Shown here piece after piece: positions 1-64,000 of a DNA stretch of 64,000 bases. A program made the position numbers and the translations under genes. The notes below the pieces were generated by a model, which made no database searches, was not told the origin of the DNA, and was given only the letters and a program-made list of their open reading frames with translations. The DNA is taken from positions 2,046,501-2,110,500 of the forward strand of contig NZ_PGEP01000001.1 of the NCBI RefSeq assembly GCF_002797445.1. The letters run 5' to 3'. The DNA is from Acidovorax sp. 69 (GTDB taxonomy: Bacteria; Pseudomonadota; Gammaproteobacteria; Burkholderiales; Burkholderiaceae_C). Each line of letters opens with the position of its first letter. Position 1 is the stretch's first letter.

Positions 1-380
1 AGGAAATCGCCGACATCCTGATCTCCGAAGGCTTCAACAGCCTCGAAGAAGTGGCCTACGTGCCGCTGCAGGAGATGCTGGAGATCGAAAGCTTCGATGA
101 AGACACCGTGAACGAGTTGCGCGCCCGTGCCAAGGACGCGTTGCTCACCATGGAAATCGCCCGTGAGGAAAGCGTGGAAGAGGTCTCCCAAGACCTGCGC
201 GACCTTGAAGGCCTCACCCCCGAGTTGATTACCAAATTGGCTGACGGTGGTGTGCACACACGTGACGACCTGGCCGATCTGGCCATTGATGAACTGACCG
301 ACCTGACCGGACAGTCTGAAGAAGATGCCAAAGCCTTGATCATGAAGGCGCGCGAACACTGGTTCGCGGGGCAAGAGTAA
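1..380 (+). CDS. nusA: Transcription termination/antitermination factor NusA, C-terminal fragment
   Basis: Open from the window edge in the frame starting at base 3, ending in TAA at 378-380. The visible part is the acidic C-terminal repeat region of NusA: two helix-hairpin-helix-like units (around LVEE/VAYVPLQEMLEIESFD and around LEGLTPELITKLADGGVHT) ending in a segment rich in Glu and Asp. NusA binds RNA polymerase and modulates pausing, termination and antitermination. It lies 24 bases ahead of infB, the classical nusA-infB operon. The N-terminal, S1 and KH domains lie outside the window. Family assignment rests on the repeats plus gene order. Confidence 0.93.
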   Translation, partial: EIADILISEGFNSLEEVAYVPLQEMLEIESFDEDTVNELRARAKDALLTMEIAREESVEEVSQDLRDLEGLTPELITKLADGGVHTRDDLADLAIDELTDLTGQSEEDAKALIMKAREHWFAGQE

Positions 381-404
381 AGGTCAGGGAGGCACGAACC
401 ACAT

Positions 405-3269
405 ATGTCCAGTAATACTGTCGCCGAGTTTGCAACCGAACTCAAAAAATCGCCTGAAACCCTGCTCGACCAGCTCAAAGCTGCGGGCGTGGGCAAGGCT
501 GCCCCCTCCGATGCGTTGACCGAGTCGGACAAACAAAAGCTGCTCGCATATCTGCAAGCCAGCCATGGCACGGCCTCCGCCGATCGCAAAAAAATCACAC
601 TGGTGAAGAAGTCCACCAGCGAGATCAAGCAGGCCGACGCCACCGGCAAGGCCCGCACGATTCAGGTGGAAGTGCGCAAAAAGCGCACGTTCATCCAGCG
701 CGATGAAGGGGGCGATGTGGCTGTGGATTCCGAAGCTTCGGTGATGGAGGAAGCGGCTGTTTCCAGCGAGGACCTCGAATTGTCCCGCCGTGAGGAAGAA
801 GCCCGCCGCCAAGCCGAGTTGATTCGCCGCCAAGAGACCGAACTGGCCGAAAAGCGTGCGGAGCGCGAAGCCCGCGAAAAGCGCGAACGCGAAGCCGAAG
901 AGCGCGCGGCTGCTTACGCTGCCCAGGAAGCCGAGAAAAAGGCCCAGGCCTCTGCGGTCAAGCAGGAGGCTACCCGCGAGCAGGCGGCTGAAGCCGCTGC
1001 TCGCAACGCTGCACAGAGCGAAGCCCGCGAGAAGGCTGCCGCCGAGTCCAAGGCCCGATCCGACGAAGAGTCGGCCCGTGCTGCCGATCTGGATGCCCGT
1101 CGCCGCAAGGCCGAGGCCGAAGCCGCTGCCATTCGTTCCATGATGGCCACGCCCAAGAAGGCGGTCATGGTGGCCAAGAAGCCCGAGGAACCCAAGCCTG
1201 TGGCCAAGCCCGCAGCCGTGGGTGATGCGAAGAAGGGCACGCTCCACAAGCCTGCCGTGGGTGCTGGCGCCGCTCGCGCCGGTGCGCCGGCTGCTGCTGG
1301 TGCTGCCGCGCCAGGGGCTGGCAAGGAAGTGAAGTCCGCCAAGCTGTCCTCCAGCTGGGCCGGTGACACTGCCAAGAAGAAAGAAATCAAGACCCGCGGC
1401 GACAGCAGCGGCGGTGTCGGTCGCAACAACTGGCGCGGAGGTCCTCGTGGCCGCCGTGGTGACAACCGCGATCACCGCGACGATCACCAGCAATCCGCAC
1501 CGGTCGAAGCGCGCATCATTGAAGTGCATGTTCCCGAAACCATCACGGTGGCAGAGCTGGCACACAAGATGTCGATCAAGGCGTCTGAAGTGATCAAGGC
1601 GCTGATGAAGATGGGCCAGATGGTCACCATCAACCAGCCACTGGACCAGGACACCGCGATGATCATCGTGGAAGAACTGGGCCACAAGGCTGTCGTGGCA
1701 GCGCTGGACGATCCGGAAGCCTTCACGGATGACGACTCCAAGCAACAAGATGTCGAATTGCTGCCCCGCGCTCCTGTGGTGACGGTGATGGGCCACGTCG
1801 ATCACGGCAAGACCTCGCTGCTGGATTACATCCGCCGTGCCAAGGTGGCGGCTGGTGAAGCCGGTGGTATTACGCAGCACATTGGCGCTTACCACGTGGA
1901 AACACCACGCGGCATGGTCTCGTTCCTCGACACCCCTGGTCACGAAGCCTTCACGGCCATGCGTGCCCGTGGTGCTCAGGCCACCGACATCGTGATTCTG
2001 GTAGTGGCTGCCGATGACGGTGTGATGCCCCAGACCAAGGAAGCCATCAAGCACGCCAAGGCGGCTGGTGTTCCTATCGTGGTCGCCATCACCAAGGCCG
2101 ACAAGCCCGATGCCAACCCCGACCGCGTCAAGCAAGAGCTGGTGGTTGAAGAGGTGGTGCCGGAAGAATACGGTGGTGATTCGCCGTTTGTGCCGGTGTC
2201 CTCCAAGACCGGCATGGGCATCGATACGCTGCTGGAGCAAGTGCTGTTGCAGGCCGAAGTGCTGGAACTGAAGGCTCCGGTCGATTCGCTGGCCAAGGGC
2301 CTTGTGATCGAAGCCCAGCTCGACAAGGGCCGCGGCCCTGTGGCGACGGTGCTCGTGCAGTCCGGTACGCTCAAGGTGGGCGACATCGTGCTGGCCGGCC
2401 AGACCTATGGCCGCGTGCGTGCCATGCTGGACGAAAACGGCAAGGTGGCCAAGACGGCAGGTCCGTCGATCCCTGTGGAAATCCAGGGTCTGACGGAAGT
2501 GCCCCAGGCGGGTGACGAATTCATGGTGCTCACGGACGAGCGCCGTGCCCGCGAAATCTCGACCTACCGTGCTGGCAAGTTCCGCAACACCAAGCTGGCC
2601 AAGATGCAGGCGGCCAAGCTCGAAAACATGTTTGCCGACATGACTGCGGGTGAAGTCAAGATGCTCCCGATCATCGTCAAGGCCGACGTGCAGGGTTCGC
2701 AGGAAGCACTGGCCCAGTCGCTGCTCAAGCTGTCGACCGACGAAGTCAAGGTGCAGTTGGTGTACGCCGCAGTGGGTGCCATCAGCGAGTCGGACATCAA
2801 TTTGGCGATCGCCTCCAAGGCCATCGTGATCGGCTTCAACGTACGGGCAGATGCCGGTGCACGCAAGCTGGCCGAGGGCAATGGCGTTGATCTGCACTAC
2901 TACAGCATCATTTACGATGCTGTCGATGAGTTGCGTGTGGCGATGTCCGGCATGTTGGCTCCTGAGCAGCGCGAAGAAATCATTGGTACGGCCGAGATTC
3001 GGACGGTGTTTGTGGCAACCAAGATCGGTACGATTGCCGGTTCCTACATCACCTCTGGCATGGTCCATCGCAATGCACGCTTCCGCTTGCTGCGCGATAA
3101 CGTGGTGGTTTACACCGGCGAAGTCGACTCGATCAAGCGCCTCAAGGACGATGTCAAGGATGTCAAGGAAGGTTTTGAGTGCGGTATCAAGCTCAAGAAC
3201 TACAACGACATCAAGGAAGGCGATCACCTCGAATTCTTTGACATCAAGGAAATCGCTCGGACGCTGTAA
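405..3269 (+). CDS. infB: Translation initiation factor IF-2
   Basis: 954 residues, the usual size for a betaproteobacterial IF-2. It is the GTPase that places initiator tRNA on the 30S subunit and drives 50S joining. A small N-terminal IF2N domain is followed by a long charged Ala/Glu/Arg/Lys linker (about residues 110-360), a second IF2N domain (about 370-430) and the GTPase domain with G1 [10 protein letters not shown]3 DTPGHEAF and G4 TKAD. Domains II to IV follow, ending [15 protein letters not shown]. The ATG at 405 is preceded by a purine-rich AGGGAGG. It sits between nusA and rbfA on the same strand. The linker shows codon repetition typical of the family. Confidence 0.98.
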
Positions 3270-3287
3270 GGCAACGACGACGACGAC

Positions 3288-3659
3288 ATGGCTGCGAAGA
3301 AATCTTCCACCCCCAACCGCGCCTTCAAGGTGGCTGACCAGATCCAGCGCGATCTGACCGAGCTGATCGCGCGCGAGTTGAAAGACCCGCGCGTGGGCAT
3401 GGTGACGCTGCAGGGCGTGGAGGTGACTCCCGACTACGCCCATGCCAAGGTGTTTTTCAGCCTCTTGACGGGCGACCCTGTGGAAACACAGGCAGCACTC
3501 AACCAGGCTGCGGGCTTCCTGCGCAATGGGCTGTTCAAGCGCCTGCACATCCACACCGTGCCCACGCTGCATTTTGTGTTTGACCGCACCTCCGAGCGTG
3601 CCGCCGATATGAACGCCTTGATTGCCAAGGCGGTTTCTTCCCGCGCTAAAGAGGAGTAG
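3288..3659 (+). CDS. rbfA: 30S ribosome-binding factor A
   Basis: 123 residues, normal for RbfA. It is a KH-fold protein that binds the 30S subunit near the 5' helix of 16S rRNA during late maturation and cold adaptation. The sequence has the conserved start ([35 protein letters not shown] is the family signature region), the central [10 protein letters not shown] strand and the [25 protein letters not shown]-terminal half. It starts 18 bases after infB and ends 3 bases before truB, so it is co-transcribed with both. Confidence 0.97.
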
Positions 3660-3662
3660 TCC

Positions 3663-4643
3663 ATGCATGCGCCTCGCACCAGGGTGCAGCGGCGCCCTGT
3701 GCATGGGGTGTTGCTGCTCGATAAACCGCTCGGCCTTTCGAGCAATGACGCCTTGCAAAAGGCGAAATGGCTCCTGCGCGCCGAAAAAGCGGGCCATACC
3801 GGCACGCTGGATCCTCTGGCCACTGGTGTATTGCCCTTGTGCTTTGGGGCTGCCACCAAATTCAGCCAGTTGCAGCTGGACGCTGCCAAGACTTACGAAG
3901 CTGTTGCACTTTTGGGTGCGACGACAACCACCGGCGATGCCGAGGGTGATGTGGTGCAACGTTGTGATGTGAACCCCGAGCAACTCACTCCTGAGCGTTT
4001 GCTGGCCGTTCAGCAGCAGTTCACCGGGCCCATCCAGCAGGTGCCGCCCATGCACAGCGCCCTCAAGAAAGATGGCAAGGCGCTGTACGAATACGCTCGC
4101 GCAGGCGTGACGGTTGAGCGCGAGGCGCGTGATGTGGTCATTCATGCCTTGAAACTCACGCTGGTGCAGACGGATAAAGCGGAACTTGCTATCAATATGA
4201 TAGTGAATTGCAGCAAAGGCACCTACATCCGCACCTTGGGTGAAGACATTGGTGCGGCTTTGGGTTGTGGCGCGCACCTGACCTTCTTGCGCCGTATTGA
4301 TACAGGGGGGCTGGGTGTGGAGCGTTGCGTCACGCTGGCCCAATTGGAGGCCATGTCCGAAGCAGAGCGCCTGGCCAGCCTGGAAGCGCCCGAGTCGCTG
4401 TTGGCACAACACGTGCGTGTCACGCTCGACAGTGACAATGCGGCTCGGTTCCTGTCGGGCGTGCGCCGCCGCGGAGCCTGGCCGGACGCCAGTGCCGTGG
4501 CGGTTTTTGGAGAAAATCCCCCGGCATTGCTGGGGGTAGGCCACATCGTTGGCGGGGAGCTGGTGCCGGGCAGGCTCCTGAGTCCGCTGGAAATTCAACA
4601 AATCTTGGAAAGCACGTCGCAGCTTTCGCCATATCCCGCATGA
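3663..4643 (+). CDS. truB: tRNA pseudouridine(55) synthase
   Basis: 326 residues. TruB converts U55 in the T-loop of tRNAs to pseudouridine. Conserved elements are [14 protein letters not shown] at the N-terminus, the catalytic-Asp segment [17 protein letters not shown], and the substrate-binding [15 protein letters not shown] motif, followed by a C-terminal PUA-like part. The start at 3663 follows the rbfA stop with no space for another gene. Around 4186-4206 the sequence encoding [13 protein letters not shown] contains an inverted repeat (CTATCA ATA TGATAG) and is slightly longer here than in E. coli TruB, so it may be a degenerate repeat insertion kept in frame. Confidence 0.97.
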
Positions 4644-4694
4644 CGGATCGACTTGCACTTGCTCTCGCCACGCAGCACCGCGCTGCAGCCCTTG

Positions 4695-4712
4695 CCCATG
4701 CTTCAGCATGGG
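4695..4712. other. Stem-loop upstream of typA
   Basis: Perfect 7-bp stem CCCATGC / GCATGGG with a TTCA tetraloop, in the 163-base gap between truB and typA. No T-run follows, so it is not an intrinsic terminator. It could be an mRNA structure or processing site in the truB-typA transcript; no function is visible. Confidence 0.4.
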
Positions 4713-4806
4713 TTGCGGACTGCGCCTTGTGCTGCGCGCCGATGGCTTTGCGCAAATGCGACCCCTCATGCGGGATGTGACGCAACCGCGGCACATTGGA
4801 AAAACT

Positions 4807-6630
4807 ATGACTAAACAAATCCGCAACATTGCCATCATTGCCCACGTTGACCATGGCAAAACCACCATGGTCGACCAGCTGCTGCGGCAGTCCGGCACTT
4901 TCGCCGACCACGAAAAAGTGGTGGACACCGTGATGGACAACAACGCGATTGAAAAAGAGCGTGGCATCACCATCCTGGCCAAGAACTGCGCCGTGAGCTG
5001 GGAAGGCACCCACATCAACATCGTCGATACCCCCGGTCACGCGGACTTCGGCGGTGAAGTGGAACGCGCCCTGTCCATGGTCGACAGCGTGGTGCTGCTG
5101 ATCGACGCGCAAGAAGGCCCCATGCCCCAGACGCGTTTCGTGACCAAGAAGGCCCTGGCCCTGGGTCTGCGCCCGATTCTGGTGGTGAACAAGGTGGACA
5201 AGCCTGGTGCGAACCCCGACAAGGTCGTGAACGCCGCGTTCGACCTGTTCGACAAGCTCGGTGCCACCGACGAACAACTCGACTTCCCTGTGGTGTACGC
5301 CTCGGGCATCAACGGCTGGTCTTCGCTGGAAGAGGGCGCACCTGGTGAGCAGTGGGGCCCCGACATGTCGGCCCTGTTCAACACGATTCTGAAGCACGTG
5401 CCCCCGAACTCGGGTGACCCGGCCGCTCCGCTGCAACTGCAGATCTCCGCGCTGGACTTCTCTACCTTCGTCGGCCGCATCGGTGTGGGCCGTATCAGCC
5501 AGGGCACCATCAAACCCGGCCAGGACGTGTTGGTGATGGAAGGCCCCGATGGCAAGAGTGTCAAGGGCCGCGTGAACCAGGTGCTGACGTTCCAGGGCCT
5601 GGACCGTATGCAGACGCCCCTGGCTGGCCCCGGCGACATCGTGCTGATCAACGGCATCGAAGGTATCGGCATCGGCGTGACCGTGACTGACCCGACCAAC
5701 CCGTCGCCGCTGCCCATGCTGAAGGTGGACGAGCCTACGCTGACCATGAACTTCTGCGTGAACACCTCGCCACTGGCAGGCCGTGAAGGCAAGTTCGTGA
5801 CCAGCCGCCAGATCTGGGACCGTCTGCAAAAGGAACTGCAGCACAACGTGGCGCTGCGCGTGTCCGAGACCGACGAAGAAGGTATCTTCGAAGTCATGGG
5901 TCGCGGCGAACTGCACCTGACCATCCTGCTGGAAAACATGCGCCGTGAAGGCTATGAGCTGGCGGTTTCCAAGCCCCGCGTCGTGTTCAAGACCGTGAAT
6001 GGCGAGAAGCACGAGCCCATCGAGCTGGTGACGGTCGACATCGAAGAAGGCCACCAAGGCGGCGTGATGCAAGCTCTAGGCGAGCGCAAGGGCGAGCTGG
6101 TGAACATGGAGCCGGACGGCCGTGGGCGCGTGCGTCTGGAGTACCGCATCCCGGCCCGTGGCCTGATCGGTTTCACCAACGAATTCCTGAATCTGACGCG
6201 TGGTTCCGGCCTGATCAGCAACATCTTCGACAGCTACGAAGCGCACAAGGGTGACATCGGTGGCCGCAAGAATGGTGTGTTGATCTCCATGGACGACGGT
6301 GAAATCTTCACCTATGCGCTGGGCAAGCTGGACGACCGTGGCCGCATGTTCGTGAAGGCGAACGACCCTGTGTACGAAGGCATGATTGTGGGTATCCACA
6401 GCCGTGACAACGACCTGATCGTGAACGCCACGCGCACCAAGCAGCTGACCAACTTCCGCGTGAGCGGCAAGGAAGACGCCATCAAGATCACGCCTCCGAT
6501 TGACGCCACGCTGGAATACGCTGTGGAATTCATTGAGGACGACGAACTGGTCGAAATCACGCCCAAGTCCATCCGCATCCGCAAGCGGTTCCTGACGGAA
6601 AACGAGCGCAAGCGCGCAGGCCGTTCCTGA
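4807..6630 (+). CDS. typA: Ribosome-associated GTPase TypA/BipA
   Basis: 607 residues from the ATG at 4807, matching the family length. The open frame extends upstream to 4708, but those residues do not resemble the family, while [20 protein letters not shown] is the normal N-terminus. TypA is an EF-G-like translational GTPase needed for ribosome assembly and growth at low temperature or under stress. Visible motifs are G1 AHVDHGKTT, switch [10 protein letters not shown]3 [16 protein letters not shown] and G4 NKVDKPGA, followed by EF-G-like domains II, III and V and a basic C-terminal domain ending KRAGRS. Confidence 0.97.
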
Positions 6631-6720
6631 GCTGCTTTGCCGGGTGGAGCCGTTGCTATGGCGGCTTGAACCGGTAGCATCGGTGTGCAGCGAGTAGCTG
6701 TACTCCCGATGCGCGACCCG

Positions 6721-6750
6721 AAGGGCCACCGCCATGCTGTGGCCCTTTTT
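6721..6750 (+). terminator. Intrinsic terminator after typA
   Basis: Stem AAGGGCCAC / GTGGCCCTT around a short loop (CGCCATGCT), followed by a T-run, about 90 bases after the typA stop and before the next gene at 6809. It separates the translation cluster from the transporter operon. Confidence 0.8.
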
Positions 6751-6808
6751 GCCGTCTTGAATTCCCGGTTTCTCTCGTCTCCCCAGATTCCATGAACTGC
6801 AGGTTCCC

Positions 6809-7684
6809 ATGTTGAAGCTCACGCACTCCCGCGCGGTTGTTTTGATGGTGGCGGTGACCCTGATGTGGTCCATCGCTGGCGTGGTCACGCGCCACCTGGA
6901 GCATGCGCGCAGCTTTGAAGTGACGTTCTGGCGCAGCTTTTTCACGCTGCTGGCATTGCTGGTCATCTTGCCCGTTTTGCAGGGGCGCGCGGTGTTTGCT
7001 TCGATGCGCCACAGTGGCCGTGCCCTCTGGATCTCTGGCGTGTGCTGGAGCGTGATGTTCACCGCCTTCATGGTGGCGCTGGTGTTGATGCCAGTGGCCA
7101 ATGTGCTGGTTACCATGGCAGTGGGCCCGCTGCTCACGGCGCTGTTTGCGCGCGTTTTTATTGGTCATCACATCGCACCGCGCACCTGGGCTGCGATTGC
7201 GGTGGCAGGCCTTGGCATTGCGTGGATGTACGGCTCGCAGATGGCCGGCTTGCCGCTGGCGGGGACGTTGGTGGCGCTGTGTGTGCCCGTGGCGGCGGCC
7301 GTCAACTGGACGGTGGTACAACATTCGCAGCGGCATGGCCATGCGGTGGACCTGGTGCCCGCTGTGCTGGTGGGGGCCGTGATCTCTGTGCTGGCCACGC
7401 TGCCGCTGGCTCTGCCATTTCAGGCGTCGGTGCACGACCTCGGCTTGCTGGCGCTGCTGGGCGTGGTGCAATTGGCGATTCCCTGCGTGCTGGCCGTGCG
7501 CTGCGGACGTGTGCTCAAGGCGCCAGAGATGGCGCTGCTGGGCTTGCTGGAAGTGATCTTTGGCATCTTGCTGGCATGGCTGGGCGCGGGCGAAGAGCCC
7601 GGCGGCGCCGTGCTGACGGGAGGCGCGTTGGTGATTGGTGCGCTGGTTTTCAATGAAATACTCGGTTGGAAGGAACAAAAATGA
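6809..7684 (+). CDS. EamA-family (DMT superfamily) transporter
   Basis: 291 residues with ten predicted hydrophobic segments arranged as two five-helix EamA repeats (first helix VVLMVAVTLMWSIAGVVTRHLE, second repeat beginning near LAGTLVALCVPVAAAVNW). Members of this inner-membrane superfamily export metabolites or drugs; the substrate cannot be read from sequence. The stop overlaps the ATG of the following acyl-CoA hydrolase gene by four bases (ATGA at 7681), so the two are translationally coupled. A link to branched-chain amino-acid or acyl metabolism is possible but is only inferred from this coupling. Confidence 0.85.
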   Translation: MLKLTHSRAVVLMVAVTLMWSIAGVVTRHLEHARSFEVTFWRSFFTLLALLVILPVLQGRAVFASMRHSGRALWISGVCWSVMFTAFMVALVLMPVANVLVTMAVGPLLTALFARVFIGHHIAPRTWAAIAVAGLGIAWMYGSQMAGLPLAGTLVALCVPVAAAVNWTVVQHSQRHGHAVDLVPAVLVGAVISVLATLPLALPFQASVHDLGLLALLGVVQLAIPCVLAVRCGRVLKAPEMALLGLLEVIFGILLAWLGAGEEPGGAVLTGGALVIGALVFNEILGWKEQK

Positions 7685-8775
7685 CGGAGACGGTAGTTTC
7701 GGATGTGTTGAGTGAAGTGCGTGGTCAGGTCGGCTTCATTACGCTGAACCGCCCGCGTGCGCTCAATGCGTTGTCGCTGGGCATGGTGCGGGATCTCATG
7801 GGCGTGCTATTGGCCTGGCAGAACGATGCGCGTGTGCTGGCCGTGGCGATTCGGGGCAGCAACAAGGAAGGCCCATTTGGTGCCTTTTGTGCGGGCGGCG
7901 ACATCCGCTTTCTGCACCAGGCGGGAAGCCAGGGCCACCCGCTGCTGGAAGACTTCTTCACCGAGGAATACGCGCTCAACCACCTCATCCATAACTACAC
8001 CAAGCCCTACATCGCGTTCATGGACGGCATCGTCATGGGCGGCGGCATGGGTATCAGCCAGGGCGCTGCGCTGCGCGTGGTGACCGAGCGCACCAAGATG
8101 GCCATGCCCGAGACGGCGATTGGCTTGTTCCCCGATGTGGGTGGGGGCTACTTTCTGAGCCGCTGCCCCGGCCGGGTGGGCGAATGGCTGGCGCTGACGG
8201 GGGACGCCATCGGCGCGGGCAATGCCATCGAGAACCAGTTGGCCGATGGCTGCCTGCCGGCCGACCAGCAAGCTGCCGTGTGGGATAGCTTGGGCACGCA
8301 GGGCTTTGCCAATGGTGCTGCCATCAAAGATTATGTTGCTTCAAAATTCGTAGCTGCTGGCGCTTTGCAGTCAAGCGCTAGAGGCCAAATTGACCAATAT
8401 TTTTCGCTCCCCACCGTGGGAGAGATCGTAGAGGCGCTGGAAGCGGCCGACACCGAATGGGCGCAGGCCACGGCTGCCACCCTGCGCAAGCGTTCGCCAT
8501 TGATGCTGCATGTGGTGCTGGAGCAGATCCGTCGTGCCCGCACCATGGGTCTGTCCGATGACCTTCGCATGGAACGCGACATGGTGCGCCACTGTTTCTT
8601 TTTGCGCCCCGGCCAGAGCGAAACGGTGGAGGGCATCCGCGCACTGGCCGTGGACAAGGACCACACGCCGAAGTGGAGCCCCAGCCGTATCGAAGACGTG
8701 ACGCCCGAGATGGTTGCCCCGTTTTTTGCCAGCCCCTGGCCTGCGCACGCACATCCTCTGGCATCTCTGGTCTGA
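7681..8775 (+). CDS. Enoyl-CoA hydratase/isomerase family protein, 3-hydroxyisobutyryl-CoA hydrolase-like
   Basis: 364 residues from the ATG at 7681, which overlaps the transporter stop. The length and the sequence GAFCAGGDIRFLHQ, DGIVMGGGMGISQGA and MAMPETAIGLFPDVGGGYFLSR identify the ECH_2/HIBCH branch of the crotonase fold, which hydrolyses 3-hydroxyisobutyryl-CoA in valine breakdown. The Glu and Asp of PETAIGLFPDVGG are the usual catalytic region. Residues encoded at about 8336-8395 (VASKFVAAGALQSSARGQID) come from a dispersed AGCGCT-core palindrome read in frame. A short-chain enoyl-CoA hydratase is less likely because of the longer C-terminal part. Confidence 0.88.
   Translation: MTETVVSDVLSEVRGQVGFITLNRPRALNALSLGMVRDLMGVLLAWQNDARVLAVAIRGSNKEGPFGAFCAGGDIRFLHQAGSQGHPLLEDFFTEEYALNHLIHNYTKPYIAFMDGIVMGGGMGISQGAALRVVTERTKMAMPETAIGLFPDVGGGYFLSRCPGRVGEWLALTGDAIGAGNAIENQLADGCLPADQQAAVWDSLGTQGFANGAAIKDYVASKFVAAGALQSSARGQIDQYFSLPTVGEIVEALEAADTEWAQATAATLRKRSPLMLHVVLEQIRRARTMGLSDDLRMERDMVRHCFFLRPGQSETVEGIRALAVDKDHTPKWSPSRIEDVTPEMVAPFFASPWPAHAHPLASLV
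8350..8391. repeat. Dispersed AGCGCT-core palindrome inside a coding gene
   Basis: Stem CTGGCGCTT / AAGCGCTAG (8357-8365 and 8373-8381, one G-T pair) flanked by TAGCTG and AGGCCA, the same layout as the elements at 18539, 29429 and 63336. Here it is read through in frame by the hydrolase gene without a stop codon. Confidence 0.7.
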
Positions 8776-8805
8776 TCTGTCGTTGGTTCCATCGGGCCGT
8801 TAAAC

Positions 8806-8827
8806 CGCCCGCCCGGTGGGGCGGGCG
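8806..8827. terminator. GC-rich hairpin between convergent genes
   Basis: Perfect 9-bp stem CGCCCGCCC / GGGCGGGCG with a GGTG loop, touching the stop codon of the anti-sigma gene at 8828 and lying 30 bases after the hydrolase stop. T-runs are short on both sides, so it is a weak bidirectional terminator or 3'-end stabiliser. Confidence 0.6.
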
Positions 8828-9748
8828 TTACGGCTGCAACTGTGGGTACACCGCCGTGGCCAGGTCCAGCAGTTCGGTGCGTGACAGCTTCCCGCTCAGG
8901 GCATAGCCAAAGCCTGCGTCGGTCCAGTAGAAGCCCGGCACCGGGCCTTCCTGCGTGAATTGAAAGGCGGTGCTGCTTGCCGGCACCGCTGAAGCGGGAG
9001 TGGGTGTGCCAGGGGTGCCTTGGGCCGCAGGCGCCACGGGGCCTGTCAGGGCTCCCAGATACAGCGTGATGCGTTGGCCGGCTCCGTTCTGGTACATGAA
9101 CTGCGCGCGCGCGCCCGTTTCTCCTGGCAATAGCCTGCCTCCCACCAATTCATACCCCTGAGCAGCAAGAGCGGGCACTTTGAGCGGTCTGTCTAGCCGT
9201 TTGGACAGCCACTGCACCAGATGGTCCTGCTGCGCGGCCGTCACTTCGACAGGATGGCGCACTTCAGGCTGGTACACCGCATGTGCTACGGCGGCTTGGT
9301 GGGCGAAACGTTGTACGGGAGCGATGGCTTGCAGCGCTGCATCGCCTGCGGGCGTTCTGCCGGGGGTGTGGCGGGACCACTCGCTGCGTCCCACCCATCC
9401 CAGTGCAAAAGCCACCCATACCGAAGCGGCCATGCCGCCCCAGCGCCACCACCGCGCCTGTTGCTCTCTGCGCTCTGCAGTGCGCGACGCGGCGGCGAGC
9501 AGGGCATCCGGCACGGGGGCGTGGAGCAGATTCTGGTGCAGCGCTTGCAGGCGGGCACGCTGTGTTTGCCAATGGGCGACGGTGTCTTGCGCACTTTCAT
9601 CACTCAGCAGTTGTTGGCGCAGGGCGTCTGCTTGTTTGGGCGGCAACTGACCATCCACCAAGGCGTGCCAAGGGGAGTCGTCACCAGCGTAAGGGCGGGG
9701 GGACTGAGGGTGCGTGTCCATGACAGTGTCGCGGGTCGTCGGCATCAT
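8828..9748 (-). CDS. Membrane anti-sigma factor (RsiW/RskA-like)
   Basis: 306 residues. The N-terminal cytoplasmic part (DDSPWHALVDGQLPPKQADALRQQLLSDESAQ) resembles the anti-sigma zinc-finger-like domain but lacks the HxxxCxxC cysteines. A single transmembrane segment follows near residues 105-122 (GMAASVWVAFALGWVG), then a periplasmic domain rich in Pro and Ala. The gene overlaps the ECF sigma gene upstream by four bases, the standard coupled sigma/anti-sigma arrangement. It would hold the sigma factor at the membrane until a signal releases it; the signal cannot be read. The start at 9748 is fixed by the overlap. Confidence 0.85.
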   Translation of the reverse strand: MMPTTRDTVMDTHPQSPRPYAGDDSPWHALVDGQLPPKQADALRQQLLSDESAQDTVAHWQTQRARLQALHQNLLHAPVPDALLAAASRTAERREQQARWWRWGGMAASVWVAFALGWVGRSEWSRHTPGRTPAGDAALQAIAPVQRFAHQAAVAHAVYQPEVRHPVEVTAAQQDHLVQWLSKRLDRPLKVPALAAQGYELVGGRLLPGETGARAQFMYQNGAGQRITLYLGALTGPVAPAAQGTPGTPTPASAVPASSTAFQFTQEGPVPGFYWTDAGFGYALSGKLSRTELLDLATAVYPQLQP

Positions 9749-10305
9749 TTGAGGCGGCGCAGCGCGGGCGGCTGGCCCACAGAGTCTGCCGCTGGGGGCG
9801 GGGCGGCATGAGGGGCTGGCGACGGTGCGGATGCCGCAGGCGCGCGCTCCATCAGCGTGCGCAGGCGGGCGCGGGCCCGTGACAGGCGTGACATGACGGT
9901 GCCCACCGGCACGGACAGAATGTGCGCCGTGTCTTCGTAGCTCATGTCTTCCATTGCCACCAGCAGCAGCACGGCGCGCTGGTCGGCGGGCAGGCGCTGC
10001 AGGCAGCGTTCCAGGTCCAGTGCGTCATCCGACGGGCTGGGGTTGCCAGGCAGCCGGTCCTGAACCTCGTCAATGTCCAAGTGGGCCTGCGTCGGTTGCG
10101 CACGGCGTTGGTTGAGGTACAGGTTGTGCATGAGGGTGAACAGCCAGGCGCGCAGGTCACTGCCGGTGCGCCACAGAAGCCACTTGCCGCAGGCGCGCTC
10201 CAGTGTGTCCTGCACCAGGTCGTCGGCCGCCCAGGCGTCTCCCGTCAGCACGCGCGCATAGCGGCGCAGGCCCGGCAATTGTTCGACGATCTGGGTGCGG
10301 TCCAT
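9745..10305 (-). CDS. ECF-type RNA polymerase sigma factor
   Basis: 186 residues with sigma region 2 (ARVLTGDAWAADDLVQDTLERACGKW, then DLRAWLFTLMHNLYLNQRR) and region 4 (LQRLPADQRAVLLLVAMEDMSYEDTAHILSVPVGTVMSRLSRARARLR). The spacing of the two regions is that of extracytoplasmic-function sigma factors. It is read after a small lipoprotein gene (31 bases upstream) and overlaps its anti-sigma gene. The Pro/Ala-rich tail after LMERAPAAS is not conserved in the family. An imperfect inverted repeat with GGAATAAA upstream of the lipoprotein gene may be its own target promoter. Confidence 0.92.
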   Translation of the reverse strand: MDRTQIVEQLPGLRRYARVLTGDAWAADDLVQDTLERACGKWLLWRTGSDLRAWLFTLMHNLYLNQRRAQPTQAHLDIDEVQDRLPGNPSPSDDALDLERCLQRLPADQRAVLLLVAMEDMSYEDTAHILSVPVGTVMSRLSRARARLRTLMERAPAASAPSPAPHAAPPPAADSVGQPPALRRLK

Positions 10306-10336
10306 GCGCGCGAGCGGAGTCTGGTTGCCGCAACGC

Positions 10337-10711
10337 TCAGGGGCGGGCCGTGTGCCAGACCTGGTTCACGCCTTCGCCAGTCTTGTCGCCGGGCTTGGCG
10401 TCCTTGACCCAGTAGTACAGCGGCTTGCCCTTGTACGCCAGCTGGGTCTTGCCGTCATCGCGCGTGACGATGCTGTATTCGCCACCGGGTGCCTTGGTGG
10501 CCATGAGCGGAGGCCAATTGGTGGCGCAGGGACCATTGCAAACCGACTTGCCGCTACCTGCTGCGTCCCGGTCAAACGTGTAGAGCGTCATGTTGCCCGC
10601 TCCGACCAGCACGCCGTCCATGGTTTGCACGGGCGATTCGGCCATGGATGCACAGCCCGCCATACCGGCCACGGCGACGATTGCCACAGCCATCGATACC
10701 AATTTCTTCAT
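10337..10711 (-). CDS. Small COG4315-type repeat lipoprotein
   Basis: 124 residues from the ATG at 10711, chosen because AAGGAG lies just upstream and MKKLVSMAVAIVAVAGMAGC is a proper lipoprotein signal peptide with lipobox (AGC). The mature protein has two copies of the 'secreted repeat' (TLYTFDRDAAGSGKSVCNGPCATNWPPL, then KPLYYWVKDAKPGDKTGEGVNQVWH) seen in predicted lipoproteins of unknown function. It is the first gene of the sigma/anti-sigma operon, which suggests a regulated envelope or oxidative-stress role. Confidence 0.85.
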   Translation of the reverse strand: MKKLVSMAVAIVAVAGMAGCASMAESPVQTMDGVLVGAGNMTLYTFDRDAAGSGKSVCNGPCATNWPPLMATKAPGGEYSIVTRDDGKTQLAYKGKPLYYWVKDAKPGDKTGEGVNQVWHTARP

Positions 10712-10759
10712 GGGTTTCTCCTTTGAGGGTGCAGGCAGACGCAAATGCTGCTTTGCACC

Positions 10760-10791
10760 GGGATAAACACATGGGGGCCGCGGTTTATTCC
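10760..10791 (-). promoter_or_regulatory. Candidate ECF promoter/inverted repeat
   Basis: GGGATAAAC (10760-10768) and GTTTATTCC (10783-10791) form a near-perfect inverted repeat about 50-80 bases before the lipoprotein start. On the minus strand it reads GGAATAAAC, resembling the GGAA-type -35 element used by many ECF sigma factors. It is a candidate autoregulatory promoter of the sigma operon; no clear -10 element can be assigned. Confidence 0.4.
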
Positions 10792-10855
10792 ACTGGCACA
10801 GAAAAAAAGAACATTGGGCTCAGTCTGCCGCGATCTGGTCTTGTGGCCCCGGGGT

Positions 10856-11329
10856 TTAACGATTCCTGCTTTTCATGGCGCGTTCCACTTCGCGCTTGCC
10901 TTCCCGATCCTTGATGGTGTCGCGCTTATCGTGCTCGGCCTTGCCCTTGGCCAGTGCGATCTCGCATTTCACGAAGCCGTTTTTCCAGTGCAGGTTCAGC
11001 GGTACCAGTGTGTAGCCCTTTTGTTCCACTTTGACGATCAGATGTTTGATGTCGTCCTTTTTGAGCAGCAGCTTCTTGGTGCGCGCCGATTCCGGATTGA
11101 CGTGGGTGGATGCGGTCTTGAGTGGATTGATCAGGCAGCCGAGCAGGTAGAGCTCGCCGTCGCGGATCAGCACGTAGCCATCGGTCAGTTGCACCTTGCC
11201 TTCGCGCAGCGCTTTGACCTCCCAGCCGTGCAACACCATGCCCGCCTCGTGGCGCTCCTCGAAGAAGTAGTTGAAGGCCGCTTTTTTGTTATCGGCGATG
11301 CGGGACGTAGGATCGGGTTTTTTGGCCAT
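10856..11329 (-). CDS. smpB: SsrA (tmRNA)-binding protein
   Basis: 157 residues from the ATG at 11329 ([22 protein letters not shown]). The frame stays open to 11425, but those extra residues are not family-like. SmpB binds tmRNA and delivers it to stalled ribosomes for trans-translation. Conserved parts are [23 protein letters not shown], the [18 protein letters not shown] strand pair, and the basic tail [20 protein letters not shown] that enters the decoding centre. It is divergent from ratA, a common neighbour pair. The tmRNA gene itself is not in the window. Confidence 0.96.
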
Positions 11330-11648
11330 GGGATGAGAGCGTGTTTTGCACTTTGACGTGCCCGCGAAAACCGGGGAAAGGCCCGGTAACTGAGCGCACG
11401 ACGCGCCGAAGTATGAATGCTGCAAGCGGACTGCAACAATGTGGCCGGGCCTTTACTCAGCTTTCCATAGGGGTTGGCACCCGAAGCAGGTGCTGAAAAG
11501 GGCGGAACACCCATCTACAAGATGCGGCGCAAACCGGGAGATGAAAGGCCTCCCTACAATTGTTGTTGTCTCGCACCCGCGATTCTAATTTCCTCTGGCC
11601 TGTGCTTCCCACACTGGCTTGCGATGCGCAGTCCAGAACCCCGTTTGC
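11330..11648. other. Divergent intergenic region smpB/ratA
   Basis: 319 bases without a convincing gene. It must hold both promoters. A TACAAT hexamer near 11554 is a plausible -10 box for ratA. No strong repeat, terminator or operator is visible. Confidence 0.5.
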
Positions 11649-12089
11649 ATGAAAACTGTTCAAAAGTCCGTCCTCATCTGGTACAGCCCCGAAGAAATGT
11701 TTGCCTTGGTCACAGGGGTGGAGCACTACCCACAGTTCCTTCCGTGGTGTGACCGTTCGGCTGTGCTGGAACAGACCGTAGATGGCATGACCGCAGAAGT
11801 CGGCATTGCTTTGGGCGGAATTCGCCAGACCTTTGTGACGCGCAATACCCATGAAGAGGGGCGACGCGTGCAGATGCACCTCGTCAAGGGTCCGTTCTCC
11901 CGGCTCGACGGCGATTGGCACTTTCACCCTGTGGGTGATGGCACTCAGCGTGCTTGCAAAGTAGAACTGCTCCTCAACTATGGTTTTGACAGTGCGGCGC
12001 TGGCGGCGCTGGTGGGGCCTGTTTTCGATCGGATTGCGGGCAGCATGGTGGACGCTTTTGTAAAGCGGGCGGAGCAGGTGTATGGCTGA
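11649..12089 (+). CDS. ratA: RatA-type START/coenzyme Q-binding family protein
   Basis: 146 residues from the ATG at 11649 (MKTVQKSVLIWYSPEEMFALV), the start that fits the family; an in-frame GTG-type extension to 11619 is unlikely. Signature segments are VEHYPQFLPWCDRSAVLEQ, LGGIRQTFVTRNTHEEG, and the C-terminal GPVFDRIAGSMVDAFVKRAEQVYG helix. In E. coli RatA was described as inhibiting 70S formation, and its eukaryotic relative Coq10 binds ubiquinone, so the exact role is open. It overlaps rnfH by eight bases, and the smpB-ratA-rnfH neighbourhood is conserved in proteobacteria. Confidence 0.93.
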   Translation: MKTVQKSVLIWYSPEEMFALVTGVEHYPQFLPWCDRSAVLEQTVDGMTAEVGIALGGIRQTFVTRNTHEEGRRVQMHLVKGPFSRLDGDWHFHPVGDGTQRACKVELLLNYGFDSAALAALVGPVFDRIAGSMVDAFVKRAEQVYG

Positions 12090-12450
12090 TGGTGCGGGGA
12101 AAGGTCCCCTGCTGCAGGTCACTGTGATTGTTTGTATTGCGCCGCGCGAGACAAGGGAGTGCCCCTTGGCGCTGCCTGCGGGGGCTACGGTGGCAGACGC
12201 CTTGAAGGCGTGCGACGATGGCGGAGGTGCTCTCACTGCGCCGACGGACAGTGCTGCCCTGGCCACAGTGGGCATATGGGGCAGGGTTGTCGGGCTGAAT
12301 ACGGTGTTGCAGCATCTTGACCGTGTGGAGGTCTACCGGCCGTTGACCGTGGACCCCAAGGTGGCCCGCCGTGAGCGGTTCGCCCGCCAGGGGGCCCGTA
12401 GCACGGGGCTGTTTGCACGACAACGCCCCGGCGGGAAATCAGGCTATTGA
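12082..12450 (+). CDS. rnfH: RnfH family beta-grasp (ubiquitin-like) protein
   Basis: 122 residues. Family features are the N-terminal strand VTVIVCIAPRETRECPLALPAGATVADALKAC, the GIWGRVVGLNTVLQHLDRVEVYRPL core and a basic tail (KVARRERFARQGARS). The fold is ubiquitin/ThiS-like, but no terminal GG is present, so it is not a classical sulfur carrier. It overlaps the end of ratA by eight bases and is translationally coupled to it. The molecular function of this family is not established. Confidence 0.9.
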   Translation: MADGAGKGPLLQVTVIVCIAPRETRECPLALPAGATVADALKACDDGGGALTAPTDSAALATVGIWGRVVGLNTVLQHLDRVEVYRPLTVDPKVARRERFARQGARSTGLFARQRPGGKSGY

Positions 12451-12511
12451 TCCCGGGCCAGGGTTGTCCATCGCCGCTGCCACTCGCTGGTGGTTTTGGC
12501 GGTTGGGTGGG

Positions 12512-13045
12512 TTAGCGCACGCAGTCTGAAGCGACGATGTCGTCAATGCGCTTGGCTTCTGCCGCACGGGCTGGACCGTCCAGGAAAATGCGCTCACCTT
12601 GTGCGTTGGCCTGAGTGATGGGCTTTCCTGCATCAAAAGCTGCCTTGGCTGAACGGGCGCGGGTGCAGTTTTCGGCCTTGGCCTTGGCGATTTTTTCGTC
12701 TTCGGCCTTTTTCTTGGCAGCCTCTGCTGCTTCTGCCTGGGCCTTTTTCTCTTCCAGCTCCTTGTCCTTGCCGCCACCTGGCGTGCTGGCTGCCGGCTTG
12801 GGCGCGGAGGCCGCAGGCGCGGCCGCTGGGCTCGTTGCGCCCTCTGCCTGCACTGCGGTAGGCGCAGGCCGCGCTGGGCGGCTTCCGCCGGGTTGCTTCA
12901 AGATGCTTTTGTCCGGGATTTCTTGCGGTGGAGGGCGGTCGCTGAAGACTTTGCGTCCGTCCTTGTCGATCCATTGCCATTGCGCCGCCGCGCCCATGGC
13001 CCAGGTGCAGGCCACGGCCAGCAGGAGAATCTTGTGCATTTTCAT
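12512..13045 (-). CDS. DUF4124 domain-containing exported protein
   Basis: 177 residues from the ATG at 13045 (an alternative ATG lies six bases downstream). A signal peptide (KILLLAVACTWAMGAAA) is followed by the DUF4124 motif QWQWIDKDGRKVFSDRPPPQEIP near residues 22-45. Next come a Pro/Ala linker, a Lys/Glu/Ala-rich coiled-coil stretch (about residues 95-125) and a C-terminal helix with a CTRARSAKAAFDAG segment. DUF4124 proteins are small periplasmic proteins of unknown role, common next to guaB in Burkholderiales. It is divergent from guaB across a 306-base gap. Confidence 0.88.
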   Translation of the reverse strand: MKMHKILLLAVACTWAMGAAAQWQWIDKDGRKVFSDRPPPQEIPDKSILKQPGGSRPARPAPTAVQAEGATSPAAAPAASAPKPAASTPGGGKDKELEEKKAQAEAAEAAKKKAEDEKIAKAKAENCTRARSAKAAFDAGKPITQANAQGERIFLDGPARAAEAKRIDDIVASDCVR

Positions 13046-13158
13046 GCGAAGCAGTTTATCCGGGTGGCCGGTCACCCGCCAGTGGTGCCGGAAGGATGGG
13101 TGGCAACCCAGAGGCAACGCACTGTCTGTTGTGTGCCATCCTGAGGCCGGGTGCTGCT

Positions 13159-13182
13159 CGTTGGCAAAGAGCTTTGCCAACG
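13159..13182. promoter_or_regulatory. Perfect 11-bp inverted repeat upstream of guaB
   Basis: Arms CGTTGGCAAAG (13159-13169) and CTTTGCCAACG (13172-13182) with a two-base centre. With so short a centre it looks more like an operator for a dimeric regulator (LacI/PurR-like spacing) than an RNA hairpin, and it lies 170 bases before guaB. It does not match the E. coli PurR consensus exactly. Confidence 0.5.
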
Positions 13183-13192
13183 CAGTGGGCTT

Positions 13193-13230
13193 GCGGGCGG
13201 CGGGCGGCGGGCGGCGGGCGGCGGGCGGGG
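13193..13230. repeat. 7-bp GC-only tandem repeat
   Basis: Five near-perfect copies of GGCGGCG arranged as a GC-only tract. It is a candidate slippage-prone or G-quadruplex-forming sequence between the two divergent genes. No spacer/repeat structure, so not CRISPR. Confidence 0.75.
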
Positions 13231-13351
13231 CAGCGTGTGCCAGAAAGTTGCTGACGGCGCCAACGCAATGTGTTGACGGAGCGCAGGTTATTGCTGCGTC
13301 GTCTTTAAGCCACACCCGGCGCGGGTACAATCCGTTTTTTGGAGCTTTCTC

Positions 13352-14827
13352 ATGCGCCTTCTTGGAAAAGCGCTCACCTTCGACGATGTGTTGCTGGTGC
13401 CAGCGTACTCCCAGGTCCTGCCCAAGGACACGTCCCTCGCGACGAAACTCTCCCGCAATATCCAACTGAACCTGCCGCTCGTGTCCGCAGCCATGGACAC
13501 CGTGACCGAGGCTCGGCTGGCCATAGCCATTGCCCAGGAGGGCGGCATCGGTATCGTGCACAAGAACCTCACCGCGCAAGAGCAGGCCGCCCACGTGGCC
13601 AAGGTCAAGCGGTATGAGTCGGGTGTGCTGCGCGACCCCGTTGTCATTACCCCCGAGCACACCGTGCTGCAGGTGTTGCAACTGTCTGAGCAACTGGGTA
13701 TCTCCGGCTTCCCGGTGTGCGATGGTGGCAAGGTGGTGGGCATCGTCACTGGCCGCGACCTGCGGTTTGAGACGCGCTATGACGTCAAGGTTCATCAGAT
13801 CATGACCCCGCGCGAGAAGCTCATCACGGTCAATGAAAAGCAGGGCACCACGCCTGCCGAAGCCAAGGCACTGCTGAACAAGTACAAGCTTGAGCGCATC
13901 CTGGTCATCAACGACGATTTCGAGCTCAAGGGCCTGATCACCGTCAAGGACATCACGAAGCAAACGAGCTTTCCCAACGCCGCACGCGACAGCGCCGGCC
14001 GCCTGCGCGTAGGCGCGGCAGTGGGTGTGGGCGAGGGCACCGAGGAGCGTGTGGAAGCTCTGGTGCGCGCTGGCGTGGACGCCATCGTGGTGGACACGGC
14101 CCACGGCCACAGCAAGGGCGTGATCGACCGCGTGCGCTGGGTCAAGCAGAACTACCCGCAGATCGATGTGATTGGCGGCAACATCGCCACGGGCGCTGCT
14201 GCGCTGGCGCTGGTCGAGGCAGGTGCGGACGCGGTCAAGGTCGGTATCGGCCCTGGCTCTATCTGCACCACCCGCATCGTGGCCGGCGTGGGCGTGCCCC
14301 AGATCATGGCGATCGACAGCGTGGCCACTTCACTCAAGGGCACCGGCGTGCCACTGATCGCTGACGGCGGTATCCGCTACAGCGGCGACATTGCCAAGGC
14401 CCTGGCCGCTGGCGCGGGCACGGTGATGATGGGTGGCATGTTTGCGGGCACCGAAGAAGCGCCTGGCGAAGTGATTTTGTTCCAGGGCCGCAGCTACAAG
14501 AGCTACCGTGGCATGGGCTCCATAGGCGCCATGCAGCAGGGCAGTGCGGACCGCTACTTCCAGGAGTCCAGCACGGGCAACCCCAATGCCGACAAACTCG
14601 TGCCCGAAGGCATCGAAGGCCGTGTGCCCTACAAGGGTTCGATGGTTTCCATCGTCTACCAGATGGCCGGCGGCGTGCGCGCCTCCATGGGCTATTGCGG
14701 TTGCGCGACGATCGATGAAATGAACACCAAGGCCGAGTTCGTCGAGATCACCACGGCAGGTATCCGCGAGAGCCACGTTCACGACGTACAGATCACCAAG
14801 GAAGCGCCCAACTACCGCGCCGACTGA
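13352..14827 (+). CDS. guaB: IMP dehydrogenase
   Basis: 491 residues. It oxidises IMP to XMP with NAD+, the first committed step of GMP synthesis. The TIM barrel is split by two CBS domains (about residues 95-210: [15 protein letters not shown] and [21 protein letters not shown]). The active-site loop [17 protein letters not shown] carries the catalytic Cys, followed by [18 protein letters not shown] and the mobile flap region with [10 protein letters not shown]. The ATG at 13352 is 21 bases after a TACAAT box. The usual partner guaA follows only after a toxin-antitoxin pair. Confidence 0.98.
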
Positions 14828-14866
14828 TCTGTTGTGCTTATTCTGGCCTGATTGAAAAAATCTGGT

Positions 14867-14910
14867 CAGACTGATATAGTCTGGTCTGAATTCACCATTC
14901 AGGTCAGACT
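14867..14910. promoter_or_regulatory. Operator-like repeats at the toxin-antitoxin promoter
   Basis: CAGACT-GATAT-AGTCTG (14867-14883) is a perfect inverted repeat immediately before the antitoxin gene. The half-site recurs as GGTCTGA (14884-14888 region) and as GGTCAGACT (14902-14910). Clustered palindromes over the promoter are the usual target of Phd-type antitoxins, which repress their own operon. Confidence 0.65.
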
Positions 14911-14919
14911 TTTTTGTTT

Positions 14920-15177
14920 ATGCAGTCCGTTGGTATCTACGAAGCGAAAAGCAGGTTTTCTGCCCTGATCGAACTCGTCGAACAGGGAGAAGAGGTGCGC
15001 ATCACCCGCCACGGCAAGGAAGTGGTGCGCATGTTGCCTGTGCGCCGCCGCCCGGTCATCTCCGATGAGCAGATTGCGCGCGAGTTGGGCCAGATGGATG
15101 CGCTGCATGCCAGTATCCAGCCCGCAGGGCCATCCACTGTGAATGAGCTGCGGCACGCGGGTCGGAGCGCTGCATGA
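14920..15177 (+). CDS. Phd/YefM-type antitoxin
   Basis: 85 residues from the ATG at 14920. The N-terminus VGIYEAKSRFSALIELVEQGEEVRITRHGKEVVRMLP is the DNA-binding Phd/YefM fold. The C-terminal tail (SDEQIARELGQMDALHASIQ) would be the disordered part that wraps the toxin. It overlaps the PIN toxin gene by four bases (ATGA at 15174). The pair sits between guaB and guaA, which are commonly neighbours, so it looks like an inserted module. Confidence 0.9.
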   Translation: MQSVGIYEAKSRFSALIELVEQGEEVRITRHGKEVVRMLPVRRRPVISDEQIARELGQMDALHASIQPAGPSTVNELRHAGRSAA

Positions 15178-15608
15178 CCGCCTTTGTGCTCGATGCCTCT
15201 GTGACTGCTGCCTGGCTGCTGCCCGATGTGGCCAGTGAACACACCCGCCGCCTTTACACCTTGATCCGCCGTGACGAGGTCGAGCCCCAAGCGCCCAATC
15301 TGTGGCACTGGGAGTGCAGCAACATCCTCTCCAGCGGCGTGAACAGCGGGCGCATTCCAGCCGCATCCGTCGAAGGTCTGTGGGGCGTGCTCGAAGCCAT
15401 CCGCCATCGCGTGGAACTGCATGAACTCGCCCCCGCCCAGCACAAGGCCGTGCTGGATGTGGCGCTGGAAACAGGCCTGCCCACGTTTGACGCCGCTTAC
15501 CTGTGGCTGGCACGCTCGCTGCGCTTGCCATTGGCCACCTTCGACCCCCAACAGATCGCTGCCGCACAGCGCAGCGGCGTACCCCTTTTCGACCTTTCCT
15601 GCCTCTGA
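15174..15608 (+). CDS. VapC-type PIN-domain ribonuclease toxin
   Basis: 144 residues. The PIN-fold acidic residues are visible: Asp7 in VLDASVTAAWL, Glu47 in HWECSN, Asp106 in PTFDAAYLWLA and Asp124 in ATFDPQQ. These coordinate Mg2+ or Mn2+ in VapC RNases, which cut tRNA or rRNA when free of antitoxin. It is translationally coupled to the Phd-type antitoxin and ends 12 bases before guaA, so guaA is probably read through from this operon as well as from guaB. All four acids are kept, so the toxin looks intact. Confidence 0.9.
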   Translation: MTAFVLDASVTAAWLLPDVASEHTRRLYTLIRRDEVEPQAPNLWHWECSNILSSGVNSGRIPAASVEGLWGVLEAIRHRVELHELAPAQHKAVLDVALETGLPTFDAAYLWLARSLRLPLATFDPQQIAAAQRSGVPLFDLSCL

Positions 15609-15620
15609 CGGACCACCACC

Positions 15621-17267
15621 ATGCAACACCAGAAAATCCTCATCCTCGATTTCGGCTCGCAAGTCACCCAGCTCATCGCCCGCCGCGTGCGCGAGGCCAA
15701 TGTGTATTGCGAAGTGCACCCCTGCGACGTGACCGACGAATGGGTGCGCGACTACGCCAAGGACGGCTCGCTCAAGGGCGTGATCCTGTCGGGCAGCCAC
15801 GCCAGCGTGACTGAAGACACCACCGACCGCGCGCCGCAGGCCGTGTTCGATCTGGGCCTGCCCGTGCTGGGCATCTGCTATGGCATGCAGACCATGGCGC
15901 AGCAGCTGGGTGGCAAGGTTGAAACGGGCCACAAGCGCGAGTTCGGCTTTGCGGCCGTGCGTGCACGCGGTCACACTGCGCTGCTCAAGGACATTGCCGA
16001 CTTCACCACCCCTGAAGGCCAAGGCATGCTCAACGTCTGGATGAGCCACGGCGATAAGGTGACCGAACTGCCCCCGGGCTTCAAGCTCATGGCCAGCACA
16101 GACAGCTGCCCCATCGCCGGCATGGCCGACGAAGACCGCCGTTTCTACGCCGTGCAGTTCCACCCTGAAGTCACGCACACCGTGCAGGGCAGGGCGCTGC
16201 TCGATCGCTTCGTGCTCGGCATCTGCGACACCCGCGCTGATTGGGTGATGCGCGACCATATCGCCGAGGCCGTGGAACAGATCCGTGCTCAGGTGGGCGA
16301 CGAGGAGGTGATCCTGGGCCTTTCGGGCGGCGTGGATTCGTCCGTGGCCGCAGCGCTGATCCACCGCGCCATCGGGGACCAGCTCACCTGCGTGTTCGTC
16401 GACCACGGCCTTTTGCGTCTGAACGAAGGCGACATGGTCATGGACATGTTCGTTGGCAAGCTGCACGCCAAGGTTATCCGCGTGGACGCGAGCGACCTCT
16501 TCCTGGGCAAGCTGGCCGGTGTGGCCGAGCCGGAAGCCAAGCGCAAGATCATCGGCGGCCTGTTCGTCGACGTGTTCAAGGCCGAGGCCGCCAAGCTCAA
16601 GGCCGCAGGCAGCGGCGCCAAGGGTGAGGATGGGAGTCGCGCCGTCAAAGGCGCGACGTTCCTGGCCCAGGGCACGATCTACCCCGACGTCATCGAATCT
16701 GGCGGTGCCAAGAGCAAGAAGGCCGTCACTATCAAGAGCCACCACAACGTGGGCGGTTTGCCCGAGCAGCTAGGCCTCAAGCTCCTGGAGCCCCTGCGCG
16801 ATTTGTTCAAGGACGAAGTGCGCGAACTCGGCGTGGCCCTGGGTCTTCCGCCTGAAATGGTCTACCGCCACCCCTTCCCCGGCCCCGGCCTGGGCGTGCG
16901 CATTTTGGGCGAGGTGAAGAAAGAGTACGCCGACCTGCTGCGCCGCGCCGACGCGATCTTCATCGAAGAGCTGCGAAACCATGTCGACGAAGCCACCGGC
17001 AAGAACTGGTACGACCTCACCAGCCAGGCGTTCACCGTGTTCCTGCCCGTCAAGAGCGTGGGCGTGATGGGTGACGGCCGCACGTATGACTACGTGGTCG
17101 CCCTGCGTGCCGTGCAGACCAGCGACTTCATGACAGCCGATTGGGCCGAACTGCCTTACGCCCTGCTCAAGAAAGTGTCGGGCCGCATCATCAACGAAGT
17201 GCGTGGCATCAACCGCGTGACCTACGACGTGTCAAGCAAGCCGCCAGCGACGATTGAGTGGGAATAA
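15621..17267 (+). CDS. guaA: GMP synthase (glutamine-hydrolysing)
   Basis: 548 residues. It aminates XMP to GMP using glutamine and ATP. The class I amidotransferase domain (residues 1-205) has [15 protein letters not shown] with the nucleophilic Cys and the HPEVTHT histidine/glutamate. The ATP-pyrophosphatase domain carries the P-loop [15 protein letters not shown], and the C-terminal dimerisation domain ends [18 protein letters not shown]. It is about 20 residues longer than E. coli GuaA because of a short Lys/Ala/Gly-rich insert near residues 325-350. The ATG follows the toxin stop by 12 bases. Confidence 0.98.
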
Positions 17268-17353
17268 TTTGTAGTTTTCCAGTGACGTTCAGCAACGAGT
17301 GGGATTGGGCTTTGCAGGTCTAAGTGCTGACCACATATCGCATTCACGGGGGT

Positions 17354-17377
17354 CTTGAAGTAATTCAAGGCCTTTTT
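17354..17377 (+). terminator. Terminator downstream of guaA
   Basis: Stem CTTGAA / TTCAAG with a GTAA loop followed by GCC and a TTTTTT run, about 90 bases after the guaA stop. The remaining 17268-17451 interval shows nothing else. Confidence 0.65.
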
Positions 17378-17451
17378 TCTTTGGGTGTGTGACTTTGCTG
17401 GATGTTCGCAAGGTGTAGCCTCGGAGCTTTCGGATTTCAGGGCCCGTAGCC

Positions 17452-18525
17452 GTGACGCAACAGAGCAACGATTTTTGGACAGGCAGCGGTTTTTCACTTT
17501 TGCAGCGCAATGCGCGTGGCTGGCTGGTGCCCACCGAGGCCTATCTGCGCACGGTGCTGGGCCGACCCGAATTGGCATTGGTTCCCGAATCCTGTCCGGC
17601 CGAGGTGGCCTTGCACGAGGGCTTGCAGGCTGCGCCGCTGAAGCCCTTCGTAGAGGCCGAACTGGCCGCTGTGCAGGACGACGATGCCCGCGAGAACTAC
17701 GCCGTGTTCCTGCGGTTTCGTGATGGCCTACTCGCTGCGGGCACGTTGGAGGCGTACTACCTGCAGCTCATGCGCAGCGGGGCGGTGAACGTGCCCGCCG
17801 TGTTCATCGACGCCGTGGTGCAGGCCCTGCTGCGCAACCTGCTGGACGACTGCAACGACGCTTTTGAAGCCCGCGCCGCCGAGATGCTGTTTCGCCCGCA
17901 GCGCATCACCCTGCAAGAGGGTCAGATGCTGGCAGGCGACCGGGCCACGCTGGACATGCTCAATGAAACGGCGGGGTTGGGCGAGGTGGGCCGTCTGCTG
18001 CTGCAAAGCGGCGCGCTGCAGCCCACAGCGCAGGTCCAGGTGCTGGCTGCGGACAACGCCAGTCAGTATTGGCAGGCGAGTGATCGCCACCACTTTTTGC
18101 TCGACCTGACGCATGAACTGACCCAAGACCTGAGCCATGGATTGACGTTCAAGATGACGCGCGCCCGTTCGGGCCTGAAGGCGCTGGCCCGGGTGTTGGA
18201 GCGCTGGGTGGCGCACCTGCTGGGCGTACAAGTGCAGATCGAGCCCGCGCACCAGGTCACCGACAGCGCCTGGCGCTGGCATGTGGGGCTGGACGTGGAG
18301 TCCACGGCCATCCTCAATGACCTGTACGAGGACCGCCCGGTGGAGGCAGAGCGCATGCAGCGGCTGGTGAGCCTGTTCACGCTGACCTTTGCCAACCCGG
18401 CGGAGATGCGGGCCGATGTGGCGGGCAAACCGGTGTACCTCGGGCTGGCTAGGGATGCACAGGGGCTGGTACGCATCAAGCCGCAAAATCTGCTGCTCAA
18501 TCTACCGCTGGCATCTCTGTCTTGA
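17452..18525 (+). CDS. DUF6352-like uncharacterised protein
   Basis: 357 residues from a GTG at 17452 (MTQQSNDFWTGSGFSLL). The protein is soluble, rich in Leu and Ala, with no signal peptide or membrane segment. I recognise it only as a conserved hypothetical family of Burkholderiales (DUF6352 is my best recollection of the name). Distinct segments are FLRFRDGLLAAGTLEAYYLQLMR and MTRARSGLKALARVLERWVAHLLGV. It is convergent with putA and has no operon partner, so no function can be inferred. Confidence 0.75.
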   Translation: MTQQSNDFWTGSGFSLLQRNARGWLVPTEAYLRTVLGRPELALVPESCPAEVALHEGLQAAPLKPFVEAELAAVQDDDARENYAVFLRFRDGLLAAGTLEAYYLQLMRSGAVNVPAVFIDAVVQALLRNLLDDCNDAFEARAAEMLFRPQRITLQEGQMLAGDRATLDMLNETAGLGEVGRLLLQSGALQPTAQVQVLAADNASQYWQASDRHHFLLDLTHELTQDLSHGLTFKMTRARSGLKALARVLERWVAHLLGVQVQIEPAHQVTDSAWRWHVGLDVESTAILNDLYEDRPVEAERMQRLVSLFTLTFANPAEMRADVAGKPVYLGLARDAQGLVRIKPQNLLLNLPLASLS

Positions 18526-18538
18526 AATGCTATTGAAT

Positions 18539-18599
18539 TAATAGCTGCTGGCGCTTCATCTATATGCACTAGCAGCCAATTTGATTCAAATTGGCTGCT
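18539..18599. repeat. AGCGCT-type repeat plus 14-bp perfect hairpin between convergent genes
   Basis: TAGCTGCTGGCGCTT at 18542 onward is the left half of the dispersed repeat. It is followed by AGCAGCCAATTTGA (18571-18584), one base, and its exact reverse complement (18586-18599). The hairpin sits 45 bases after the DUF6352-like gene and 28 bases from the end of putA, so it may act as a bidirectional 3'-end structure, although T-runs are lacking. Confidence 0.65.
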
Positions 18600-18626
18600 C
18601 TGCGAGCGGCTGTACCGAGACCGGTC

Positions 18627-21600
18627 TTATCCAATCGTCATCAGGCTCGCATTACCGCCGGCCGCCGCCGTGTTCACGCTGAGGGCCCGCTCGATGAGCA
18701 GACGCTCCAGCGGGATGTCCGTGGCACCGGGCCGCATTGCGGTCACGCCCACGATGGGCCCAGCGCGGCGGGCGAGGGCGTTGCATGTGGCCTGCAGTGA
18801 TGGGGCGTCGCCATGGTGCAGCACGGCGTCCAGCGCCAAAGTGCCGTCGGTCAGTGTGTTGTCTTGCAGCATGACTTGCGCTTGCACCAGCGTGGGCAAT
18901 GGCGCGCGCTGGTTGGCCTGGGCGTTGGGCCACAGGGCCGTGCCACCAGAGGCGAGCACGGCCGCGGTTTGCACCAACAGGTCGTCTGCGCCTTGCGCCA
19001 GGCACAGCACGCGGGCGCGCGGCGCCAGGGTGTAGATATTGCGCTCGCCGGTGGGACCGGGCAGCGTGCGGGCGGTGCCGCTTTGGGTTTGCTGGGCAAA
19101 GCGCTGGCAGGCACTGGCCAGTGTGGCGTTGCCTTGGTTCTGTGCCCATTGCTGCAGGGTAGCGAGCGGTGCCAGCAGGCGTTCACGCTGCGTGTCTTCG
19201 GGCGGTGTGATGCGGTCTGCTTCGGCCAAGGTGCGGGCCAGTGCATCGGCCGGGCGCTCTGACAGCAGGCGCAGCAGGTACAGCGGCCCACCTGCTTTCG
19301 GGCCGGTGCCCGACAGGCCTTCGCCGCCGAATGGCTGCACGCCCACCACGGCGCCCACCATGTTGCGGTTCACGTACACGTTGCCTGCATGGGCACGGTT
19401 CACCACGCGGGCAATGGTTTCATCGATGCGGGTGTGCACGCCTTGCGTCAGGCCGTAGCCGGTGTCGTTGATCTGGTCGAGCAACTGGTCAAGGTCCGTG
19501 CGGGCATAACGCACCAGGTGCAGAACGGGGCCGAAGACTTCGCGCTGCAGTTCGCCAATGTGGTTCAGCTCGATCAGCGTGGGCGGCACAAAGGTGCCCT
19601 GGCTCGTGGCTGCAGACAGATGGCTGGGGTGCTGGAACACGCGGTGGCCCTTGGCCTTCAACGCGTCGATATGGCTGGCGATGCCCGCTTGCGCTTCGGT
19701 GTCGATGACCGGACCCACATCCACGCGCAGCGCGCCGGGGTTGCCCATGCGCAGCTCGCCCATGGCCCCTTGCAGCATCTCGACCACGCGGTCGGCGGCG
19801 TCGTCTTGCACGCACAACACACGCAGGGCCGAGCAGCGCTGGCCTGCGCTGTCAAAGGCCGACGACACCGCATCGCCCACCACTTGCTCTACCAGCGCGG
19901 ACGAGTCCACGATCATCGCGTTTTGCCCGCCGGTTTCGGCGATCAGCGGAATGGGGCGGCCAGCGGCATCCAGCCGCCCGGCGATGGTGCGCTGCAGGAT
20001 GCGCGCGACCTCGGTGGAGCCGGTGAACATCACACCCATCACGCGGGCGTCGCCAATCAGGCGGGCGCCCACGGTGTCGCCCTGGCCGGGCAGCAGTTGC
20101 ACGGCGGCGCGGGGCACACCGGCTTGCCACAGCAGGCGCACGGCCTCGGCGGCGATCAGCGGGGTTTGTTCGGCGGGCTTGGCCAGCACGGGGTTGCCTG
20201 CGGCCAGCGCAGCGGCGACCTGGCCCATGAAAATGGCGAGCGGGAAGTTCCAAGGGCTGATACAGGCCACGGGGCCCAGCGGGACGTAGGTGGCGTTGTC
20301 GAAGGTGCTTTGCACTTGGGCGGCGTAGTAGCGCAAGAAGTCCACGGCCTCGCGGACCTCGGCCACGCCGTTGCTGGCGCTCTTGCCCGCTTCGCGCATC
20401 AGCAGGCCCAGCAGGGGCAACATGCGGGCTTCCAGCAGGTCGGCGGTGCGCAGCAGGGCGGCGGCACGCTCGGCGGGCGGCGTGGCAGCCCAGGGGGCTG
20501 CGGCGGCCTGGGCATGAGTCAGGGCCTGGTCCACGTCGGCGGTGGTGGCCTCTTGCACCTGGCCCACCACATCGCTGTGGTCGGCGGGGTTGCGTACGGG
20601 CTGGGTGGTGCCTGTGGGCGCATCGGTGCCGAGCAGGGGGCCTGCTGTCCAGGCATGGGCTGCCGTGGCTTGCAGGGCGGCGGCCAGTTCGGTCAGCGTG
20701 TTCTCGTTCGACAAATCGAGCCCGCGCGAGTTGGTGCGTTGCGCGCCATACAGGCCCTGGGGCGTGGCAATGCGGGGGTGGGGCAGGCCGGCGGCGCCTT
20801 CTGTGGCGGCTTGCTGGTCCACCACCTGCACGGGGCTCTTCACCAGTTCATCGAGTGCAATGGTTTCATCGGCAATGCGGTTCACGAACGAGGTGTTGGC
20901 ACCGTTCTCCAGCAGGCGGCGCACCAGGTAGGCCAGCAGCGTTTCGTGTGTGCCTACGGGCGCGTAGATGCGGCACGGGCGGCCCAGCTTGCCGGCGCTG
21001 ATGGCGCCCACCACCTGTTCGTACAGCGGCTCGCCCATGCCATGCAGGCACTGAAACTCGTATTGGCCTGCGTAGTAGTTGCTGCCCGCCATCTGGTAAA
21101 TGGTGGCTACGGACTCGGCGTTGTGGGTGGCGAACTGGGGGTACACGGCCTCGGGCGCCGCCAGCAGCTTCTTGGCGCAGGCGATGTACGAGATGTCGGT
21201 GTGCACCTTGCGGGTGTAGACGGGGTAGTCCTCCAGCCCATCGACCTGGGCGCGCTTGATTTCGCTGTCCCAATACGCACCCTTGACCAAGCGCACCATC
21301 AGGCGGCGCTGGGTGCGGCGCGCTAGGTCCACCACGAAGTCGATGACAAAGGGGCAGCGCTTTTGGTAGGCCTGGATGACGAAGCCAATGCCGTTCCAGC
21401 CCGCCAGTGTGGGCTCGTGGCACAGGCGCTCCAGCAGGTCCAGCGACAGCTCCAGGCGGTCGGCTTCTTCGGCGTCGATGTTCAGGCCGATGTCGTACTG
21501 CTTGGCCAGTGCGGTCAGGCGCAGCACCAGCGGGTACAGCTCGTCCATCACGCGGCCAAACTGCGCGCGGCTGTAGCGCGGGTGCAGGGCTGAGAGCTTG

Positions 21601-22385
21601 ATGGAGATGCCGGGCCCTTCGTAGATGCCGCGCCCGGCGGATGCCTTGCCGATGGCGTGGATGGCCTGCTCGTACGAGGCGTAGTAGCGCTGGGCGTCTT
21701 CGCTGGTCAGCGCGGCCTCGCCCAGCATGTCGTACGAGTAGCGAAAGCCCTCGGACTCCATGGTGCGGGCGTTGCGCAGGGCTTCGTCAATGGTCTCGCC
21801 GGTCACAAACTGCTCGCCCATCATGCGCATGGCCATGTCCACGCCCTTGCGGATCAGCGGCTCGCCACCCTTGCCGATCAGGCGGCCCAGCGAATTGCCC
21901 AGGCTGCCTTCGCTGTGCGTGGCCACCAGCTTGCCGGTGATGAGCAGGCCCCAGGTAGCGGCGTTGACGAAGAGGGAGGGGCTCTTGCCCAGGTGGGCAT
22001 CCCACTGGCCGTGGCTGATCTTGTCGCGGATGAGTGCATCGCGCGTGGCCTTGTCGGGGATGCGCAGCAGCGCCTCGGCCAGGCACATCAGCGCCACGCC
22101 TTCTTGCGACGACAGCGAGAACTCTTGCAGCAGCCCTTGCACGATGCCTGCGCGCCCGGCGCTGGCCTTGCGTTCGCGCAGCGCCTTGGCAATGCGCAGC
22201 GCCAGTTGCTCGGCCGAGGCCGCCTGGTCCTTTGGCAGCCGGGCCTGGGCCAGCAGCGGGGCCAGGGCTTCGGGCTCGGGGCGGCGGTAGGCCGCGGTGA
22301 TGTGGGCGCGCAGCGGGTTGGTGAGCGGCGTGCGGGGGGCAAAGTCGGCGAATGGCGCGGAAGGCTGGGCGGTGGGCTGCGTCAT
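18627..22385 (-). CDS. putA: Bifunctional proline dehydrogenase / L-glutamate gamma-semialdehyde dehydrogenase
   Basis: 1252 residues from the ATG at 22385 (MTQPTAQPSAPFADF); the open frame runs to 22442 but the extra residues are not family-like. PutA oxidises proline to glutamate at the inner membrane. Order: alpha-helical arm, FAD-dependent proline dehydrogenase barrel (residues about 250-560, GISIKLSALHPRYSRAQ and MVRLVKGAYWDSEIKRAQ), aldehyde dehydrogenase (about 640-1120, with AETGGQNAMIVDSSA and catalytic Cys in AGQRCSALRV), and a C-terminal ALDH-like domain. The N-terminal ribbon-helix-helix repressor domain of E. coli PutA is absent, consistent with control by the divergent Lrp-type gene. 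Confidence 0.97.
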   Translation of the reverse strand: MTQPTAQPSAPFADFAPRTPLTNPLRAHITAAYRRPEPEALAPLLAQARLPKDQAASAEQLALRIAKALRERKASAGRAGIVQGLLQEFSLSSQEGVALMCLAEALLRIPDKATRDALIRDKISHGQWDAHLGKSPSLFVNAATWGLLITGKLVATHSEGSLGNSLGRLIGKGGEPLIRKGVDMAMRMMGEQFVTGETIDEALRNARTMESEGFRYSYDMLGEAALTSEDAQRYYASYEQAIHAIGKASAGRGIYEGPGISIKLSALHPRYSRAQFGRVMDELYPLVLRLTALAKQYDIGLNIDAEEADRLELSLDLLERLCHEPTLAGWNGIGFVIQAYQKRCPFVIDFVVDLARRTQRRLMVRLVKGAYWDSEIKRAQVDGLEDYPVYTRKVHTDISYIACAKKLLAAPEAVYPQFATHNAESVATIYQMAGSNYYAGQYEFQCLHGMGEPLYEQVVGAISAGKLGRPCRIYAPVGTHETLLAYLVRRLLENGANTSFVNRIADETIALDELVKSPVQVVDQQAATEGAAGLPHPRIATPQGLYGAQRTNSRGLDLSNENTLTELAAALQATAAHAWTAGPLLGTDAPTGTTQPVRNPADHSDVVGQVQEATTADVDQALTHAQAAAAPWAATPPAERAAALLRTADLLEARMLPLLGLLMREAGKSASNGVAEVREAVDFLRYYAAQVQSTFDNATYVPLGPVACISPWNFPLAIFMGQVAAALAAGNPVLAKPAEQTPLIAAEAVRLLWQAGVPRAAVQLLPGQGDTVGARLIGDARVMGVMFTGSTEVARILQRTIAGRLDAAGRPIPLIAETGGQNAMIVDSSALVEQVVGDAVSSAFDSAGQRCSALRVLCVQDDAADRVVEMLQGAMGELRMGNPGALRVDVGPVIDTEAQAGIASHIDALKAKGHRVFQHPSHLSAATSQGTFVPPTLIELNHIGELQREVFGPVLHLVRYARTDLDQLLDQINDTGYGLTQGVHTRIDETIARVVNRAHAGNVYVNRNMVGAVVGVQPFGGEGLSGTGPKAGGPLYLLRLLSERPADALARTLAEADRITPPEDTQRERLLAPLATLQQWAQNQGNATLASACQRFAQQTQSGTARTLPGPTGERNIYTLAPRARVLCLAQGADDLLVQTAAVLASGGTALWPNAQANQRAPLPTLVQAQVMLQDNTLTDGTLALDAVLHHGDAPSLQATCNALARRAGPIVGVTAMRPGATDIPLERLLIERALSVNTAAAGGNASLMTIG

Positions 22386-22470
22386 GGCGGTGTCTTTCGG
22401 TGGATTTATCGGCCAAGGGCTTGTTTGGCGTATCGATAGCAATGATCTCTGGACGTGTGCTGAATAAATG

Positions 22471-22499
22471 TTCGAAAATCACGAATAACAACGAACGAA
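22471..22499. promoter_or_regulatory. Candidate Lrp-type operator between putA and its regulator
   Basis: TTCG-AAAATCA-CGAA (22471-22485) followed by the tandem CGAACGAA (22492-22499) in the AT-rich 126-base divergent region. Lrp-family regulators bind degenerate AT-rich inverted repeats of about 15 bp, so this is the natural control site. The assignment is by position, not by a known motif. Confidence 0.45.
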
Positions 22500-22511
22500 T
22501 GACTATCGAGC

Positions 22512-22985
22512 ATGCAAACGGATCCTGATATCGACCGGATTGACCGCAAGATCCTGTCAATCCTGCAGGAAGATGGCCGCATTGCCAACCTCAAACTGGC
22601 GGAGGCCGTGGCCCTGTCGCCCACGGCTGTGCTGGCCCGGGTGCAACGCCTCACGCGCGATGGTTTCATTCTGGGCTATGAGGCGCGCCTGAACCCCCTG
22701 AAGCTGGGCGCGGGCATGCTGGTGTTTGTGGAGGTGCTGCTGGACCGCACCACCCCCAACGTGTTCGACCAGTTCAAGGCCGCCGTGCAGGTGCACCCCG
22801 AGATCATGGAGTGCCACATGGTGGCGGGTGGGTTCGACTACCTGCTCAAAACCCGCTCGGCCGACATGAACGCCTACCGCGTGTTTGCGGGCAATGTGCT
22901 GTGGCAGCTGCCGGGTGTGCGCGAGACGCGCACCTATGCGGTGATGGAAGAGGTCAAGCACACCAACCACTTGGTTTTGCGGTGA
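22512..22985 (+). CDS. Lrp/AsnC family regulator, probable proline-responsive activator of putA
   Basis: 157 residues. The N-terminal winged helix (DIDRIDRKILSILQEDGRIANLKLAEAVALSPTAVLARVQRLTRDGFI) is followed by the RAM/AsnC ligand-binding domain (AGMLVFVEVLLDRTTPNVFDQF, and HMVAGGFDYLLKTRSADMNAYR with its Gly-Asp-Tyr-Asp-like loop). It is divergent from putA across 126 bases. In bacteria whose PutA lacks a DNA-binding domain, an adjacent Lrp-type protein (PutR, BkdR-like) commonly activates putA in response to proline, which is the role inferred here. Confidence 0.88.
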   Translation: MQTDPDIDRIDRKILSILQEDGRIANLKLAEAVALSPTAVLARVQRLTRDGFILGYEARLNPLKLGAGMLVFVEVLLDRTTPNVFDQFKAAVQVHPEIMECHMVAGGFDYLLKTRSADMNAYRVFAGNVLWQLPGVRETRTYAVMEEVKHTNHLVLR

Positions 22986-23095
22986 ACGGTGGCGAGGGCG
23001 GTCGTAGCCCGCCCGTGCGGTGCGTGAGGCGGTTGGCTCTGAGCGCAGAAGCCCGCATAATTCTCCACAGAACCGCCTGTGTGAGGAGCACAACC

Positions 23096-23389
23096 ATGAC
23101 CACCTTCCCCTATGCTGCAGCTGCCCTGGTGGCTGCGTTATTCAGCCAGTCGGCCACTGCCGCGTGTTACGTGGTCTATGGTCCCGACAAGGACATCGTG
23201 TACCGGGCGTCCCAGCCACCTGTGGATATGTCGCGCCAGATTCATGAAACCCTGCCTCTCGTGGCTCCAGGCTCCACCCTGGTGTTTTCGCCCGACAACT
23301 TCGGCTGCGAATTCTCCATCAACAAGCTGCCGCTGGCCTCGGCCTCGATGCGTGGCGGCATGCGCCCGGCACGTGCAGACCGGGGCTGA
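23096..23389 (+). CDS. Small exported protein of unknown function
   Basis: 97 residues from the ATG at 23096, which has GTGAGGAG upstream. A cleavable signal peptide (FPYAAAALVAALFSQSATAA) is followed by a short mature part beginning CYVVYGPDKDIVYRASQPPVDMSRQIHETLP, with Cys residues near its start and at FGCEF. No known domain is recognised. The Cys immediately after ATAA could also be a lipidation site, but the lipobox is poor. It lies between the Lrp-type gene and rlmD on the same strand. Confidence 0.75.
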   Translation: MTTFPYAAAALVAALFSQSATAACYVVYGPDKDIVYRASQPPVDMSRQIHETLPLVAPGSTLVFSPDNFGCEFSINKLPLASASMRGGMRPARADRG

Positions 23390-23447
23390 GCCCGCCGGAC
23401 TGCCTTGGCTGGGGCAAGGGCAGCCCCGGGCCTGAGACAATCGGGGG

Positions 23448-24908
23448 ATGAGCGCACCGAAAGAACTATCCCCCTCGTTTGAACCCTCCGCACAGGACGT
23501 CACTGACCTGCCCGAGGGCTGGCTGCATGTGCAGTCCATGGACCTTGACGCCCAGGGCGTGGCCCGCAAGCCCGATGGCAAGGTCATTTTTATCGACGGC
23601 GCCCTGCCGTTCGAGCTGGTCACTGCCAATACCCACCGCAAGAAGAACAACTGGGAGCAGGCGAGCCTGCTGGCCATTCATCGCGAATCGTCGCAGCGCG
23701 TGCGCCCCGGCTGTCCGCATTTCGGCCTGCACGCGGGCGCGTGTGGCGGCTGCAAGATGCAGCATCTGCACGTGGGCGCCCAGGTCGCCGTCAAGCAGCG
23801 GGTACTGGAAGACAACCTCTGGCACCTGGGCAAGGTCAAGGCCCAGACCATGCTGCGTCCCATCGAAGGGCCGGCCTGGGGCTATCGCTACCGCGCCCGG
23901 CTGTCGGTGCGCCATGTGATCAAAAAAGGCCAGGTGCTGGTGGGTTTTCATGAGCGCAAAAGCCGCTATGTGGCCGACATGGAGCAGTGCCCCGTGTTGC
24001 CGCCCCATGTGGACGCCATGCTGATGCCCCTGCGGGCGCTGATTGCCGGCATGGACGCGCGCGACACCTGCCCACAGATCGAGCTGGCCTGTGGCGACAC
24101 TGTGACCGCGCTGGTGCTGCGCCATCTTGAGCCCCTGAGCGTGGACGACATCGCCCGGCTGCGGGCCTTTGCGGCAGAGCATGCCGTGCAATGGTGGCTG
24201 CAGCCCAAGGGCCCAGACACCGTCAAGCTGCTGGATGAAGGGGGTGAGACCCTGTCGTATGCGCTGCCGGACTTTGGCATCACCATGCCCTTCAAGCCCA
24301 CCGATTTCACACAGGTCAACCCGCACATCAACCGCGTGCTGGTTTCACGAGCGCTGCGTTGGCTGGATGTGCAGCCCGACGAACGGGTGATCGACTGGTT
24401 CTGCGGCCTGGGCAACTTCACGCTGCCGTTGGCCACCCAGGCGCGCGAGGTGCTGGGCATTGAGGGCAGCGAGGCCCTGGTGGCCCGTTCACGGGAGAAC
24501 TATGCATTGAATCAGGCTGTTGCGCAGGACCATAAAGCGCTGGCAGCTACTGATTTTGTAGCGCGCAATCTGTTTGAAATGACCCCCGAGATGTTGGTGG
24601 CAGACGGATCTGCCGACAAGTGGCTGGTAGACCCTCCGCGCGAAGGGGCGTTTGCGCTGGTTCAGGCGCTGGCCGACATTGAGCAGGCCCGCATCGGGGC
24701 CGAGGGGGCAGGGCCCCTGCCCGCCGGAGCCGAGGGCTGGACACCCCCGAAGCGCATTGTCTATGTGAGCTGCAACCCCGCCACGCTGGCGCGTGACGCG
24801 GGGCTGCTCGTGCATTCCGCAGGCTACCAATGCACGGCTGCAGGCATGGTGAACATGTTCCCACACACGGCCCATGTCGAGAGCATGGCCGTGTTCGACC
24901 GCGTTTAA
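23448..24908 (+). CDS. rlmD: 23S rRNA (uracil(1939)-C5)-methyltransferase
   Basis: 486 residues. RlmD methylates U1939 of 23S rRNA with S-adenosylmethionine. A TRAM-like N-terminal part precedes the [4Fe-4S] cluster cysteines ([17 protein letters not shown] and MEQCPVLPP). The SAM-binding motif [14 protein letters not shown] and the catalytic Cys region [12 protein letters not shown] are intact. Residues encoded at 24513-24556 ([17 protein letters not shown]) lie on a dispersed AGCGCT-core repeat read in frame. The ATG at 23448 is supported by the start of the TRAM-like sequence soon after; upstream codons are noncoding in style. Confidence 0.95.
24513..24556. repeat. Dispersed AGCGCT-core repeat inside rlmD
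   Basis: On the minus strand it reads TAGCTGCCAGCGCTT and then TATGG, nearly identical to the intergenic copy at 29429 (TAGCTGCCAGCGCTTATGG). The partner arm (TGCGCAACAGCC) has decayed. It is in frame with rlmD, contributing roughly 15 residues in a loop region. Confidence 0.6.
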
Positions 24909-24914
24909 CGGGGA

Positions 24915-24951
24915 CGAAAAAAAGCCTGAAGGACGTTTTCTTCCTTCAGGC
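24915..24951 (-). terminator. Terminator for the small lipoprotein gene
   Basis: Stem GCCTGAAGG / CCTTCAGGC (24924-24932 and 24943-24951). On the minus strand it is followed by a T-run (AAAAAAA at 24917-24923 on plus). It ends the minus-strand lipoprotein transcript and also lies just after rlmD. Confidence 0.8.
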
Positions 24952-24983
24952 AGCGTATCGGGTGTGTGGTTGCCCGCCGGTCG

Positions 24984-25358
24984 TCAGCTGCGGTTGCGGC
25001 TGGCGGCGGCTTCGCGTGGTTCGGTTTCGATGTCGGGTGCACGTTCGCTGCGTTCCGGCTTTTCGACCTTGCCCAGCACCGAGGGCGTGCCCTCGATCTT
25101 GTTCTCGCGCATGTAGGCATCCATGTCCTTCCAGCCCGCAAACACCGAGGCCTTGGCGGCCTTGGGGTTCAGGGTGTAGCAGTCTTCCAGCCCCCGCAGC
25201 GCGTGGCGGCAGGCTCCGCCGACGGCCTTGGCCTCAGCGTCCCGCTGAGCAACGCGTGGATCAGGGCCCAGGCCGGGGATCTTGTCGCAACCAGCAAGCA
25301 GCATCAGGCCGACAAAAAGCATCAGGCGCAGCGTGGTGGATGGGTTTTGGAGATACAT
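24984..25358 (-). CDS. Small lipoprotein of unknown function
   Basis: 124 residues. MLFVGLMLLAGCDKIPGLGPDP is a lipoprotein signal with the lipobox LLAGC. The mature part has CRHALRGLEDCYTLNPKAAKASVFAGWKDMDAYMRENKIEGTP, a short conserved helix region, and a charged tail (EKPERSERAPDIETEPREAA). The two Cys residues may form a disulfide in the periplasm. It resembles uncharacterised Comamonadaceae lipoproteins and has its own terminator; no partner gene is visible. Confidence 0.8.
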   Translation of the reverse strand: MYLQNPSTTLRLMLFVGLMLLAGCDKIPGLGPDPRVAQRDAEAKAVGGACRHALRGLEDCYTLNPKAAKASVFAGWKDMDAYMRENKIEGTPSVLGKVEKPERSERAPDIETEPREAAASRNRS

Positions 25359-25417
25359 GTACTTGCATTATCGGCACGCCCGCCGCGCTATTGAGGCTTG
25401 ATCGGTGTGAAGGGCCA

Positions 25418-25445
25418 AGAAAAAAGGCTCCCGAAGGAGCCTTTT
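25418..25445 (-). terminator. Terminator of the Bax-inhibitor-1 family gene
   Basis: Stem AAGGCTCC / GGAGCCTT with a CGAA tetraloop, flanked by an A-run on the left and TTTT on the right, so it works on both strands. It is 28 bases beyond the minus-strand stop at 25473. Confidence 0.8.
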
Positions 25446-25472
25446 GACCGAGGTCAACCATCACCGTGGGTG

Positions 25473-26168
25473 TCAGTCGCGCTCACCGCCCATGATGCCC
25501 AGCAGGGCCAGCAGGCTCTGGAACACGTTGAAGATGTCCAGGTACAGGGCGAGCGTGGCGCTGATGTAGTTGGTCTCACCGCCATCCATGATCTGCTTGA
25601 GGTCATACAGCATGTAGGCGCTGAAGATGCCGATGGCCAGCATCGAGATCACCATCATGCCCACGCTGGAGCCCACAAACACGTTGATGATGCCGCCCAC
25701 CATGAGCACCAGCGCACCCACCATCAGCCACTTGCCCATGCCCGAGAGGTCGCGCTTGATCACGCTGGCCAGGCTGGCCATCACGAAGAACACGCCTGCG
25801 GTGCCCGCAAACGCCGTCATGATGAGGTCGGTGCCGTTCTTGAAGCCCAGCACCATGCCGATCATGCGCGACAGCATCAGGCCCATGAAGAACGTGAACG
25901 CCAGCAGCACGGGCACACCAGCGGCCGAGCGCTTGGTCTTTTCGATGGCAAACATGAACCCGAACGCGCCGCCCAGGAACACGATCAGCCCCAGGCCGCC
26001 GCTCAGCGACTGGGTGATGCCCGTGGCCACGCCCACCCAGGCGCCCAGCACCGTGGGGATCATGCTCAGGGCCAGCAGCCAGTAAGTATTGCGAAGCACC
26101 TTGTGGCGCTCTTCCTGCGAGATGCCATAGCCCGCAGAGTGGCCCAGGGTGGTGACTTGGTCATTCAT
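25473..26168 (-). CDS. Bax inhibitor-1/YccA family inner-membrane protein
   Basis: 231 residues from the ATG at 26168 (MNDQVTTLGHSAGYGISQEERHKVLRNTYWLLALSMIP). It has seven hydrophobic segments and the family's characteristic C-terminal acidic helix (AYMLYDLKQIMDGGETNYISATLALYLDIFNVFQSLLALLGI). Relatives are E. coli YccA, which modulates the FtsH protease, and BsYetJ, a pH-gated calcium leak channel. Which role applies here is unknown. The frame remains open upstream to 26621, but that is antisense of the following gene and not real. Confidence 0.93.
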   Translation of the reverse strand: MNDQVTTLGHSAGYGISQEERHKVLRNTYWLLALSMIPTVLGAWVGVATGITQSLSGGLGLIVFLGGAFGFMFAIEKTKRSAAGVPVLLAFTFFMGLMLSRMIGMVLGFKNGTDLIMTAFAGTAGVFFVMASLASVIKRDLSGMGKWLMVGALVLMVGGIINVFVGSSVGMMVISMLAIGIFSAYMLYDLKQIMDGGETNYISATLALYLDIFNVFQSLLALLGIMGGERD

Positions 26169-26403
26169 CTTGTGTCTCTCCTTGTTGGCCTGCACAACGC
26201 AGACCTTGCAAATTTTAGGGGGTGGCGGTTTTTTGCCTCGCAATAACCGAGTCCGCTCACCTACTTTTGGTAAGGGTACTTTCACCCTGGCTGAGGGCAA
26301 CGGCCGCTGCGATGCCGCTATGCTCGGTGGCTCCTGTGCCTGGGTGGTGTTGTGTACCGGCCCCGTGCGCTCCCCATTTGTCTCCCTCTTTCCGGATACC
26401 TCC

Positions 26404-26811
26404 ATGAAAACCAAACACGAACTCGAACTGGCCGACGTCAAGGCCGTTGCCGCTGCTGCCGAAGCCGAAGCCCTCAAAAACCACTGGGCCGTGACCATTG
26501 CCATCGTGGACGATGGCGGGCATCTGCTGTGGTTGCAGCGCCTGGATGGCGCCGCTGCCGTGTCGTCCCACATTGCCCCTTCCAAGGCCCGCACGGCCGC
26601 ATTGGGCCGCCGTGAGAGCAAGGTCTATGAGGACATCGTCAATGGCGGCCGCACGGCCTTCCTGAGCGCTCCTACCATCGACGGCCTGCTCGAAGGCGGT
26701 GTACCGATCCTGAAAGACGGTCAATGCATTGGCGCCGTGGGCGTGAGCGGCGTGAAGTCCACTGAAGACGCGCAGATTGCCCGCGCCGGGATTGCAGCGC
26801 TGGGCCTTTGA
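26404..26811 (+). CDS. GlcG/HbpS family heme-binding-like protein
   Basis: 135 residues from the ATG at 26404. The GlcG/HbpS (DUF336) fold is shown by WAVTIAIVDDGGHLLWLQRLDGA, SHIAPSKARTAALGRRES and GGVPILKDGQCIGAVGVSGVKSTEDAQIARAGIAAL. Members bind heme or small ligands, and some are encoded with glycolate oxidase or the propanediol pathway. There is no signal peptide, so the protein is cytoplasmic. The upstream in-frame extension (from 26149) is not family-like. The stop is followed at 26826 by a 19-bp perfect palindrome. Confidence 0.9.
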   Translation: MKTKHELELADVKAVAAAAEAEALKNHWAVTIAIVDDGGHLLWLQRLDGAAAVSSHIAPSKARTAALGRRESKVYEDIVNGGRTAFLSAPTIDGLLEGGVPILKDGQCIGAVGVSGVKSTEDAQIARAGIAALGL

Positions 26812-26865
26812 CCCCAGGGCGGGTGCCGCATGGTGACCATGCGGGTTGGATAGTGCTCTTTTTTT

Positions 26866-26906
26866 GATAGCTGCAGGTGCTTATGCTTGTTGCGCTTGAT
26901 GCCATT
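26866..26906. repeat. Dispersed AGCGCT-type repeat
   Basis: GATAGCTGCAGGTGCTTATGC with a partly decayed right arm (GCGCTTGATGCC), matching the left half of the 29429 and 63336 copies. AGGTGC pairs with GGCACCT further on at 26928-26932. Confidence 0.55.
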
Positions 26907-26932
26907 CAGCCAATAAAACTACTGGCACCTAT

Positions 26933-26962
26933 AAAAAAACCGGCCTGAGGGCCGGTTTTTTT
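26933..26962. terminator. Strong bidirectional terminator
   Basis: AAAAAACCGGCC and GGCCGGTTTTTTT around a TGAG loop, with an A-run on the left and a T-run on the right. It can stop plus-strand transcripts from the GlcG-like gene and minus-strand transcripts from hemP. Confidence 0.88.
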
Positions 26963-27163
26963 GTGGGTGGCTTCCGAGTGCGGTGGCAGGACAGTGCGGG
27001 GAGAAAAAAAGCCTGGCTACGCGGGCGGACCCGTTGGCTGGCAAAAACGACCCTTGCGGACTTATTGCAAGCCCGGGAGTCGCCCCACGATGAAACTGTC
27101 TGTGGGCCCGGTGGCGCTGTCGGCGCCGCCCGGCGGTGATGGGGGAAGGGGTGGCTGCTGCGT

Positions 27164-27391
27164 TTACTTGGTCAAAATCAGTTTGCCCAACTTGGTGGCC
27201 TGCAGGCGGTACACCGATCCGTTGTGGCTGATGGCCACCGCCTTCTGGCCCTGCAACAGGGCGCTGCTGTCCACTGCGGCGGTCGCGGTCACCGCCTCGA
27301 CGCTGAGTGTTCCCTCGCTGGGTGAGCGGGAGATGGCGTTGTCAGCGGTGGCGGAACGCAGGAGCGAGGCGGCGGTCAGTGTGGCTTGCAT
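27164..27391 (-). CDS. hemP: Hemin uptake protein HemP
   Basis: 75 residues from the ATG at 27391, preferred over the ATG at 27409 because AGGA sits seven bases upstream of it. The C-terminal core (QGQKAVAISHNGSVYRLQATKLGKLILTK) is the HemP signature. HemP is a small regulator and helper of heme uptake and often precedes a heme receptor, although here the neighbouring genes are exbD/exbB/tonB. A Fur-box-like sequence lies 33-51 bases upstream. Confidence 0.9.
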   Translation of the reverse strand: MQATLTAASLLRSATADNAISRSPSEGTLSVEAVTATAAVDSSALLQGQKAVAISHNGSVYRLQATKLGKLILTK

Positions 27392-27423
27392 GGAGTTTTC
27401 CTGTGTCATTACAGTGCGTTTTG

Positions 27424-27442
27424 TTAATGATAACGATTCGCA
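27424..27442 (-). promoter_or_regulatory. Fur box upstream of hemP
   Basis: TTAATGATAACGATTCGCA on the plus strand resembles the consensus GATAATGATAATCATTATC and contains AATGATAA, in the short gap between hemP and exbD. It would repress hemP when iron is sufficient. Confidence 0.7.
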
Positions 27443-27513
27443 ATTACAAGTCAAGTGGATTGTGTGTTTCTTTTTGGGGGCAGTGCACGGGGCTGGTTCA
27501 CGGCCATGCGGCA

Positions 27514-27547
27514 AAAAATGAGCCCGGCAAGCTGGGCCGACCGGGCT
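27514..27547 (-). terminator. Terminator after exbD
   Basis: Stem AGCCCGG (27521-27527) / CCGGGCT (27541-27547). On the minus strand it is followed by a T-run (AAAAAA at 27514-27519 on plus). It separates the exbB-exbD operon from the hemP gene. Confidence 0.7.
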
Positions 27548-27571
27548 GGGAACGGGAGGCGCTGGAGTGGG

Positions 27572-27979
27572 CTACTGCGGATCGGTCACAAAACCAATCT
27601 TGCGCACTCCGGCGCGTTGGGCCGCCGCCATGGCTTGGGCTACGAACTCGTAGCGCACGTTTTTGTCGCCACGGATGTGCAGGTCGGGCTGAGGCTCCTT
27701 TGCGGCTTCGGCCTGCAAGCGTGGGAAGAGTTCTTCTTCTGTGACCTGCGACTCGTTCCAGTAGTACTTGCCCTCGGCCGATACCGACAGCCGCACAGTC
27801 TCCGGCTTGATGTTTTCGACCTGGTTGGTGGCGCGGGGCAGGTCCACGTTCACCGAGTGTTTCATCACAGGCACGGTGATGATGAAGATGATGAGCAGAA
27901 CCAGCATGACGTCCACCAGCGGCGTCATGTTGATTTCGTTCATCACCTCATCGGCATCGTCTTGGGTTCCGAATGCCAT
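27572..27979 (-). CDS. exbD: TonB-system energy-transducing protein ExbD
   Basis: 135 residues. A short cytoplasmic N-terminus (FGTQDDADEVMNEINMTPLVDVMLVLLIIFIITVPVM) leads into one transmembrane helix with the conserved membrane Asp (LVDVMLVLL). The periplasmic domain (SVNVDLPRATNQVENIKPETVRLSV, then ARGDKNVRYEFVAQAMAAAQRAGVRKIGFVTDP) follows. ExbD and ExbB use the proton-motive force to energise TonB for siderophore uptake. It begins 3 bases after exbB. Confidence 0.95.
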   Translation of the reverse strand: MAFGTQDDADEVMNEINMTPLVDVMLVLLIIFIITVPVMKHSVNVDLPRATNQVENIKPETVRLSVSAEGKYYWNESQVTEEELFPRLQAEAAKEPQPDLHIRGDKNVRYEFVAQAMAAAQRAGVRKIGFVTDPQ

Positions 27980-27982
27980 GGC

Positions 27983-28699
27983 TTAGCCGCCTTTCTTCAT
28001 GGGCAACACCTTGCCGGGTTCGCCAGCGTTCACACGGGCGCCGGTGACAAAGTAGGCATGCAGGTCATGGGCAAAGCTGTTGAGGCCGCCCAGGATGGAC
28101 TTGTTGCCACGCACCAGCGCGTTGTAGCCCAGCACCGCAGGGATGGCCACGGCCAGGCCCAGGGCCGTCATGATCAGCGCCTCACCGATGGGGCCGGCCA
28201 CCTTGTCGATGGTGGACTGGCCCGAGGTGCCGATGGCCAGCAGTGCATGGTAGATGCCCCACACCGTGCCGAACAGGCCGATGAACGGTGCCGTGGAGCC
28301 CACCGACGCCAGGATGGCCAGGCCCGACTGCAGGCGGGCGGTGAATTCGTCGATGCAGTTGCGCAGGCAGCGCGTCACCCAGTCGCTCACATCCAGGCTG
28401 TCGTGCAGGTGGGCCTTGGTGTTGCGGTGGTGGGCAGTGGCTTCGCGGCCTTCCAGCGCCAGGTGGCGGAACGGGTTGCTGGGATCGGTGCCCAGCTTGG
28501 TCAGGCCGGCAGCGAAGTCCTCGCTGTGCCAGAAGTCCTGGGCGGTGCGGGCGTGCTTCTTGAACTTGATGATGTCCAGCGCCTTGATGAGGATGACGAT
28601 CCACGAGGCCAGCGACATGGCCAGTAGCAGGATGGCGACGGCGCGGGTGACAAAGTCGCCCTGAATCCAGACGTTGGCGATGCCGAATTGCGATTCCAT
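27983..28699 (-). CDS. exbB: TonB-system proton channel protein ExbB
   Basis: 238 residues, with three transmembrane helices as in ExbB/MotA/TolQ: ILLLAMSLASWIVILIKALDIIK, SVGSTAPFIGLFGTVWGIYHALLAIG, and MTALGLAVAIPAVLGYNALVRGNK. The Thr and Glu residues of the channel core are in ALGLAVAIPAV and FIGLFGTVWG. It forms the pentameric stator around an ExbD dimer. It lies between tonB and exbD with short spacing, so all three form one operon. Confidence 0.96.
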   Translation of the reverse strand: MESQFGIANVWIQGDFVTRAVAILLLAMSLASWIVILIKALDIIKFKKHARTAQDFWHSEDFAAGLTKLGTDPSNPFRHLALEGREATAHHRNTKAHLHDSLDVSDWVTRCLRNCIDEFTARLQSGLAILASVGSTAPFIGLFGTVWGIYHALLAIGTSGQSTIDKVAGPIGEALIMTALGLAVAIPAVLGYNALVRGNKSILGGLNSFAHDLHAYFVTGARVNAGEPGKVLPMKKGG

Positions 28700-28724
28700 G
28701 AAAACTCCCTAAGCGGTAATTGGT

Positions 28725-29420
28725 TTATTCGAGAACAAAATTGACGGGGACCAGGTTCCACATGGTCTCGGCCACGCCATTGCGTTTGCCAGGCACAAAG
28801 CGCCAGCGCATGACGGCCTCCTGGGCCTGGCGGTCCAGCCGGTCGAAACCGCTGGACTTGCTGATTTCCACCTTCTGCGGCAGGCCGTCGGTGCCAATCA
28901 GCACGCGCAGCACGACCTTGCCTTGCTCACCCATGCGCTTGCTGATGGCGGGGTAGCTGGGCTTGGGGTTGTTCAGGTAGGCCGCATCACTGGACGGCAG
29001 CTCGATCCTGGGCGGTGCAGGCGGTGAAGGCGGCGCCGGTGGCGCAGGTGTGGGCGAGGGCGCCACCACCGGTGCATCCATGGGGGGCGCAGGGGGTTGT
29101 GGCGTGGTGACGCCCGTCGGCGCATTGGGCGCGGGTGTGGGGTCGGCAATGGCCACGGGCATGGGGGCTGGGCGTGGCGCCACCTTGGGGGCGGGTTTGG
29201 GTGGCGGGGGCACCGGCGGTGGTGGAGGGGCGATCTTGGGCGCGGGCGGGGCGATGAATTCGCTCAGCAACTCGGCGGGCACGATGATTTCTGCCGCGCG
29301 GCGCAAGAGCCCCGACTGCAGTGCCCACAGGCCCGCCACATGCAAAGCCACCACGGAACCCACGATCACGGCATTGCGGCTGACACCCCCGGGGGTGGCG
29401 AAACGATCAGGGTGAGACAT
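28725..29420 (-). CDS. tonB: TonB energy transducer
   Basis: 231 residues. An N-terminal membrane anchor (NAVIVGSVVALHVAGLWALQSG) is followed by a long Pro/Ala/Lys-rich periplasmic spacer (roughly 60-140, with runs of PPPPKPAPK type). The globular C-terminal domain reads YLNNPKPSYPAISKRMGEQGKVVLRVLIGTDGLPQKVEISKSSGFDRLDRQAQEAVMRWRFVPGKRNG, with the YP box that contacts receptor TonB boxes. It is the first gene of tonB-exbB-exbD and serves receptors such as the Fiu-like one at 31899. Confidence 0.95.
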   Translation of the reverse strand: MSHPDRFATPGGVSRNAVIVGSVVALHVAGLWALQSGLLRRAAEIIVPAELLSEFIAPPAPKIAPPPPPVPPPPKPAPKVAPRPAPMPVAIADPTPAPNAPTGVTTPQPPAPPMDAPVVAPSPTPAPPAPPSPPAPPRIELPSSDAAYLNNPKPSYPAISKRMGEQGKVVLRVLIGTDGLPQKVEISKSSGFDRLDRQAQEAVMRWRFVPGKRNGVAETMWNLVPVNFVLE

Positions 29421-29428
29421 AAAAATGA

Positions 29429-29465
29429 TAGCTGCCAGCGCTTATGGAGAAAGCGCTAGAGGCCA
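29429..29465. repeat. Dispersed AGCGCT-core palindrome upstream of tonB
   Basis: TAGCTGCCAGCGCTTATGG followed by AGAAAGCGCTAGAGGCC. AGCGCTT pairs with AAGCGCT. It occupies nearly all of the gap between tonB and the small reading frame at 29478, so it would be part of the tonB leader. Confidence 0.7.
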
Positions 29466-29477
29466 AAAAGACCTAAA

Positions 29478-29552
29478 TTATTTGCGAAAGATCCACCAGG
29501 CCGAGCCTGCGACAAGGATCAGGCTGCCAGCGAGTGTAGAGAGGAGTTCCAT
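29478..29552 (-). CDS. Possible single-helix small membrane protein (24 residues)
   Basis: An ATG at 29552 with GGAAAG about ten bases upstream opens a 24-codon frame of strongly hydrophobic composition (MELLSTLAGSLILVAGSAWW and a final Arg-Lys), ending in TAA. The composition suggests one transmembrane helix with a positive end. It overlaps the 3' end of bfd by 34 bases in another frame, so it could be a coupled small gene or chance. No homology is claimed. Confidence 0.3.
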   Translation of the reverse strand: MELLSTLAGSLILVAGSAWWIFRK

Positions 29553-29791
29553 GACTTGCTTTCCAAAATGGAGCTGGCAAGCTGGATCGTCTGCGGTGCT
29601 GCTTCGTTGTGCAAGGCGGCGACCGGGTTCGATGCGCTGCACTGCGCCACCACATCGCGGGCGCAGCTTTCGCAGCACCCGCATTGGGTGGCCACGCCCA
29701 GCTCGAACTGGATCTCATCGAAGCTCATGCCAGCGCGAGCATGGCGAGCAATCTCTCGGTCAGAAATCCGGCGGCAAACACAGACGATCAT
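29519..29791 (-). CDS. bfd: Bacterioferritin-associated ferredoxin-like [2Fe-2S] protein
   Basis: 90 residues from the ATG at 29791. MIVCVCRRISDREIARHARAGMSFDEIQFELGVATQCGCCESCARDVVAQC holds the four cluster cysteines of the BFD fold (CxC and CxxC: Cys4, Cys6, and Cys in CGCC). Bfd in other bacteria reduces ferric iron in bacterioferritin to release it in iron starvation. The C-terminal 25 residues are not conserved in the family. The location upstream of tonB-exbBD with a Fur-like box fits iron control. The longer upstream frame is ruled out by lack of homology. Confidence 0.88.
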   Translation of the reverse strand: MIVCVCRRISDREIARHARAGMSFDEIQFELGVATQCGCCESCARDVVAQCSASNPVAALHNEAAPQTIQLASSILESKSWNSSLHSLAA

Positions 29792-29839
29792 GATGGCGGC
29801 AGACAGTGTGGCTGGCTGTTGAAGGAATGAAAGTATTAT

Positions 29840-29860
29840 AAATACGAATCTATCGCATTT
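29840..29860 (-). promoter_or_regulatory. Fur-box-like palindrome upstream of bfd
   Basis: AAAT-n-CGA-nnnnn-TCG-n-ATTT, an imperfect 21-bp dyad in an AT-rich stretch 49-69 bases upstream of bfd. The position and AT-rich dyad fit a Fur operator, but the bases differ from the consensus more than at 34268. Confidence 0.5.
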
Positions 29861-29916
29861 GCAATAAATCATTCATGCCGCCAGGGTGAAAGGCCGCGAA
29901 ATCCTGTCTGGGCCTG

Positions 29917-31056
29917 TCAAAGTCCTTGGGACGGTGGTGTGTCTGCGGCCAGCAGCGCGGGGGTCGCGTCGGCCAGTGTGGCGCAACCCGTCAGCGCCAT
30001 GGCGATCTCCAGCTCATCGCGCAACAGGCGCAGCACATGGGCCACGCCCGCAGCGCCCGCGTGGGCCAGGCCCCACACGGCGGGGCGCCCCACCAGCACG
30101 GCCGACGCACCCAGCGCCATGGCCTTGAGGACGTCGGTGCCGCGCCGGATGCCGCCGTCCACCAGCACCGGCACCGCGCCCGCCACGGCCTGCACCACAC
30201 GGGGCAGGGCGGTAGCGGTGGCGGGGGCGGTGTCCAGCGTGCGCCCGCCGTGGTTGGACACGATCAGGCCCCCGGCCCCCATCGACACGGCCTGCCGCGC
30301 ATCGGCCGGGTGCAGCACTCCCTTGAGCAGCACGGGCAGGCGGGTGATGGACTGCAGCCAGGCAATGTCGTCCCAGGTGGGGGCCTGGTGCAGCAGGCCG
30401 TCAAACAGCGCACTCTGGCCGACGCGCAAGGCGGGTGGGGTGGGTGTTTGCATGCCTGCGAGGTTGACCGGGCCGACGCCGGGCGGCAGCCGAAAGCCCG
30501 CGCGCCGTTCGCGGTCGCGCACGCCGCTGGAGGGCGCGTCCACCGTCAGCACCAGGGCCTCGTAGCCCGCGGCTTCGGCACGTTGCACCAGCGCCTGCGT
30601 GAAACCCCGGTCATGCTGCAGGTAGAGCTGAAACCACAGCGGGCCCCGCCCGGGGTCGGGGTGTACGGCCTGTGCCACGCTTTCCAGCGATACGCTGGCC
30701 TGGGTGCTGAGCACTACGCCCGCTCCCAGCGCCGCAGCAGCGTATGCCATGGCCAGCTCTCCATCGGGGTGCGCCATGCGCTGAAAAGCAATGGGCGCCA
30801 GCAAGATGGGGTGCGCCAGGGTACGGCCCAGCAGGCTGACCCGGGTGTGGCCGCCCGCCAGGGGCCGCAGCACGCGCGGCCACAGGGGCAGGGTATCCCA
30901 GGCACTGCGGTTGGCCCGCAGGGTGATCTCGTCGGCGGCGCCGCCGCTGAAGTAGGCCCAGGCGTTGTCGTCCAGGTGCTGGCGCGCCTGCTGCTCATGG
31001 TCGGCCAGGGTGACGATCTCGGGGGCAACCTGCTGCCGTGCGGGGGTGTGGGTCAT
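29917..31056 (-). CDS. FMN-dependent alpha-hydroxy-acid dehydrogenase/oxidase (LldD/lactate oxidase family)
   Basis: 379 residues. FMN-binding TIM-barrel family motifs are present: WAYFSGGAADEITLRANRSAWD, HPILLAPIAFQRMAHPDGELAMA, QLYLQHDRGFTQALVQRAEAAGYEALVLTVDAP, and SNHGGRTLDTAPATATALPRVVQAV with the catalytic His. Substrates of the family include L-lactate, glycolate and mandelate; the specificity cannot be fixed. It is the last gene after fiu-piuC on the minus strand, separated by a terminator-like repeat, so co-regulation with iron uptake is uncertain. Confidence 0.9.
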   Translation of the reverse strand: MTHTPARQQVAPEIVTLADHEQQARQHLDDNAWAYFSGGAADEITLRANRSAWDTLPLWPRVLRPLAGGHTRVSLLGRTLAHPILLAPIAFQRMAHPDGELAMAYAAAALGAGVVLSTQASVSLESVAQAVHPDPGRGPLWFQLYLQHDRGFTQALVQRAEAAGYEALVLTVDAPSSGVRDRERRAGFRLPPGVGPVNLAGMQTPTPPALRVGQSALFDGLLHQAPTWDDIAWLQSITRLPVLLKGVLHPADARQAVSMGAGGLIVSNHGGRTLDTAPATATALPRVVQAVAGAVPVLVDGGIRRGTDVLKAMALGASAVLVGRPAVWGLAHAGAAGVAHVLRLLRDELEIAMALTGCATLADATPALLAADTPPSQGL

Positions 31057-31062
31057 ACAAAA

Positions 31063-31102
31063 GAAAAAAGCACCTGGCGCTTGTTCAGCAAGCGCGAGGT
31101 GC
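31063..31102 (-). terminator. Repeat-derived terminator between piuC and the hydroxy-acid dehydrogenase
   Basis: GCACCT-G-GCGCTTG (31070-31083), loop TTCAG, CAAGCGC-G-AGGTGC (31089-31102): a long stem with one G-G mismatch. On the minus strand it is followed by TTTTTTCTTTT, so it can end the fiu-piuC transcript. It belongs to the same AGCGCT/GCGCTT palindrome family. Confidence 0.75.
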
Positions 31103-31179
31103 TATTGAAATGAGAGTCGTTGCGGCGGATATGCCAGAGGGTCATGCTGCCAATGTGCCATACCGCCCGGGCTGCCTTG

Positions 31180-31869
31180 TCACACATCGGCCCACATGCG
31201 CAGCAGGTTGTGGTAAGTGCCCGAGAGCGCAATGACCGAGGGCTCTTTGTCGCCATGTGCCTGGCGCAGCCTGAGCAGCGACATGTCCATGTCGAACAGC
31301 AATTGGCGCTGCTCCAGCCCGCGCACCATGCTTTCTACCCAAAAAAAGCTGCTGACGCGGTGCCCGCGTGTGACGGGTGAGACCTGGTGCACGGTGCTGC
31401 TGGGGTACAGAATCATGTCGCCCGCTGGCAGCTTGATGCGTTTCTCGCCCAGGGCTTCGGTGATCACCAGCTCGCCGCCGTCGTAGTCCTCCGGCGGGGT
31501 CAAAAACAATGTGCATGACAGGTCGCTGCGCACCCAGCTGTTGTCGGCCTTGGAGTGCATGACGGCACTGTCGACATGGTTGCCGTAGAAGTTGGCGCCG
31601 TCCCCGTAGTGGTTGAACAGCGGGTTGTAGATGCGACGCGGTAGCGCCGCTGAGAAGAACAGCGCGTTGCGGTGTAACGCGGCCTTCACCATGGACTGCA
31701 ACTGGGTGGACAACTCGCTGTCTTGACCCAGTTGCAGGTTGTTTTTCTGATGAATCGCCTGGCCACCGGCACTGCGGGCGCCATCCACCCAAGGGGCTTG
31801 TGGCCCGAGGGCTTGCCGCAAGACGGTGATTTCTTCAGGGGTCAGAACGTCTTTGATGTGCAGAAACAT
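31180..31869 (-). CDS. piuC: Fe(II)/2-oxoglutarate-dependent dioxygenase PiuC (PKHD-type hydroxylase)
   Basis: 229 residues, the PiuC/YbiX length. The iron ligands are His98 and Asp100 (GNHVDSAVMHS) and His161 (STVHQVSPV), with Arg171 for 2-oxoglutarate. PiuC genes are often encoded directly after Fiu/PiuA-type siderophore receptors, as here, and influence uptake of catecholate siderophores and siderophore-like antibiotics. The physiological substrate remains unknown. It starts 29 bases after the receptor gene. Confidence 0.95.
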   Translation of the reverse strand: MFLHIKDVLTPEEITVLRQALGPQAPWVDGARSAGGQAIHQKNNLQLGQDSELSTQLQSMVKAALHRNALFFSAALPRRIYNPLFNHYGDGANFYGNHVDSAVMHSKADNSWVRSDLSCTLFLTPPEDYDGGELVITEALGEKRIKLPAGDMILYPSSTVHQVSPVTRGHRVSSFFWVESMVRGLEQRQLLFDMDMSLLRLRQAHGDKEPSVIALSGTYHNLLRMWADV

Positions 31870-31898
31870 GGTGGCAGGCCCCGGAGGGCCTTTCAGAG

Positions 31899-34154
31899 TC
31901 AGAAGCGGGTCTTCAGTGTCACTTGCACCGAACGGGGGGCGCCCGGTGTATAGAAGCCACGGTACAGCGCATCGGCATACACGCGGTCCGTCAGGTTGCT
32001 CACGTTCAGCTTGAGGGTGGTCTTCTCGTCAAACGAGTATTCGACCATGGCATCGATGGTGCTGAAACCGCTGGCGTACACCGCACGCGAACCCTCGGGG
32101 TTTTGCTTGCCACGGTATGTCAGACCGGCGCCGACGCGGATGTTGGACGTGACGGCGTAGGTGCTCCACACGCTGCCGCTGTGTTTGGGCGTGAGGCCCG
32201 GGCGGTCCCCTTGCACCTGCGCACCGCCGCCGTTGGCCGCCAGCGCCACATTGCTGCGGTCGATCTTGGCTTCAGGAATCCAGGTGTGGTTGAAGAACAC
32301 TTCCCATTGCGGTGTCAGGCGACCCGCCAGGTTGAATTCCATGCCCAGCGCGTGGCGCTTGCCGGACAGCAGCTCTTGCGCTGCGGCCGTGTCGGGGTCG
32401 GTGTTGCGCTCGTTGTATTTCTCGCTGTAGAACGCAGCCACGCCCAGCAGCGCGCGGCGCTCAAACAGTTCGAACTTGCTGCCGATTTCGATGTTGCGGC
32501 TCTTTTCCGCCGGCGTGTTGGCAGCACGGGTGGTGCCGCTGTTCAGGTTGACGCCAAACTGGTAGGTGTCGCCCGAGGTGTTGTACGAAGTGCCATACGA
32601 CACGTAGTACGAAGACAGCTCATCGGGTTGGAAGATCAGGCCCACGCGTGGGCTGAACAGGCTGTCGGAGCGGTCACCGCTCACGCTGCCATTGGGGTTG
32701 CGGTAGGTGGCCTTGAAGTTGTCGTAGCGCAGGCCGCCCACGAGCTTGAGGGTGTCGGTGAGCGAGACGGTGTCCTGGAAGTACAGCCCCAGGTTGCGCG
32801 ACTTGAACGTGTTCCATTGCACGGCCGCACGGCCATCTGCCACGCCCACGCCGTTGTCGGGTGTGCCCACGGTGGTGGTGGGGCGGGTGGTGGTGTTGGC
32901 GTAGTTCTGGTTGCGTTGGGCATCGTCGTCGTAGTAGTCCACGCCGGTCAGCACTGCGTGCTTCTTGCCACCCCAGTTGAAGGTGTTGTTGTAGTCGCTC
33001 TGCACCTGCAGCACATCGCTCTCACCAATGCGGCCCTTGGAGCCACGCGTGAGCACCGTGCTGTCGTTGATCTGGTCCAGCGTGATGGCGCTGTTCTGGA
33101 AACCGATGGTGCTGGCCAGCATGTCGCGCTTGTACGTGCCGTAGCGCAGGCGGGTGTTGACCTCGCCGCCATCGTCAAAGCGGTGGATGTGGCCCAGCGT
33201 GGCGTATTGCGACGAGGTGTTGTTGTAGTCGCTCTCCAGGCCGTAGAAGTTGCGGGCGGGCAAAGGCGTGTTGATCTTGCCATCGGCCGACAGGCGCCAG
33301 GGATGGTTGTAGATCGGGCGGCCCTTGGATTCAAGGTAGTACAGGCCGATGGAGAACTCGTCGCGCGTACCAATGCCCCAGGCAAATGTGGGCGCAATGC
33401 CGCGTTTGTCTTGCTTGGCGCCGTAGTTGTCGGACTCCTGCACCATGGCGTTCAGGCGGAACGCCGCGTTTTCGCCCGTCACGAAGTTGAAGTCGCCGGT
33501 GGCGCGGTGGGATTTGCCCGTGCCAAAGGTGTAGGCCGCCTCATGCTGGTCGATCAGCAAGGGGTATTTGTTGACCTGGTTGACCACACCACCCGTGGAC
33601 CCCTTGCCGAACAGCATGGAGGCCGAGCCCTTGAGCACCTCTACACGGTCCTGGTTGAAGGTATCGCGCTCGACCAGCGGGGCGTCCTTCATGCCGTCGA
33701 TGTAGATGTCACCGGCCTGGCCGAGCGAGAAACCCCGCAGGCGCACGTCTTCTTCGCCGGTTTCGCCTGCCAGAAAGGTCACGCCGGCCGTGGTACGCAG
33801 CACCTCGCGGAAGTCGTCCTGGTTGCGGTCGTTCATCAGCTTTTCGGTGAACACTGTGACCGACTGAGGGATGTCCTTGATGTCCTGCTTGCCCTTGCCG
33901 ACGGTGGTTTTCTTGAGGAGCAGGGTGTCTTTGCCTTGCACTTCAGCCGCTTCTTTCACGGTCACGGTAGACAGGGTGGTCTCGGGGGTGCTGGTCTGGG
34001 CCATGGCGCCCATGGAGGCCGCCAGCATCAGGGCGCCCAGCGGCAACAGGGCTTTGTCTGAAGACATGCCCAGCGGGGCTGCGGCTGGAGAAGAAGCGGG
34101 AGAGTTGTGTGAGCGCAGCACGGAGCTGCGGCGCTGAGCGCGTGATTTTGCCAA
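31899..34154 (-). CDS. fiu: TonB-dependent catecholate siderophore receptor, Fiu type
   Basis: 751 residues. An unusually long N-terminus (MAKSRAQRRSSVLRSHNSPA) precedes the signal peptide ALLPLGALMLAASMGAMAQTS. Next come the TonB box region (ETTLSTVTVKEA), the plug domain (IKDIPQSVTVFTEKLMNDRNQDDFREVLRTTAGVTFL, RGFSLGQAGDIYIDGMKD) and a 22-strand barrel ending in an aromatic residue (VTLKTRF). Such receptors import ferric catecholates with help from TonB-ExbBD. Downstream piuC supports the Fiu assignment. A strong Fur-like box lies upstream. Confidence 0.93.
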   Translation of the reverse strand: MAKSRAQRRSSVLRSHNSPASSPAAAPLGMSSDKALLPLGALMLAASMGAMAQTSTPETTLSTVTVKEAAEVQGKDTLLLKKTTVGKGKQDIKDIPQSVTVFTEKLMNDRNQDDFREVLRTTAGVTFLAGETGEEDVRLRGFSLGQAGDIYIDGMKDAPLVERDTFNQDRVEVLKGSASMLFGKGSTGGVVNQVNKYPLLIDQHEAAYTFGTGKSHRATGDFNFVTGENAAFRLNAMVQESDNYGAKQDKRGIAPTFAWGIGTRDEFSIGLYYLESKGRPIYNHPWRLSADGKINTPLPARNFYGLESDYNNTSSQYATLGHIHRFDDGGEVNTRLRYGTYKRDMLASTIGFQNSAITLDQINDSTVLTRGSKGRIGESDVLQVQSDYNNTFNWGGKKHAVLTGVDYYDDDAQRNQNYANTTTRPTTTVGTPDNGVGVADGRAAVQWNTFKSRNLGLYFQDTVSLTDTLKLVGGLRYDNFKATYRNPNGSVSGDRSDSLFSPRVGLIFQPDELSSYYVSYGTSYNTSGDTYQFGVNLNSGTTRAANTPAEKSRNIEIGSKFELFERRALLGVAAFYSEKYNERNTDPDTAAAQELLSGKRHALGMEFNLAGRLTPQWEVFFNHTWIPEAKIDRSNVALAANGGGAQVQGDRPGLTPKHSGSVWSTYAVTSNIRVGAGLTYRGKQNPEGSRAVYASGFSTIDAMVEYSFDEKTTLKLNVSNLTDRVYADALYRGFYTPGAPRSVQVTLKTRF

Positions 34155-34267
34155 GAGGGCCTCCGTCGGGTGGGTGTGCAGATTGGTGCGCGGGGCACCA
34201 AGAGCAAGCGAGAGGCAGTGGCTAGGTCAACATGGCTGTGCGTCGTCGTGCATTCTTATGTTACATC

Positions 34268-34288
34268 AAATGCGGGTCATTCTCATTT
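34268..34288 (-). promoter_or_regulatory. Fur box upstream of the Fiu-type receptor
   Basis: On the minus strand AAATGAGAATGACCCGCATT with trailing T, a 21-bp element containing AATGAGAAT, the usual betaproteobacterial Fur half-site. It lies 114-134 bases upstream of the receptor start, next to the divergent orientation of nothing else, so it belongs to this operon. Confidence 0.75.
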
Positions 34289-34327
34289 GTGTTGACGTTT
34301 ACGTGCCACAATTTCAGGATTTCTGGG

Positions 34328-34352
34328 CGAAAAAAAAGCCGGCCAGGCCGAC
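34328..34352 (-). terminator. Terminator of the SWIB-domain gene
   Basis: GTCGGC / GCCGGC stem with a three-base loop (minus strand, 34338-34352 on plus) followed by a run of eight T. It lies just beyond the SWIB stop at 34376 on the minus strand. Confidence 0.8.
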
Positions 34353-34375
34353 TTTTTGCTGCAGTGCAGGGTGTC

Positions 34376-34696
34376 TTACTTGACGTGCTTGCCAATCAGG
34401 CCAGCCAGTTCAAACATGGACACTTGGGGTTTGCCGAACAGCTCCTTGAGCTTGGCGTCTGCATTGATGTTGCGCTTGTTGGCAGCGTCTTGCAGGTTGT
34501 TGGCCTTGATGTAGACCCACAGCTTGCTGATGATCTCCGTGCGTGGCAGCGGTGCCGAGCCCACCACAGCGGCCAGCGCTGGGCTGGGCGTGAGCGCCTT
34601 CATGAAAGCGGCGTTGGGGGTGCGCTTCTTGGCGGGTGCAGCGGCCTTCTTGGCTGCTGGGGCTGTGGTTGCCGGAGCTTTTTTTGCAGTTGCCAT
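34376..34696 (-). CDS. SWIB/MDM2 domain DNA-associated protein
   Basis: 106 residues from the ATG at 34696 (MATAKKAPATTAPAAKKAAAPAKKRT), supported by AAGGAA upstream. A Lys/Ala/Pro-rich histone-H1-like tail (residues 1-26) precedes a compact SWIB fold: AFMKALTPSPALAAVVGSAPLPRTEIISKLWVYIKANNLQDAANKRNINADAKLKELFGK. Small SWIB proteins occur in many Betaproteobacteria and in Chlamydia, where a role in nucleoid compaction is suspected. It has its own promoter region and terminator. Confidence 0.9.
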   Translation of the reverse strand: MATAKKAPATTAPAAKKAAAPAKKRTPNAAFMKALTPSPALAAVVGSAPLPRTEIISKLWVYIKANNLQDAANKRNINADAKLKELFGKPQVSMFELAGLIGKHVK

Positions 34697-35114
34697 GTTG
34701 GGTTTTCCTTGTTGGAAGTAAATTTTCACCAGCGAAAACGACGCTTTCCCACTGGAAGACCGATGCTAATGGGAAAAAAACGGGTTTCCAAGGGAGAAAC
34801 GGCTTTTTTTGCCTCGATTTGTAGCGGTTGCGCCGCTGAGCGCACAGTGAGTCGCCGCAGTGGCACGCCAGTCTTGACAAAACGGCGGCGGGGCTCGGTT
34901 TTGGGGTGCGCACAGGGGATGGCAAGGGGTGCCCAGGTCGGGGCATTGAAAGATGCTGCGTAACAATGAATGAATGCGGGGCATTGACCCATTGACCCGC
35001 GAGGCTGGCAGGTGGGCTCCCCACACGGGGTTCTGGGATTCCGGTTCCTGAATTTCGTGCCGCTTTTATCGTCCTGCCGTTGTAGCAACCTCCATTTTGA
35101 AAGGCATCTTCGCA
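34697..35114. other. 418-base gap with a bidirectional stem-loop
   Basis: No convincing gene. At 34775-34809 GTTTC / GAAAC with loop CAAGGGA is flanked by AAAAAAA on the left and TTTTTTT on the right, so it can terminate on both strands. The rest (34810-35114) holds the rraA promoter region; I see nothing else in it. Confidence 0.5.
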
Positions 35115-35627
35115 ATGACTCCACCATCTTCCACTCCATTCAGCACTTGCGACTTCTGCGACAAACACAAGGCCGACGTGAGTGGCGGTTTCCGTGTGTT
35201 ACCACCCGTGTTTCAAAGCTTCGGGGGGACGGCTGTGTTTGCAGGCCCGGTGAGCACCGTCAAATGCCACGAGGACAACACCGTTGTGAAGGCGGCCGTG
35301 GAATCCCCTGGAGAGGGCCGTGTGCTGGTGGTTGACGGCGGCGGGTCGTTGCGCCGCGCGCTGGTGGGGGGCAACCTCGCGGCAGCTGCCGCCCGCAACG
35401 GCTGGGCGGGCATCGTGGTGGACGGCTGTGTTCGCGACGTGGCGGAACTCAACACTGCGGCCTTAGGCATCCGGGCGCTGGCACTGATGCCGTTGCCCAC
35501 AGAGCGGCGTGGTGAAGGCCAGCGCGATGTGGCTGTGCAGATCCAGGGAGTGTGGGTGCGGCCCGGCGACTGGCTGTATGCCGATGCCGACGGTATCGTG
35601 GTCAGCGTGCAGGCGCTGTCTGTTTGA
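35115..35627 (+). CDS. rraA: RraA family protein (RNase E inhibitor-like / 4-hydroxy-4-methyl-2-oxoglutarate aldolase-like)
   Basis: 170 residues from the ATG at 35115; an upstream TTG at 35097 is possible. Family signature: HEDNTVVKAAVESPGEGRVLVVDGGGSLRRALVGGNLAAAAARNGWAGIVVDGCVRDVAEL, where the Arg and Asp of DGCVRDVAEL bind the metal/substrate in the aldolase members. In E. coli RraA binds RNase E; in many bacteria the relative is an aldolase. The function cannot be decided here. The N-terminal part CDFCDKHK has extra Cys residues. Confidence 0.9.
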   Translation: MTPPSSTPFSTCDFCDKHKADVSGGFRVLPPVFQSFGGTAVFAGPVSTVKCHEDNTVVKAAVESPGEGRVLVVDGGGSLRRALVGGNLAAAAARNGWAGIVVDGCVRDVAELNTAALGIRALALMPLPTERRGEGQRDVAVQIQGVWVRPGDWLYADADGIVVSVQALSV

Positions 35628-35663
35628 GCGACAGGGGTCGGTGTTTTCCGATGGCTGCGGTTC

Positions 35664-36611
35664 TCAGCGATGGCGCCCCACACGCAGTGCCGCGCGCGAG
35701 GGCAGGGTGGCCAACAGCACGCTGGCCAGGGCAATGCCAAAAGCGACCAGTTGTATGCCGGTGAGCGATTCGCCCAGAAAGACAACACCCACCAGCGCAG
35801 CGCTCACGGGCAACATGACCGAGAACACGCCGCCCTGCGCCGCTGGCACTGCCTTCAGACCGGTCATCCACAGCCACACGGTCCACATGCAGGCGGCGAG
35901 CGCATAAAACAGCAGCAGTGCCCAGGTGCCCCAGCCGACGGAGGCAAAGTGGAAGTCCAGCGCCAGATAAAGCCCGAAAGGTGTGGTCAGCACAAACCCC
36001 CACAGATTGATGAGCGATGTGATGCGTTTTGGGCCCAGGCTGCCTGTGAGTTTTTTGCCGATCACGGTGTAGGCGGCTTCACAGATCACAGCGCCCACCA
36101 GCAGCCATTGGCCGAGCCAGGCCATGTTTTGAGCGTTTTTGGGGTCTAGCGCCTGATCTGTATGCGCTAAGTGCTCTGGTTTTGATAGTGAAAATAGTGC
36201 AATGCCCACCACGGCGCACACCACGGCGATCCAGGTGCGCGGTGCCACCCGTTCGCGCAGAAAGGCCCAGCCCATCAATGCCACTGCGGCAGGAATGGCC
36301 GCCATCGTCACGCCGGCCGAAACCGCGTCGGTCAGGCTCACGCCATAGATCATGCAGATGGTGAACAGGAAGTTGCCCAGAAACGACTCGAGAAACAGAA
36401 GCCGTTTTGTTTGCGGGGTGAGCGGCGGTTCGTCTGCAGGCTTCTTGAGCCAATGCAGCATGGCCACACCGCCGATGCCAAAGCGCATCCAGGCCAGCAG
36501 GAACACCGGCAGCACGGCTGCCAGAGGCTTGGACAGCGCGACATAGCTGCCCACCAGCGCCATGCTGAGGGCCAGGCACATATAGGCGAAGGGGCGGTTG
36601 GGTTGGGTCAC
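35664..36611 (-). CDS. EamA-family (DMT superfamily) transporter
   Basis: 315 residues from a GTG at 36611 (MTQPNRPFAYMCLAL when read as Met), chosen because homologous proteins begin with a short polar stretch before the first helix; an ATG at 36581 is the alternative. Ten hydrophobic segments form two EamA repeats (SMALVGSYVALSKPLAAVLPVFLLAWMRFG and LLLFYALAACMWTVWLW). Residues encoded at 36143-36190 (SLSKPEHLAHTDQALDPKNAQ) come from a dispersed repeat read in frame. The substrate is unknown. Confidence 0.85.
   Translation of the reverse strand: MTQPNRPFAYMCLALSMALVGSYVALSKPLAAVLPVFLLAWMRFGIGGVAMLHWLKKPADEPPLTPQTKRLLFLESFLGNFLFTICMIYGVSLTDAVSAGVTMAAIPAAVALMGWAFLRERVAPRTWIAVVCAVVGIALFSLSKPEHLAHTDQALDPKNAQNMAWLGQWLLVGAVICEAAYTVIGKKLTGSLGPKRITSLINLWGFVLTTPFGLYLALDFHFASVGWGTWALLLFYALAACMWTVWLWMTGLKAVPAAQGGVFSVMLPVSAALVGVVFLGESLTGIQLVAFGIALASVLLATLPSRAALRVGRHR
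36143..36190. repeat. Dispersed AGCGCT-type repeat inside the EamA gene
   Basis: TAGCGC (36146-36151) and GCGCTA (36163-36168) arms, with a following TTTTGATAG end like that of the intergenic copies. It is read in frame in a cytoplasmic loop of the transporter. Confidence 0.55.
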
Positions 36612-36650
36612 TAGACTGGGGCGCTGTTCAACAAAAAATGAGTGCGCATC

Positions 36651-37166
36651 ATGCCCGACGAATCCGTGCCCGACCTGCCGCTCCGCTGTGTTTTTGTCTA
36701 TGGCACCTTGCGCAGCGGAGGGAGCAACGACATCACGCGCCTGCAACCCCCGCCACGTTGTGTGGGGACAGCGCAGGTGGCTGGGGTGCTCTATCACCTG
36801 GGCGCCTATCCGGGCATGGTGCTGGGCGGAAATCAGTGGGTGCAGGGCGAGGTGTATGCCATCGAGCCCGCGCTGGAGGCTGTCCTGGACGCCATCGAGG
36901 GTCTGGGGGAGGACGCGAGTGACGAGTACATCCGGCGCGAAGTGTCCGTGCAGGTGCAGGGGCGTGCGGTGTTGTGCCTGCTGTACGAAATCAACCCCCG
37001 GTATGTGGTGTCCGTGCCTGTGATCGAGCGTGGCGATTGGTTCGCGGTGATGAATCGGCGACAAGCAAAATCCCATAATGTGAAAGTTGAATTTCTTAAT
37101 GTGGTGTGCGATAGATGCTGCATTGCCGCATTTTTTCTCGATATGAGAAATCAATTTCTGTATTGA
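36651..37166 (+). CDS. Gamma-glutamylcyclotransferase family protein
   Basis: 171 residues from the ATG at 36651 (MPDESVPDLPLRCVFVYGTLRSGGSND). The YGTLR motif and the downstream Glu (DAIEGLGEDASDEYIRREVSVQV) are the GGCT-fold signature; family members release 5-oxoproline from gamma-glutamyl compounds. The last about 30 residues (NVKVEFLNVVCDRCCIAAFFLDMRNQFLY) fall in very AT-rich DNA and do not resemble the family, so the original stop may have been lost. A GTG at 36642 is an alternative start. Confidence 0.78.
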   Translation: MPDESVPDLPLRCVFVYGTLRSGGSNDITRLQPPPRCVGTAQVAGVLYHLGAYPGMVLGGNQWVQGEVYAIEPALEAVLDAIEGLGEDASDEYIRREVSVQVQGRAVLCLLYEINPRYVVSVPVIERGDWFAVMNRRQAKSHNVKVEFLNVVCDRCCIAAFFLDMRNQFLY

Positions 37167-37211
37167 GAAATCTCGTGTTTAAGTTGTTGTTCTATAAGGA
37201 GAAAATTTATC

Positions 37212-37253
37212 TCTTCTATAAGACATAAGAGCTTGCGCAGGTCTTATAGAAGA
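37212..37253. promoter_or_regulatory. 13-bp perfect inverted repeat upstream of aceA
   Basis: TCTTCTATAAGAC (37212-37224) and GTCTTATAGAAGA (37241-37253), separated by 16 bases, about 65 bases before the aceA ATG. A third copy of the half-site (TTCTATAAGG) occurs at 37190-37199. This is an evident operator array in an AT-rich promoter for regulating the glyoxylate shunt; the regulator is not identified. Confidence 0.75.
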
Positions 37254-37319
37254 CTTAAAGTTGTCCTCAAGGGCGGCACAAGCAGCCCGGCGTTTTCAAC
37301 CAACCTCTGGAGTGATCTC

Positions 37320-38651
37320 ATGCCCCAATCCCTCAACGAACAACTGAGCCGCGAACAGCAAATTGCCGCCCTGGAAAAAGACTGGGCCCAGAACCCCCGC
37401 TGGAAGGGTGTGAAGCGCGGTTACTCTGCTGCCGACGTGGTGCGCCTGCGCGGCTCGCTGCCGATTGAGCACACGCTGGCCAAGCGCGGCGCTGAGAAGC
37501 TGTGGGACAAGATCAATGGCGGCGCCAAAAAGGGTTACGTCAACGCCTTTGGCGCCATTTCTGCGGGCCAAGCCATGCAGCAAGCCAAGGCCGGCCTGGA
37601 AGCCGTGTACCTGTCGGGCTGGCAAGTCGCCGCTGACGGCAACACATCCGAAACCATGTACCCCGACCAGTCGCTGTACGCCTACGACTCGGTGCCCACC
37701 ATGGTGCGCCGCATCAACAACACCTTCAAGCGCGCTGACGAAATCCAGTGGGGCCGTGGCATCAACCCCGGCGACAAGGAATTCATCGACTACTTCCTGC
37801 CCATCGTGGCCGACGCCGAAGCCGGCTTCGGCGGCGTGCTGAACGCCTTCGAACTCATGAAGAACATGATCCAGTCGGGCGCTGCAGGCGTTCACTTCGA
37901 AGACCAACTGGCTGCCGTGAAGAAGTGTGGCCACATGGGTGGCAAGGTGCTGGTGCCTACGCAGGAAGCCTGCGAAAAGCTGATCTCCGCACGTTTTGCG
38001 GCCGACGTCATGGGCGTGTCCACCATCGTGCTGGCCCGTACCGATGCCGAAGCCGCCAACCTGATCACCTCTGACCACGATGCCAACGACAAGCCTTTCC
38101 TGACCGGCGAGCGCACCCAAGAAGGCTTCTACCGCGTCAAGAACGGTCTGGAACAAGCCATCAGCCGCGGCGTGGCCTACGCCCCTTACGCCGACCTGGT
38201 GTGGTGCGAAACCGGCGTGCCAGACATCGGCTTTGCCCGTGAATTTGCACAAGCCGTGCACGCTGCCTGCCCCGGCAAGCTGCTGTCGTACAACTGCTCG
38301 CCATCGTTCAACTGGAAGAAGAACCTCAACGACAAGCAGATCGCGTCGTTCCAGGAAGACCTGTCGGCCCTGGGCTACAAGTACCAGTTCATCACGCTGG
38401 CCGGCATCCACATCAACTGGTTCAACACGTTCCAGTTCGCCCATGCATACGCCAACGGCGAAGGCATGAAGCACTACGTGAACATGGTGCAAGAGCCCGA
38501 ATTCGCGGCACGTGACAAGGGCTACACGTTTGTATCGCACCAGCAAGAAGTGGGCGCAGGCTACTTCGACGATGTGACCACGGTGATCCAGGGTGGTTCG
38601 TCTTCTGTGAAGGCCCTGACGGGTTCGACCGAAGAAGAGCAGTTCCACTGA
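37320..38651 (+). CDS. aceA: Isocitrate lyase
   Basis: 443 residues from the ATG at 37320, preceded by GGAG. It splits isocitrate into succinate and glyoxylate in the glyoxylate shunt. Catalytic features: [15 protein letters not shown] with the active-site Cys, the [44 protein letters not shown] core and the His-rich [11 protein letters not shown] loop. It ends STEEEQFH. It has its own terminator and a strong operator-like promoter, so it is a single-gene unit. Confidence 0.98.
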
Positions 38652-38700
38652 TCTGCGTGACTTTTGCGCCCCTTGGATGTGGCGCAAAATCCACCGCGCA

Positions 38701-38732
38701 AAAGCCCGAAGCCCTCGCTTCGGGCTTTTTTG
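38701..38732 (+). terminator. Terminator after aceA
   Basis: AAAAGCCCGAAGC (38701-38713) / GCTTCGGGCTTTTTT (38718-38732): stem with loop CCTC and a T-run. It lies 50 bases after the aceA stop and ends directly upstream of the thrS promoter. Confidence 0.9.
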
Positions 38733-38794
38733 TTGGCGGCAGGGTTAAAATGCGAACAAATTCACTGCACAAGAGCGAGAAAGGCAATCTGGTT

Positions 38795-38836
38795 ATGACA
38801 CCGCGAACTACATCGGAGATGTTGACCAGCCGCTGA
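38795..38836 (+). CDS. Candidate threonine leader peptide of the thrS operon
   Basis: A 13-codon frame, MTPRTTSEMLTSR, from ATG 38795 to TGA 38834-38836, with an AAAGG about 10 bases upstream. Four of its 13 codons are for threonine (ACA, ACT, ACA, ACC), two of them tandem at codons 5-6. It precedes a set of alternative RNA pairings and an intrinsic terminator before thrS, the layout of amino-acid attenuation. Threonine starvation would stall the ribosome over segment 38802-38808. I infer function from structure; the peptide itself is predicted, not known. Confidence 0.7.
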   Translation: MTPRTTSEMLTSR

Positions 38837-38907
38837 GGCTGGATGTTCGCGCCTGCACGAGATTGCATACCTCTTCCAGAAAGCGCGGACCCGTTCCGCG
38901 CTTTTTT
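38802..38907 (+). promoter_or_regulatory. Transcription attenuator of the thrS-infC-rpmI-rplT-pheST operon
   Basis: Segments: 1, CGCGAAC (38802-38808); 2, GTTCGCGC (38845-38852); 3, GCGCGGAC (38883-38890); 4, TCCGCGC (38895-38901). 1 pairs with 2; 2 pairs with 3 (eight pairs, one G-T); 3 pairs with 4 in a 9-bp terminator (AAGCGCGGA / TCCGCGCTT) followed by TTTTTT. The 2:3 and 3:4 pairings exclude each other. A pause-type hairpin CCAGCC / GGCTGG (38826-38842) lies at the leader stop codon. Together with the Thr-rich leader this fits threonine-tRNA sensing, with stalling favouring read-through into thrS. Confidence 0.75.
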
Positions 38908-38969
38908 GTTTCTGGGCCTGGCGCGTGCCCGCACCCCATTGCACTGATTGAAAAGAAAGAGTTACTCCC

Positions 38970-40889
<1,920 letters not shown>

Positions 40890-40975
40890 TTTTTGTTGAA
40901 AAAATGCTTTGGCGCATGTCAGTTGTGCGGTTGTAGCTACAAAGTTTGTAGTAATTTGATTGAAGGAAGATAGCC

Positions 40976-41575
40976 ATCGCTACTGAATTTCGTGATCGTC
41001 GCCACCGTGAAGAGCGCAAGCACCGCCTGAACCGTGAAATCATGGCCCCGGAAGTTCGACTTTCCGGTCCTGAGAACGAGCCTTTGGGCGTTGTCAGCCT
41101 GATGGAGGCCTTGCGCATGGCGGGTGAGTTGGATGTGGACTTGGTGGAAATCGCCGCTACGGCGAATCCTCCGGTGTGTCGTCTCATGGACTACGGCAAG
41201 TTCAAGTACCAAGAGCAAAAGCGTGCGGCTGAAGCCAAGGCCAAGCAAACGGTCATCGAGATCAAGGAAGTCAAGTTCCGTCCCGGTACGGACGATGGCG
41301 ACTACAACATCAAGATGCGCAACATCCGCCGCTTTCTGGCGGATGGTGACAAGTGCAAGATCACGCTGCGGTTCCGCGGGCGTGAAATTACGCACCAGGA
41401 GCTGGGTTTGGCGCTGCTCAACCGCATTCGCGATGAGTTGGCCGATTCGATCCTCATTGAGCAGTTTCCCAAGCTGGAAGGTCGTCAGATGATCATGATG
41501 ATCGCCCCAGGCAAGAAAAAGCCTTCTGCCAAACCTGTTGCGGAGGTAGCACCTGCGCCAGGTGCTGCTGCTTAA
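40976..41575 (+). CDS. infC: Translation initiation factor IF-3 with an AUC start codon
   Basis: 199 residues when begun at ATC 40976, which lies six bases after AAGGAAG. Beginning at the later ATG 41042 would lose the conserved N-terminus [23 protein letters not shown]-3 binds 30S, checks the start codon and disfavours AUU, AUC and AUA, so infC autoregulates through its own rare start; the same is true in E. coli with AUU. The N-terminal domain [22 protein letters not shown] and C-terminal domain [20 protein letters not shown] are normal. A Pro/Ala tail follows. Confidence 0.93.
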
Positions 41576-41755
41576 GTCGGTAGGTAGTCTGTTGAGAATT
41601 TGAGTGTTGCGCCTGTATGGGCGCGGCGGTCAGAGGTGCTGCTTTTGCGGCACCGAACGAGAGGTGAAAGCCTGTCGATAAAAGTGGCTCGGGGCCAACA
41701 AGTTTGCAGATCGGTTTGCAAACGCCTCACGAGCACAAAGAAAAGGAGCATTCAC
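41576..41755 (+). promoter_or_regulatory. Leader between infC and rpmI
   Basis: 180 bases containing a hairpin GTTTGCA / TGCAAAC (41702-41708 and 41717-41723, eight-base loop). In E. coli the rpmI-rplT pair is translationally controlled by L20 binding a structured leader in this position, so a similar role is likely, but the structure here is not homologous by sequence. Confidence 0.45.
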
Positions 41756-41959
41756 ATGCCCAAAATGAAGACCAAGAGCAGCGCGAAAAAGCGTTTCCGC
41801 GTTCGTCCCGGTGGCACCGTCAAGCGCGGTCAAGCCTTCAAACGTCACATCTTGACCAAGAAGACCACCAAGAACAAGCGTCACCTGCGTGGTGCAGTCG
41901 CTGTGCACGAGACCAATATGGCCTCGATTTCACAGATGCTGCCCGGTATGGGCGTTTAA
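41756..41959 (+). CDS. rpmI: 50S ribosomal protein L35
   Basis: 67 residues from the ATG at 41756, with AAGGAG nine bases upstream. [46 protein letters not shown] is the L35 signature. It is a basic protein of the large subunit, between infC and rplT in the usual order, starting 26 bases before rplT. Confidence 0.97.
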
Positions 41960-41985
41960 TTTACTGACGAACAAGGAGAAATAAC

Positions 41986-42345
41986 ATGCCTCGCGTCAAA
42001 CGTGGTGTAACGGCCCGTGCCCGTCACAAGAAAGTTCTAGCCCTTGCAAAGGGTTTCCGTGGTCGCCGCGGTAACGTCTACCGTATCGCCAAGCAGGCGG
42101 TAATGAAGGCTGGGCAATATGCCTACCGTGACCGCCGCACCAAGAAGCGCGTGTTCCGCCAGTTGTGGATTGCCCGTATCAACGCCGCTGCCCGTGAACT
42201 GGGCCTGACCTACAGCCAGTTCGCCAACGGCCTGAAGAAGGCATCTATCGAGATCGACCGCAAGATGCTGGCCGACCTCGCAGTGCACGACAAGGCTGCC
42301 TTTGGCAGCATCGTGGAGCAAGTCAAGGCCAAGCTGGCTGCTTGA
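41986..42345 (+). CDS. rplT: 50S ribosomal protein L20
   Basis: 119 residues, normal for L20: [59 protein letters not shown] in the basic N-terminal part. The globular part binds 23S rRNA early in assembly, and in E. coli also the rpmI leader, repressing rpmI and rplT. GGAG lies upstream of the ATG at 41986. Confidence 0.98.
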
Positions 42346-42393
42346 GTTCACGATGAGTGGCTATCTTTGTGATAGCTGCTTGCGCAATAACAG

Positions 42394-42436
42394 CAAGGGC
42401 TAGGGCTTGAAAAGGCACTAGCCCTTGTTTATTTTC
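42394..42436 (+). terminator. Hairpin between rplT and pheS
   Basis: CAAGGGCTAG (42394-42403) / CTAGCCCTTG (42418-42427), a perfect 10-bp stem followed by TTTATTTTC. It occupies the place of the E. coli pheST attenuator. No Phe-codon leader is present, so a partial terminator or a repeat-derived structure is more likely. The left flank (TAGCTGCTTGCGCAATA) resembles the dispersed palindrome family. Confidence 0.6.
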
Positions 42437-42446
42437 AAGAGTCGAT

Positions 42447-43499
42447 ATGAACGAGTTGGATTCCCTGGTCGAGAGCGCGACGAAACTGTTTGCGCAAAGC
42501 GCAACCCCCGCAGATCTGGAAAATGCCAAGGCGCAGTTTCTGGGCAAGTCGGGTCGCGTGACCGAACTCATGAAGGGCATGGCGCAGCTTTCCGTCGAGG
42601 AAAAAAAGTCTCGTGGCGCGGCCATCAATGTAGCCAAGCAGGCCATTGAAGCCGCCTTGACTGCGCGCCGCCAGGCCTTGGCCGATGCTGAGCTGCAGGT
42701 CCAACTCAAGGCTGAGGCATTGGACGTGAGCCTGCCGGGCCGTCAGCGTGGACAAGGGGGCTTGCACCCCGTGTCGCTGACGCTCGAACGCATTCAGGGT
42801 ATTTTCGGTTCGATGGGCTTTGACGTGGCCGAGGGCCCTGAGATTGAAACCGACTGGTTCAACTTCACTGCACTGAACACGCCGGAAGATCACCCCGCGC
42901 GTTCCATGCACGACACCTTCTACGTGGAAGGCGGCACGCCCGAGGCGCCCAACCTGCTGCGCACGCACACCAGCCCCATGCAGATCCGTCACGCGGTGCA
43001 GCACGTCAAAAAGCACCGTGCAATGCTCGATGCAGGCCAGTCCATGCCCGAGATCCGTGTCATTGCGCCGGGTCGCACCTACCGAGTGGACAGCGATGCG
43101 ACGCATTCGCCGATGTTCCATCAATGTGAAGGCCTGTGGGTGGGTGAGAACGTGAGCTTCAAGGACCTGAAGGTCATCTTCACTGCCTTCTGCCGCACCT
43201 TCTTTGAAAGTGACGACCTGGTGCTGCGTTTTCGGCCGAGCTTTTTCCCCTTCACCGAACCGAGCGCCGAAATTGACATCCAGTTCCAGACCGGGCCTCT
43301 GGCGGGGCGTTGGTTGGAAGTGGCCGGTTCAGGCCAGGTGCACCCGAACGTGGTGCGCAATATGGGACTCGATCCTGAGAAGTACATCGGTTTTGCTTTT
43401 GGCATGGGGCCGGATCGCCTGACCATGCTGCGCTATGGGGTCAACGACCTGCGCCTGTTCTTTGACGGCGACATCCGTTTTCTGTCGCAGTTCCAGTAA
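42447..43499 (+). CDS. pheS: Phenylalanyl-tRNA synthetase alpha subunit
   Basis: 350 residues. The catalytic subunit of the alpha2beta2 class II synthetase. The N-terminal coiled coil (about 1-85) is followed by class II motifs: [53 protein letters not shown], and the C-terminal [22 protein letters not shown]. It is read after the rplT hairpin and is followed 72 bases on by pheT. Confidence 0.98.
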
Positions 43500-43571
43500 A
43501 GCCTGCCGATTTCGCGCCGCGCGCGTGCCTGGTGGCCGCGCTCCGCACCTTCCGAACAAGAGTGTCCGACT

Positions 43572-46019
43572 ATGCAATTTCCTGAATCCTGGTTGCGCGA
43601 ATTCTGCAACCCTCCTTTGACGACGGCCGAGCTGGCCGAAACGCTGACCATGGCTGGCTTGGAAGTGGAAGAGTTGCGCCCCGTGGCGCCGCCTTTCACC
43701 AAGATCGTCGTGGGCGAGATCAAAGAGGCTGTGCAGCACCCCGATGCGGACCGCCTGCGCGTTTGCCAGGTGGATGTGGGGCAGGGCGCCCTGCTGAACA
43801 TCGTCTGCGGTGCGCCGAACGCGCGCGTGGGCATCAAGGTGCCTTGCGCATTGGTGGGTGCTGAGCTGCCGCCCGGCGATGATGGCAAGCCCTTCCTGAT
43901 CAAGGTGGGTAAGCTGCGTGGCGTGGAAAGCCAGGGCATGCTGTGCTCGGCGCGCGAACTCAAGCTGTCTGAAGACCATGGCGGTTTGCTGGAGCTGGAC
44001 GCCGCTGCTCGCTTGGGTCAGGACATTCGCGAGCATCTGAACCTGGACGACACGCTGTTCACGCTGAAGCTCACGCCCAACCTGGCGCACTGCCTGAGCG
44101 TGTTCGGCATTGCACGTGAAGTCTCGGCATTGACCGGTGTGCCGCTGACCCAGCCCACCTTTCCGGTGGTGACATCTTCGGTGCCGGACACGCTGGCTGT
44201 GAAGGTGAGTGCCCCTGACCTGTGCGGCCGTTTCTCCGGCCGTGTGGTGCGCAACGTGAACACGCGCGCAGCCACTCCGCAATGGATGTTGGACCGCCTG
44301 GCCCGCTGTGGCCAGCGTGGCGTGTCGCCGCTGGTGGACATCTCCAACTACGTGATGTTTGAGCTGGGCCGCCCATCGCACATCTTCGACTTGGACAAGA
44401 TCCACGGGGGCCTGGATGTTCGCTGGGGTCAGCCCGGCGAGCAGCTCAAATTGCTCAACGGCAACACCATCACGGTGGACGACAAGGTCGGTGTGATCTC
44501 TGATGCGCAGCAGGTTGAATCGCTCGCCGGCATCATGGGCGGCGATGCCACCGCCGTGTCTGATGACACAAAGCACATCTATATCGAGGCCGCTTTCTGG
44601 TGGCCCAAGTCCGTGGCAGGACGCTCGCGCCGCTACAACTTCTCGACCGACGCCGGCCACCGCTTCGAGCGCGGCGTGGACCCGGAACTGACGGTGGAAC
44701 ACATCGAACGCATCACCCAACTGGTGATCGACATCTGCGGCACGCCCGAGACGGCCTGCGGCCCGATGGACGACCAGCGCGTGAACCTGCCTGCACCCCT
44801 GCCCGTGACGCTCCGCGTGGCGCGCGCTGCCAAGGTCATCGGCATGCCGCTCACTCAAGCGCAATGTGTCGACGTGCTCAAGCGGCTGGGCCTGCCGCTC
44901 ACCGAGGGGGATGGCACCGTCACGGTGGCTCCACCAGCCTACCGCTTCGACATCACCATTGAAGAAGACCTGATCGAAGAAGTCGCGCGCATGGTGGGCT
45001 ACAACAACCTGCCCACTACACCGCCGCTGGCTCCCATCACGCCCAAACTGGCGCTGGAGGCCACGCGCAGCCCATTTGCCGTGCGTCGCACCCTCGCGGG
45101 ACTGGGCTTTCAGGAAACCATCAACTTCAGTTTTGTAGAAGAGCGCTGGGAGCATGAGTTGGCGGCAAACCCTCAGCCCATCAAGCTGCTCAATCCCATC
45201 GCCAGTCAGATGAGTGTCATGCGCTCAACGCTGTTGGGTTCCTTGCTACAAGTTTTGAAGTTCAATCTGGATCGCAAAGCAGAACGTATTCGCATTTTCG
45301 AGCTGGGCCGTGTGTTTTTGCGCGATGCTGGTGTGCTCAACACCGACACCACTGTGGAAGGCTTTCACCAGCCCATGCGAGTGTCTGGCCTGGCTTATGG
45401 TCCCAATGATGCGTTGCAGTGGGGCCGCAAGGAGCAGTCCATTGACTTCTTTGATGTGAAAGGTGATGTGGAGGCATTGCTGGCACCGTTGCTCGCCACC
45501 TTCGAGCCGGGTACACACCCTGCTATGCATCCAGGACGCTGTGCGCGTGTGTTGGTGAATGGGCGCGCCGTGGGCTTTGTGGGCGAGTTGCATCCGCAGT
45601 GGCGCCAGTCATGGGAGCTGCCCCAGGCCCCGGTGATGTTTGAGCTGGAGCTGGATGCAGTATTGCAGCGTGTGGTGCCGCAGTTCAAATCCGTGGCCAA
45701 GCACCAGGCGGTTGAGCGTGACCTCGCTGTCGTCGTCGTTGAGCGGGTCACGCATGCCGAGATCATGGCGGCCATTGAGCAGGCAGTGCCCGGTGCCATG
45801 CTGCGATCTGCGGTGTTGTTTGACGTGTACCGCCCCAAAGCGTTGCGTGCAGGCGAGGAGGCGCCAGCAGGTGGCTTGGCGCAAGGGGAGAAGAGTCTGG
45901 CCGTGCGTGTGACTTTGGGTAGCGACGACGCTACGCTGACGGAGGCCGAGATCGATGCGGCCGTGCAAGCTGTGGTGACTCAGCTGACCCAGCGTACCGG
46001 CGCAAGGTTGCGTGTTTGA
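43572..46019 (+). CDS. pheT: Phenylalanyl-tRNA synthetase beta subunit
   Basis: 815 residues. B1 (residues 1-40, [35 protein letters not shown]), tRNA-binding OB domain ([26 protein letters not shown]), B3/4 editing domain, B5, the inactive class II core and a C-terminal anticodon-binding domain ending [11 protein letters not shown]. It binds tRNA-Phe and edits tyrosyl-tRNA-Phe. The pheT stop is followed by the ihfA coding region with almost no gap. Confidence 0.98.
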
Positions 46020-46042
46020 CGATGTTGAAGGGGAGTGATGCC

Positions 46043-46369
46043 GTGATCGAATTTGCCGTCGAAAGCCTGGAAACCCCTGCATTGACCAAGGCGCAGCTGG
46101 CCGATCTGTTGTTTGATCAGATTGGCTTGAACAAGCGCGAGTCCAAAGACATGATTGACGCTTTTTTTGATCTGATTGCGCAAAGTCTTGTCGAGGGCAA
46201 GGATGTCAAGTTGTCGGGCTTTGGCAATTTCCAGATCCGTACCAAGGCACCACGCCCCGGACGAAATCCCCGCACGGGGGAAGCGATTCCGATCAAGGCA
46301 CGCCGTGTGGTGACTTTTCACGCCAGTAGCAAGCTCAAGGAGCAGATTCAGACCACTGCATTGGCGTGA
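46043..46369 (+). CDS. ihfA: Integration host factor alpha subunit
   Basis: 108 residues from the GTG at 46043, which is preceded at seven bases by the perfect ribosome-binding site AAGGGGAG. An ATG at 46022 is an in-frame alternative with no such site, so the GTG is favoured. Conserved parts: [53 protein letters not shown] and the DNA-bending arm with [34 protein letters not shown] bends DNA for recombination and promoter control. It follows pheT as in enterobacteria. Confidence 0.96.
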
Positions 46370-46466
46370 ATTTGTACCGATTTCGTTCTCAAGATGAGGT
46401 TGGCGTCTGGCAGTATCGGCATGTCTGCGGTACGCTAGTCGGCTTTCCGGTTTGAATCCGCATTCC

Positions 46467-46904
46467 ATGGGCAACACCCTTCCTTCCATTCCTGCCAAGC
46501 GATACTTCACGATTGGTGAGGTTGCGGAATTGTGCGGCGTCAAACCCCATGTCTTGCGCTACTGGGAGCAAGAATTCACACAACTGCGCCCCATGAAGCG
46601 GCGTGGAAACCGGCGCTACTACCAGCATCACGAGGTGCTCATGATCCGCCGTATCCGGGACTTGTTGTATGACCAGGGGTTCACCATCAGCGGAGCCCGT
46701 AATCGTCTTCAGGAACTTGTGCATCCGGCACGTGATGAGTCCGTGGTAGGTGCTACAACGATGGAGTCATCGAATGCCGAGTTGCCCAGCATGTTGGTGG
46801 ACGGGGCGCGTGATCTTTCCATCGATCCGAAGAACTTCATGTTGGACTCGAATGCAGTGCGTAGAGAATTATTTGAGATTCGCGCGCTACTTTCTTTGAA
46901 TTGA
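46467..46904 (+). CDS. MerR family transcriptional regulator
   Basis: 145 residues from the ATG at 46467. The winged helix-turn-helix is KRYFTIGEVAELCGVKPHVLRYWEQEFTQLRPMKRRGNRRYYQHHEVLMIRRIRDLLYDQGFTISGARNRL. The short C-terminal part has no Cys-based metal site. Such a MerR-type protein follows ihfA in many proteobacteria (the E. coli arrangement differs); its target is not established. Confidence 0.92.
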   Translation: MGNTLPSIPAKRYFTIGEVAELCGVKPHVLRYWEQEFTQLRPMKRRGNRRYYQHHEVLMIRRIRDLLYDQGFTISGARNRLQELVHPARDESVVGATTMESSNAELPSMLVDGARDLSIDPKNFMLDSNAVRRELFEIRALLSLN

Positions 46905-46933
46905 GTTTTTTCTGCATATAATCTAAGTCTTGT

Positions 46934-47010
46934 CGGCGTGTAGCGCAGCCTGGTAGCGCACTTGCATGGGGTGCAAGGGGTCGCGAGTTCGAATCCCGCC
47001 ACGCCGACCA
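46934..47010 (+). tRNA. tRNA-Pro (anticodon GGG)
   Basis: 77 bases. The acceptor stem is CGGCGTG / CACGCCG with discriminator A and encoded CCA. The anticodon arm is CTTGC-ATGGGGT-GCAAG, giving anticodon GGG (reads CCC and CCU). The T-arm contains GTTCGAATC. D-loop and other stems are normal. A terminator follows at 47020. Confidence 0.95.
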
Positions 47011-47019
47011 TTGATAGCA

Positions 47020-47052
47020 AAAGCCCAGAACCGAAAGGTTCTGGGCTTTTTT
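47020..47052 (+). terminator. Terminator after tRNA-Pro
   Basis: AAAGCCCAGAACC / GGTTCTGGGCTTT around a GAAA tetraloop (47020-47049), followed by further T. Strong intrinsic terminator. Confidence 0.92.
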
Positions 47053-47214
47053 GCTTGTTGCAGTTCACTGTGTGTCTCGGTGCGAATATCGCCTCGCACT
47101 TTGTGCTGCGGCAGGACAAGGGGCTGCAGCCTCTTGTAGTGACGGGTGACATGCAGAGGCGAATATTGGGCCTCAAGACCGACAACAGGAAGCCCGACTG
47201 GGCCGAGGACCTTC

Positions 47215-47508
47215 ATGATCGATGGACTGGTGGCCGGAAGGCTTTATGGCGAGACGGAGCGGCGCATGGACAAGGCGGGCAAGGCGTTCACGCTGGCGAA
47301 GGTGCGGGCCAGCACGGCCGACGGCGAAATACTGTTTGTGAACGTCATCGCGTTTGACGGCGATGTCTGCGCCTCCCTTCATGCTCTTCAGGATGGAGAT
47401 TCCGTGGCGCTTTCGGGTAGCCTCACGCCCCGAGTCTGGACGGATAAGCAAGGGAATGCCCGGCCCGCATTGGACATGGTGGCGCATCGCTTGATGGTGT
47501 TACCGTGA
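47215..47508 (+). CDS. Short single-stranded DNA-binding-like (OB-fold) protein of mobile-element type
   Basis: 97 residues from the ATG at 47215. MIDGLVAGRLYGETERRMDKAGKAFTLAKVRASTADGEILFVNVIAFD, then DSVALSGSLTPRVWTDKQGNARPALDMVAHRLMVLP, follows the OB-fold SSB pattern known from genes carried by plasmids and integrative elements. It is much shorter than housekeeping SSB and lacks the acidic C-terminal tip. It sits just downstream of tRNA-Pro, a frequent integration site, so it may be the remnant of an island. Confidence 0.72.
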   Translation: MIDGLVAGRLYGETERRMDKAGKAFTLAKVRASTADGEILFVNVIAFDGDVCASLHALQDGDSVALSGSLTPRVWTDKQGNARPALDMVAHRLMVLP

Positions 47509-47714
47509 GCCGATGGCTGAACCTTTGATGGGATGGCGCGTTTGGCTGCACTGCGTCTGCAGTGCTGTATGCCTTGGGCTTTTGTGAGCAACACTGTGTC
47601 TGGTGGGGCGCTATTGACCTCACTTGCATTGCTGGGCACCGCATCCATGCATGTAACTGTACGGGCATTGATGATGAAGCCGATGGCATTTGCGGCGCTA
47701 TCACTCCAGCGTTG
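47509..47714. other. Unassigned stretch in the accessory patch
   Basis: 206 bases. Reading frames exist but none shows family resemblance, ribosome site or codon bias; I see no RNA gene. It may be decayed DNA of the same patch. Confidence 0.3.
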
Positions 47715-47921
47715 CTAGGAGCGGGTTTTGTAGGGATTCGGCTTTTCGGGCGCAAATCCCAATGCCTTGAGTTCATCCTCACTCAGGTGCAACTCCGTCA
47801 GCTCTGGTTGTCGCGCCTCCACGGCGCGGCGACGTTCAAAGTTGGTTGGAGGCCCTTCCTCCATTTGTCGACGGTCTTTGCCGGTGCGCCGATCTGCGGC
47901 GATTCTGCGTTCCATACTCAT
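47715..47921 (-). CDS. Small Arg/Asp-rich hypothetical protein
   Basis: 68 residues from the ATG at 47921 (an ATG six bases later is the alternative). The N-terminal half MSMERRIAADRRTGKDRRQMEEGPPTNFERRRAVEARQ contains two RR-rich repeats, and the C-terminal half (ELTELHLSEDELKALGFAPEKPNPYKTRS) is acidic then basic. Similar short proteins with RRxGxDRR repeats occur in Burkholderiales, function unknown. The frame continues upstream to 48284, but those codons are not of coding style. Confidence 0.6.
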   Translation of the reverse strand: MSMERRIAADRRTGKDRRQMEEGPPTNFERRRAVEARQPELTELHLSEDELKALGFAPEKPNPYKTRS

Positions 47922-48618
47922 GCTGATGGCCTGCTGATGGATGGTTTTTGTGGGGCTTCGAATGGGTGCCAACGCTTCTCTGTCACGGACGGCCGGAGAA
48001 GGAATGTCCGCGCTATTTGCAGTCTGCCCGAGTTGACTCCATTTGCAAACGAAAAAAGAGCACTCGACAGGTTGAAGGTATCTTGACGGCGGCCTTGATG
48101 GATTGTTGACCACTGTCCAAGGATCGCATCTCCGCAGTTGTGCCATGGTTTTCCCGGGGCGGAGCGCATGTCGCGGGGAGGGGGGCGCAGGTTCACGCCT
48201 CTCAAAAGCATCTTGGAGTTGTGGACTTACCTGCGGTGCGATGTTTTCGAGTCCCCACATTGGGGATGCAGGGTGCACCTCCATGATGCATTCAGCCCCC
48301 GGCAGTCAAAAGAAGTCGAATGGACGCCGCCAACTTCCGTTTGTGCACTGGTTTGTCGAGGGGTGTTGAGGTGGCGTGGATATTGCTTTTGAAATGTCGG
48401 TCCTCCGGTAATGCTGCCCTCTGGACCTATTGAATCCCTCCGCTAAAGATGGCGGAACCCAAGCGAGTGATGGGCTAGCAGGCCCACGTTTGGTCGTTCC
48501 AACCCACACCCCGTGCTGTCTGCGGAGGGTGAGGTGCTATGCATCCCATGACGGGCGCAATTTGCACTCATCCTGCACTCTCCTTTGCGGAGCACGGGGC
48601 TATTGCAGGATGAAAAGC
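47922..48618. other. 697-base gap upstream of nirB
   Basis: No gene that I can support. It contains a long-range pairing CCCCGTGCT (48509-48517) / AGCACGGGG (48590-48598), with direct repeats of TGCGGAG at both sides, directly in front of nirB, so the nirB leader may be structured. No T-run terminator is present. Short TGGGC / GCCCA hairpin near 48468. No tRNA or island end sequence seen. Confidence 0.45.
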
Positions 48619-51162
48619 ATGAAGATTGTTCTCATTGGCCACGGCATGGTCGGCCACAAGTTCCTCGAAAGCCTGGCCGAGACCGGCATCACCGGCGTCG
48701 AAGTCACCGTGCTCTGCGAGGAGCCACGCCCCGCCTACGACCGGGTGCACCTCTCTGCATTCTTCAGCGGTACCTCGGCCGACGAACTCTCCCTGGTCGA
48801 GCCCGGCTTCTTCGAGCGCACCGGCTTCACGCTGCGCCTGGCGGCGCGCGCTGCCTCGGTGGACCGCCGCATCCGCACCGTGACCACCGCCGATGGCGAA
48901 GTGCTGCCCTACGACAAGCTGGTGCTGGCCACCGGCTCCAACCCCTTCGTGCCCCAGGTGGCCGGCCGTGACCGTGAGCACTGCTTCGTCTACCGCACCA
49001 TCGAGGACCTGGAGGCCATGCAGGCCTCGGGCGCAAAGTCCAAGACCGGCGTGGTCGTGGGCGGGGGCCTGCTGGGCCTGGAATGCGCCAAGGCGCTGAG
49101 CGACATGGGCCTTGAAACCCATGTGGTCGAGTTCGCCCCGCGGCTGATGGCCGTGCAGGTGGACGAGGGCGGCGGCCGCGTGCTGCGCGCCAAGATCGAG
49201 GAACTGGGCGTGCAGGTGCACACCGGCCGCAACACGCAGGAGATCACCGACGGCGCCCGTGCGCGCCACCGCATGGTGTTTGCCGACGGTACGTATCTGG
49301 AGACTGACATGATCGTCTTCTCCGCCGGCATCCGTCCGCGCGATGACCTGGCCCGCCAGTGCGTGCTGGCCATCGGTCCGCGCGGCGGCGTGGCCATCGA
49401 CAGTGCCTGCCGCACCAGCGACCATGACGTGTATGCCATCGGCGAATGCGCGTCGTGGAACGAGCAGACCTTCGGCCTGGTGGCGCCCGGCTACGACATG
49501 GCCCGCGTGGCGGCCCGCCATATCGCAGGCGACGCCGACGCGGCCTTCGTCGGCGCGGACATGAGCACCAAGCTCAAGCTCATGGGCGTGGACGTGGCCA
49601 GCATCGGCGACGCGCATGGCAAGACGCCCCACAGCCGCAGCTGCCAGTATGTGGACGAGCGCCGCCAGGTCTACAAGAAGATCGTCATCAGCGAAGACGG
49701 CAAGCAGCTGCTGGGCGCCGTGCTGATCGGCGACGCCACCGAATACGGCACGCTGCTGCAGATGGCGCTCAACGGCATCGCGCTGCCCGAGGACCCCGAG
49801 TTCCTGATCTTCCCGTCCAGCGACGGCAAGGCCAAGCCCGGCCTGGGTGTGGACGCCCTGCCCGACACGGCGCAGATCTGCTCGTGCAACAACGTCACCA
49901 AGGGCGGCATCTGCGCCGCCGTGGGCAACGGCGCCTGCACCATCGCCGAGATGAAGGCCTGCACCAAGGCCGGCGCCACCTGCGGCGGCTGCGTGCCCCT
50001 GGTCACCCAGGTCATGAAGGCCGAGATGGCGCGCCGCGGCATGGCCGTGAACAACCACATCTGCGAGCACTTCGCGTACTCGCGCCAGGAGATCTACCAC
50101 CTGGTGCGCGTGGGCAACATCAGGAGCTTCGAGGACCTGATGGCCAGACACGGCAAGGGCATGGGCTGCGACATCTGCAAGCCCGTGGCGGCCAGTGTGT
50201 TCGCATCGTGCTGGAACGAGTTCGTGCTCAAGAAGGAGCTGGCCGGCCTGCAGGACAGCAACGACTACTACTTGGGCAACATCCAGAAGGACGGTACCTA
50301 CTCGGTGGTGCCGCGCATGCCCGGTGGCGAGGTCACGCCCGACGGCCTGATCGCCGTGGGCCAGGTGGCCAAGAAGTACGGCCTGTACACCAAGGTCACG
50401 GGCGGCCAGCGCGTGGACCTGTTCGGTGCGCGCGTGGAGCAGTTGCCCACCATCTGGGAGGAGCTGATCGCCGCCGGCTTCGAGTCGGGCCATGCGTACG
50501 GCAAGTCGCTGCGCACCGTCAAGAGCTGCGTGGGATCGACCTGGTGCCGCTACGGCGTGGGCGACAGCGTGGGCCTGGCCGTGGAGCTGGAGCACCGCTA
50601 CAAGGGCCTGCGCTCGCCGCACAAGATCAAGTTCGGTGTCTCGGGCTGCACCCGCGAATGCGCCGAAGCGCAGGGCAAGGACATCGGCATCATCGCCACC
50701 GAGAAGGGCTGGAACCTGTACATCTGCGGCAACGGCGGCATGAAGCCGCGCCACGCCGAGCTGTTCGCGTCCGACCTGATCAAGGAAGACCTGGTGCGCA
50801 TGATCGACCGGGTGCTGATGTTCTACGTGCGCACGGCCGACCGGCTGCAGCGCACCAGCACCTGGCGCGAGAACCTCGAAGGCGGCCTCGGCTACCTCAC
50901 GGATGTGCTGATCAAGGACAGCCTGGGCCTGTGCACCGAGCTCGAAGCCCAGATGCAGCATGTGGCAGACACCTACCAGTGCGAGTGGAAGACGGCCATC
51001 ACCGACCCCGAAACGCGCAAGCGCTTCCGTTCATTCGTGAACAGCGACAAGGCCGACGAGAACGTGCTCTTCGTCGAGGAGCGCGGCCAGATCCGTCCGG
51101 CGCGCGCTGACGAGCGCGGCCCGACAACGGCCAAGGTTATTCCCATTCGTCAGGCCGCTTGA
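48619..51162 (+). CDS. nirB: Nitrite reductase [NAD(P)H] large subunit
   Basis: 847 residues from the ATG at 48619, which has AGGA nine bases upstream; an ATG at 48610 is possible. NirB reduces nitrite to ammonium in the cytoplasm. An FAD/NAD(P)-binding reductase part (residues 1-320, MKIVLIGHGMVGHKFLESLAE, VVVGGGLLGLECAKAL) is followed by BFD-like [2Fe-2S] domains (AQICSCNNVTKGGIC, CGGCVPLV) and the siroheme/4Fe-4S half with cysteines in SCVGSTWCRYGVGDS and CTRECAEAQ. It starts the nirBD operon. Codon use is more GC-rich than in the flanking accessory DNA. Confidence 0.97.
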   Translation: MKIVLIGHGMVGHKFLESLAETGITGVEVTVLCEEPRPAYDRVHLSAFFSGTSADELSLVEPGFFERTGFTLRLAARAASVDRRIRTVTTADGEVLPYDKLVLATGSNPFVPQVAGRDREHCFVYRTIEDLEAMQASGAKSKTGVVVGGGLLGLECAKALSDMGLETHVVEFAPRLMAVQVDEGGGRVLRAKIEELGVQVHTGRNTQEITDGARARHRMVFADGTYLETDMIVFSAGIRPRDDLARQCVLAIGPRGGVAIDSACRTSDHDVYAIGECASWNEQTFGLVAPGYDMARVAARHIAGDADAAFVGADMSTKLKLMGVDVASIGDAHGKTPHSRSCQYVDERRQVYKKIVISEDGKQLLGAVLIGDATEYGTLLQMALNGIALPEDPEFLIFPSSDGKAKPGLGVDALPDTAQICSCNNVTKGGICAAVGNGACTIAEMKACTKAGATCGGCVPLVTQVMKAEMARRGMAVNNHICEHFAYSRQEIYHLVRVGNIRSFEDLMARHGKGMGCDICKPVAASVFASCWNEFVLKKELAGLQDSNDYYLGNIQKDGTYSVVPRMPGGEVTPDGLIAVGQVAKKYGLYTKVTGGQRVDLFGARVEQLPTIWEELIAAGFESGHAYGKSLRTVKSCVGSTWCRYGVGDSVGLAVELEHRYKGLRSPHKIKFGVSGCTRECAEAQGKDIGIIATEKGWNLYICGNGGMKPRHAELFASDLIKEDLVRMIDRVLMFYVRTADRLQRTSTWRENLEGGLGYLTDVLIKDSLGLCTELEAQMQHVADTYQCEWKTAITDPETRKRFRSFVNSDKADENVLFVEERGQIRPARADERGPTTAKVIPIRQAA

Positions 51163-51178
51163 AAAGGATCAGAACACC

Positions 51179-51547
51179 ATGAGCGCACTCCCCATGAATA
51201 GCAGCACCGACTCCCTGGCCTGGACCGACATCTGCGCGGTCGATGACATCCTGCCCAGCACTGGTGTCTGCGCGTTGGTCGCCAATCGCCATGTGGCGGT
51301 CTTTCGCACTAGCAGCGATCAATTTTTTGCCATCGATAATGTGGACCCGAAATCCGGGGCCAGCGTGCTGTCACGCGGGCTGATCGGCAATCTGGGTGAC
51401 CGTGTCGTGGTTGCCTCGCCGCTGTACAAGAACCATTTCGACCTGCGCACGGGCGAATGCCTGGAGGCGCCCGAGCATTCGGTGAGCGCCCACAGCGTAC
51501 GTGCGGTGGGAGGGCGTGTCAGCGTGGCCAGCGTGCCAGCAGCCTGA
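51179..51547 (+). CDS. nirD: Nitrite reductase [NAD(P)H] small subunit
   Basis: 122 residues from the ATG at 51179, preceded by AAAAGGATC. The Rieske-like fold lacks the cluster Cys/His ligands, as in other NirD proteins (TDICAVDDILPSTGVCALVANRHVAVFR, FAIDNVDPKSGASVLSRGLIG, PLYKNHFDLRTGECLEAP). It partners NirB in nitrite reduction. It is separated from nirB by 16 bases and is followed by the ANTAR regulator. Confidence 0.94.
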   Translation: MSALPMNSSTDSLAWTDICAVDDILPSTGVCALVANRHVAVFRTSSDQFFAIDNVDPKSGASVLSRGLIGNLGDRVVVASPLYKNHFDLRTGECLEAPEHSVSAHSVRAVGGRVSVASVPAA

Positions 51548-51605
51548 CACAATCACAGCCACATCGCGGCCTCCTGCTGCATCAACCACAACCCAGGAAT
51601 ATTGC

Positions 51606-52919
51606 ATGCTTGACCCGGCGGCGACCTTGTCCGTATCGAACCTTGTTCTTCGTTCCAAGCAACTGGAGATCGATGCCGTGCGCCATCTGGCCAGCCGGGC
51701 CGAACTGGTGGACGTGATCGGGCAACTGATCCAGGGCTTGCAGCGCGAGCGGGGCGCATCGGGGGCTTTTTTGGCGTCCAAGGCTCAGCGGTTTGCGGAC
51801 ATGCGCTTGCGGGTTGTTGAAGAGGTGGGGCCCCTGGAGGCGCAACTGCGCGAAGTGTTTGCCCAGCACACCGAGCCTGCACAGGGCGCTACTGCCAAGG
51901 CCTTGTCGTTGATGGCTTGGGCCTTGCTTGGCATGGAGTCGTTGCCGGCATTGCGCACCCAGATCGAGCGTCAGGCGATGACGGCACATGATTCGGTGGC
52001 TGCTTACAGTCACCTTATTGCAGGGCTCATCGAGTTGGTTTTTCATGTGGCTGATGCTGCAGGCCTGCCCAGCGTATCGCGCCTCCTGGTGGCGTTGCTG
52101 CACCTCGTGCAGGCCGAGGAAGAGGCAGGGCAGGAGCGGGCGTTGGGTGCACTGTTGTATGCGTCCGGCAGCAGCAACGAGGCGCATCAGCAGCGTGTGA
52201 TTCACCTCATTGATGCGCAGGAGCGCAGCCTCAAGGTCTTTGCCGAGTTCGCCGAACCTGCGCTGCGCACCCGCTGGGAACAGCAGCAACTCGTGCCCGG
52301 CATGGCCCAGCTGGAGCGCCTGCGGCGAACGCTGTGTGTGGCCCGGCCAGGCGCCGTGCTCGATGGTGACCTCAGCGACACCTGGTTTGATGTGTGCTCG
52401 GAGCGCATTCATGCGCTGTGGCATCTGCAGGTTGATCTTGTCAAAACGCTGCGCGACGACTGTGAGGCTCGTATTCTCGAAGCCCAACAAGATCTACAGG
52501 ACTCCAGGGGGCTGCTGCGTGACCTGCGCGACAACCCGCCGCAGCGCACGCACGCCGTGGACCGCTTTTTTGACATCGCCCTTGCTCCCACGGCCGTTCC
52601 CGAGCAACGTGGCGCTGTGTACGCTGGTGAATCCACTTCACTGGTGGATCTGTTGCAAACCCAGGCGGCACGCATGGTCAGCATGGAGGCCGAACTGGAG
52701 GCCGCTCGCCGCACGCTCAATGAGCGCAAGGTGATCGAGCGCGCCAAAGGCGTCCTCATGGCGCGGTTGGGCATGAATGAGGAGGTCGCCTTTCGGGTGC
52801 TTCAAAAGACCTCGATGGATCAGAACCGCCGCTTGCTCGATGTGGCGGAAGCCACGCTGTCGCTGCCCGACTTTGCGTTTGCGCATCAGGGCCCGCGCGA
52901 TGCCAAATCTGTGCCTTGA
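51606..52919 (+). CDS. nasR: NasR-like nitrate/nitrite sensor with NIT and ANTAR domains
   Basis: 437 residues from the ATG at 51606. The long helical N-terminal domain, with LIQGLQRERGASGAFLASK, corresponds to the nitrate/nitrite-sensing NIT domain. The C-terminal 60 residues (LEAARRTLNERKVIERAKGVLMARLGMNEEVAFRVLQKTSMDQNRRLLDVAEATL) form the ANTAR RNA-binding module. NasR of Klebsiella binds leader RNA hairpins and prevents termination when nitrate or nitrite is present. The gene lies directly upstream of a leader whose hairpin/terminator pair fits this mechanism. It is longer than the Klebsiella protein (about 390). Confidence 0.88.
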   Translation: MLDPAATLSVSNLVLRSKQLEIDAVRHLASRAELVDVIGQLIQGLQRERGASGAFLASKAQRFADMRLRVVEEVGPLEAQLREVFAQHTEPAQGATAKALSLMAWALLGMESLPALRTQIERQAMTAHDSVAAYSHLIAGLIELVFHVADAAGLPSVSRLLVALLHLVQAEEEAGQERALGALLYASGSSNEAHQQRVIHLIDAQERSLKVFAEFAEPALRTRWEQQQLVPGMAQLERLRRTLCVARPGAVLDGDLSDTWFDVCSERIHALWHLQVDLVKTLRDDCEARILEAQQDLQDSRGLLRDLRDNPPQRTHAVDRFFDIALAPTAVPEQRGAVYAGESTSLVDLLQTQAARMVSMEAELEAARRTLNERKVIERAKGVLMARLGMNEEVAFRVLQKTSMDQNRRLLDVAEATLSLPDFAFAHQGPRDAKSVP

Positions 52920-53249
52920 GTGACCCAAGTTGGTGCCGGTTGCGTCGTGGAAAGGCGCACGCGCGGGGTTTCACCTTGGGGATGCACTGAAACGGATCTT
53001 CAAAGTCTGAGAAAGCTTCTACGCCACGGTACGGAAATTGCTCATTAGGAGAGCGTCCTAGGCTAATGGCGGCCTGGCACTTGTCTCCTGCAGAAACCTT
53101 CTGCAGGCCACGGAATCGCGCATCCAAGGATAACGGCGTCCCTTGTGTCACCCGGTCAGACGGGCAACACGTTGGACGCCGTTTTCTTTTGTTGCGCCGC
53201 CTTGGGCTCCAAGCCTGAGGGGTGCTTGTTTCCAGCCCAAGGAAGTCAA
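52920..53249 (+). promoter_or_regulatory. Leader of the nitrite transporter with ANTAR-type antiterminator and terminator
   Basis: Hairpin A: CCTGCAGA / TCTGCAGG (53087-53107). Hairpin B: CAAGGAT / ...GTCCCTTG (53125-53145) with hexaloop AACGGC, having A at position 1 and G at 4 as ANTAR targets require. Its loop and 3' arm are also the 5' arm of a terminator, AACGGCGTCC (53132-53141) / GGACGCCGTT (53174-53183) followed by TTCTTTT, so B excludes termination. A further hairpin CCTTGGGCT / AGCCCAAGG (53200-53242) covers the AAGGAAG ribosome site. Control by the NasR-like protein is inferred. Confidence 0.72.
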
Positions 53250-54062
53250 ATGGCCTATCTCGCCCCTGCCGAGTTCGTGACCAAGATGGTCGATTCTGGT
53301 GAATCCAAGCTGCTGATGTCCACCCGCGACACACTGATTCGTTCTTATATGGCCGGTGCCATTCTCGCGTTGGCTGCGGCGTTTGCTGTGACTGTCACGG
53401 TCAACACCGGCAACCCCCTGCTGGGCGCCGTGCTGTTCCCCGTGGGCTTCATCATGCTGTACCTGATGGGCTTCGACCTGCTGACTGGCGTGTTCACGCT
53501 GGCGCCGCTGGCCGTGTTCGACAAACGTCCGGGTGCCACTTGGGCGGGTGTGCTGCGCAATTGGGGCCTGGTTTTCATGGGCAACTTCGCCGGTGCGCTC
53601 ACTGTGGCCGTGTTCATGGCCATCATTTTTACTTTCGGCTTCAGTGAAGTGCCCAATGCGGTGGGCGAAAAGCTCGGCCATATCGGTGAAGGCCGCACGG
53701 TGGGCTATGCCGCCCATGGTGCGGCCGGCATGCTCACGTTGTTTGTGCGTGCCGTCATGTGCAACTGGATGGTGTCTACCGGCGTCGTGGCAGCGATGAT
53801 GTCCACCACGGTGTCCGGCAAGGCTATCGGCATGTGGATGCCGGTGATGATTTTCTTCTACATGGGCTTTGAGCATTCCATCGTCAACATGTTCCTGTTC
53901 CCCACCGGCCTGATGCTGGGCGGCAAGTTCACGCTGATGGACTACCTGATCTGGAACGAGTTGCCCACGGTGCTCGGCAATCTGGTGGGGGGGCTTACCT
54001 TTGTGGGGGCCACGCTGTATTCCACCCACTACAAGACCGCGCCCAAGCGCACCATTGCATGA
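53250..54062 (+). CDS. nirC: Formate/nitrite transporter family protein (NirC-like)
   Basis: 270 residues from the ATG at 53250 after AAGGAAG. Six hydrophobic segments form the pentameric FNT channel (AGAILALAAAFAVTVTVNTGNPLLGAVLFPVGFIMLYLMGFDLLTGVFTLAP, GNFAGALTVAVFMAIIF, and VGGLTFVGATLYST). Close family members carry nitrite (NirC) or formate (FocA); the location behind nirB-nirD-nasR points to nitrite. It is followed after 49 bases by the kinase/phosphatase fusion. Confidence 0.92.
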   Translation: MAYLAPAEFVTKMVDSGESKLLMSTRDTLIRSYMAGAILALAAAFAVTVTVNTGNPLLGAVLFPVGFIMLYLMGFDLLTGVFTLAPLAVFDKRPGATWAGVLRNWGLVFMGNFAGALTVAVFMAIIFTFGFSEVPNAVGEKLGHIGEGRTVGYAAHGAAGMLTLFVRAVMCNWMVSTGVVAAMMSTTVSGKAIGMWMPVMIFFYMGFEHSIVNMFLFPTGLMLGGKFTLMDYLIWNELPTVLGNLVGGLTFVGATLYSTHYKTAPKRTIA

Positions 54063-54111
54063 TTGCTTCAAGGCGGGTGGCAACGGCGTTCTGTCTGCAG
54101 GAGGTGGTGTG

Positions 54112-55851
54112 ATGACCCCTGCGCTGCGTGTCACCCTGGGCCAGTGTTCGCGCGCTGGGCGCAAGGGCATCAACCAGGATTTCCATGGTGCGATGCTGCC
54201 CGGCGAGCCGCTGCTCAGCAGCAAGGGCATTGTGGTGGCACTGGCTGATGGCATTGGGTCCAGCGCTGTCAGCCAAGAGGCAAGCGCAGCGTCGGTGCGC
54301 AGCTTTCTGGACGACTACTACGCCACGTCTGACGCATGGTCTGTGCGCCGCTCTGCGCAGCGTGTGCTGGGTGCCACCAATGCGTGGCTGCATGCGCAGA
54401 CCCTGCGCAGCCATGCACGTTTTGACAAGGATCGTGGTTACGTCTGCACCTTCAGTGCATTGATCCTGAAAGGCCGCGAAGTCCATGTGCTGCATGTGGG
54501 AGACGCGCGCATCTATCGTCTGCATGCGCACTCCCTGGAGCAACTGACCAAGGATCATCGTGTCCATCTCTCGTCTGTGGAGGCGTTCCTGGGCCGCGCG
54601 CTGGGTGCCAGTGACAATGTGGAGATCGACTACGGCTGTACGGTGGCCGAGGTCGGTGCTCTATACGTGCTGGCAACGGACGGTGCTTACGCGTATTTCG
54701 ATGCCGCGGATGTGCACGACGCATTGTCCCGATTTGCGGACGACTACGATGCAGCGGCGGATGCGCTGATCAGCCTGACCCAGGCGCGGGGTGCCGATGA
54801 TGACATGACGGTGCAGCTGTTGCGTATTGATGCGCTGCCAGAGACCAGTCCCCACAACCTGCCGGCATTGCGCGAGGGGCTTGCCTTGCCACCACCACTG
54901 TCACCGCGCATGCAGTTCGAGGGTTACCGCGTTGTACGTGAACTGCACACTAGTTCGCGCAGCCATGTGCACCTTGCCGTGGATGAGCTGACGGGGCAGC
55001 AGGTGGTGCTCAAAATGCCCTCCACGGCACTGTCTGACGACCCTGGCTACCTTGACCAATTCCTGCTGGAGGAGTGGGTTGCGCGGCGCATTCACAGTCC
55101 CTATGTACTCAGACCCCATCTCAGCGACCGACCTCGCCGGCATGTGTACGTGGCGATGGAGTTTGTGGAGGGCCAGACGCTGGCCCAGTGGATGGTCGAC
55201 CACCCCCGTCCAGACCTCGACGTGGTGCGCAGCATCATTGGTCAGGTGGCCAAGGGGCTGCATGCGTTTCACAGCAAAGAGATGCTGCACCAGGATCTAC
55301 GTCCCGAAAACGTGATGATCGACCGCTCCGGCACCGTGCGCATCATCGACTTCGGGTCCACCCGAGTGGCCGGACTGGCTCCAGCAACGCCAGGAGGCGG
55401 CCCGGTCGACCCCATCGCAGGTACTTTGCAGTACACCGCACCCGAGTGCTTCATAGGCCAGGGGAGCACAGCCCGTTCTGACCTGTTTTCGCTAGCAGTT
55501 TTGACCTACCAGATGTTGACAGTGCAATTGCCATACGGTCTGCAGGTCGTACGCATACGCTCTCAGGCCGATCTGAAGGGGTTGCGGTATGTGCCTGTAC
55601 GCCACCTGCGTCCCGACATGCCCGCGTGGCTGGATGGTGTATTGCAGAAGGCGTTGCATCCAGACCCTCTCAAGCGCCAGGAAGTGGTGTCCGAGTATTT
55701 GCACGACCTGCATTCACCCAGCCTGCAGTTTCAGAGCACGCGGACTGTGCCGCTGGTAGAGCGCAATCCGGTTGTTTTCTGGCAGGCCACAACGCTGGTG
55801 CTCGGTCTGATTGTCATTGGGCTGGCTGCGTTGTGCGTTGCCGGGCACTAG
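54112..55851 (+). CDS. Bifunctional PP2C-type phosphatase / Ser-Thr kinase, membrane anchored
   Basis: 579 residues from the ATG at 54112 with GGAGG upstream. Residues 1-240 are a PP2C phosphatase: GRKGINQDFHG, VALADGIGSSAVS, HVGDARIYRL, LATDGAY and GADDDMTVQLL keep the metal Asp residues. Residues about 270-540 are a Hanks-type kinase: Lys301 (VVLKMPS), HQDLRPEN (Asp395, Asn400) and DFGS (Asp413). The glycine loop is degraded (VRELHTSSRSHVHLAVDE). A C-terminal helix (VFWQATTLVLGLIVIGLAALCV) anchors it. Such fusions accompany nitrate/nitrite genes in several Proteobacteria; substrate unknown. Confidence 0.9.
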   Translation: MTPALRVTLGQCSRAGRKGINQDFHGAMLPGEPLLSSKGIVVALADGIGSSAVSQEASAASVRSFLDDYYATSDAWSVRRSAQRVLGATNAWLHAQTLRSHARFDKDRGYVCTFSALILKGREVHVLHVGDARIYRLHAHSLEQLTKDHRVHLSSVEAFLGRALGASDNVEIDYGCTVAEVGALYVLATDGAYAYFDAADVHDALSRFADDYDAAADALISLTQARGADDDMTVQLLRIDALPETSPHNLPALREGLALPPPLSPRMQFEGYRVVRELHTSSRSHVHLAVDELTGQQVVLKMPSTALSDDPGYLDQFLLEEWVARRIHSPYVLRPHLSDRPRRHVYVAMEFVEGQTLAQWMVDHPRPDLDVVRSIIGQVAKGLHAFHSKEMLHQDLRPENVMIDRSGTVRIIDFGSTRVAGLAPATPGGGPVDPIAGTLQYTAPECFIGQGSTARSDLFSLAVLTYQMLTVQLPYGLQVVRIRSQADLKGLRYVPVRHLRPDMPAWLDGVLQKALHPDPLKRQEVVSEYLHDLHSPSLQFQSTRTVPLVERNPVVFWQATTLVLGLIVIGLAALCVAGH

Positions 55852-55876
55852 GTGCGCCGGGTGAAGATCCGTCGCC

Positions 55877-56067
55877 TTGGCCTCCACTGCCTACAACGCG
55901 GGTGAAAAAGCGGTGGAGCGCCATCGCGGCGTTCCCTCCCCTACGCCGAGACCCGCGAATACGTGCGCCGCATTCTGGGTTTTTACCGGTCTGCGAAGCA
56001 TGAACGGCCCGAGGGCAGCGCTGCCGCGCAGGCATCTGCGCGCACAAAAAAACCGCCGGGGCCATGA
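55877..56067 (+). pseudogene. Remnant of a lytic transglycosylase C-terminus
   Basis: From 55877 the frame reads LASTAYNAGEKAVERHRGVP, then a +1 change near 55939 moves the continuation PYAETREYVRRILGFYRS to another frame that ends with TGA at 56065-56067. The two parts together match the C-terminal end of a SLT-type lytic transglycosylase (AYNAGxGAVxRxGGVPPYAETREYVxRVLxFYR pattern). The N-terminal part, including the catalytic Glu region, is missing, so the gene was truncated on the left, where the kinase gene now ends. Confidence 0.75.
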
Positions 56068-56083
56068 GCCACAGGCGGTTTTT
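56048..56083. terminator. Bidirectional terminator at the dnaJ end
   Basis: AAAAACCGCC (56048-56057) / GGCGGTTTTT (56074-56083) flanks an internal GGC / GCC hairpin. It sits 20 bases beyond the dnaJ stop (minus strand) and also marks the end of the transglycosylase remnant. Confidence 0.8.
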
Positions 56084-56102
56084 CCGAGTCAGAACGCCGG
56101 TA

Positions 56103-57248
56103 TCAGCTAAAGAAGTTCTTCAACCGATCCGTCCAGCTCTCGCCGCTGGGCGAGTGGCGGCCACCACCCTTCTTGAGCGAATCTTCCAGCTCTCGCAACA
56201 GCTTGCGCTGGTGTTCGGTGAGCTTGACCGGGGTTTCGACCGCGATGTGGCAGTACAGGTCGCCCGGGTAGCTGGCACGCACGCCTTTGATACCCTTGCC
56301 GCGCAGTCGGAACTGTTTGCCAGCCTGGGTGCCCTCGGGGATGTCGATGGCTGCCTTGCCTGCCAGCGTGGGCACTTCGATTTCGCCACCCAGGGCGGCG
56401 GTGATGAAGCTCACCGGCACCTGGCAGTGCAGGTCGTCGCCATCGCGCTCGAAGATGTCGTGTTTCTTCAGGCGGATCTCGATGTACAGGTCACCCGGTG
56501 GGCCGCCATTGGTGCCCGGCTCGCCGTTGCCGGTGCTGCGGATGCGCATGCCGTCGTCGATGCCCGCAGGGATTTTGACTTCCAGCGTTTTTTGCTTCTT
56601 GAGCTTGCCTTGGCCGGAGCAGGTCGTGCAAGGCTCGGGAATGATCTTGCCCGTGCCACGGCAGTGGGGGCAGGTTTGCTGCACGCTGAAGAAGCCCTGG
56701 CGCATCTGTACGGTGCCGCTGCCTGAGCAGGTCGTGCAGGTCTTGGCGCTGGTACCTGGCTTGGCACCACTGCCGTGGCAGGTGTCGCAGCTTTCCCATG
56801 AAGGGATGCGGATCTGCGCATCCTTGCCCCGAGCCGCTTCTTCGAGCGTGATCTCCATGGCGTAGCTAAGGTCGCTGCCCCGGTACACCTGGCGGCCACC
56901 GGCTCCGCGCCCCCGCCCGCCTTGTTGGCCGAACATGTCGCCGAAGATGTCACCGAATGCCTCGGCAAAGCCGCCAAAGCCTTCCGCACCTGCGCCCCCC
57001 GGGCCCCGCATATTGGGGTCCACCCCGGCATGGCCGTACTGGTCGTAGGCCGCCCGTTTTTGCGCGTCGGAGAGCATCTCGTAGGCCTCCTTGGCCTCTT
57101 TGAATTTCTCTTCGGCAGGCTTGGCCGTATCACCCTGATTGCGGTCAGGGTGGTGCTTCATCGCGAGCTTGCGATAGGCCTTCTTGATTTCTTCGTCCGA
57201 GGCGTTTTTGGGAACACCCAGGATTTCGTAAAAGTCTCGTTTGGACAT
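56103..57248 (-). CDS. dnaJ: Chaperone protein DnaJ
   Basis: 381 residues. The J domain (1-70) has the HPD motif ([14 protein letters not shown]). A Gly/Phe-rich linker ([18 protein letters not shown]) leads to four zinc-binding CxxCxGxG repeats ([32 protein letters not shown]), then the C-terminal client-binding domains. DnaJ delivers unfolded proteins to DnaK and stimulates its ATPase. It is the last gene of grpE-dnaK-dnaJ, with an 86-base gap to dnaK that contains GCCTCAG-CTGAGGC palindromic hairpin (57288-57301). Confidence 0.98.
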
Positions 57249-57334
57249 GGTCTTTTTGAGCCCGGTTGGAACAGTAACGCCGCGCAGGCCTCAGCTGAGG
57301 CATGGCGCGGCGGCTGGGGTCAAGGGGGGCGTGC

Positions 57335-59287
57335 TCAGCCCTTCTTGACTTCCTTCACTTCGGCGTCGACCACGTTGTCGTCGTCCGCAGGCTTGTTGGA
57401 GGATGCAGAGGCCGAAGCACCCGCAGCGTCAGCACCACCGGCAGCCTGGGCGGCTTGTGCTGCCTGGGATTCGGCATACATCTTCTCGCCCAGCTTCTGG
57501 CTGGCAGCCATCAGCGCCGTGGTCTTCTCGTCAATCGCGGCCTTGTCTTCGCCCTTGAGGACTTCTTCCAGTGCCTTCACCGCAGCGGTGATGGCGTCCT
57601 TCTCGCCCGCGTCGAGCTTGTCGCCATGCTCGGTCATGCTCTTGTTCACGCTGTGCACGGCGGCTTCACCCTGGTTGCGAGCTTGCACCAGTTCGAGTTT
57701 CTTCTTGTCGTCAGCGGCGTTCAGCTCGGCATCCTTGACCATCTGCTGGATTTCTTCTTCCGACAGACCGGAGTTGGCCTTGATGGTGATCTTGTTTTCC
57801 TTGCCGGTGCCCTTGTCCTTGGCGCCGACGTGCAGGATGCCGTTGGCGTCGATGTCGAACGACACTTCGATCTGTGGCGTGCCACGGGCTGCGGGTGGAA
57901 TGCCTTCGAGGTTGAACTCGCCCAGCAGCTTGTTGCCGGTGGCCATTTCACGCTCGCCCTGGAAGACCTTGATGGTCACGGCGGGTTGGTTGTCGTCGGC
58001 CGTCGAGAAGGTCTGTGCGAACTTCGTCGGGATGGTCGTGTTCTTGGTGATCATCTTGGTCATGACGCCACCCAGGGTCTCGATGCCCAGCGACAGCGGC
58101 GTCACGTCCAGCAGCAGTACGTCTTTGCGGTCGCCCGACAGCACCTGGCCTTGAATGGCGGCGCCCACGGCCACGGCTTCGTCAGGGTTCACGTCCTTGC
58201 GGGGGTCCTTGCCGAAGAATTCCTTGACCTTCTCTTGCACCTTGGGCATGCGCGTCATGCCACCGACCAGGATCACGTCATGGATGTCGGACACCGACAC
58301 ACCGGCGTCCTTGATCGCCATACGGCAAGGGGCGATGGTGCGCTCGATCAGCTCTTCCACCAGTTGCTCCAGCTTGGCGCGGGTCAGCTTGATGTTCAGG
58401 TGCTTGGGGCCCGAAGCGTCTGCCGTGATGTAGGGCAGGTTGATGTCGGTCGCAGCCGAGTTGGACAGCTCGATCTTGGCCTTTTCAGCGGCTTCCTTTA
58501 GTCGTTGCAGAGCCAGGACGTCCTTGGACAGGTCTACGCCTTGTTCTTTCTTGAACTCGCTGATGATGAAATCGATGATGCGCTGGTCGAAGTCTTCGCC
58601 ACCCAGGAAGGTGTCGCCGTTGGTCGACAGCACTTCAAACTGCTTTTCGCCGTCCACATCAGCGATTTCGATGATGGACACGTCGAACGTTCCGCCACCC
58701 AGGTCATACACGGCGATTTTGCGGTCGCCCTTTTCCTGCTTGTCCAGGCCGAAGGCCAGGGCCGCAGCGGTGGGTTCGTTGATGATGCGCTTGACATCCA
58801 GGCCGGCGATGCGGCCAGCGTCCTTGGTGGCTTGGCGCTGGGCATCGTTGAAGTACGCAGGCACGGTGATGACGGCTTCCGTCACGGGCTCGCCCAGGTA
58901 GTCTTCGGCCGTCTTCTTCATCTTGCGCAGGATGTCGGCAGACACTTGCTGTGCCGACAGCTTGTTGCCGCGCACTTCGATCCAGGCGTCGCCGTTGTCG
59001 GCGGCCACGATCTTGTAGGGCATCAGGTCGATGTCCTTTTGCACTTCTTTTTCAGTGAACTTGCGGCCAATCAGGCGTTTGACGGCGTACAGCGTGTTGC
59101 GCGGGTTGGTCACGGCCTGGCGCTTGGCTGAGGCACCGACGAGGATCTCGCCGTCTTCCTGGTAGGCCACGATGGACGGCGTGGTGCGCGCACCTTCGCT
59201 GTTCTCGATCACGCGCGTGGTGTTGCCTTCCATGATGGACACGCAGCTGTTGGTGGTCCCGAGGTCAATGCCGATGATTCTTCCCAT
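57335..59287 (-). CDS. dnaK: Chaperone protein DnaK (Hsp70)
   Basis: 650 residues. The ATPase domain ([20 protein letters not shown], the [18 protein letters not shown] and [15 protein letters not shown] phosphate motifs) precedes the conserved linker [18 protein letters not shown] and the substrate-binding domain. The acidic end has an EVKEVKKG tail. It binds hydrophobic segments of unfolded proteins. It lies between grpE and dnaJ on the minus strand; the ATG at 59287 follows AGAAAAATC-type purines. Confidence 0.98.
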
Positions 59288-59381
59288 GATTTTTCTCCGT
59301 ATGCTTGAATGGTTTGGATGGCTAGTAACTTGTGGATAACTCGTGGTGGTTCAAGTCATCCGTACTGAATTATTTGAAGAC

Positions 59382-59933
59382 TTACTTCGGGGCCGTGACG
59401 GTGACAAGTGCTGGGCGCAGCACGCGGTCGGCGATCACGTAGCCCTTTTGCAGCACAGCCACCACGGTGTTGGCTTCCTGCTCTGCCGGCACAACGCTGA
59501 TAGCCTGGTGCTGGTGCGGGTCGAACTTGGCGCCCGCATCGGGGTTGATGGCCAACACCTTGTTGCGCTCCAGTGCCGATGTCAGCTGACGCAGTGTGGC
59601 GTCGGCGCCTTCGCGCAGTTGCTGGGGCGTCGCCTCCTTGATGGCCAGGGCGGCATCCAGGCTGTCGGCCACGGGCAACAGGCTCTCAGCAAAGCTCTCA
59701 ATACCGAACTTGCGTGCCTTGGACACCTCATCATCGGCGCGGCGGCGGGCGTTTTCTGCTTCGGCCTTGGCGCGCAGAAACTGATCGGCCAGATCGGCGC
59801 TTTTGGCCTTCAGCTCGGCCAGTTCACCCTGCAGGCGTGCCAGCTCGTCGGAGGCGTGGGCAGCCATGGCGGCTTCTACTTCTTCGGGGGCGGGGGCATT
59901 CTGGGAGGTGTTGATTTGGCTTTGATCTGACAT
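59382..59933 (-). CDS. grpE: Nucleotide exchange factor GrpE
   Basis: 183 residues. The long N-terminal helix ([67 protein letters not shown]) and the C-terminal beta domain ([50 protein letters not shown]) are typical. It exchanges ADP on DnaK. It is the first gene of grpE-dnaK-dnaJ; no perfect sigma-32 promoter could be identified in the 59934-60236 gap. Confidence 0.97.
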
Positions 59934-60236
59934 GTCTTGGTCTGAAGGTTAATGAACAGTGCGCGCGGTAGCTGAGGGCGTGCTGCCACAAGTCAAGGTC
60001 TGCACCAGGGATATTGCCGCTTTGGCTCGGAGTCCAGTGCGCTTTGTTGTAGTGCATGTCGGCCCGGTCCCTGTTTTTACAAGGGCGCGAGCCCCGACGA
60101 ATATCTTTTGGAGGGCCTTGGTTGGGTTTGGCACCGCCTAAGTGTACAAGCGGCTTGCCTCGGGCTATAATCGCAGGCTTTCCCTTGCCACACCACTTCT
60201 CGACGCAGTGGGTGGTCTTACCCAAAAGGAGTATGC
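59934..60236. other. Divergent region grpE/rpsF
   Basis: 303 bases without a gene. It contains the rpsF promoter at 60143-60171. On the minus strand CTTGACT around 59990-60000 is a possible -35 for grpE, but a matching sigma-32 -10 is not convincing. Confidence 0.5.
60143..60171 (+). promoter_or_regulatory. Strong sigma-70 promoter of the rpsF operon
   Basis: TGTACA (60143-60148), 17 bases, TATAAT (60166-60171) with a consensus -10 box; the ATG of rpsF follows 66 bases downstream of the -10 end. Typical for a ribosomal protein operon. Confidence 0.75.
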
Positions 60237-60662
60237 ATGCGTCATTACGAAATCATTTTGTTGATCCACCCGGATCAAAGCGAACAAGTTCCAGCCATGC
60301 TGGAGCGCTACAAGGGCATGATCACCGCTGGCGGTGGCAAAGTGCACCGTGTGGAAGATTGGGGCCGCCGCCAACTGGCGTACCTGATCAACAAGCTGGC
60401 CAAGGCCCACTACCTGTGCGTGAACATCGAAGCCGACCAGGCTGTGATGGCTGAGCTGGAGCACGCCTTCAAGTTCAACGACGCCGTGCTGCGCCACCTG
60501 ACGGTTCAGAAGAAGAAGGCCGATGCCGGCCCGTCTTCCATGATGAAGACGGTCGAGCGCGAAGAAGCCCGCAAGGCCAGCCAAGCTGAATATGCAGCTG
60601 CTGGCGGCGAGCGTGGCGAGCGCCCAGATCGCGCCGAGCGTCCAGAGCGCGCTGAGCGCTGA
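60237..60662 (+). CDS. rpsF: 30S ribosomal protein S6
   Basis: 141 residues; S6 of E. coli has about 130. [67 protein letters not shown] is the family core. An extra repetitive tail of [13 protein letters not shown] type (Arg-Ala-Glu-Arg-Pro units) follows residue 115. S6 binds 16S rRNA with S18. It opens rpsF-priB-rpsR-rplI. Confidence 0.97.
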
Positions 60663-60676
60663 TCCAGCCCGTTGGA

Positions 60677-60967
60677 GTGGAGAACCGCGTAGTCTTGACT
60701 GCGTGTATCGCTGAGGCTGAGTCCCTGCGCTACACACCTGCTGGATTGCCTGCCCTCACCCTGCGACTCGAACACGAGTCCCAGCAAACTGAGGCAGACC
60801 ATCCCCGGGAAGTCAAGGCAGCCATCAAGGCCATTGCCTTTGGTGCAATGGCTGAGCGTCTGGCGAGGCAGAACATCGGAAGTCTCTGGACTTTCAGTGG
60901 ATTTCTGGCCAACCCGCGCAATGGCAAGACCGCAGTGCTTCACATCCAGGATATTCAACAAAATTAA
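60677..60967 (+). CDS. priB: Primosomal replication protein N
   Basis: 96 residues from a GTG at 60677. The OB fold reads RVVLTACIAEAESLRYTPAGLPALTLRLEHESQQTEADHPREVKAAIKAIAFGAMAERLARQNIGSLWTFSGFLANP. PriB stabilises the PriA-ssDNA primosome for replication restart. It is placed between rpsF and rpsR as in most proteobacteria. No strong ribosome site precedes the GTG, so translation is probably coupled to rpsF. Confidence 0.93.
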   Translation: MENRVVLTACIAEAESLRYTPAGLPALTLRLEHESQQTEADHPREVKAAIKAIAFGAMAERLARQNIGSLWTFSGFLANPRNGKTAVLHIQDIQQN

Positions 60968-60985
60968 TTTTCCAAGGGGTCCGCA

Positions 60986-61267
60986 ATGGCCACGTTCAAG
61001 AAGTTCAACAAAGACAAGCGCCCAAAGCGCAACACCCAGTCCCTGCTGTTCAAGCGCAAGCGCTTTTGCCGCTTCACGGTGACCGGTGTTGAAGAAATCG
61101 ACTACAAAGATGTCGACACGCTGCGTGATTTCATCGCCGAAAACGGCAAGATCATCCCCGCGCGCCTGACTGGCACGCGTGCCATCTTCCAGCGTCAGCT
61201 GAATACCGCCATCAAGCGCGCTCGCTTCCTGGCCCTGGTGCCTTACAGCGACCAGCACAAGATCTAA
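60986..61267 (+). CDS. rpsR: 30S ribosomal protein S18
   Basis: 93 residues. [68 protein letters not shown] is diagnostic of S18, the S6 partner. A short Lys-rich N-terminus ([15 protein letters not shown]) precedes it. AAGGGG lies upstream. Confidence 0.98.
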
Positions 61268-61279
61268 GGAGCACAACCC

Positions 61280-61732
61280 ATGCAAATCATCCTGCTCGAC
61301 AAGGTTGTGAACCTCGGCAACCTTGGTGAAATCGTCAAGGTCAAAGACGGCTACGCCCGCAATTTCCTGATCCCTTCGGGCCGCGCACGCCGCGCCACCG
61401 AATCGGCCAAGGCCGAGTTCGAAGCCAAGCGCGCTGAACTCGAAAAGGCTGCTGCTGCCAAGCTGGCAGAAGCCCAAGCCCAAGGCGAAAAGCTGGCTGG
61501 CACCACCGTCAAGCTGACGCAAAAGGCTGGCGTGGACGGCCGTCTGTTTGGTTCTGTGACCAACCATGACATCGCTGAAGAGCTGAGCAAGCAGGGCTAC
61601 AAGGTTGCCAAGGCTCAAGTTCGCCTGCCCAACGGCCCTATCAAGGTCGTGAGCGAAAGCACCGTGAGCGTCGCTCTGCACACCGACGTGGTGGTGGACG
61701 TGACCGTTTCGGTCTACGGCGAAACGGCCTGA
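61280..61732 (+). CDS. rplI: 50S ribosomal protein L9
   Basis: 150 residues. [44 protein letters not shown] is the N-terminal RNA-binding domain, followed by a long alpha-helical linker and the C-terminal domain ([13 protein letters not shown]). L9 stabilises the L1 stalk region. A terminator follows 21 bases downstream. Confidence 0.98.
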
Positions 61733-61752
61733 TTCACCTTGGTGATTCAACA

Positions 61753-61776
61753 AAAAGCCGCCCTCGGGCGGCTTTT
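61753..61776 (+). terminator. Terminator after rplI
   Basis: GCCGCC / GGCGGC stem with loop CTCG (61757-61772), flanked by AAAAA on the left and TTTT on the right; ends the rpsF operon before dnaB. Confidence 0.88.
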
Positions 61777-61910
61777 GTCTTTGTGTGCACCTGTTTTGTA
61801 CATGATTGCCCACCGGTAATCCACGGATTACCCACAGCTTTATCCCCGTTGCCGCCTGTGCCTGGCAGCGGGCTTGTATTGTTGACTTAGGCCTTGTCCG
61901 GAGAACCTCC

Positions 61911-63331
61911 ATGTCCGCAGTCTTTCCCCCACTGGATGACCATGGTTTCGTTCCGCCCCCGGTGGATCGGGAGATCGCCCAGTTGCGGGTTCCACCCCAC
62001 TCGATCGAGGCCGAGTCCAGCGTGCTGGGGGGCCTGCTGCTGGACAACAATGCCTGGGATCGCGTGGGCGATCTGCTGGTGGAGAGCCACTTTTACCGAC
62101 ACGAGCACCAGATGGTCTATTCGGCCATTGGTGCGCTGATCAACGGCAGCAAGCCGGCTGACGTCATCACGGTGTTCGAGCACCTTCAGAACCAGGGCAA
62201 GGCACAGGAGATGGGGGGCTGGCCTACCTGAACAACCTGGCGCAGTACGTCCCCAGCGCGAGCAATATTCGCCGCTATGCAGAGATCGTGCGCGAGCGCG
62301 CCATCCTGCGCAAACTGGTCACGGCCAGCGATGAAATCTCCACCAATGCGTTCAACCCGCAGGGCAAGACGGTCGAGCGGATCCTGGACGAGGCCGAAGC
62401 CAAGATATTTGCCATTGGCGAAGAGGGCTCGCGCACCAAGCAGGGTTTTCAGTCGCTCGACACTCTGGTGATTGATCTGTTGGACCGGGTGCAGGAGATG
62501 GCGGACAACCCGGTGGACGTGACCGGTGTTCCCACAGGCTTTGCCGACCTGGACCGCATGACGTCCGGCCTGCAGGCAGGCGACATGGTGGTGCTGGCGG
62601 CGCGCCCGTCGATGGGCAAGACCTCGTTCGCGGTGAACATCGCCGAGCATGTGGCTCTCAATGAGGGCTTGCCGGTCGCCATCTTCTCGATGGAAATGGG
62701 CGCCGCCCAGCTGGCGGTGCGTATCGTGGGCTCGATTGGCCGTGTGAACCAGGGTAACCTGCGCACCGGCAAGCTCACAGACGACGAGTGGCCCCGGCTG
62801 ACAGAGGCTATCGAGAAGCTGCGCACCGTCTCGCTGCACATTGATGAAACCCCGGGCCTCACACCCGGCGAGTTGCGCGCCAATGCGCGGCGCCTGGCGC
62901 GCCAGTGCGGCAAGCTGGGTTTGATCGTGGTCGATTACTTACAGCTGATGAGCGGATCGGGCTCGGCGGCCAGCTCGGACAATCGGGCGACCGAACTGGG
63001 TGAAATCTCCCGGGGCTTGAAGATGCTGGCCAAGGAGCTGCAGTGCCCGGTGATTGCGCTGTCTCAGCTCAACCGATCGGTGGAGCAGCGCACCGACAAG
63101 CGCCCCATGATGTCCGACCTGCGCGAATCCGGCGCTATCGAGCAGGATGCCGACATCATCATGTTCATCTACCGTGACGACTACTACAACAAGGACTCCA
63201 AGGAGCCCAATGTTGCCGAGGTCATCATTGGCAAGCAGCGTAACGGGCCGACTGGCACGATCAAGCTGTTCTTCCAGAAGAACCAGACACGCTTCGAGAA
63301 TCTGGCGATGGGCTCGGGCGACGATTTCTAA
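61911..63331 (+). CDS. dnaB: Replicative DNA helicase DnaB, reading frame interrupted at a G6 run
   Basis: ATG at 61911 (MSAVFPPLDDHGFVPPPVDREIAQLRVPPHSIEAESSVLGG) after GGAGAACC. The frame breaks at 62213-62218, where six G read GAG ATG GGG GGC TGG; one more G would restore GGLAYLNNLAQYVPSA in the frame that carries the rest. Domain order is N-terminal dimerisation, linker, RecA-like ATPase with P-loop AARPSMGKTSFAVNIA, Walker B IVVDYLQLM and Arg finger in KQRNGPTG. DnaB unwinds DNA at the fork and is essential, so a sequence error or recoding is more likely than loss. Confidence 0.9.
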
Positions 63332-63335
63332 TGAA

Positions 63336-63376
63336 AATAGCTACTAGCGCTTATCGAATAAGCGCTAGTAGCTATT
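63336..63376. repeat. Best-preserved copy of the AGCGCT-core palindrome
   Basis: AATAGCTACTAGCGCTTAT (63336-63354), CGA, then its exact reverse complement (63358-63376): 19-bp perfect arms, starting five bases after the dnaB stop. It is a potential RNA hairpin of high stability and the best reference for the family. Confidence 0.88.
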
Positions 63377-63447
63377 AAATTTATAGCAATTGTATGAAGG
63401 CGTTGTCCGGCGTCTGTGTCTTCGCTGTCACCGTGTGCTGACCGTTG

Positions 63448-63837
63448 TTATGACTGCTTCAGCACCCACACCAGCAAGCCCACGCATCCCGCAGTCAGAA
63501 CGCCTGCGATGACCGTGAGCCGTTGGTGGCTTTTGCGCAGCAGTTCTACCTCCTGCACGACCTGGGCATTCTGTTCAGCCAGGGACTGGATCAGCACGGC
63601 CGACTCCTGTTGCTCCTGTTCAAGCCGTGCGACACGGTCACGCAAATGCCGCAGTTGCACGGCGATGGGAGTGGCGGATTCGCCGCCGGGCCCGTCCAGT
63701 GCACTTGCCTCCGCTTCTGCGTTGCCTTTTTGGGTGGTGCCCAACAGCTTCTTGGCTGCCTGCAGGATCTGGGGCGTCGCCTCGATGACGTCGCCCCAGG
63801 GCACCAGTTTTAGCGCAGCGACCCAGCCTGCAGCCAA
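63448..63837 (-). CDS. Coiled-coil protein with C-terminal membrane helix
   Basis: 129 residues from a TTG at 63837, one base after the PhoH-like stop and with GAGG nine bases upstream. Initial GWVAALKLVPWGDVIEATPQILQAAKKLLGTT is a conserved helix, followed by a coiled coil (LRHLRDRVARLEQEQQESAVLIQSLAEQNAQVVQEVELLRKS) and a membrane helix (VIAGVLTAGCVGLLVWVL). It is a small inner-membrane protein of unknown function, probably coupled to the PhoH-like gene. An upstream ATG-started frame would overlap that gene in full and is rejected. Confidence 0.7.
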   Translation of the reverse strand: MAAGWVAALKLVPWGDVIEATPQILQAAKKLLGTTQKGNAEAEASALDGPGGESATPIAVQLRHLRDRVARLEQEQQESAVLIQSLAEQNAQVVQEVELLRKSHQRLTVIAGVLTAGCVGLLVWVLKQS

Positions 63838-63838
63838 C

Positions 63839-64000
63839 TCAGAGCACCTCGCTGGCGAAATCTGCCAGGCGTGAACGTTCGCCCCGCGCCAGCGTGATGT
63901 GCCCGCTGTGTGGCCAGCCCTTGAAACGATCCACCGCATAGGTCAGGCCCGATGAGCCTTCGGTGAGATACGGTGTGTCGATCTGCGCCAAGTTGCCCAT
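63839..64000 (-). CDS. PhoH-family protein, C-terminal fragment
   Basis: 54 residues visible, extending past the window edge at 64000. MGNLAQIDTPYLTEGSSGLTYAVDRFKGWPHSGHITLARGERSRLADFASEVL is the C-terminal end of the long PIN-PhoH type (YlaK-like) protein, an NTPase-nuclease-like family of unclear function. The stop TCA at 63839-63841 (TGA on minus) leads into the coiled-coil gene by one base. Confidence 0.82.
   Translation of the reverse strand: MGNLAQIDTPYLTEGSSGLTYAVDRFKGWPHSGHITLARGERSRLADFASEVL

What the first reader, a model, noticed from the sequence alone, without database searches (positions are those of the whole stretch)
38795..38907. Threonine-codon leader peptide and attenuator in front of thrS
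A 13-codon frame MTPRTTSEMLTSR (38795-38836) has four Thr codons and AAAGG before it. Downstream, CGCGAAC (38802) pairs with GTTCGCG (38845), GTTCGCGC pairs with GCGCGGAC (38883), and AAGCGCGGA pairs with TCCGCGCTT, followed by TTTTTT, as a terminator. The three pairings are mutually exclusive in the classical way. E. coli thrS is controlled by ThrRS binding its mRNA and Gram-positives use T-boxes; a Thr leader peptide attenuating thrS is not something I know from Betaproteobacteria. Since infC, rpmI, rplT and pheST follow, Thr-tRNA status could control the whole translation operon.
Basis: partly seen in the sequence, partly recalled or inferred. Interest (0 to 1): 0.88.

Follow-up and report, generated by a model that had tools for sequence, protein, structure and literature searches.

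The report
Threonine leader-peptide switch before thrS
In front of the gene for the enzyme that loads threonine onto its tRNA, this Acidovorax-like bacterium carries a tiny threonine-rich reading frame and an RNA stop signal that look like a classic starvation switch, and similar leaders precede the same gene in many related bacteria.

Summary
MTPRTTSEMLTSR* (38795-38836) has an MTPRTT counterpart in 29 of 29 same-genus loci fetched, and leaders of this kind precede thrS in 17 family-level groups of the order. From codon 6 on, 88 distinct MTPRT leaders hold 175 Thr in 758 codons (shuffled 86.6, sd 6.6; other frames 8 and 21). Diverged lineages keep Thr runs (MFRTTTTTGK, MFERTTTTRISR). A terminator-like hairpin follows 146 of 147 leaders. 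With a ribosome held at the first Thr after Arg, the terminator's 5' arm pairs with the stretch behind the leader stop much more than without a ribosome. So: ribosome-mediated attenuation of thrS by Thr-tRNA supply. Unusual is the dicodon CGA-ACT: 20 of 23 leaders picked on Thr content alone, 0 of 71 Arg-Thr pairs in window genes; perhaps a sensitised stall site. Against: 25 of 78 named loci lack the leader, 20 of 147 leaders have only two Thr, the protector pairing is not above shuffles overall, and there are no transcript data. Operon-wide control is untested; a 2010 prediction paper was not available.

The parts
38746..38751 (+). TAAAAT, likely -10 element of the leader promoter
   Evidence: TANAAT lies 45-60 nt before the leader ATG in 61 of 77 loci; the consensus scan found no full promoter
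38771..38786 (+). conserved 5' core AAGAGCGAGAAAGGCA with Shine-Dalgarno AAAGG (38780-38784)
   Evidence: alignment of 53 loci
38795..38836 (+). leader peptide frame MTPRTTSEMLTSR*
38804..38809 (+). Arg-Thr dicodon CGA-ACT (codons 4-5)
38802..38808 (+). arm 1 CGCGAAC
   Evidence: 7 of 7 pairs with arm 2 in the ribosome-free fold
38826..38842 (+). hairpin CCAGCC-GCTGA-GGCTGG with the leader stop codon in its loop
38845..38852 (+). arm 2 GTTCGCGC, antiterminator 5' arm, starting 8 nt behind the leader stop
   Evidence: 8 of 8 pairs with arm 3 when a ribosome is held at Thr codon 5, 6 or 11 and arm 4 is not yet made
38883..38890 (+). arm 3 GCGCGGAC, shared by antiterminator and terminator
38878..38907 (+). 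intrinsic terminator hairpin and T run
38970..40889 (+). thrS, threonyl-tRNA synthetase
   Evidence: Pfam TGS, tRNA_SAD, tRNA-synt_2b, HGTP_anticodon
40977..46369 (+). genes behind thrS: infC, rpmI, rplT, pheS, pheT and a HU/IHF-type protein gene; co-transcription with thrS not tested
   Evidence: Pfam; infC start read by eye as AUC at 40977

Best explanation
A ribosome-mediated transcription attenuator that senses charged Thr-tRNA. Transcription starts near 38758 (inferred from the -10-like element). A ribosome translates MTPRTTSEMLTSR. If Thr-tRNA is plentiful it reaches the stop codon and covers the start of arm 2, so arms 3 and 4 form the terminator before thrS. If Thr-tRNA is short it stalls at Thr codons 5-6; arm 2 (38845-38852) is free to pair with arm 3 (38883-38890) as arm 3 is made, the terminator does not form in time, and RNA polymerase reads into thrS and possibly the genes behind it. 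Without translation arms 1 and 2 pair and termination is the default. Shown here: frame, conservation, Thr enrichment, terminator-like hairpin, alternative folds in silico. Inferred: promoter, stalling, read-through, response to Thr.
For: Frame in 30 of 30 genus loci and 52 of 78 named loci with upstream sequence. Thr from codon 6: 175 of 758 in 88 distinct MTPRT peptides versus 86.6 sd 6.6 shuffled (highest of 500: 105); frames +1/+2 give 8 and 21. In 120 thrS upstream regions of the order an ATG frame with 4 or more Thr in 5 codons occurs in 16 forward and 0 reverse, no other amino acid in more than 2 forward; in 60 regions outside the order 0 forward, 0 reverse. A core model hit 44 of 300 genomes; the 30 best hits (the window's own among them) all lie upstream of thrS on its strand, core start 119-296 nt away. 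Terminator-like hairpin behind 146 of 147 leaders versus 129 of 1470 shuffled segments. Antiterminator duplex mean -14.9 versus -12.5 kcal/mol shuffled; with partners swapped among 86 leaders no permutation of 5000 was as low (-14.56 own, -13.41 swapped). Bases of the terminator 5' arm paired with the arm-2 region: 2.3 no ribosome, 7.2 stalled, 4.8 at stop (146 leaders). Window.
Against: No RNA or reporter data. With arm 4 present the stalled-state minimum-energy fold in the window is still the terminator, so kinetics must decide. At the stop 90 of 146 leaders still pair 5 or more bases (stalled 136, no ribosome 42), a shuffled arm 2 still gives 5.9 in the stalled state, and in f35 and f47 the ribosome-free state pairs more than the stalled one. 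Only 30 of 146 antiterminators are in the best 5% of shuffles, and 16 are worse than the median shuffle. Pairing 1:2 is not above shuffles overall (median rank 0.46). 20 of 147 leaders have just two Thr, e.g. MTPRTCFFLR. 25 of 78 named loci show no leader. The hairpin rule is also met by 69 of 147 reverse-strand segments, as expected of palindromes with A and T runs; under a stricter rule L074 and L094 had none.
Confidence: 0.85

Rival explanations
1. ThrRS itself binds a structure in the leader (feedback as in E. coli thrS, but acting on termination) and the reading frame is incidental.
For: Nucleotide conservation of GGTTATGACACCGCGAAC exceeds what a peptide needs.
Against: In-frame Thr enrichment that is lost in the other two frames; Thr runs in lineages that keep little of the core but CGAACT. 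No conserved anticodon-like stem was seen by eye; this was not tested by computation.
Confidence: 0.06
2. The leader makes a separate small RNA ending at the terminator, or is the trailer of an upstream tRNA-Val transcript, and thrS has its own promoter downstream.
For: tRNA-Val(GAC) lies within about 420 nt upstream of thrS in 80 of 120 regions, though not in the window's 38300-38970 stretch as far as read.
Against: The 30 best core hits all lie before thrS and each terminator arm suits its own arm 2 better than others. No RNA target was sought.
Confidence: 0.05
3. The leader senses general translation speed or Arg rather than Thr; the rare CGA codon is the stall point.
For: CGA is nearly fixed; 20 of 147 leaders have only two Thr codons.
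Against: From codon 6 on Arg is below the shuffled number (73 versus 92.5) while Thr is double.
Confidence: 0.04

Closest known systems
pheM-pheST attenuator of E. coli (recalled)
   Same: Leader peptide with codons of the cognate amino acid attenuating an aminoacyl-tRNA synthetase operon
   Different: Senses Phe and lies before pheST; here Thr and before thrS
Thr_leader RF00506 (thrABC leader, recalled as gamma-proteobacterial)
   Same: Thr-rich leader peptide and attenuator
   Different: Controls biosynthesis genes. No Rfam match at 38795-38907; the one weak hit (38660-38734, 24 bits, cut-off 55, E 0.49) lies over the hairpin behind aceA
E. coli thrS operator (recalled)
   Same: Feedback on thrS
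   Different: Translational repression by ThrRS binding, no leader peptide
T-box leaders of Firmicutes synthetase genes (recalled)
   Same: Antitermination in answer to uncharged tRNA
   Different: tRNA binds the RNA directly; no T-box hit in 38000-47000 of the window or in eight leader-bearing loci
Histidine leader peptides of Bacillus hisS*/hisZ, predicted in PMC2965389 (passages read)
   Same: Leader-peptide attenuation predicted for a synthetase gene family
   Different: Firmicutes and His; the passages read describe no thrS leader peptide; its supplement was not available

Membership tests
Ribosome-mediated (classical) attenuator | short frame with SD and codons for the amino acid of the controlled gene | tested here: met
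Ribosome-mediated (classical) attenuator | intrinsic terminator between leader and gene | tested here: met
   window; 146 of 147 leaders under a permissive rule
Ribosome-mediated (classical) attenuator | antiterminator 2:3 exclusive with the terminator | tested here: met
   modest margin over shuffles
Ribosome-mediated (classical) attenuator | protector pairing 1:2 | tested here: inconclusive
   7 of 7 pairs in the window, strong in four f5 leaders, not above shuffles overall
Ribosome-mediated (classical) attenuator | read-through rises when the amino acid is limiting | not testable with these tools
   needs an experiment
Thr_leader RF00506 | covariance model match at the gathering score | tested here: not met
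T-box | Rfam T-box match | tested here: not met
E. coli-type thrS operator | tRNA-Thr anticodon-arm mimic bound by ThrRS | not tested
   only looked at by eye

The most novel reading that the evidence does not exclude
An attenuator spread through the order (Betaproteobacteria in older naming) whose sensor is a near-fixed hexanucleotide, CGA-ACU: the rare Arg codon CGA, read by an inosine-A wobble pair (recalled), sits in the P site while the first critical Thr codon is in the A site, and this context makes the ribosome more prone to stall when Thr-tRNA runs short. Selection would then act on the dicodon and not only on the amino acids or the RNA helix, which would explain why it is kept where the opposite RNA arm does not match it.
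Probability: 0.3. Interest if true: 0.85.

Novelty: new member of a known kind. Interest (0 to 1): 0.72.

Why it matters
It would give these bacteria a further logic for controlling thrS, beside ThrRS autoregulation and T-boxes, with Thr supply possibly governing initiation factor 3, L35, L20 and PheRS if the genes are co-transcribed. The near-fixed CGA-ACT pair makes codon-context effects on attenuation directly testable in a natural system.

Tried and rejected
Rejected by eye only: a tRNA-Thr anticodon mimic around GGTTATG. Rejected as a general rule: GTTCG as partner of CGAAC; it occurs between stop and terminator in 58 of 146 leaders (expected 11.8) but in none of the six f5 and four f28 leaders. 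Rejected: the three weak core hits outside the order (E 0.002-0.007); no thrS was found on those three stretches. The core pattern occurs once in the window's genome.

Literature: eight searches on this question listed no title or abstract start that reports a thrS leader peptide; of the listed papers only PMC2965389 and PMC4833913 were opened, and only passages read. (CGA decoding) was seen as a listing. Lopatovskaya, Seliverstov and Lyubetsky 2010 (pmid 20198868; title seen in a reference list) is not held and may already predict this.

Limits of the sets. One search covered 35 same-genus relatives; 32 had a thrS match, 29 were fetched. The 80 named loci are the best 80 of 585 relatives; two hold no upstream bases. 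The 120 census regions (42 families) were picked by me from thrS hits printed; orientation was checked for 120 of 120 and 60 of 60; about 420 nt and ATG starts were scanned. My note says 50 families; 42 is right. Of the 44 hits, 30 were fetched, 7 more genomes are in the census, 7 were not looked at. The 147-leader set = 76 + 29 + 42. Left out: L031, L032 (duplicates), L044 (ATA start), L217 and L239 (by judgement), eight Thr-containing frames (L252, L212, L246, L195, L255, L220, L164, L235), and L046, L095-L097, found later. Codon invariance in MTPRT leaders is partly by selection: my patterns asked for parts of that core. At the weaker level of 3 Thr in 5 codons the count is 38 forward and 10 reverse, and Val scores 50 because of tRNA-Val; with GTG and TTG starts one of 60 outside regions reaches 4 Thr. 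Swapped leaders were made distinct by their first eight residues, so relatedness remains. One search gave sub-threshold hits to HPnc0260 (six) and BSnc120 (one), not followed; one of its nine loci, L228, has no leader.

Searches gave false 'no leader' lists through a faulty pattern, corrected; one search failed on a file name.

Full report
OBSERVATION. The best named match of the window's ThrS is Acidovorax facilis DSM 649, 98% identical in the best segment. thrS starts at 38970, 175 nt after the leader ATG. The terminator is found independently. Rfam has no match at the leader.

CONSERVATION. 30 of 30 genus-level loci, window included, begin MTPRTT and have 13-14 codons. Of 80 named loci 78 hold upstream sequence; 52 have an intact leader (48 by pattern; L046 and Ralstonia L095-L097), one is decayed (L044), 25 show none. 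In MTPRT leaders codon 2 is ACA in 107 of 108, codon 3 CCG in 108, codon 4 CGA in 104, codon 5 ACT in 98 and ACG in 10, while codon 6, where it is Thr, uses all four Thr codons; part of this constancy comes from how the leaders were found. A sequence-only model of the core hit 44 of 300 genomes of the order; the 30 best hits, one of them the window, all sit upstream of thrS, including some where only about 19 nt survive. In a class-wide draw of 184 genomes the two strong hits belong to the window's own family and the three weak ones have no thrS on the fetched stretch.

THR CODONS. From codon 6 on Thr is the commonest residue (175 of 758), about 13 sd above shuffles; Glu and Lys are also raised (z 5.9 and 3.9) and Pro lowered. 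In 120 thrS upstream regions of the order, ATG frames with 4 or more Thr in 5 codons occur in 16 forward and 0 reverse, against 0 of 60 outside the order. Leaders were recognised in the anonymous families f1, f3, f4, f5, f8, f10, f14, f21, f22, f23, f28, f32, f35, f39, f44, f47 and f49; f14, f21, f44 and f49 rest on one locus each. In the census 42 of 120 regions gave a leader that I accepted, a lower bound for the sample.

SWITCH. In the window, folding up to arm 3 gives 1:2 (7 of 7 pairs) without a ribosome, 2:3 (8 of 8) with a ribosome at Thr codon 5, 6 or 11, and a weaker 2:3 (5 of 8) with a ribosome at the stop. Once arm 4 is added the terminator wins in each of the three states folded that far: no ribosome, stalled at codon 6, at stop. 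Such switches are thought to be decided during transcription (recalled), but this is not proof. Over 146 leaders the terminator arm pairs with the arm-2 region by 2.3, 7.2 and 4.8 bases in the three states; stalled exceeds no-ribosome in 109 and falls below in 4, exceeds at-stop in 116 and falls below in 9; the real arm 2 exceeds the shuffled mean in 113 and falls below in 26. In the swap test own partners average -14.56 and swapped ones -13.41 kcal/mol, with 0 of 5000 permutations as low; relatedness is not removed by it.

THE DICODON. Among leaders with an Arg-Thr pair the first such pair is CGAACT in 119 of 137, CGAACG in 13, CGGACT in 4 and CGCACA in 1. Because many of these were found through a core that contains CGA, the fair subset is the 23 census leaders chosen on Thr content alone: CGAACT 20, CGAACG 2, CGCACA 1. 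In 29 long frames of the window CGA is 7.3% of Arg and ACT 6.8% of Thr codons, and 0 of 71 Arg-Thr pairs is CGAACT (5 are CGAACC or CGAACG). An RNA helix explains part (GTTCG follows in 58 of 146, expected 11.8), but three Rhodoferax loci keep CGA opposite GTCCG, where CGG would pair better, and f5 and f28 have no GTTCG. All seven f23 leaders, two of three in f3 and one in f10 have a Leu or Pro codon there and keep ACT. Hence the codon-context reading, marked as a hypothesis; that CGA is read by an inosine-A pair which disturbs the next codon is recalled, not tested.

LIMITS. Limnohabitans loci and some others keep a -10-like element and a hairpin but no leader, so the hairpin can outlive the peptide. 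20 of 147 leaders have two Thr codons. Operon-wide control and every step inside the cell are untested. Earlier prediction in a paper not held cannot be excluded.

Noticed in passing
L145-L264 (120 census loci): A tRNA-Val(GAC) gene lies within about 420 nt upstream of thrS in 80 of 120 regions and a tRNA-Asp in 2, so in many lineages the leader may be transcribed behind a tRNA.
   Followed up: partly
L037-L039, L048, L054, L057, L063, L069, L070: No leader peptide, but a TAAAAT element and a terminator-like hairpin remain close together before thrS.
   Followed up: partly
40977-41575: infC appears to start with AUC at 40977 (by eye), like the unusual AUU start of E. coli infC (recalled).
   Followed up: no
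f8 and f32 loci, e.g. L120, L124, L133: A second conserved block around the leader stop, CGACGCTAGTCG, can form a hairpin with the stop codon in it (by eye).
   Followed up: no
38660-38734: Weak Thr_leader hit (24 bits, cut-off 55, E 0.49) over the hairpin behind aceA; taken as chance.
   Followed up: no
L115, L124, L189, L106, L138: Sub-threshold hits to HPnc0260 overlap the upstream tRNA or the leader region; not followed.
   Followed up: no
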